A DNA stretch of 20,762 bases from a virus: positions 1 through 20,762 of IMG/VR virus record IMGVR_UViG_3300042507_007150; one strand, 5' to 3'. Shown one piece after another: positions 1-20,762 of the stretch. The stretch's first letter is position 1. Every line of letters begins with the position of its first letter. The position numbers were made by a program, and so were the translations under genes. The notes beneath the pieces were generated by a model that was given only the letters and a program-made list of their open reading frames with translations, made no database searches and was not told where the DNA came from.

Positions 1-4
1 GAAG

Positions 5-29
5 CCCCGGCGGTGGTGGGCCGCCGGGG
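5..29 (-). terminator. GC-rich hairpin, possible terminator of the leftmost leftward gene
   Basis: Perfect 9-base-pair inverted repeat: CCCCGGCGG (5-13) and CCGCCGGGG (21-29) around a 7-base loop. It lies 12 bases past the stop codon of the leftward gene ending at 42, the right place for a terminator. A T-run after the stem cannot be checked because the window ends four bases beyond it. A run of ten G (26-35) overlaps the stem. Confidence 0.45.
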
Positions 30-41
30 GGGGGGTTGGTT

Positions 42-335
42 TCAGAGCGCGGTGCGGAGCCCGGTGAAGTTCTCGAAGAGCCCGCGGAGCTGGTCGCCGT
101 AGACCATCGCGAAGCTCTTGACCTCGCGCACCTTGACGCCGCGGCCCGCGTAGAACGTCACCGCGTAGGTGTCGCTCGGGCTGAGCTCAATGCGAACGCG
201 GTTAGCCTTCGGCGAGCCCTTGAACTGAAACATGAGATCGGTCTTTCCCGAGAGAAACGAGTGCGCGTCGAGCATCGCGACGAGTCGGTTGATCTTGCCG
301 CCGCAGAGCTGGTGGATGGTGATGTCGATGTTCAT
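42..335 (-). CDS. Small conserved phage protein, function unknown
   Basis: A 97-residue protein starting at ATG 335 behind a GAAAGAAG ribosome-binding site. The second half (residues 52-97) has the pattern S-x-S-D-T-Y-x-V-x-F, then V-Y-x-D-Q-L, then F-E-N-F-T-G-L. From memory this matches a very common class of small phage proteins of unknown role, whose members share a DxYxVxF strand and a VYxDQLxxxFxxxTGL ending; I could not search to confirm it. No signal peptide, membrane segment or cysteine pair is visible. It is the last gene of the leftward block, 283 bases downstream of the prim-pol/helicase stop, and has its own promoter candidate at 383-411. Real gene: fairly sure. Function: not assigned. 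Confidence 0.75.
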   Translation of the reverse strand: MNIDITIHQLCGGKINRLVAMLDAHSFLSGKTDLMFQFKGSPKANRVRIELSPSDTYAVTFYAGRGVKVREVKSFAMVYGDQLRGLFENFTGLRTAL

Positions 336-382
336 GGTTCGCTTCTTTCAGTTTCCGGCGGGTTCGCCGTTGGTATGTGCAC

Positions 383-411
383 ACTATGCAACACGAACGA
401 GAGACATGCAA
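383..411 (-). promoter_or_regulatory. Leftward promoter candidate for the gene at 42-335
   Basis: Read on the minus strand, TTGCAT (411-406), a 17-base spacer and CATAGT (388-383) give -35 and -10 elements with ideal spacing; the -10 matches TATAAT at four of six places. The expected start near 376 leaves a leader of about 40 bases before ATG 335. An A/T-rich inverted repeat (415-439) lies just upstream, as it does for the promoter candidate of the helix-turn-helix gene. Confidence 0.45.
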
Positions 412-414
412 GAG

Positions 415-439
415 GAAAAACGACGTGGGTGCGTTTTTC
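415..439. repeat. A/T-rich inverted repeat upstream of a leftward promoter
   Basis: GAAAAACG (415-422) and CGTTTTTC (432-439) form an exact 8-base inverted repeat with a 9-base centre. It stands out in a GC-rich genome. The dyad at 2719-2744 has the same design, and both abut a TTGC-type -35 element on the leftward side. It may be an operator, an A-tract UP-like element, or a shared binding site for a phage regulator. Confidence 0.5.
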
Positions 440-506
440 TTTCTTCGTATCTCCGACGCGCTGCGCAACGTTTGTGCGTCAAACGGTCCCAACTCTCGCC
501 TGCATC

Positions 507-621
507 GTTGACCCTTTTGACCCTCCCCTTAGGGAGGGAGGGTCAGGGAGGGTCATGCACGACGCCTTTGCCCCCTGTTGACCCTAGGGTCACTCAGGGT
601 CACTCAGGGTCAACAGGGTCA
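507..621. repeat. Nine-copy AGGGTCA/TGACCCT heptamer array, possible iterons or operator cluster
   Basis: AGGGTCA occurs at 539-545, 549-555, 586-592, 596-602, 606-612 and 615-621. Its complement TGACCCT occurs at 509-515, 518-524 and 579-585. Within groups the spacing is 9 or 10 bases, about one helical turn, so the copies face one side of the DNA. Larger inverted repeats are built from them: GACCCTCCC (519-527) with GGGAGGGTC (536-544), and CTGTTGACCCT (575-585) with AGGGTCAACAG (606-616). The array fills part of the non-coding region 336-618, and its last copy contains the stop codon of the prim-pol/helicase gene. Phased short repeats beside a primase suggest a replication origin; an operator cluster or an elaborate terminator are alternatives. 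Confidence 0.65.
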
Positions 622-2502
622 ACGCTTCAGCTTCTCAACCATACCGGCAACCATCATGAGGTCGTCGGCAACGATCCACCCGTGCTCGTGCGCGGTGATG
701 CACCCGGCGGCGATGAGCTTCGAGATGAGCCCGTCGTCTCGACTCGGGTTGAGCTGATTCCGCACCGTGCGCTCGGTGAAGTCGCAGTTCTCGACCATCC
801 ACGTCTTCATCGCGGAGCGGCTGACGTAGGGGCGGTCGCCCCGCATCTCCATCCCGCCGAAGGCCCAGGCGCGTTCGAACTTCTGCCGCGCTTCGTCGAC
901 CTTGCTCGGCTTCTTCCGCATCGGCGTTGCCTCACCTTCCGCCGCCGTCAGCACGGCGGACGTCACGGCGACCCCGTCCTCGTCGAACCAGCCCTCGATC
1001 TGCACCGAGAGAAGCTGCGCGAAGACGGGCGCCGCAAGCTCGGCGTCCTTGCTCTTGCGCTGCACGATCTCAATGGGGCCGTCGCCCTTCGGCGGAACGA
1101 CGCTGATCTCGATGTCGAGCGCCCCGCGCCAAGCGGAGCTACCTCGAGCCCGGTGCTGCGCCTCGTCGGAGACGCCGGTGTGATGCACGAGCACGACGGA
1201 GCACGCAAACTCGGCCATGAGGCGCGCGCAGGCGTCGAGCATCCGCCGTGCGTCCTGGGAGCTGTTCTCGTCGCCGGAGAGGAACCGGTGCAGGGTGTCG
1301 ACGATGATGACGCCGGGGCGCTCGGGGAGCTCGCGAATCGCGAGCGCGACGCGCTGGTAGCCCTCCGGCGTGTCGAGGTCGCACCCGGCCTTCGAGAGCC
1401 ACATGCGGAGCGACTTCACGCCGTGGTGCTGCTTCCAGGCCGCAACGCGCCCCCGAAGCCCGTGGTGCCCCTCCCCGGCGAGGTAGACGACGGGGCCGGG
1501 GCGGACCTTGCAGCCGTTCCAGTCTTCCACGTTGGCGGCCATCCGCAGCGCCCAGTCGAGCACGGCGAAGGTCTTCCCGCCGCCGGAGGGGCCGTGCACC
1601 ATGATGAGCGCGTCCGCTTGCCACCAGCCCTTGACGAGCCAGGAGATCGGGGCGGGCTTGCTCGCGAAGTCGTCGGCGGGGATGAGCCAGGCTTGCGCCG
1701 TCTCCTGTTCGAAGAGCCCCTCGACGACGATGTCGGCCATCGCGGCATTCGCTGCCGTGTCGTGCGCGAAGTCGTATCGGCTGATGGACTCGGCGATCTG
1801 GCGCACCTCCGAGGCCGGGAGCGGCATCTCGCACCGCTGCTCGTTGACGACGGCGAGCGCGGCATGAATCTCGGGCGCCGTCATTCCGTGGTGACGCATC
1901 GCACCGGCCAGCGCGGCGAGCCCGTCGTTCCGGTTGCCGGTGATGAACGACGCCCCGGCGACGAGCGCCCGTTTCGTCTTCCCGCGCTGGAGCTCGCCGA
2001 TGGCCGAGAGCCACTCGGGCGGAACGCCAGCAGGCGCCACCCCATCGAACGGGTCGCTCGACACCTCCCACCGGTACGCGCGCCCCTCAATCGTGCTCGG
2101 GAAGGCGAGGAAGTAACGCCCGTCGGCGAGCAGGTCGACGCCGTCGACGAGCTTGCACGAGCGGATGGACGGGTCGTGCGCGGCGAGAAAGTGCTGCCCG
2201 CCGCCCGCGGTGAGCTGGAGCGCCCCGGCCTCGAGCTCGCCGTGCTTCGCCGTCCACTCCGCGTAGCTGTCGTCGCCACCGTTGCGCGGGTCGATGTCGA
2301 AGACGACGAGCCCCGAGCGGCTACCCGCGGCGATGCCGATGTTGAGGTCGTCGCGTCCCTCGAACCACTTGCGAATGGTCGCCTCGTCCGTCGTCGCGTC
2401 GTGCACGCCGTGCGCCGTCGCCGGAAGCTTCCCGTTCGGGACGATGGGCAGCACCGGCCAGCCCCACGAGGCATAGGCAAGCGCGGCTTCGAGGCGCGTC
2501 AC
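619..2502 (-). CDS. Bifunctional prim-pol / RecA-fold helicase (phage replication protein)
   Basis: A 627-residue replication protein expected to make primers and unwind DNA at the fork. Residues 4-150 match the bifunctional primase/polymerase N-terminal domain (PF09250 type): the catalytic acidic pair is D69 and D71 in FDIDPRNGG, followed by TAGGGQHF (98-105) and a third acidic site near D120-D123. Residues about 275-470 are a RecA-like AAA_25/RepA-type ATPase: Walker A GPSGGGKT (304-311), Walker B VIIVDT (398-403) and VLVHHTG (437-443). The last 90 residues look like a winged-helix region. The start is GTG 2502, whose GTGA overlaps the stop of the upstream helix-turn-helix gene. An open N-terminal extension to 2730 is arginine-rich and runs through that gene, so I rejected it. 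The stop codon lies inside the heptamer array at 507-621. Confidence 0.92.
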   Translation of the reverse strand: MTRLEAALAYASWGWPVLPIVPNGKLPATAHGVHDATTDEATIRKWFEGRDDLNIGIAAGSRSGLVVFDIDPRNGGDDSYAEWTAKHGELEAGALQLTAGGGQHFLAAHDPSIRSCKLVDGVDLLADGRYFLAFPSTIEGRAYRWEVSSDPFDGVAPAGVPPEWLSAIGELQRGKTKRALVAGASFITGNRNDGLAALAGAMRHHGMTAPEIHAALAVVNEQRCEMPLPASEVRQIAESISRYDFAHDTAANAAMADIVVEGLFEQETAQAWLIPADDFASKPAPISWLVKGWWQADALIMVHGPSGGGKTFAVLDWALRMAANVEDWNGCKVRPGPVVYLAGEGHHGLRGRVAAWKQHHGVKSLRMWLSKAGCDLDTPEGYQRVALAIRELPERPGVIIVDTLHRFLSGDENSSQDARRMLDACARLMAEFACSVVLVHHTGVSDEAQHRARGSSAWRGALDIEISVVPPKGDGPIEIVQRKSKDAELAAPVFAQLLSVQIEGWFDEDGVAVTSAVLTAAEGEATPMRKKPSKVDEARQKFERAWAFGGMEMRGDRPYVSRSAMKTWMVENCDFTERTVRNQLNPSRDDGLISKLIAAGCITAHEHGWIVADDLMMVAGMVEKLKR

Positions 2503-2672
2503 TTGCGGGCCTCGAGGTACGCGGAGAGCGCAGCGACGACGGAGCTCTTCGGGTCGAGCGTGCTCCCGTCGCGGATGCGCGCGATCGTCGTGACGTGGAT
2601 CCCTGTTGCCTTCGCGACGACGTTCAGCCGCCGGTCGGCAAGTGCGGTGCGAATCTGTTCGAGTGTGAGCAT
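2499..2672 (-). CDS. Small helix-turn-helix DNA-binding protein
   Basis: A 57-residue protein from ATG 2672. Residues 4-50 fit a Cro/XRE-type helix-turn-helix: LEQIRTALADRRL, then VVAKATGIHVTTIARIRDG (about 17-35, the turn being TGI and TTIARIRDG the likely recognition helix). Tiny single-domain proteins of this type are common in phages. It is first in the leftward replication operon, and its TGA overlaps the GTG of the prim-pol/helicase (GTGA), so the two are probably co-translated. The divergent control region with strong dyads lies just upstream, so self-regulation is a reasonable inference. No good Shine-Dalgarno site precedes the ATG, and the -10 candidate lies only nine bases from it, so the message may be leaderless. 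Confidence 0.8.
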   Translation of the reverse strand: MLTLEQIRTALADRRLNVVAKATGIHVTTIARIRDGSTLDPKSSVVAALSAYLEARK

Positions 2673-2681
2673 GGCGCGAAC

Positions 2682-2711
2682 ATCGTACCAGCGCGCGAAA
2701 ACGAAGCGCAA
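2682..2711 (-). promoter_or_regulatory. Leftward promoter candidate for the HTH and prim-pol operon
   Basis: On the minus strand, TTGCGC (2711-2706), an 18-base spacer and TACGAT (2687-2682) form a promoter-like pair; the -10 matches four of six consensus bases. The expected transcription start is within a few bases of ATG 2672, which would make a leaderless or near-leaderless message. Confidence 0.4.
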
Positions 2712-2751
2712 GAAAAAAGAAAAAGCGCACCGATGCGTTTTTTCGTTGCGC
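2706..2751. promoter_or_regulatory. Symmetric dyad at the centre of the divergent control region
   Basis: Outer arms GCGCAA (2706-2711) and TTGCGC (2746-2751) are exact inverted copies and could serve as -35 elements for leftward and rightward transcription. Inside them, GAAAAAGCGCA (2719-2729) pairs with TGCGTTTTTTC (2734-2744) apart from one G-T wobble, around the loop CCGA. This is the most A/T-rich stretch in the area. Together it reads as a shared operator for back-to-back promoters. Confidence 0.55.
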
Positions 2752-2774
2752 GTTCGTGATGCATGACGTAAGGT
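2746..2774 (+). promoter_or_regulatory. Rightward promoter candidate for the early operon
   Basis: TTGCGC (2746-2751), a 17-base spacer and TAAGGT (2769-2774). The -10 matches only three of six consensus bases, so this rests mainly on position (divergent from the leftward promoter and ahead of gene 2827-3048) and the shared TTGC start of the -35. Confidence 0.3.
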
Positions 2775-2786
2775 CTCTTCATCGCC

Positions 2787-2806
2787 CAAACGGAATCACC
2801 CGACCG
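2787..2806 (+). repeat. 20-base leader repeat, first copy
   Basis: CAA-n-CGGAATCA-n-CCGACCG, 20 bases before ATG 2827. A second copy at 3108-3127 matches 18 of 20 bases and lies 16 bases before ATG 3144. Both would fall in the untranslated RNA just upstream of a start codon, suggesting either a shared regulatory element or a duplicated leader. Confidence 0.55.
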
Positions 2807-2826
2807 AGGCGGCAAGGAAACGAACC

Positions 2827-3048
2827 ATGAAGACCTCCGCTGCTCCCGCTTTTCTTTTTGTCAACGCCTCCGAGTGTGCAGCGATGATTGCCGAGGCTGC
2901 CGAAATGATTCCGCAGCACGTTGGAGCGCTCGAAACGGCGTCCGCCCGTAGCTGGTTGAAGGATGCGCGCATGTGGGAAAAGGCAAAGCACTTCGAAGCC
3001 GCGATGAAGTGCGCAGCGAAAAGCATTGAGTTCAGCAAGCGCGCGTAG
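2827..3048 (+). CDS. Small alanine-rich helical protein, first gene of the early operon
   Basis: A 73-residue protein from ATG 2827, behind AAGGAA. It is rich in Ala, Glu, Lys and Met and appears all-helical; residues 40-73 (SARSWLKDARMWEKAKHFEA and onward) look like one or two amphipathic helices. No cysteine pairs suitable for zinc, no membrane segment. Third codon positions are less GC-rich than in the replication genes downstream. I do not recognise a family. As the first product of the rightward operon, with the leader repeat just upstream, it could be a regulator or a host-takeover protein, but nothing in the sequence shows this. Confidence 0.7.
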   Translation: MKTSAAPAFLFVNASECAAMIAEAAEMIPQHVGALETASARSWLKDARMWEKAKHFEAAMKCAAKSIEFSKRA

Positions 3049-3075
3049 CGCTTTTGCGCAGCCCATGAGGGAGAC

Positions 3076-3094
3076 GCGGGGCTCGATGCCCCGC
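3076..3094 (+). other. GC-rich hairpin between the first two early genes
   Basis: GCGGGGC (3076-3082), loop TCGAT, GCCCCGC (3088-3094): a perfect 7-base-pair stem in the 95-base gap between genes. No T-run follows, so it is not a standard intrinsic terminator; it may be an RNA-processing or stability element or a weak attenuator. Confidence 0.4.
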
Positions 3095-3107
3095 CTGCGC
3101 ACCCCGA

Positions 3108-3127
3108 CAACCGGAATCAGCCGACCG
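3108..3127 (+). repeat. 20-base leader repeat, second copy
   Basis: CAA-n-CGGAATCA-n-CCGACCG again, 16 bases before ATG 3144; it differs from the copy at 2787-2806 at two positions. Here it lies in the gap between two genes of one operon. Confidence 0.55.
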
Positions 3128-3143
3128 TCGGAGAAAGACACCC

Positions 3144-3818
3144 ATGGCCATCAGCATCAAACGCACGTCGTCCGCGCACGCGAACGGCGTCAAGCTCCTC
3201 GTCTTCGGCGCCGCCGGAGCGGGGAAGACGACCCTCATCCGCACGCTTCCGAACCCCATCATCATCTCGGCGGAAGCCGGGCTCCTGTCGCTCGTCGGCG
3301 AGGACCTGCCCTACGTCGAGGTCGGCACGATGAAGGAGCTCCACGAGGCCTTCGCGTGGCTCACCGACTCGGAGGAGGCGCGCGGCTTCGAGTCCGTCGC
3401 GATCGACTCCATCAGCGAAGTGGCGGAGGTCGTCCTCAATCACGAGAAGAAGGTCGCGAAGGACCCGCGTCAGGCCTATGGCGCGATGCAGGAGCAGATG
3501 ACCGACTTGATTCGGGCGTTCCGCGACCTGCCGCGGAACGTCTACATGAGCGCGAAGCTCGAGAAGAGCGCCGACGAGATGGGCAAGGTCTTCTACGCCC
3601 CGTCGATGCCGGGCAACAAGACGGGCCAGGCGCTGCCGTACTTCTTCGACGAGGTGCTCGCCCTCCGCGTGGAGAAGGACGCCGAAGGCATCCCGCAGCG
3701 CGCGCTTATGTGCGCCCCCGACGGCCTCTGGACGGCGAAGGATCGCTCGGGTCGCCTCGACCCGTGGGAGCCCGCGGACCTCGGCGCCGTCATCCGCAAG
3801 ATCGGAGGTGCGGCGTGA
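3144..3818 (+). CDS. Sak4-type RecA-fold ATPase (AAA_24), phage recombination
   Basis: A 224-residue P-loop ATPase. Walker A is GAAGAGKT (22-29), Walker B is SVAIDS (84-89, D88), with a conserved YGAMQEQM (112-119) and a C-terminal strand-rich part with APDGLWTAKDRSGRLD (191-206). Order and length fit the AAA_24/Sak4 family, phage relatives of RecA/Rad51 cores that work with a single-strand-binding protein in annealing-type recombination. The start ATG 3144 follows GGAGAAAG. The next two genes, a conserved partner and a DUF669 protein, are the usual company of this family, which supports the call. Its stop overlaps the next gene's GTG (GTGA). Biochemical role here is inferred. Confidence 0.88.
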   Translation: MAISIKRTSSAHANGVKLLVFGAAGAGKTTLIRTLPNPIIISAEAGLLSLVGEDLPYVEVGTMKELHEAFAWLTDSEEARGFESVAIDSISEVAEVVLNHEKKVAKDPRQAYGAMQEQMTDLIRAFRDLPRNVYMSAKLEKSADEMGKVFYAPSMPGNKTGQALPYFFDEVLALRVEKDAEGIPQRALMCAPDGLWTAKDRSGRLDPWEPADLGAVIRKIGGAA

Positions 3819-4210
3819 ACGAGCTCGACGAACTCGCCCGCCAGTGGGCAGACGCGAAGCAGGACGAAGCGATCGCCGTCGCGCGGCGCCGGACCATCGA
3901 AGACCGTCTCGTCGAGCTCCTTGAGATCCCCGAGTCGAAGGAGGGCACGACGAACGCCACGACGGAGCAGGGCTGGGCGATCAAGATCGTCGGGCGCATG
4001 AACCGGAAGGTCGACGCCGAACGGTTGCAGGAACTGGCAGCGGAGCACGGGCTCTCCGAGCACCTCTCCTCGCTCTTCCGCTGGTCCGCCGACATCAACG
4101 CCGCCGCCTGGAAGGCCGCAGCACAGAGCATAACGGCGCCGCTCACCGGCGCCATCACGACGACCCCCGGTCGCCCCTCGTTCACCATCACCCGCAAGGA
4201 AAGCAAGTAA
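3815..4210 (+). CDS. Conserved phage protein of the Sak4/DUF669 neighbourhood
   Basis: A 131-residue protein starting at GTG 3815, overlapping the ATPase stop. Residues 1-40 are a charged helix (TIEDRLVELL at 27-36). Then come GWAIKIVGRMNRKVDAERL (53-71), LFRWSADINAAAWK (87-100) and TTTPGRPSFTI (115-125). The string KVxxxMNRKxD ... LFRW ... W(K/R)xA ... TTxPxxPSF is one I associate with a small phage family that sits between a Sak4-type ATPase and a DUF669 protein, probably one of the DUF7173-like families; the name is from memory. Function unknown; by context an accessory of recombination or of single-strand DNA handling. Confidence 0.8.
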   Translation: MNELDELARQWADAKQDEAIAVARRRTIEDRLVELLEIPESKEGTTNATTEQGWAIKIVGRMNRKVDAERLQELAAEHGLSEHLSSLFRWSADINAAAWKAAAQSITAPLTGAITTTPGRPSFTITRKESK

Positions 4211-4212
4211 CC

Positions 4213-4677
4213 ATGGAATTTCAATTCGACGCCTCCGAAGTCCCCGCTGCCGAGCGCAGCTTCGAACTCCTCCCAGCCGGCTGGTACTCGGCGACCATCA
4301 CCGGTGCCGAGGTGCGCGCCACGAAGACCGGGACCGGCTCCTACCTCCGCGTGGAGTTCACCGTCGCCGACCCCGCCGGGCGCAAGGTCTGGTCGAACTA
4401 CAACGTCCGCAACGCGAACAGCGCGGCGGAAACCATCGGGCGCCAGCAGCTCGCCGAGCTCCTCCGCGCCGTCGGCAAGCCGCGCCTCGGCGACACCGAC
4501 GAGCTCCTCGGCTCGGCGGTCTCCATCAAGGTGAAGGTCCGCGAGGCGAGCGGAGGTTACGACGCCTCCAACGAGGTCGCCGGGTCGAAGGCGCTCGACG
4601 GCGCCGCGCCGCCGGCTCCTGCCGCCGCGAAGCCCGCCGCACCGACGAAGGCCGCACCGCCGTGGGCCAAGAAGTGA
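4213..4677 (+). CDS. DUF669 family protein, probable single-strand DNA-binding protein
   Basis: A 154-residue protein from ATG 4213, behind AAGGAAA. Residues 1-112 match the DUF669 (PF05037) layout: an N-terminal F-x-F-D strand, LLPAGWYSATITGAEVR (20-36), TGSYLRVEFTV (41-51), then WSNYNVRNANSAAETIGRQQ (60-79), LLRAVGK (83-89) and a closing strand VSIKVKV (103-109). DUF669 proteins stand in for single-strand DNA-binding proteins in many phages and are encoded next to recombinases, as here. Residues 130-154 are an Ala/Pro/Lys-rich flexible tail ending PPWAKK instead of the acidic tip of cellular SSB. Its stop overlaps the next gene's GTG. Confidence 0.85.
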   Translation: MEFQFDASEVPAAERSFELLPAGWYSATITGAEVRATKTGTGSYLRVEFTVADPAGRKVWSNYNVRNANSAAETIGRQQLAELLRAVGKPRLGDTDELLGSAVSIKVKVREASGGYDASNEVAGSKALDGAAPPAPAAAKPAAPTKAAPPWAKK

Positions 4678-4922
4678 ATTTCACGCGCGGGCACCGCAGG
4701 GCGCCCGCGTTCCAAGTTGGCGAGGTCGTCGGCGTGCACGAGGTAACGCACGCCGGCGATCCCGCCGCTTACGCCGACCGCCGTCGCGTTGCCGTCCGGT
4801 GCACGCGCTGCGGCTCGAGGTGGACGGTGCTCGAGTGCTGGCTCCGCTGGCTGCGCGGCGGGCGCGTGCGCGTGACGGGTTGCCTGCTTTGCTACGGAGG
4901 AGGAGACGATGTTCAGTCGTGA
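4674..4922 (+). CDS. Small zinc-ribbon protein
   Basis: An 82-residue protein. The chosen start is GTG 4674, whose GTGA overlaps the DUF669 stop; another in-frame GTG exists at 4662. C43-x2-C46 (VRCTRCGSRW) and C70-x2-C73 (GCLLC) make a four-cysteine zinc ribbon, with an extra C55 between them. The first half of the ribbon closely resembles the VRCTRCGAVA of the protein at 12659-13033, hinting at common descent. Residues 51-69 are rich in Trp, Leu and Arg. Probable nucleic-acid or protein-contact module; role unknown. Its last 14 bases overlap the next gene. Confidence 0.7.
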   Translation: MNFTRGHRRAPAFQVGEVVGVHEVTHAGDPAAYADRRRVAVRCTRCGSRWTVLECWLRWLRGGRVRVTGCLLCYGGGDDVQS

Positions 4923-5496
4923 CGAGATGCAGCGCGCGATCGAAGACGCGTTGAAGACGATGGAGGGCATCGCCCTCGAGCTCTACCGCCGCGGGCGGGA
5001 GCCGTTGCTGGAGGAGCTCGAGGCGGTGAAGCGCGAGCGCGACCAGGCCCGCGACAAGTACGAGGCGCTGGCCGTCCTCGTCGAAGGCTACCGGCGCGAG
5101 CGCGACGAGGCGCGAGGGCAGCGCGCGCGGATGGCCGAGCAGATCGCGACGCTCGATCGCAACGCCGAAACATTCATCAAGGACGCCCGGCGGATGCGAC
5201 GCGAGCGCGACGAGGCGCAAGCTCGGGTGGTCGACGCCGCGCTAATCCATGCGGACCTGGTGCGCGAGCGCGATGATGCGCGGGCGCAGCGTGACGCCGC
5301 CATCGCACGCATCACCGAGGTTGGCGTCATGGTCGCCACGAATGGGAACGAACTGGCGAAAGACGCCTACCGCCGCGGAGCGGAGGCCATGCGCGAAACG
5401 TGTGCAAACGCAATGCACCCGATCATGCGCTCCATGATCTCGCGAACCGAGGCAGCGCAAACGATCCGCGCCTTGCCGATTCCGGGAGAACCATGA
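4909..5496 (+). CDS. Coiled-coil protein with heptad-phased RERDxAR repeats
   Basis: A 195-residue, strongly charged helical protein from ATG 4909, after a very strong GGAGGAGGAG site. The motif RERD(Q/E/D)A(R/Q) occurs at residues 42-48, 63-69, 98-104 and 119-125, separated by 21, 35 and 21 residues, all multiples of seven, as in a continuous coiled coil. The tail (about 135-195) is less charged and has MRETCANAMHPIM. No enzymatic motif, signal or membrane segment. Coiled-coil proteins with RERDEAR blocks are frequent in phage early regions; a scaffolding or host-protein-binding role is possible but not shown. Confidence 0.75.
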   Translation: MFSRDEMQRAIEDALKTMEGIALELYRRGREPLLEELEAVKRERDQARDKYEALAVLVEGYRRERDEARGQRARMAEQIATLDRNAETFIKDARRMRRERDEAQARVVDAALIHADLVRERDDARAQRDAAIARITEVGVMVATNGNELAKDAYRRGAEAMRETCANAMHPIMRSMISRTEAAQTIRALPIPGEP

Positions 5497-5966
5497 TCGA
5501 CCTTGACGCAATCGAAGGCCGCGCGAATGCGGCGACGCCGGGACCTTGGACGTATCACGAGGGATGCGGATACGTTGAGGTCCCGCCATGTGGCGCGATT
5601 GAGTTCAAGCCAGGGTGGGAACGCTCGGTGCACTTCCTCGCGCGCGTTCACAACAACCACGTTGAAGGCGAAGACGGCCTCGGCTTTGACGGTGCCTTCA
5701 TCGCCCATGCCCGCACCGACGTGCCCGCGCTCATCGCCCGCGTGCGGGAGCTGGAGGCTGAGTGCGAGCGCATGAAGACGTTCGCGGCGCAGAACTTCGC
5801 CGCGATGATTCGCCAGGAGGCCGAGCAAATGCGTGAGTACGGCCTTTCCTACGAAGGCGTGCGCAAGGTGCTGCACGAGTACAACGACGGGGAAATCAGC
5901 TTTGGAAAGCTGATGGACCTGATTCGCGCCGCCGCGCGGGCGATGGCGGAGGATATGCAGAAATGA
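5493..5966 (+). CDS. Ead/Ea22-like phage early protein
   Basis: A 157-residue protein from ATG 5493, overlapping the previous stop (ATGA). The N-terminus LDAIEGRANAATPGPWTYH (4-22) followed by DGAFIAHARTDVPALIARVRELE (67-89) is the pattern of Ead/Ea22-like proteins (PF13935) and related actinophage and proteobacterial phage proteins. After it come a helix and a C-terminal block EGVRKVLHEYNDGEISFGKL (118-137). These early proteins are dispensable and of unknown function in the phages where they were described. The gene belongs to a run of small, translationally coupled accessory genes. Confidence 0.72.
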   Translation: MIDLDAIEGRANAATPGPWTYHEGCGYVEVPPCGAIEFKPGWERSVHFLARVHNNHVEGEDGLGFDGAFIAHARTDVPALIARVRELEAECERMKTFAAQNFAAMIRQEAEQMREYGLSYEGVRKVLHEYNDGEISFGKLMDLIRAAARAMAEDMQK

Positions 5967-6202
5967 GCGGCCACTTCACCATGACACCAAGCATCATCGA
6001 CAACGACGCGCGCAACCACAACGGCGCAGGGTGCCGAGCAAGCATCACGTTCGAAGCTGGGCACACTGACGACCGCGATCGCCCGTGCTTCGACGTGCTC
6101 GTGCTCGTGGACGACGAGCGCATGGCGACGCTGACGCTGCACTACGAGGCCGCCACGGAGCTTTGCAAGGCGCTGAAGGGCGCGATGAGGGGCGACCGAT
6201 GA
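5963..6202 (+). CDS. Small phage protein, unknown function
   Basis: A 79-residue protein from ATG 5963 (ATGA overlap with the previous gene). Predicted strands SITFEAGH (27-34) and CFDVLVLVDDERMATLTLHY (42-61) are followed by a helix AATELCKALKGAM (63-75), a small alpha/beta fold. No cysteine pair, catalytic signature or membrane segment. I recognise no family. It lies between an Ead/Ea22-like protein and a short coiled coil, in a block of co-translated accessory genes. Confidence 0.65.
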   Translation: MSGHFTMTPSIIDNDARNHNGAGCRASITFEAGHTDDRDRPCFDVLVLVDDERMATLTLHYEAATELCKALKGAMRGDR

Positions 6203-6384
6203 ACATCGACGAGCTGGACTTGAACGCCCTGCGCGTCGAGTTCCGCAACCTGGAGCGCGAGCACCTCGAAACGTGCAAGCGGCTGGCGAGGCTCGAGAGC
6301 CGCGCCGTCGAGCTGGTCGATGAGGCCGACGAGCTGCGCGCGATGCTGGGGCGAGTGACGCGCGAGCGAGGCGAGCAGCCATGA
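6199..6384 (+). CDS. Short coiled-coil protein
   Basis: A 61-residue protein from ATG 6199 (ATGA overlap). Nearly all of residues 5-58 is one charged helix with Leu/Val at heptad positions (LNALRVEFRNLEREHLETC, then LARLESRAVELVDEADEL). Many phages encode such short coiled coils among their early genes. Nothing points to a specific function. Confidence 0.65.
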   Translation: MNIDELDLNALRVEFRNLEREHLETCKRLARLESRAVELVDEADELRAMLGRVTRERGEQP

Positions 6385-6689
6385 CCCTCGAAGACCTCGG
6401 CCGCCGTGCGGTAGCCTGCAAGCATTGGCGGTGGATGGAAGGGATGCAAGTCGAGCCGCTGCGATTCCGCGTGGTGTGGATGACCGATGACATGATCGGC
6501 GAGTCCGATCAAACGTCGTACTTCTGGAAGAACGTGCCCGACATCTTCCCCGACCTCTCCGACCCCGCGACGCTCGGCTGCCTGCTCGCGCTGGTGCGGG
6601 AGGCGTGGGATGGAAACGTCGCGCCGGTCTACCCAGACAGCAAAGAGGCGCTGACCAAGCTCGTCGCCGCACTGGAGGCCGCGCCATGA
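6381..6689 (+). CDS. Small phage protein with DPATLGCLLALVREAW motif
   Basis: A 102-residue protein from ATG 6381 (ATGA overlap). It has LEDLGRRAVACKHWRWMEGM near the N-terminus, a middle segment with DLSDPATLGCLLALVREAW (58-76), and a C-terminal helix KEALTKLVAALEAAP. I have seen the LGCLLALVREAWG-type motif in phage proteins of unknown function, so this is probably a known but uncharacterised family. The 17 bases across its stop, TGGAGGCCGCGCCATGA, recur exactly across the end of the next gene. Confidence 0.72.
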   Translation: MTLEDLGRRAVACKHWRWMEGMQVEPLRFRVVWMTDDMIGESDQTSYFWKNVPDIFPDLSDPATLGCLLALVREAWDGNVAPVYPDSKEALTKLVAALEAAP

Positions 6690-6862
6690 ACACATGGTCC
6701 GTACCAAAGGAATGGTTCCGCCTCAACTGGGAGCCAAGTTTCCCAACGTGCTCGCGCTGCAAACGCAACGAGCGACAGACGTTGCAGCTCGCAGCAAACG
6801 CGAAGCCGTATTGTCTCGACTGCGTGCGCGAAGCACTTGAAGCGTTGGAGGCCGCGCCATGA
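6686..6862 (+). CDS. Four-cysteine mini zinc-ribbon protein
   Basis: A 58-residue protein from ATG 6686 (ATGA overlap). C22-x2-C25 (TCSRCKRN) and C43-x2-C46 (YCLDCVRE) are 17 residues apart, a compact treble-clef/ribbon zinc site. N-terminal aromatics (W4, W10, F11, W15) may pack on it. The ending ALEAAP equals that of the upstream gene, encoded by the same 17 bases. One of at least six small cysteine-pair proteins in the rightward blocks. Function unknown. Confidence 0.68.
   Translation: MNTWSVPKEWFRLNWEPSFPTCSRCKRNERQTLQLAANAKPYCLDCVREALEALEAAP
6846..6862 (+). repeat. 17-base gene-junction repeat (second copy of 6673-6689)
   Basis: TGGAGGCCGCGCCATGA occurs exactly at 6673-6689 and 6846-6862, each time covering the end of a reading frame and an ATGA start/stop junction. 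A different 14-base repeat, AAGCCATGAAGATC, covers the junctions at 7157-7170 and 7336-7349. Confidence 0.6.
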
Positions 6863-6898
6863 CCCGCGACCACCTCACGATACCAAAGGAGGCGACGA

Positions 6899-7165
6899 AT
6901 GACCGCCCGCGACCTCGACGCCATCCGGGCGAAGTGGAAGCAGCGCAACGTCGTGAGCGGGAACGACGTGCCGACGCTTCTGCGACACATCGACACGCTC
7001 GAACACATGCTCGCCGAGGAGCGCGAGAACGTCGATACGTTGCGCGCTGCGGTCGAGCACGCCGAGCAACGCTTCGTCGACGAGTACGACGCGCGCAAGG
7101 CAGCAGAGCGCGAGATCGCCGAGCTGAAGGCGCGCATCACGACGCTGGAGGCCATGAAGCCATGA
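6899..7165 (+). CDS. Coiled-coil protein, unknown function
   Basis: An 88-residue protein from ATG 6899, preceded by a near-perfect AAAGGAGG (6885-6892) at 6-base spacing, one of the best ribosome-binding sites here. It is helical with heptad-like leucines (LLRHIDTLEHMLAEERENV, then ELKARITTLEAMKP). It is the only gene of the run 5493-9286 that does not begin with ATGA; a 36-base gap separates it from the previous stop. An ATG at 6859 opens another frame through it, but that reading is arginine-rich and looks non-coding. Function unknown. Confidence 0.7.
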   Translation: MTARDLDAIRAKWKQRNVVSGNDVPTLLRHIDTLEHMLAEERENVDTLRAAVEHAEQRFVDEYDARKAAEREIAELKARITTLEAMKP

Positions 7166-7344
7166 AGATCTACTACGTCCGCGTCATCTCGGAGGCGTAC
7201 GTCCGCGCAGCGTCGGAAGAGGAAGCGCGCGAGATCGCCCGCGGCCTCTACGACGGGAGAGGCGTCGACGCCGTGCGACCGCCGCAAACCATCATCGGCG
7301 TGTGGGATCGACACGCGCTCGACGGAAGGAACGAAAAGCCATGA
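7162..7344 (+). CDS. Small alpha/beta protein, unknown function
   Basis: A 60-residue protein from ATG 7162 (ATGA overlap). The N-terminus is MKIYYVRVISEAYVRAASEE, then EEAREIARGLYDGRG and IIGVWDR. The beta-(V)-A-A-S-E-E-E-A-R-E-I-A layout recalls small phage proteins with a strand, a helix opening with EEEA and a closing strand. Its ATG neighbourhood shares 14 identical bases with the next gene's start. No catalytic residues are evident. Confidence 0.65.
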   Translation: MKIYYVRVISEAYVRAASEEEAREIARGLYDGRGVDAVRPPQTIIGVWDRHALDGRNEKP

Positions 7345-8351
7345 AGATCCCCGACCCCCAACACACCATCGCCGCCCTCATCGACGCGGCGCACGAGGCT
7401 AAGCGCGCTTCCCACAAGGAAGTCTTCCGCCCTCACATGGGCGCGTCCACCCTCGGCGAGAAGTGCGATCGCAAGCTCTGGCTTGGCTTCCGATGGGCGG
7501 TGCGCGAGAACTTTCCAGGCCGCATCCTGCGCGTCTTCCGTCGCGGCCAGAACGAGGAGGCGCAAGTCGTCGAAGACCTTCGCGCGATCGGCTGCAAGGT
7601 GCGCTCGACCGGCGCCGAGCAGACACGCGTCGAGTTCGGCTCGCACGTCTCGGGCTCGATCGACGGCATCATCACCTCCGGCGTGCCCGACGCGCCGAAG
7701 AAGGCCCACGTCCTCGAGATCAAGACGCACTCGAAGAAGTCGTTCGAGGCGCTCGAGAAGGATGGCGTCGAGAAGGCGCATCCGAAGCACTTCGCGCAGG
7801 TGCAGGCGTACATGCTCGGGACCGGCATCGACCGTGCCCTCTACGTTGCAGTCTGCAAGGACGACGACCGCCTCCACGTCGAGCGCTTCAAGCTCGACAA
7901 GGAACGCGCAGAGCGCCTCGTGGAGCGCGGGAAGCGCCTCGCGACGCAGGATGAGATCCCGCCGCCGCTTTCCACCGATCCGAGCTGGTACGAGTGTAAG
8001 TTCTGCTCGGCGCACGACCTCTGCCACGGCTCGAAGGTCGTTCGTGAGGTGAACTGTCGAACCTGCGCGCACTCGACCGCCACGCCGGATTCGACGTGGA
8101 CGTGCGCGCGGCACGGCGACAACGTGATGCCGACCGACTGGATGCGCGAGGCGCACGAGTGTCACGCCCTGCACGAGCACATGGCGCCGTGGCCCATCAC
8201 CTACGACGACGCGGGCGACGCGGTGCACGTCATCGACGGGACCGAGGTGCGCGGCTTCGCAACGGCGGAAGTCATCGCGAACCCGAAGGCGTGCGTCGAC
8301 CCGACGCTCGTGCAGCTTCGCAGAAAGTTTGATGGAAAGGTGGTGGGATGA
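7341..8351 (+). CDS. Cas4/RecB-like PD-(D/E)XK exonuclease with cysteine clusters
   Basis: A 336-residue nuclease from ATG 7341 (ATGA overlap). Core PD-(D/E)XK motifs are D108 in GSIDGI, E126-I-K128 in VLEIKTH, and Q153/Q155 in FAQVQAYM. One cysteine near the N-terminus (C42 in GEKCDRKLW) and three after the core (C219, C222, C228 in ECKFCSAHDLC) match the iron-sulfur ligand layout of Cas4/AddB-type nucleases. A second cluster follows (C239, C242, C255, C274), probably zinc. Such enzymes resect DNA ends for phage recombination. It lies downstream of the Sak4/DUF669 genes and next to a methyltransferase and helicase. The nuclease fold is secure; substrate polarity and cluster type are inference. 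No CRISPR array or cas1/cas2 accompanies it. Confidence 0.87.
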   Translation: MKIPDPQHTIAALIDAAHEAKRASHKEVFRPHMGASTLGEKCDRKLWLGFRWAVRENFPGRILRVFRRGQNEEAQVVEDLRAIGCKVRSTGAEQTRVEFGSHVSGSIDGIITSGVPDAPKKAHVLEIKTHSKKSFEALEKDGVEKAHPKHFAQVQAYMLGTGIDRALYVAVCKDDDRLHVERFKLDKERAERLVERGKRLATQDEIPPPLSTDPSWYECKFCSAHDLCHGSKVVREVNCRTCAHSTATPDSTWTCARHGDNVMPTDWMREAHECHALHEHMAPWPITYDDAGDAVHVIDGTEVRGFATAEVIANPKACVDPTLVQLRRKFDGKVVG

Positions 8352-9286
8352 ATGAGCTGGCTCTTTTCGCGGGCGCTGGTGGCGGCATACTCGGAGGCCA
8401 CCTGCTTGGATGGCGAACCGTGTGCGCCGTCGAGTGGAACGCCTACGCCGCAGGCGTACTCGTCGCACGGCAAAATGACGGACTTCTCCCGCCTTTCCCG
8501 ATTTGGGATGATGTGCAGTCCTTTGACGGACGACCATGGCGAGGCCGTGTTGACGTGGTGTCTGGAGGCTTCCCTTGCCAGGACATCTCCGCTGCCGGAG
8601 GTGGAGCCGGTATCGCCGGAGCGCGGAGCGGACTGTGGCGAGAGATGGCGCGCATCGTCGGCGAAGTTCGACCCCGCTTCGTCTTCGTGGAAAACAGCCC
8701 GCTCCTTGTTCGCCGAGGGCTTGCCGTGGTCCTCGGTGATCTTGCCTCGATGGGGTACGATGCGCGGTGGGGAGTGCTGGGAGCGCGCCATGTCGGAGCT
8801 CCCCACAAGCGAGACCGAATCTGGCTCGTTGCTGCCGACGCCGACCGCGCAGCAGTACGGCACACGGAACAACGGCAAGCGCGGGGACGGCTCCACGTTC
8901 AAGACGGCGGGAGCCCCTTCGCTGACGACGATGGCTCGGCGCAACATGTGGCCGACGCCGACAGCAACCCTGGGCACAAATGGAGGGCTTGTTACACCGT
9001 CAAAAGCAAGATGGGGCGGAACGCTGATCGAGGCAATCAGTGCAACAACATGGCCGACCCCAGCGGCGCGGGACTATCGACACCCGAACGCGAAGAGCTA
9101 CGCGGAGCGCGGTGGCGGGAAGAAAGGCGAGCAGCTTCCAAATGCGGTTGGTGGGCCTCTGAACCCGACGTGGGTCGAGTGGCTCATGGGGTGGCCGCTC
9201 GGGTGGACCGCCTTCGAGCGCTTGGGAACGGACAGGTTCCAAGCGTGGCGGCGCTCGCATGGCAAACGCTGACGAGGGCGCGATGA
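8348..9286 (+). CDS. DNA cytosine-C5 methyltransferase
   Basis: A 312-residue enzyme transferring a methyl group from S-adenosylmethionine to carbon 5 of cytosine. Motifs appear in order: I FAGAGGG (7-13), IV GGFPCQDIS (73-81, catalytic C77), VI ENSP (115-118), VIII HVGAPHKRDRIW (148-159), X ALGNGQVP (291-298). The target-recognition region (about 163-275) is loosely structured with repeated ADAD/ADP units. ATG 8348 overlaps the nuclease stop. I see no cognate endonuclease beside it, so protection of phage DNA is likelier than a restriction pair. Oddly, GC at third codon positions is low: by hand 64% over codons 1-50 and 68% over 50 codons from 8828, against 86% in the first 50 codons of the nuclease, while first positions are unusually GC-rich. 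The +1 frame is open almost throughout (8352-9272). Confidence 0.92.
   Translation: MNELALFAGAGGGILGGHLLGWRTVCAVEWNAYAAGVLVARQNDGLLPPFPIWDDVQSFDGRPWRGRVDVVSGGFPCQDISAAGGGAGIAGARSGLWREMARIVGEVRPRFVFVENSPLLVRRGLAVVLGDLASMGYDARWGVLGARHVGAPHKRDRIWLVAADADRAAVRHTEQRQARGRLHVQDGGSPFADDDGSAQHVADADSNPGHKWRACYTVKSKMGRNADRGNQCNNMADPSGAGLSTPEREELRGARWREERRAASKCGWWASEPDVGRVAHGVAARVDRLRALGNGQVPSVAALAWQTLTRAR
8352..9272 (+). CDS. Overlapping +1-frame protein nested in the methyltransferase gene
   Basis: A 306-residue open frame on the same strand as the methyltransferase, starting four bases later (ATGAATG) and ending 14 bases earlier. AAGGTGG (8337-8343) is spaced 8 bases from this ATG and only 4 from the methyltransferase ATG. 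Composition is balanced, unlike the Arg/Ser/Ala-rich +1 reading of the nuclease upstream. Its third-position GC is 78% and 86% in the two 50-codon samples, near the neighbour's 86%. Visible blocks: MSWLFSRALV (1-10), SSWKTARSLF (111-120), LPRWGTMRGGECWE (131-144), three (L/W)PTP(T/A)A units (161, 200, 234) and LNPTWVEWLMGWPLGWT (270-286). I recall phage proteins of unknown function, sometimes labelled methyltransferase, with MSWLFS starts and WVEWLMGxPxGWT ends; I cannot verify this. No methyltransferase catalytic motif. Alternative: a non-translated frame kept open by composition or a fossil of frame exchange. Confidence 0.6.
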   Translation: MSWLFSRALVAAYSEATCLDGEPCAPSSGTPTPQAYSSHGKMTDFSRLSRFGMMCSPLTDDHGEAVLTWCLEASLARTSPLPEVEPVSPERGADCGERWRASSAKFDPASSSWKTARSLFAEGLPWSSVILPRWGTMRGGECWERAMSELPTSETESGSLLPTPTAQQYGTRNNGKRGDGSTFKTAGAPSLTTMARRNMWPTPTATLGTNGGLVTPSKARWGGTLIEAISATTWPTPAARDYRHPNAKSYAERGGGKKGEQLPNAVGGPLNPTWVEWLMGWPLGWTAFERLGTDRFQAWRRSHGKR

Positions 9287-10914
9287 AACTTCGCCCCTAC
9301 CAGCAGCGCGCGATCGACCAGCTCTACGACTGGTTCCGCGCGGGCAACACCGGGAACCCGTGCCTCGTCCTCCCGACGGGCGCGGGCAAGTCGCACATCG
9401 TCGCGGCGCTCTGCCACGACGCTTTGACGAACTGGCCCGAAACGCGCGTTCTCATGCTGACGCATGTGAAGGAGCTGATCGAACAGAGCGCCGCGAAGTT
9501 GCGCGCGCACTGGCCCGGTGCCCCGATGGGCATCTACTCGGCGTCCGTCGGCCGCAAGGAGCTCGGCGAGCCGATTACATTCGCGGGCATCCAGTCGATC
9601 CGCAAGCGCGCCGCCGAGCTCGGGCACGTCGACCTCGTCATCATCGACGAGGCGCACCTCGTCTCGCACAAGGACGAGGGAGGCTACCGCACGTTCATCG
9701 CCGACCTCCAACGAACGAACCCCGCGCTCCGCGTCGTCGGCCTCACCGCGACGCCGTACCGCCTCGGGCACGGGCTCATCACCGACGGCGACGCGCTCTT
9801 CGACGACCTCATCGAACCCGTGTCGATCGAGGAGCTCGTGCAACTTGGCTACCTCTCGCGCCTTCGCTCGAAGGTCACCGGCGCGCGCTTCGACACGACC
9901 GGCGTTCACACGCGCGGGGGCGAGTTCGTCGAAGCCGAGCTCCAGCGCGCGGTGAACACGAAAGACCAGAACGAGCGCGTCGTGCGCGAGGTCATCGGGC
10001 TTGCAGGCGACCGCCGCTCGTGGCTCTTCTTCTGCGCGGGCGTCGAGCACGCCGAGGCCGTGTGCGACGTGCTGCGCTCCAAGGGCGTCGAGGCCGCCTG
10101 CGTCACCGGGGCCACGCCGAAGGGCGAGCGTGAGCGCATCATCGACCGGTTCCGCCGCGGTGAACTTCGCGCGCTCACGAACGCAAACGTGCTCACGACC
10201 GGCTTCGATCACCCCGGCGTCGACCTCATCGCCATGCTTCGCCCGACCATGTCGCCGGGGCTCTACGTTCAGATGGCAGGCCGCGGGCTCCGCATCGCCG
10301 AAGGCAAGGCGGACTGCCTCGTCCTCGACTTCGCGGGCGTCGTCGAGCGCCACGGACCCATCACCGCCGTCGAGCCGCCGGGAAGGCGCCGCGATGGCAA
10401 CGGCGAAGCGCCCGTGAAGGTCTGCGACGCCTGCGCCGAGCTCGTGCATCCGACGGTGCGCGTGTGCCCGTCGTGCGGTCACGAGTTCCCGCTCCCCGAG
10501 CCGAAGAAGCTCGAGCTCCGCGACGTCGACATCATGGGGCCGGCGCCCGGCGCGCTCGTTCACGAGCTCCGCGTGACGGAGTGGGAATGGCGTCGCCACG
10601 TCGGGAGGACGTCGGGCAAGGAATCGCTGCGCGTCCGCTACTACGGCGGGCTAACGGAGTCGGTCGACGAGTACCTGTGCGTCGCCCATGACGGCTACCC
10701 CGGCGACAAGGCTCGGCGAACGCTCGCGCGCATCGCCACTGCCGCCGGCCTTTCGCCCGGCTGGTCGCTTGTCAACGACCTCGACGAGATTGCGCGCACG
10801 ATGAACGACGTTCCGCCGCCGAGCGTGGTACGCTACACGGTCAAGAAGCCGGGCGAGTTGCCCGAGATCCTGAAACGGGAGTGGGCCGATGTCCGCCGTG
10901 AAGAAGTGGCTTGA
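9283..10914 (+). CDS. Phage SF2 (DEAD/DEAH-type) helicase with zinc finger
   Basis: A 543-residue helicase. The start ATG 9283 overlaps the methyltransferase stop (ATGA); an ATG at 9259 in frame would add eight residues. Domain 1: RPYQQ (4-8), Walker A PTGAGKS (31-37), DEAH (122-125), TATP (155-158). Domain 2: VTGATPKGER (274-283), TTGFDHPGVD (305-314), motif VI QMAGRGLR (330-337). A zinc finger follows (C381, C384, C395, C398), then a C-terminal region with WRRHVGR and SLRVRYYGGL (448-457) also seen in other phage helicases of this type. It resembles ResIII/UvsW-like enzymes that remodel branched DNA or unwind at replication starts. Neighbours (Cas4-like nuclease, VRR-NUC) suggest recombination or fork processing. 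Confidence 0.9.
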   Translation: MKLRPYQQRAIDQLYDWFRAGNTGNPCLVLPTGAGKSHIVAALCHDALTNWPETRVLMLTHVKELIEQSAAKLRAHWPGAPMGIYSASVGRKELGEPITFAGIQSIRKRAAELGHVDLVIIDEAHLVSHKDEGGYRTFIADLQRTNPALRVVGLTATPYRLGHGLITDGDALFDDLIEPVSIEELVQLGYLSRLRSKVTGARFDTTGVHTRGGEFVEAELQRAVNTKDQNERVVREVIGLAGDRRSWLFFCAGVEHAEAVCDVLRSKGVEAACVTGATPKGERERIIDRFRRGELRALTNANVLTTGFDHPGVDLIAMLRPTMSPGLYVQMAGRGLRIAEGKADCLVLDFAGVVERHGPITAVEPPGRRRDGNGEAPVKVCDACAELVHPTVRVCPSCGHEFPLPEPKKLELRDVDIMGPAPGALVHELRVTEWEWRRHVGRTSGKESLRVRYYGGLTESVDEYLCVAHDGYPGDKARRTLARIATAAGLSPGWSLVNDLDEIARTMNDVPPPSVVRYTVKKPGELPEILKREWADVRREEVA

Positions 10915-11083
10915 GATCGTCGCGAATCCGCCGCGGTGTTGCCTGTCGTGCGATCACTACCTGACGCATCGTGGCGAGTGGGAAGAAGGTGCAACATGCA
11001 AGAAGTTCGAAGCAAACCCTCCGCGAGAGTTCGTCGAGGAACCAAACGAGTGCGAGCACTGGACGCAGCTAGTCCCGTTCTGA
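10889..11083 (+). CDS. Small cysteine-rich zinc-binding-type protein
   Basis: A 64-residue protein from ATG 10889, behind GGGAGTGGG and overlapping the helicase end by 26 bases. Cysteines C17, C18, C21 (RCCLSCDHY), C37 (GATCKKF) and C55 (NECEHW) form a layout common in small phage proteins: C-x2-C-x(15)-C, then PPREF and a final C-x-x-W. Probably one zinc ion. It ends in the hydrophobic LVPF, loosely like the DDIPF-type tips of single-strand-binding proteins but without the acids. Function unknown; the link to helicase and nuclease suggests a DNA-transaction accessory. Confidence 0.72.
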   Translation: MSAVKKWLEIVANPPRCCLSCDHYLTHRGEWEEGATCKKFEANPPREFVEEPNECEHWTQLVPF

Positions 11084-11421
11084 CGCGCACCGAGCACGTC
11101 GAGCAACGCGAGTTCGTCTCGTGGTTCCGCAAGACGTTCCCGGCGATCCGCATCCTCGCGATCCCGAACGGCTCGCAACGCAGCAGGACGACCGGCGCGC
11201 GCCTGAAGGCCGAAGGCGTCGTCGCTGGCGTGCCCGACCTTCTCATCCCGGCGTGGAACCTCTGGATCGAGATGAAGCGCGCGGACGGCGGGAGCGTAAG
11301 CACGCAGCAGAAAGACTGGCACCGGTACCTAGAGTCGATCGACCACACGGTGCTCGTTTGCGCTGGATTCTCTCAGGCGAAAGAAAAAGTGGAGGAGCTA
11401 GTGAAAAGAGGTTGCTTCTAA
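10996..11421 (+). CDS. VRR-NUC domain nuclease (Holliday-junction/flap type)
   Basis: A 141-residue protein if started at ATG 10996, which has AAGAAGG six bases upstream; it then overlaps the preceding gene by 88 bases. The domain itself begins near EHVEQREFVSWF (33-44), so GTG 11044 or a non-ATG start near 11078 are possible. VRR-NUC (PF08774) motifs: IPNGSQRSRTTGARLKAEGV (58-77), AGVPDLLIP (79-87, catalytic D83), IEMKRADGGSVSTQQKDWH (92-110, E93-x-K95 plus Q105/Q106) and a terminal helix. Such stand-alone domains in phages are thought to cut branched DNA. The pairing with an SF2 helicase immediately upstream recurs in many phages. Confidence 0.85.
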   Translation: MQEVRSKPSARVRRGTKRVRALDAASPVLTRTEHVEQREFVSWFRKTFPAIRILAIPNGSQRSRTTGARLKAEGVVAGVPDLLIPAWNLWIEMKRADGGSVSTQQKDWHRYLESIDHTVLVCAGFSQAKEKVEELVKRGCF

Positions 11422-11440
11422 GTCTTTCGTCGTTCATATT
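11412..11440 (+). promoter_or_regulatory. Rightward promoter candidate for the second early block
   Basis: TTGCTT (11412-11417), a 17-base spacer and CATATT (11435-11440; four of six consensus bases). It has the same TTGC start and CATA-type -10 as the leftward promoter candidate at 383-411. The expected start point near 11447 coincides with the dyad at 11448-11463. Confidence 0.45.
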
Positions 11441-11447
11441 GTCTGCA

Positions 11448-11463
11448 CGTCGCAAGTGCGACG
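11448..11463. promoter_or_regulatory. Operator-like dyad at the expected transcription start
   Basis: CGTCGCA (11448-11454), two-base centre AG, TGCGACG (11457-11463): a perfect 7+7 palindrome. It lies eight bases past the -10 candidate and 20 bases before ATG 11484, a typical repressor position. Confidence 0.5.
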
Positions 11464-11483
11464 CACACTGAAACGGAGTGCAC

Positions 11484-11762
11484 ATGTCCATCCTCGCCAT
11501 GACCATCGCGCAGCAGCTCGCCGAAGACGCACTCGGGCCGCTCTACGGCTCGCACATCGCCAAGGACACCCGCATGGGTCGCCTCGCTCGCGCGGCCAAG
11601 TCGGCGGCGCAGATGGCTTTGATTCGCCACCTAAAGGACGTCGAGCCCGGCGACTTCCACTACGCCGCCGAGGGCTTCTCCGACCGCCTCGCGACCGCGC
11701 GGCGCGTCGCATCGGAGGCCGTTGAGGCCGAGATCGTCTACCTGCGGAGCCGCGGGGCATGA
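11484..11762 (+). CDS. Small helical protein, unknown function
   Basis: A 92-residue protein. ATG 11484 is chosen because CGGAG lies six bases upstream; GTG 11478 would add two residues. Mostly helical and Ala-rich: MSILAMTIAQQLAEDALG, GRLARAAKSAAQMALIRHL (31-49) and FSDRLATARRVASEAVEAEI (63-82). No cysteines, membrane segment or enzyme motif. First gene of the second rightward block, behind the promoter/operator candidate. I do not recognise a family. Confidence 0.7.
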   Translation: MSILAMTIAQQLAEDALGPLYGSHIAKDTRMGRLARAAKSAAQMALIRHLKDVEPGDFHYAAEGFSDRLATARRVASEAVEAEIVYLRSRGA

Positions 11763-12346
11763 ACCACACCTACCACCCCGACCTCATCGGGCGCCTCGCC
11801 ATCCGGCTCGGTCGCGCCTTCCGCCACAAGTGGGCCACCGAGATTCCGCGCGACGCCGTGTGGAACTGGTTCACCGCCGAGAAGGCCATCCGCTCAGCGA
11901 CGAACAGGACGGTCCCCAACCTTGACGGCTACGACCTGACGTACAACGTCGGCCAAACGCACTGGCTCCTGACGCCGGACGACATCGTCGTCCGCTGCGA
12001 CGACCGCGAGCTCGGCACGCGCTGCCGCGTCGAGGCCCGCGTTGACGAGACGCTCGGACCCGTGCTCGAGGTCTGGCTCGCCAGCCTCTCGGGGTTCGAC
12101 CACTTCGAGCTCAGTCGCTTCGACAAGGTCCTTACCTCGTTGTCGGAAGGCCCGTGGAAGCCGCTCCACCGGCTCACGCCGCTCGCGGTCATCGTGCAGG
12201 CGCTCCCCGAGTACCTGCCGACGGAGCCGTCGATGCTCGTCTACACCGACGGGCGCATCATCTCGGGGGACGCCGAGCTCAACGCCGCCATGGCGCGGGC
12301 CGGCACTCGCTTCTTCACGCAGTGGGAAAGGATGGTCACGCGATGA
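11759..12346 (+). CDS. Hypothetical phage protein
   Basis: A 195-residue protein from ATG 11759 (ATGA overlap). Mixed alpha/beta, with LIGRLAIRLGRAFRHKWATE near the N-terminus, several Trp residues (W25, W35, W37, W69), a strand-rich middle (TYNVGQTHWLLTPDDIVVRC, then VLEVWLASLSGFDHFELSRF) and a helical end. Two cysteines are far apart, so no metal site is evident. No known family recognised. It shows normal third-position GC and good coupling, so it is a real gene. Confidence 0.7.
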   Translation: MNHTYHPDLIGRLAIRLGRAFRHKWATEIPRDAVWNWFTAEKAIRSATNRTVPNLDGYDLTYNVGQTHWLLTPDDIVVRCDDRELGTRCRVEARVDETLGPVLEVWLASLSGFDHFELSRFDKVLTSLSEGPWKPLHRLTPLAVIVQALPEYLPTEPSMLVYTDGRIISGDAELNAAMARAGTRFFTQWERMVTR

Positions 12347-12537
12347 AGCCCGGCGACGTACTCGGGAAGCGAACCCTCGTCCGCCGCGTCGAAGGCCGCG
12401 GGCGCCCCCACTGGCTCGTGCGCTGCGTCTGCGGGCGCGAACAGGTCGTGCGGGAGCATCACCTTGCAAGCGGGCTCGGGCTCGCCTGCTTGCCATGCGC
12501 GCGCAAGCGCCAGGGGGAAGAGCGATGCGCACGGTGA
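12343..12537 (+). CDS. Mini zinc protein with CxC...CxxC motif
   Basis: A 64-residue protein from ATG 12343 (ATGA overlap). It has GDVLGKRTLVRRV (4-16), W24, then C28-x-C30-G (VRCVCGREQVV) and C49-x2-C52 (ACLPCARK). The order GDxLGxxTxxxR ... W-x-x-x-C-x-C-G ... L-x-x-G-x-x-x-x-C-x-x-C is the small zinc domain found fused to HNH or AP2-type phage DNA-binding proteins; here it stands alone. Likely DNA-binding. C62 near the end is probably not a ligand. Confidence 0.7.
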   Translation: MKPGDVLGKRTLVRRVEGRGRPHWLVRCVCGREQVVREHHLASGLGLACLPCARKRQGEERCAR

Positions 12538-12662
12538 TCGGAGACCTCGTCCTCATGGCGCCGGCCTTCGCCCTCGGCTGGTACGGCGGACTGCTCGGCG
12601 CCCTACTCGCCGTCCTGCTCGTGCCCGCGTGGGTCGAGCTCGTCGGGAGGCACCTCCCATGA
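12525..12662 (+). CDS. Tiny membrane protein
   Basis: A 45-residue protein from ATG 12525, behind GGGGGAAGAG, overlapping the previous gene by 13 bases. Residues 7-40 are almost wholly hydrophobic (GDLVLMAPAFALGWYGGLLG, then ALLAVLLVPAWVELVG), enough for one long or two short membrane helices with a Gly hinge. It is far from the late lysis cassette and in the early block, so a superinfection-exclusion or host membrane role is as plausible as a holin. Confidence 0.55.
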   Translation: MRTVIGDLVLMAPAFALGWYGGLLGALLAVLLVPAWVELVGRHLP

Positions 12663-13033
12663 CGCACGAGCGCATCGGCATCTTCGAGATCCTCGCCGAC
12701 AACGGCGAGAAGTACCACTTCCGCCGGCTGACGGTCCGCTGCACGCGCTGCGGCGCCGTCGCCGAGCGCGAGTACGCATCGGTCAAGTCGAGGAGCTCGA
12801 GGACGTGTCAGCACTGCCCGAGGCGCCTTGTGAAGCGGGCGATCGTCGAGCTCCTGCGCGCCCGCGGCGAGCTCACTGGGCGCCACATCGGGCGCCTCCT
12901 CCCGCCGGAGCACACGCGACGACGGGACAAGCTGGCCGAGATACTTGTCGAGCTCGTCGAAGCGGGCGAGGTCGTACGCTTTCGGGCGACAGGAGAACAA
13001 CGGACATGGACATACGACGTGACGCACCGATAG
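12659..13033 (+). CDS. Zinc-ribbon plus winged-helix-like DNA-binding protein
   Basis: A 124-residue protein from ATG 12659 (ATGA overlap). The N-terminal zinc ribbon has C28-x2-C31 (VRCTRCGAVA) and C50-x2-C53 (TCQHCPRR). Residues 57-120 have winged-helix character: LVKRAIVELLRARGELTG, HIGRLLPPE and KLAEILVELVEAGEVVRF, then a strand TWTYDV. A zinc ribbon followed by a winged helix suggests a transcription or DNA-binding regulator. Its ribbon resembles that of the protein at 4674-4922. The last 28 bases overlap the next gene. Confidence 0.7.
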   Translation: MTHERIGIFEILADNGEKYHFRRLTVRCTRCGAVAEREYASVKSRSSRTCQHCPRRLVKRAIVELLRARGELTGRHIGRLLPPEHTRRRDKLAEILVELVEAGEVVRFRATGEQRTWTYDVTHR

Positions 13034-13179
13034 GGTCTGATTATGACTGGCGCTGCTGGCGCTGCCGCACGGTCTCAACGACCGAGCGCCAGGGCGACCG
13101 CGTTGCCCTGCCTCGAGGGTGGACCATCACGCAGCACGGCGTGACGACCTGCGCCCGCTGCGTCAGCGACGCCCGGTAA
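13006..13179 (+). CDS. Mini zinc-ribbon protein, last rightward gene
   Basis: A 57-residue protein from ATG 13006, behind AGGAG. C17-x2-C20 (WRCWRCRTV) and C49-x2-C52 (TCARCVSD) form a four-cysteine ribbon with GWTITQHG between. It is the last gene of the rightward block. Its final 17 bases overlap, on the opposite strand, the 3' end of the endolysin gene, with no terminator hairpin between. Function unknown. Confidence 0.65.
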   Translation: MDIRRDAPIGSDYDWRCWRCRTVSTTERQGDRVALPRGWTITQHGVTTCARCVSDAR

Positions 13180-14008
13180 GCGCGCCAACGAGCCAGACGA
13201 GGAGCCGAACCCACCACGGGCGCGGCTCTTCGTCTTTCGCGAGCCCAGTGCCGACTTGCGGGAGCGGAACGACCGGCGGAACGACGACCGCGACGGCGGG
13301 CTCCTGCGGCGCCTTGGCGGGCTCGGCTGCCGGAGACGGCGCAACGGACGCCGCCACCGTCACGACCTCAGGACGGGCCGGCTCCGGCGCGGGAACGGGC
13401 TCCGGCGGCATCTTGCCGTCGTACTCTTTCGCGAGGAGCCGCACCGACCGGGCGTAGGTCGCCGCGTCGCCGGTGTAGTACCCCGCCGAGCGCAGGGCGA
13501 TCGCGTAGTCGTCCGCGCGGCCCGCCATCGCGAGGTGAACGGCTGCGCGGTAGCGCTTGCCGAGGAGGAACGCGACGTGCGACCCGATCGCGTCGTCGAG
13601 CGTCTCGTACGCGCGGAAGCGGTTCACCGGGTGGCGACCCGAGAAGCGCAGGATGACGCGACCCGAGTCGTCGATCCCGACGCGCTCGACCTTCGAGCCC
13701 GGCGGCGGGTTCGCGAGGTAGATGGCAGCCTCTGCTTCGGAGACGTGCTCCGTCGTCGCGAAGTGTTGCCAGCACCCCTTCCAGCTCGGCGAGCACTTCA
13801 CGCCGCCGAAGTTGTAGTTCATCGTCGCTTCGAAGCGCTTCGTCTCGAGCGCCATCTGCCCAAGGAGGATCATCGCCCCTGCGCGCGTCGTCTGCTCCTT
13901 GCCGAGCTGCGCTTCGAGCTGAAGCCGGAGGGCCATGTAGACTTCGACGGGCGACACGACCGTGCGCCTAGCAGGAAGCTCCCGAGCCGTCACGCCGCCC
14001 GCCGTCAC
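13163..14008 (-). CDS. Glucosaminidase-type endolysin with proline-rich linker and hydrophobic cationic tail
   Basis: A 281-residue cell-wall hydrolase, last gene of the late operon. GTG 14008 is chosen because GAGGG precedes it; it begins three bases after the previous stop. Residues 22-198 resemble the FlgJ/endo-N-acetylglucosaminidase fold (PF01832): GQMALETKRF (50-59, likely catalytic E55), NYNFGGVKC (64-72), RFRAYETLDDAIGSHVAFL (130-148) and SAGYYTGDAATYA (174-186). It should cut the glycan strand of peptidoglycan. Residues 199-255 are a Pro/Ala/Val-rich linker; residues 264-281 (PWWVRLLVWLVGALTGRR) are a hydrophobic segment with arginines, either a membrane anchor or an outer-membrane-disturbing helix. 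No N-terminal signal is visible, so it may rely on a holin for release. Confidence 0.85.
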   Translation of the reverse strand: MTAGGVTARELPARRTVVSPVEVYMALRLQLEAQLGKEQTTRAGAMILLGQMALETKRFEATMNYNFGGVKCSPSWKGCWQHFATTEHVSEAEAAIYLANPPPGSKVERVGIDDSGRVILRFSGRHPVNRFRAYETLDDAIGSHVAFLLGKRYRAAVHLAMAGRADDYAIALRSAGYYTGDAATYARSVRLLAKEYDGKMPPEPVPAPEPARPEVVTVAASVAPSPAAEPAKAPQEPAVAVVVPPVVPLPQVGTGLAKDEEPRPWWVRLLVWLVGALTGRR

Positions 14009-14011
14009 CGG

Positions 14012-14305
14012 TCAGCCCTCGTCGATGGGAAGGACCGACACGAGCTCGCGAAGCGTGTCGTGATCGACATCCTTCGCCAGCGTCGCGACGACGACAAGCG
14101 CGTCTCGGAGGCGCGGGTCTGCCTTGCAGGCCACGCGAAGGAGGTCGCGCGCAAAGGCGCGGTCGTCGTACGCGCCCGCGGAGAGCTCGGCGAACGGAGG
14201 CATCACCGTCTTTCCGTCGCGCTTCTCCGCGCGCATGTCGTCGGCAGCCTCGATGCGCTTCACGAGGGCCTCGACGAGCACGCGGGCGAGCTCGAGCCAG
14301 TTCAC
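14012..14305 (-). CDS. Small protein of the lysis cassette, unknown function
   Basis: A 97-residue protein from GTG 14305 behind GAGGTGA; its GTGA overlaps the stop of the lipoprotein gene. Helical N-terminus (NWLELARVLVEALVKRIEAA), a charged middle, then FARDLLRVACKADPRLRDAL and LVVVATLAKDVDHDTLREL. No convincing membrane helix and no signal sequence. I recognise no family. Position between lipoprotein and endolysin suggests a lysis or host-surface role, but this is context only. Confidence 0.65.
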   Translation of the reverse strand: MNWLELARVLVEALVKRIEAADDMRAEKRDGKTVMPPFAELSAGAYDDRAFARDLLRVACKADPRLRDALVVVATLAKDVDHDTLRELVSVLPIDEG

Positions 14306-14505
14306 TTCGTCACCTCGGCCTTGCAGGCGCCGGTCGTCATCTCGGATCGGATCTCGCCGTACGCCTTCTCGCAGACGTCCTCGAGCGCTTTGTCGCCGAC
14401 CTCTTTGCACGCGCGCCCCATCGCCATCGCGTGCCGTGCGGTGCGATCGCAGGGCGTGTGACACCCGGCGACGAGCACCGCAAAGGCGAAGACGAGCGCC
14501 TTCAT
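14302..14505 (-). CDS. Small cysteine-rich lipoprotein, possible outer-membrane spanin
   Basis: A 67-residue protein from ATG 14505 behind GGGGA. The N-terminus MKALVFAFAVLVAGC is a classic lipoprotein signal with lipobox VAGC, lipidated at C15. The mature 53 residues hold four more cysteines (C19, C33, C45, C60), which could form two disulfides in the periplasm. Small lipoproteins in lysis cassettes are often o-spanins, which join an inner-membrane partner to fuse the two membranes; the TM/coiled-coil protein two genes upstream (14717-14983) could be that partner. However, o-spanins are usually proline-rich, which this is not, so a surface-exclusion lipoprotein is also possible. Confidence 0.75.
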   Translation of the reverse strand: MKALVFAFAVLVAGCHTPCDRTARHAMAMGRACKEVGDKALEDVCEKAYGEIRSEMTTGACKAEVTK

Positions 14506-14720
14506 GGTTTCCCCGCGACGAGTTGCTTGAACTGCTCGAGCGTGCCCACGGGGTTGACGCCGTAGCGGCGAAGGAGCTTCGTGAGCGCGGCAAAGCGAGG
14601 GAAGCGCTCGCCACGGGCGATCCATTCCTCAGCCGTCGCGGTGCGGAGCACCACGTTCAGGATGCCCGAGGCGATCGGCCACACCACGGCGAAGCTGGCT
14701 AGCGCGCGTTCGATGCTCAC
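14502..14720 (-). CDS. Small membrane protein of the lysis cassette, holin candidate
   Basis: A 72-residue protein from GTG 14720 (GTGA overlap with the gene upstream). Residues 7-25 (LASFAVVWPIASGILNVVL) can span a membrane once; the rest is soluble and basic (RFPRFAALTKLLRRYGVNPV, then LEQFKQLVAG). The pattern of one N-terminal helix, NVxLR, EEWIARGERFPRxAxxxxLLRxxGxxP is, from memory, common in proteins next to phage endolysins. Holin-like by size and place, but holins more often have two or three helices. Confidence 0.68.
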   Translation of the reverse strand: MSIERALASFAVVWPIASGILNVVLRTATAEEWIARGERFPRFAALTKLLRRYGVNPVGTLEQFKQLVAGKP

Positions 14721-14983
14721 GGCTTCACCCGCATCTCGACCACGGCCACGCGCGCGTTGAGGTCGTCGAGCTTGTTCGAGTGGGCCTTGAGATCGTCGCG
14801 GAGCTCTTTGCGCATCGCGTGGATGTCGTCGCGGATCTGCTTCATCGCGTCGGCCATCGCGTTGAACGACGCCGCGAGCTTCGAGGCTTCCGCCTTGGTG
14901 CCCGCGTAGACGCCGGCGATTGAACCGACGAGACCGAGGAGGCCGAGGAGCTCGCCGACTTGGATGGGTTCCATGGCGGTCAC
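14717..14983 (-). CDS. TM plus coiled-coil protein of the lysis cassette (i-spanin- or holin-like)
   Basis: An 88-residue protein from GTG 14983 (or ATG 14974, three residues shorter; neither has a strong ribosome-binding site). Residues 9-28 (VGELLGLLGLVGSIAGVYAG) form one membrane helix; residues 33-88 are a charged coiled coil (AMADAMKQIRDDIHAMRKEL and on). One N-terminal helix followed by a periplasmic-length coil is the build of an inner-membrane spanin, and a lipoprotein follows two genes later. The coil is short for a spanin, so a small holin or accessory is possible. It begins four bases after the tailspike stop. Confidence 0.68.
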   Translation of the reverse strand: MTAMEPIQVGELLGLLGLVGSIAGVYAGTKAEASKLAASFNAMADAMKQIRDDIHAMRKELRDDLKAHSNKLDDLNARVAVVEMRVKP

Positions 14984-14987
14984 CGTA

Positions 14988-16829
14988 TCACAGTCCGAGG
15001 ATAGTCCAGTTGACGCCGTTCCAAATCATGAAGCACGCAAGCGCGCCGCCGCCGCCGGTCACGTTGTCGCCCCAGAGTTCCCAAGCGTTAACCGGGATAA
15101 CGTTCGATGCGTCGGTCACGCGAACGATCGTCCCGACGACCGGAGCAGCCGGGCGCGTCGCCCACGTCACCGTCCGCACGCCTGGGCCGATCATGAGGCC
15201 GTCGTTCGTCGCCGTCGGCACCGTCGACGCCTTCGCCCAAAGGCGATTGTCGCTCGGGTTCTGCCAAACGTAGAGCGTCTGCGGCGTCAGCGACGAGTCG
15301 ATCCCGCCGTAGCGCTGCAGCGAAAGCGCCGCGACGCCGAGCCCTGACGGGACCGTCGTGCCCTCGAAGCCCATCGCGTCGGCGAAGGTGCGGTAGTCGA
15401 ACCGGAGCGGCCCGTTCGCGAGGTTGTAGCGCGTTGTCGAGCCGCTCGGGTTCGCGCGGATGAACGTCGACGTCGATGCGTCGGTCTGCGTCCCCACGAT
15501 CACCGCGTTGTCGTAGAAGCGCGTCCGCGTCGCCGACGCCGCGACGTTGTAGGCCGTCGCGCCCGTGCAATCGATGACGGAGTTCGTCACCGCGACGTCC
15601 TCGCACGTCGCCGCGTAGACGCCGACCGTCGTCAGCGTGCCGTTCACGCCGAAGAACGAGCACGAGTCCGCGACGACGCTCGAGGCGAGGCCGGCGCCGC
15701 CGTCGACCGAGAGGTGCCGCGTCGTCGCAGACCCCGCGGGCGACTCGAACGAGCAGCCGAAGAAGCGCACGTCGCGCGCCTGCCCGATGTTCGCGTTCGC
15801 GTTCGTGTTGCCGCGGAAGGCGCACCCGGTGAAGGTGAGGAAGCGCGGCGAGAACGCCCCGCCCGCGATGTCGATCTCGACGCCGTCCTGCGAGCTCTCG
15901 AACGTGCCGCCGCGCACGTCGACGAAGTACGCCTCGCCGCCGATGCGGAGCGCGTTGCCCGTGTTCGAGCGCGACCAGCAGTCGACGATCGCGATGTGCG
16001 CGCCGTTCTCAACGCGGATGGCGTCGGCGCCGTGCCCGTAGAAACCCACGCGCTCGATCGTCGCCTGCGACGTGTACTCGAAGAAGATGCCGTTGCCCGT
16101 GCCCGGCTGACCTTCGATGTTGAGGTCGGCGATGGTGATCGACGTGTTCTGCGTGATCGGGTTGCCAACGCTCTCGAGCGCGTTGCCAACGCCGCCGTTC
16201 AAGATGATCGACGACGAGCGCCCTGCGCCGCGAAGCACCTTCGCGACGGTCGGCGAGCCGATGAGGATCGGCGCCGTGATGTAGTAGCCGCCCTGCGGGA
16301 AGTAGATTTCGCGCGCCGGCGAGTTGACCGCCGCCTGAATCGGTGCGGTGACGTCGACGCCGAAGAGCCCCGCCTGAACGCCGGCGATCTGCGCGGGCGT
16401 CATGAAGTCGAAGACGGACGTGAAGTCGCGCAGGCGCCCTTCGACGGTGCGGAGCTGCGTGCCCGTGAGCGCGCGGTCGTACGTCACGTTCGCGCTCGAG
16501 AGCCCCCCCGTGATGACCGCCGCCGGGAAGCGGTCGACCGCGTTCGGGTACGCGATGACGAGCGCGCCGTTCGCGTCGAGCACCTTGATCGAGTAGTCGG
16601 TGTCGTCGACGTAGATCGGCGAAGGCGTAGCGCCGTTCGCGGCGAACCCTCCGTGCGTCTGAATCGGCTGCGACGCGGGGATCGTCAGCGCCGCGTCGAA
16701 GTAGACTGGGATCGGATTCGCCTGCGCGTCGAGGCCAGCTTGGCCGATCCACACGAACCCACCGTCGAGCGGCTGGCCGTCGCGATCGTGGAACTGCGGA
16801 AAGGGCTCGTGGACGGAAAAGGCGCTCAT
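14988..16829 (-). CDS. Tailspike-like protein: P22-type head-binding domain plus beta-helix
   Basis: A 613-residue receptor-binding protein from ATG 16829, behind GAGGAAGAG. Residues 8-105 match the head-binding domain of P22-type tailspikes (PF09008): FHDRDGQPLDGGFVWIG, then IPVYFDAALT, PIQTHGGF and PSPIYVDDTDYSIKVLDANG. A linker (106-160) leads into a right-handed beta-helix of pectate-lyase type (about 165-450), opening with EIYFPQGGYYIT (174-185) and continuing as stacked turns with Asn/Gly/Cys positions. The final 65 residues (from VRTVTWATRPAAP on) hold a separate strand-rich module ending in WNGVNWTILGL. Tailspikes bind and often degrade host polysaccharide; no catalytic acids can be assigned by eye. 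ATGA overlap with the upstream gene. Confidence 0.88.
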   Translation of the reverse strand: MSAFSVHEPFPQFHDRDGQPLDGGFVWIGQAGLDAQANPIPVYFDAALTIPASQPIQTHGGFAANGATPSPIYVDDTDYSIKVLDANGALVIAYPNAVDRFPAAVITGGLSSANVTYDRALTGTQLRTVEGRLRDFTSVFDFMTPAQIAGVQAGLFGVDVTAPIQAAVNSPAREIYFPQGGYYITAPILIGSPTVAKVLRGAGRSSSIILNGGVGNALESVGNPITQNTSITIADLNIEGQPGTGNGIFFEYTSQATIERVGFYGHGADAIRVENGAHIAIVDCWSRSNTGNALRIGGEAYFVDVRGGTFESSQDGVEIDIAGGAFSPRFLTFTGCAFRGNTNANANIGQARDVRFFGCSFESPAGSATTRHLSVDGGAGLASSVVADSCSFFGVNGTLTTVGVYAATCEDVAVTNSVIDCTGATAYNVAASATRTRFYDNAVIVGTQTDASTSTFIRANPSGSTTRYNLANGPLRFDYRTFADAMGFEGTTVPSGLGVAALSLQRYGGIDSSLTPQTLYVWQNPSDNRLWAKASTVPTATNDGLMIGPGVRTVTWATRPAAPVVGTIVRVTDASNVIPVNAWELWGDNVTGGGGALACFMIWNGVNWTILGL

Positions 16830-19465
16830 TGATTCTCTTCCTCAGTAGGCTTTGCGGTGCTTGCGCGAAGGGCCTCGCGAAGCCAGACCTCGCGCTGCTT
16901 GATACCACGCGGGATGCCGGATTCCCGCGCGAAACGAGAGAAGTCCGCGGACGTGATGAACTTGCGCGTCGTCTCGGGCGTTGGTTCGCCGTTGCGACCG
17001 ATTTCGCGCATGATCGCCTCCATCTCCGGCGAGCGGAACACGCCGATCGTCGCTTCGATGCGCTTCTTTCGGATGTCGCCAATGCCGCCTTCGACGAAGT
17101 CGACGATGGCGCGGCCAAACGGAAGACGGCCAACAAGTTGCCCGGTGCCACCCGTGAACATGCGCTCGATGAAGCTTGCCGCGTTGCGCTCGTTCACGAC
17201 CTTCTGAAGTGATGCGCCGGTCCCGGTGAGCTCGCTTGACGCCTGCGAGATGATCTTCGATACCTTAAACATCGCGTCGAGGGTTTGCGTCGCCTCGGGG
17301 CCGAGCGCCTTTGCGTACTGCGGGAAGTCTTTGCTGCGACGCATCGCGCGCCAGACATCTTGAAACTGCGTCGTCCCGAACTCGCCTTTCCCGCGGCCAG
17401 ACGTCGCGCGCGAAGCGTCGGCGATGGCGGTGAGGAACGTCTCGCGGCGAAGCTGCTCGGGCACCGCGTCGAGCACGGGAAGGATCTTCTGAAGCTCGTT
17501 CGGATTACCCTTCACCGCGTTCTTCAACGCGGGGGCGATCGAGTTTTTCATCTCCGAGCCGAAAGCCGCGACCGCTGCACTTTCAAGCGTCTTGCGTTCG
17601 GAGACGATGCCCTTCGCCTGATCCCAAAGATCAGCCGTGTTGTAGCGTGACGCGATGCGTTCTTGGTCGTTCGTCATCCTGGCGAAAAGCGCCTTCAGCA
17701 CGCCGACGTCTTCGTCCTTGAACGGTCCCTGTCCCTTGATCCCGGCGCCGGCCTCTTTGCGAAGATCGTCGAGGGTGATGTACGTTGGCTGAATCTCTTT
17801 CGTCGTCGTGGTCATCGCCACGGGATCGAAGACCTGCTCGCGCGTCGGCGTAAGTGCTCGCAAAGCCTTCTGCTCAAACGCAGACGGCGCGCTCTTGGCT
17901 TCACCCGGTCGCACTTCGCGTGACTTCGCGCGCTCCTTGATGAATGCAAGCGTGTCGTCCGCCGAGCCGCGCGCGTCTTGCGGGATGCGCTCACGAATCT
18001 GCGTGTAGGCCGTGTCTGCTTGGCTCGCGAGGTCTTCGATCTTTTTCGCAAGCGTCGTTCGCACCTCTTCGCCGACTTGCGTGATCGCTGGCCCCTCCGG
18101 CGTGAACTTGGCGCCAGCTGCCTCGAGTTGCTTGTCGAGCTTGTCGACGGCTTCCTTAGCTGTGTCGCGCCAGATTGCCGACGCTTGGCTTCCCTTCTGC
18201 GAACGCTCGAGGCCGGCGAACTCTCGAATCTGCGACTGACGCGCGAAGACGTCGGGCGGAAGTTCGACGCCGAGCTTCTGCGCCGCGACCATCGCCTCTT
18301 CATCCTGATTCGCAAGCGTGCGAAGCCACGTTCGCGCCTTCGCGCCTTCGGTCCCCGTCTTTGCCGCGGCTTCCATCTTTGCCGCGAGCTCCGCGGGCTC
18401 GACGTAGCGCATCTGCGGCGCACCGGGCTCCGCAAGCGGGACGGCCTGCGCTGCTGGCGCCGCCACGGGGCCTTCACCACGGGCTGCGCGCATGGATGCG
18501 ACGAGCTGCTCCGCTTGCGCCTCCGGTGCTGCGACTGGCGCCGTAGGCTCGCCGGCTGGCACCTCGGCGGGTACGCCGCGGAACGCCTTGGCCTGCTCTG
18601 CTGCCGTCATCGGAGACGACGCCACGCGCCGCCCAGCGGCCATTCCGAGGCCGCCGCCGATGATGCCTGCGACAAGCTGCATCCCTGGTCCAGCGCCAGC
18701 TTCTTTTGCCGCCTGCGACGCTGCGCCAGCCGCCGCGCCGCTGACGACTTGTGCACCCTGCTCGGCTGCAAGTCCTGCCGCGACTTCGCGCACAAGCGGA
18801 CTCGCGGCGGTGCGGGCGACTGCGCCGCCTGCCTGTGCCGCGCCACCGGCACCAGCGGCTCCGCTCACGACCATCTGCGTGATGCGCTCAACCGCCGTCT
18901 TCGGTTCCGGCACCCCGGCTTCGGTGAGAAGCGCCTCGAGCGCCTGCGTCGGCTGTTGGATGTTCGTCCCGAGCGCGCGGTTCGCAAGGTCAACAAGTGG
19001 CGCGATCGGAAGCTGTCCAAGCGTCATCGCGCCAGCGCCGAGCTTTGCGCCTTCGATTGCGCCGGGGATGATGCCGAGCGGACCAGCGGCGAGGCCGCCC
19101 GCTACGCCGCCAAGAACGCCGCCGCCCGCAAGGCCAGCGGCGACGGGCCACGCGCCACGGCTGACGGCGCCGAGAAGGCCCTCTGCCGTCGTCTCTTCAA
19201 CGACTTGTCCTGCGCCCGCAGGGAGCCCCGTCGGCGTACCAGCGCGGGGCGTCACGAGCGTAGGCTCGACGCCGACCGGAGCGGCCTCGGCGCCGTACTT
19301 CGTGTACGACTCGCGCGCGCGCTCGAACTTGGTTCCCGCGCCAGATTGCGCCCGCGCCGCGTAAGCCGCCTGCGCTGCCGCGCCGATCTGCTCGGGCGTT
19401 GCGCCCGGCGGACCTTCGAGCCGGAGCTTCGTGCCGTCGGGCGCGGTGACGTTGTAGACGGCCAT
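16826..19465 (-). CDS. Large internal virion / DNA-ejection protein
   Basis: An 879-residue protein from ATG 19465, behind GAGGG. The N-terminus MAVYNVTAPDGTKLRLEGPP followed by GATPEQIGAAAQAAYA is the short Y-x-V-x-A-P-D-G domain that opens many podovirus internal virion proteins. Residues 97-150 and 258-280 are long Gly/Ala-rich hydrophobic stretches able to enter membranes. From about 365 on the protein is a long series of charged helices (AELAAKMEAAAKTGTEGAKA, EEVRTTLAKKIEDLASQADT and others), with globular segments such as QRVFDPVA-like turns and TGTGASLQKVVNERNAA near the end. I infer a protein ejected with the genome to build a conduit across the envelope. No lytic transglycosylase motif is evident. 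Confidence 0.75.
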   Translation of the reverse strand: MAVYNVTAPDGTKLRLEGPPGATPEQIGAAAQAAYAARAQSGAGTKFERARESYTKYGAEAAPVGVEPTLVTPRAGTPTGLPAGAGQVVEETTAEGLLGAVSRGAWPVAAGLAGGGVLGGVAGGLAAGPLGIIPGAIEGAKLGAGAMTLGQLPIAPLVDLANRALGTNIQQPTQALEALLTEAGVPEPKTAVERITQMVVSGAAGAGGAAQAGGAVARTAASPLVREVAAGLAAEQGAQVVSGAAAGAASQAAKEAGAGPGMQLVAGIIGGGLGMAAGRRVASSPMTAAEQAKAFRGVPAEVPAGEPTAPVAAPEAQAEQLVASMRAARGEGPVAAPAAQAVPLAEPGAPQMRYVEPAELAAKMEAAAKTGTEGAKARTWLRTLANQDEEAMVAAQKLGVELPPDVFARQSQIREFAGLERSQKGSQASAIWRDTAKEAVDKLDKQLEAAGAKFTPEGPAITQVGEEVRTTLAKKIEDLASQADTAYTQIRERIPQDARGSADDTLAFIKERAKSREVRPGEAKSAPSAFEQKALRALTPTREQVFDPVAMTTTTKEIQPTYITLDDLRKEAGAGIKGQGPFKDEDVGVLKALFARMTNDQERIASRYNTADLWDQAKGIVSERKTLESAAVAAFGSEMKNSIAPALKNAVKGNPNELQKILPVLDAVPEQLRRETFLTAIADASRATSGRGKGEFGTTQFQDVWRAMRRSKDFPQYAKALGPEATQTLDAMFKVSKIISQASSELTGTGASLQKVVNERNAASFIERMFTGGTGQLVGRLPFGRAIVDFVEGGIGDIRKKRIEATIGVFRSPEMEAIMREIGRNGEPTPETTRKFITSADFSRFARESGIPRGIKQREVWLREALRASTAKPTEEENQ

Positions 19466-20762
19466 CAGTCGCCCTCGGTCGTGTAGGTGAAGCCAGGGAA
19501 GCCAGGGATGGCAATCGGTCCGCCTTGCGTCGGTTGCGCGCCGCCCTGCGCCGTGCCTCCGTCGCCAATCTCGAGCACGCCGCCAGGAACTTCGCCCGGC
19601 TTGCGCTTCGCGCCAGCGGCGAGCACTTCGCGCATGATCTTAAGCGTCTCGGTGAATCGCTCCGGCGACTGGTTGCGCGTCAGGTTGCCAGCGGCGGCAA
19701 CGATCTTCTTGCCTTCCATTTCGGTGAGCTGACCGAGACCGCGCATCTTCTGAGCTTGCTCGAGGAACATGCGCCCGCCGAGCTGATCGACGTCGGCAAG
19801 GATCGACATCTGCGACTCGGAAAGCGCCCAGTCCGGGCGGAATGCGCCGGCCTTGAACTCGCCCTTCTTCGATGCCCCGATGGCGCCGAAGATCTGGTCG
19901 ATGTCGCCTTGACGCTTCGGGTCGAGGAGCTTGTCGATGACGGAGATCCCGTGCAGCGCGCCTTGCCGCGCGTCTTCCGGGTTGCCCATCGCCTTCTGGA
20001 GCTTGCCACGCGCAAGTTCGGCTTGCGCCCTGAACAGGTCCGCTCGCGCGGCGCGCGTCTCGTCTTCGGTCTGCGCCTGCGCGAGCGACTTGCGAGCCGA
20101 TGCCCTGCTCGCATCGGCGGCAGCCATCGACGCCGCTGCGGCTGCGCCGCGTTGAGCGATCGTGGACTTGATGTCCTTCTCCGCAAGGCGCCCCTTCGTC
20201 TCGGCCTCTTCCGCCTTGCCTGCGGCCTCTCGAACCTTCGACGGCTGAAGCTCTTCTTCGCGGCGGGCGCCTTCGAGTTTGACCAATGTGTCTGCGTACT
20301 TGTCTTTCCCCATCGCGCCGGCGGTCGCGAGGTTGAGCGTCGACTTCGCCGCGGCGGGGTTCGTGGTGATGAGGTCGAGCATCCGGCTTGCGGCCTTTGC
20401 TTCGTCCGCTCTGCCCGAGTTCGTGAGCGCTTCGATCTGGTCGCGAAGCACGAGCTGCGCCGAGACGTTGTCGCCTGCGTTGACCGCAGCGGCGACCGGA
20501 AGGAGTGCATCTACGCGCGCCTGACGCTCTTGTTCGCCGAGGTTCGTGTACTGCGCTTCGAGCTGCTTCGCCGCCTCTGGGTAACGAATCATGAGCTCGT
20601 TTAGCCCCTTCGCCGTGAAGCCCTCGGCAGTCATCTTGGCGAGCTCTTTTTGAAAGTCTTGCGCGCGTTGCGCCTTCGCCTGAAGGCCTGCCGTTTCGGC
20701 CTGCGTCTGCTGGCGTTGCGCCGCAAGAAGATCAGCGCGCTCGCCCATAAGGCCAAGCTGCA
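19465..20762 (-). CDS. DNA-ejection / internal virion protein, cut by the window edge
   Basis: At least 432 residues; the frame is open to the window end, with QLGL encoded before the first internal ATG (20748), so the true start is probably outside. Almost wholly helical: coiled-coil N-terminus (LLAAQRQQTQAETAGLQAKA), then LMIRYPEAAKQLEAQYTNL, ALLPVAAAVNAGDNV, MLDLITTNPAAAKSTL, a long Ala/Glu/Arg coil (residues 165-245 from the ATG), and a Gly/Pro-rich end (GGVLEIGDGGTAQGGAQ). The RYPEAAKQL and TNPAAAKSTLN blocks are, from memory, typical of podovirus DNA ejection (DNA transfer) proteins of the P22 gp20 kind. It overlaps the start of the next gene by one base (TGATG). Confidence 0.72.
   Translation of the reverse strand, partial: QLGLMGERADLLAAQRQQTQAETAGLQAKAQRAQDFQKELAKMTAEGFTAKGLNELMIRYPEAAKQLEAQYTNLGEQERQARVDALLPVAAAVNAGDNVSAQLVLRDQIEALTNSGRADEAKAASRMLDLITTNPAAAKSTLNLATAGAMGKDKYADTLVKLEGARREEELQPSKVREAAGKAEEAETKGRLAEKDIKSTIAQRGAAAAASMAAADASRASARKSLAQAQTEDETRAARADLFRAQAELARGKLQKAMGNPEDARQGALHGISVIDKLLDPKRQGDIDQIFGAIGASKKGEFKAGAFRPDWALSESQMSILADVDQLGGRMFLEQAQKMRGLGQLTEMEGKKIVAAAGNLTRNQSPERFTETLKIMREVLAAGAKRKPGEVPGGVLEIGDGGTAQGGAQPTQGGPIAIPGFPGFTYTTEGD

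Follow-up and report, generated by a model that had tools for sequence, protein, structure and literature searches.

Nested Same-Strand Genes Likely to Encode Two Polypeptides of One Phage Cytosine-5 Methyltransferase

Two-polypeptide methyltransferases and the phage locus

The closest described systems to the locus analyzed here are cytosine-5 (C5) methyltransferases built of two polypeptides. In M.EcoHK31I (YGGCCR), the larger polypeptide carries motifs I-VIII and motif X, while the smaller carries motif IX (PMC3404938). The small M.EcoHK31I gene lies inside the large one in another reading frame, its beta polypeptide being about 176 aa long. Both proteins are reportedly needed in vitro (Lee, Kam and Shaw 1995, title, cited in PMC3404938). 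M.AquI (CYCGRG) is likewise divided into two polypeptides, the break falling between motifs VIII and IX (PMC3404938). When other C5 methyltransferases are split between motif VIII and the target-recognition domain, the parts are known to be able to complement each other (PMC3404938, PMC5944983). A two-polypeptide C5 methyltransferase in overlapping frames has a precedent in M.EcoHK31I. In the literature searched, we found no description of the overlap reported here in phages, nor of the near-complete nesting, the breadth of distribution, or the switching among one-chain, split and nested forms detailed below.

The window, meaning the whole stretch of DNA analyzed, is an IMG/VR virus record of 20,762 bases. 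Its central operon encodes a Sak4-like annealing protein, a single-strand-binding protein, a Cas4/YqaJ-type exonuclease, a methyltransferase and a helicase. Within the methyltransferase gene, two frames on the same strand, here termed alpha and beta, are open over nearly the same interval. We propose that they are nested genes for two polypeptides of one phage C5 methyltransferase, a reading we consider likely, with the production of both polypeptides, their assembly and their activity remaining inferences. The features of the locus are as follows.

7302-8351, + strand: upstream neighbor, Cas4/YqaJ-type exonuclease (phrog_1990, 3.8e-93); its stop overlaps the alpha start
8337-8343, + strand: ribosome-binding site AAGGTGG (sequence feature), 4 nt ahead of the alpha ATG and 8 nt ahead of the beta ATG
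8348-9286, + strand: alpha frame, 312 aa, C5-methyltransferase polypeptide with motifs I-VIII and X, without motif IX
8348-8354, + strand: ATGAATG (sequence feature); the alpha ATG overlaps the nuclease stop TGA, and the beta ATG lies immediately 3' of that TGA
8352-9272, + strand: beta frame, 306 aa, +1 overlapping gene with PTPxA repeats (likely target-recognition region) and motif IX
8366-8383, + strand: motif I (FAGAGG), alpha frame
8564-8581, + strand: motif IV with the catalytic PCQ (GGFPCQ), alpha frame, residues conserved
8690-8707, + strand: motif VI (ENSPLL), alpha frame
8798-8818, + strand: motif VIII region (APHKRDR), alpha frame
8835-9068, + strand: three PTPxA repeats, starting at 8835, 8952 and 9054, beta frame
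9159-9209, + strand: motif IX, LNPTWVEWLMGWPLGWT, beta frame
9221-9241, + strand: motif X (LGNGQVP), alpha frame
9259-10914, + strand: downstream neighbor, DEAD/ResIII helicase (phrog_16, 9.2e-107; PF04851)

Although 9259 is given as the first position of the helicase frame, its likelier start is the ATG at 9283, which overlaps the alpha stop (ATGA). Elsewhere in the window, an 844-aa frame at 232-2766 has no PHROG or Pfam match. Read in frame 0, the PTPxA repeats of beta are the Asp/Ala-rich stretches VAADADRA, HVADADSN and NMADPSGA of alpha.

The division of motifs in the window is that of M.EcoHK31I, namely I-VIII with X in one polypeptide and IX in the other. The two differ in that the window's beta frame begins only 4 nt past the alpha start and spans almost the whole of alpha (306 vs. 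312 aa), and in that the likely target-recognition region lies in beta, whereas the predicted region of EcoHK31I is placed in the larger subunit (PMC3404938). We do not file the window pair in the EcoHK31I family, homology and joint activity being untested. M.AquI resembles certain relatives of the locus, the Paraburkholderia locus L219, the Spirochaetia locus L235 and split actinophage genes, in which motifs IX and X stand together on the second polypeptide. It differs from the window, where the catalytic polypeptide retains motif X and one gene is almost wholly nested in the other.

Openness, start codon and selection in the second frame

The first-pass annotation had reported the frames at 8348-9286 and, in +1, at 8352-9272 (306 codons) as open, and these coordinates proved exact. 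It had also claimed that the usual GC signature of codons was shifted into the second frame, which held, with computed values agreeing with its hand counts. Over the alpha frame, GC at first codon positions (GC1) is 75% and at third positions (GC3) 64%, with corresponding values of 76 and 64% for codons 1-50 and of 88 and 68% for the 50 codons from 8828. The neighboring nuclease has GC1 66% and GC3 87% as a whole, and 66 and 76% in its first 50 codons from 7302. Among related loci, GC1 exceeded GC3 in the alpha frame of all 150 of the 150 measured. The openness of the +1 frame is by itself only weak to moderate evidence in so GC-rich a gene: when the gene's own codons were shuffled synonymously, 0.6% of the shuffles yielded a +1 ORF of at least 306 codons, but the frame was equally open in 17% of recodings when codons were drawn from the usage of neighboring genes. 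It is comparison with relatives that decides the matter.

Relatives were collected in two scans: the one with alpha contributed 80 of 184 loci, and the one with beta a further 80 of at least 600. Stops were counted in 72 distinct loci chosen by alpha alone, against an expectation from synonymous shuffles. The +1 frame held 3 stops where 230 were expected, only two loci having any, while the +2 frame of the same loci held 1001 vs. 798 expected. Openness of the +1 frame was individually improbable at loci of 43-50% GC, and at a Leptospira plasmid locus of 42% GC both frames are open over their full length. In nearly all of the 254 loci fetched, the alpha motifs lie in frame 0 and the beta segments in +1, a layout common to hundreds of phage, prophage and plasmid relatives, and the +1 protein has hundreds of homologs. 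These loci occur in bins or genomes assigned to Proteobacteria, Spirochaetes, Verrucomicrobia, Planctomycetes, Nitrospirae, Chloroflexi, Acidobacteriota and archaea, although such host assignments probably reflect prophages or phage contigs.

The start of beta is conserved. It lies 4 nt after the alpha start in 132 of the 139 pairs located. Of 198 loci, 175 use ATG for it and 10 use GTG. As the second codon of alpha, 165 loci have AAT and a single one AAC, whereas elsewhere in the same genes NAC is commoner than NAT (4517 vs. 2503); the choice of T in this codon therefore creates the beta ATG. Across loci, the distance from the ribosome-binding site to the beta ATG has a sharp maximum at 7 nt, a usual spacing for such a site, which puts the site 3 nt before the alpha codon. 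The suggestion that the site at 8337-8343 suits the second ATG better than the first thus held, both in the window (8 nt) and across loci. The first codon of alpha is ATG, GTG or TTG in most loci; in 22 of 138 it is TTA or CTN, which are not start codons, and there alpha must begin slightly upstream, as loci L019 and L009 suggest.

To assess selection, we sorted all differences separating related pairs according to what each does in the two frames (SS, SN, NS or NN, the first letter standing for alpha and the second for beta). Pairs at 90-99% identity gave rates of 0.094 for SS, 0.023 for SN, 0.0165 for NS and 0.0051 for NN. Over 25 pairs at 80-99% identity, the SN/SS ratio (omega) of beta was 0.31 (0.25-0.39), vs. 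0.82 (0.64-1.07) in the neighboring genes of the same 25 pairs, which served as controls; the NS/SS ratio of alpha over the 25 pairs was 0.28. Since NN/NS falls below 1 in the control genes as well (0.61), we relied on SN/SS and did not use NN/NS alone. The contrast between the two halves of the gene, drawn from 25 pairs, is one of dominance: up to motif VIII alpha is the stricter frame (NS/SS 0.07), and after motif VIII it is beta (NN/NS 0.41 for beta, NN/SN 0.89 for alpha). In the second half, pairs at 90-99% identity show roughly double the rate of change at first positions of alpha that they show at its third positions (0.096 vs. 0.045), and the linker of alpha between motifs VIII and X is weakly constrained. 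In the first half, the NN/NS of beta (0.59) is about that of the controls (0.61), and the constraint on beta there consequently rests on SN/SS, the avoidance of stops and the start codon. Both frames are thus under purifying selection, with alpha dominant in the first half and beta in the second.

The first-pass annotation had named what would refute an overlapping pair: a +1 frame freely interrupted in homologous genes, an absence of homologs of the +1 protein, and normal synonymous variation in the methyltransferase frame. None of these obtains: the +1 frame is not freely interrupted, homologs of its protein are numerous, and the methyltransferase frame shows restrained synonymous change. 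Its proposal of an almost fully nested gene pair is upheld on comparative evidence.

Motif division and the one-chain, split and nested relatives

Alpha matches PF00145 (6.6e-31) over residues 4-174 only, the catalytic half with PCQ, ENV-type and motif VIII residues, and also phrog_363 (1.2e-64). It had been described as a complete C5 methyltransferase with all main motifs, and this part of the first-pass annotation failed: motif IX is absent from alpha and present in beta, and alpha would be incomplete without it. Of 251 loci, 240 have the motif IX pattern in the +1 frame and 1 has it in alpha; for motif X, the corresponding counts are 4 in +1 and 235 in alpha.

Beta matches phrog_1008 (8.6e-27) but no Pfam or NCBIfam family, and its profile found nothing significant among solved structures. 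All 134 of 134 aligned beta proteins match phrog_1008, which is labeled DNA methyltransferase; PHROG 26627, 35493 and 27243 are also beta homologs, listed as of unknown function, and none of these entries records an overlap with a second frame. The protein is built of a conserved N-terminal part, PTPxA repeats and a C-terminal block, LNPxWVEWLMGWPxGWT. The repeats, about 33 residues apart, usually number one to five and reach seven. We observe that this variation from one to seven (beta residues 160-265, L007-L166) resembles the tandem recognition modules of multispecific phage methyltransferases.

The relation of beta to methyltransferases shows in enzymes that carry all their motifs in one chain. 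In gp71 of mycobacteriophage RitaG, a one-frame methyltransferase, LLPTPSASDG and LTAAFPEWMMGWPAGW follow the catalytic motifs in frame, and in one-chain actinophage relatives PTPxA and EWMMGWPxGW do likewise. Enzymes of the RitaG gp71 type share with the window pair the same catalytic half, the PTPxA segments and the EWMMGWPxGW motif IX, and differ in having all motifs in one frame and one chain (60 of 79 loci). In hhalign profile comparison, beta matched the one-chain actinophage methyltransferases at the C-terminal block (98.1%, E 1.2e-13), a match spanning just 22 columns, while the alpha profile matched the catalytic half of the one-chain family (100%, E 6.3e-43). The C-terminal block of that family aligns with RKLHPRECARVMGYPDSY of M.HhaI, its motif IX, followed by motif X; the score is weak alone, but the order is collinear. 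The one-chain family is predicted to fold as a whole C5 methyltransferase, its AlphaFold model (pLDDT 82, pTM 0.83, with the motif IX segment at a pLDDT of about 97) matching M.HhaI with Z 25 over its whole length (residues 1-362).

For beta alone, the AlphaFold model is poor (pLDDT 56.8, pTM 0.24), from an alignment built of the window and related loci only, and placing beta by fold was abandoned because this model was too poor for a fold search. Such a result is expected for half a domain, but would be expected of a poorly ordered protein too. Residues 1-150 of beta have no counterpart in one-chain enzymes, and the role of this N-terminal half is unexplained; it may hold the two chains together.

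Intermediate arrangements occur among the relatives. Besides the 60 one-frame genes, 14 of the 79 RitaG relatives have the C-terminal part in the +1 frame, and in these split actinophages the +1 protein also carries motif X. Among the actinophage loci L275-L353, one-frame and +1-split forms are sometimes found in phages about 97% identical, and a single shift therefore converts one to the other. In L219 and L235, alpha stops soon after motif VIII and beta carries the repeats and motifs IX and X.

Several annotated records may be read in the light of this division. In Gordonia phages Float294 and Upyo (L005, L260), two adjacent "DNA methylase" genes are parts of one enzyme, with motifs I-VIII in one frame and the PTPxA repeats and motifs IX-X in the other. 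In Pseudomonas phage VB_PaD_phPA-G (L003, 2501-3229), only beta is annotated, as a "hypothetical protein," and the methyltransferase frame was missed. A prophage copy in E. coli PCP07014 (L255, 2000-2761) is annotated as a pseudogene with an internal stop. We rejected this last locus as a one-frame case, both of its frames being stopped at nearly the same place, which indicates that it has simply decayed; an apparent frame swap in Gallionella (L225) is most likely an indel and was left out.

Proposed enzyme, rival explanations and implications

In the mechanism we propose, ribosomes would start at both codons under one ribosome-binding site. Alpha would supply the SAM-binding and catalytic motifs I-VIII together with motif X, and beta would supply DNA recognition, through the PTPxA region, and motif IX. 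The two would join into one active enzyme, neither being active alone, which the phage would use to methylate its own DNA against host restriction. The first-pass annotation had spoken of a defence/counter-defence gene; in our reading, beta most probably makes up the rest of this one enzyme and is not a separate product of that kind. The sequence evidence strongly favors translation of both frames, which is nevertheless inferred from sequence alone, there being no protein, expression or activity data.

One rival holds that a single fused chain is made by ribosomal frameshifting from alpha into beta after motif VIII. In its favor, a +1 shift at that point would give a complete one-chain enzyme in L219, L235 and the 14 actinophage loci, and one-chain relatives do occur. 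In the type of locus seen in the window, however, a single shift would lose motif X, which lies in alpha, and the conserved beta ATG, the spacing of the ribosome-binding site and the selection on beta before motif VIII are left unexplained. On this evidence, which does not extend to slippery sites, we regard this explanation as very unlikely.

A second rival, which we also hold to be very improbable, is that beta is a separate protein with a task of its own, such as regulation, inhibition of host restriction or counter-defence, and overlaps the methyltransferase by chance. Beta does have its own start and a 150-residue N-terminal part absent from one-chain enzymes, and it has neither a Pfam family nor a confident fold alone. 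Against this, its motif IX and PTPxA segments sit within one-chain methyltransferases, alpha lacks motif IX and would be incomplete alone, and in L219, L235 and the actinophages the +1 protein has motif X as well.

The last, that the +1 frame is an untranslated accident of high GC and methyltransferase conservation, can draw on the 17% of random recodings with the neighbors' codon usage that leave the frame equally open and on conserved alpha codons, which explain part of the similarity among beta sequences, but it is all but excluded, being refuted on comparative grounds by the depletion of stops (3 vs. 230, and seen also at 43-50% GC), the choice of AAT over AAC at the beta start (165 vs. 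1), the constraint on beta (0.31 vs. 0.82 in controls) and the faster change of alpha first positions in the second half.

Long, near-complete overlaps on one strand are seldom found, and for many of those proposed the sole evidence is an open frame. In the present case, the depletion of stops, the choice of start codon, the spacing of the ribosome-binding site and selection in two frames point the same way at many loci, and a role for the second frame within the same enzyme is plausible. Each locus in the annotated records examined is listed with a single gene, and one component is therefore missing from them, while recoded cloning of the annotated gene would silently destroy the other frame. 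A bolder reading, toward which we lean without much confidence, is that these loci represent a large unrecognized class of phage methyltransferases in which both subunits of one enzyme are encoded in almost completely overlapping frames, DNA specificity is set by a variable number of tandem PTPxA modules in the second frame, and +1 shifts convert one-chain, split and fully nested forms into one another over evolution. If true, this would place the pair among the most widespread fully nested genes known in bacterial viruses. The natural occurrence of one-chain, split and nested forms makes the origin of the overlapping genes directly testable.
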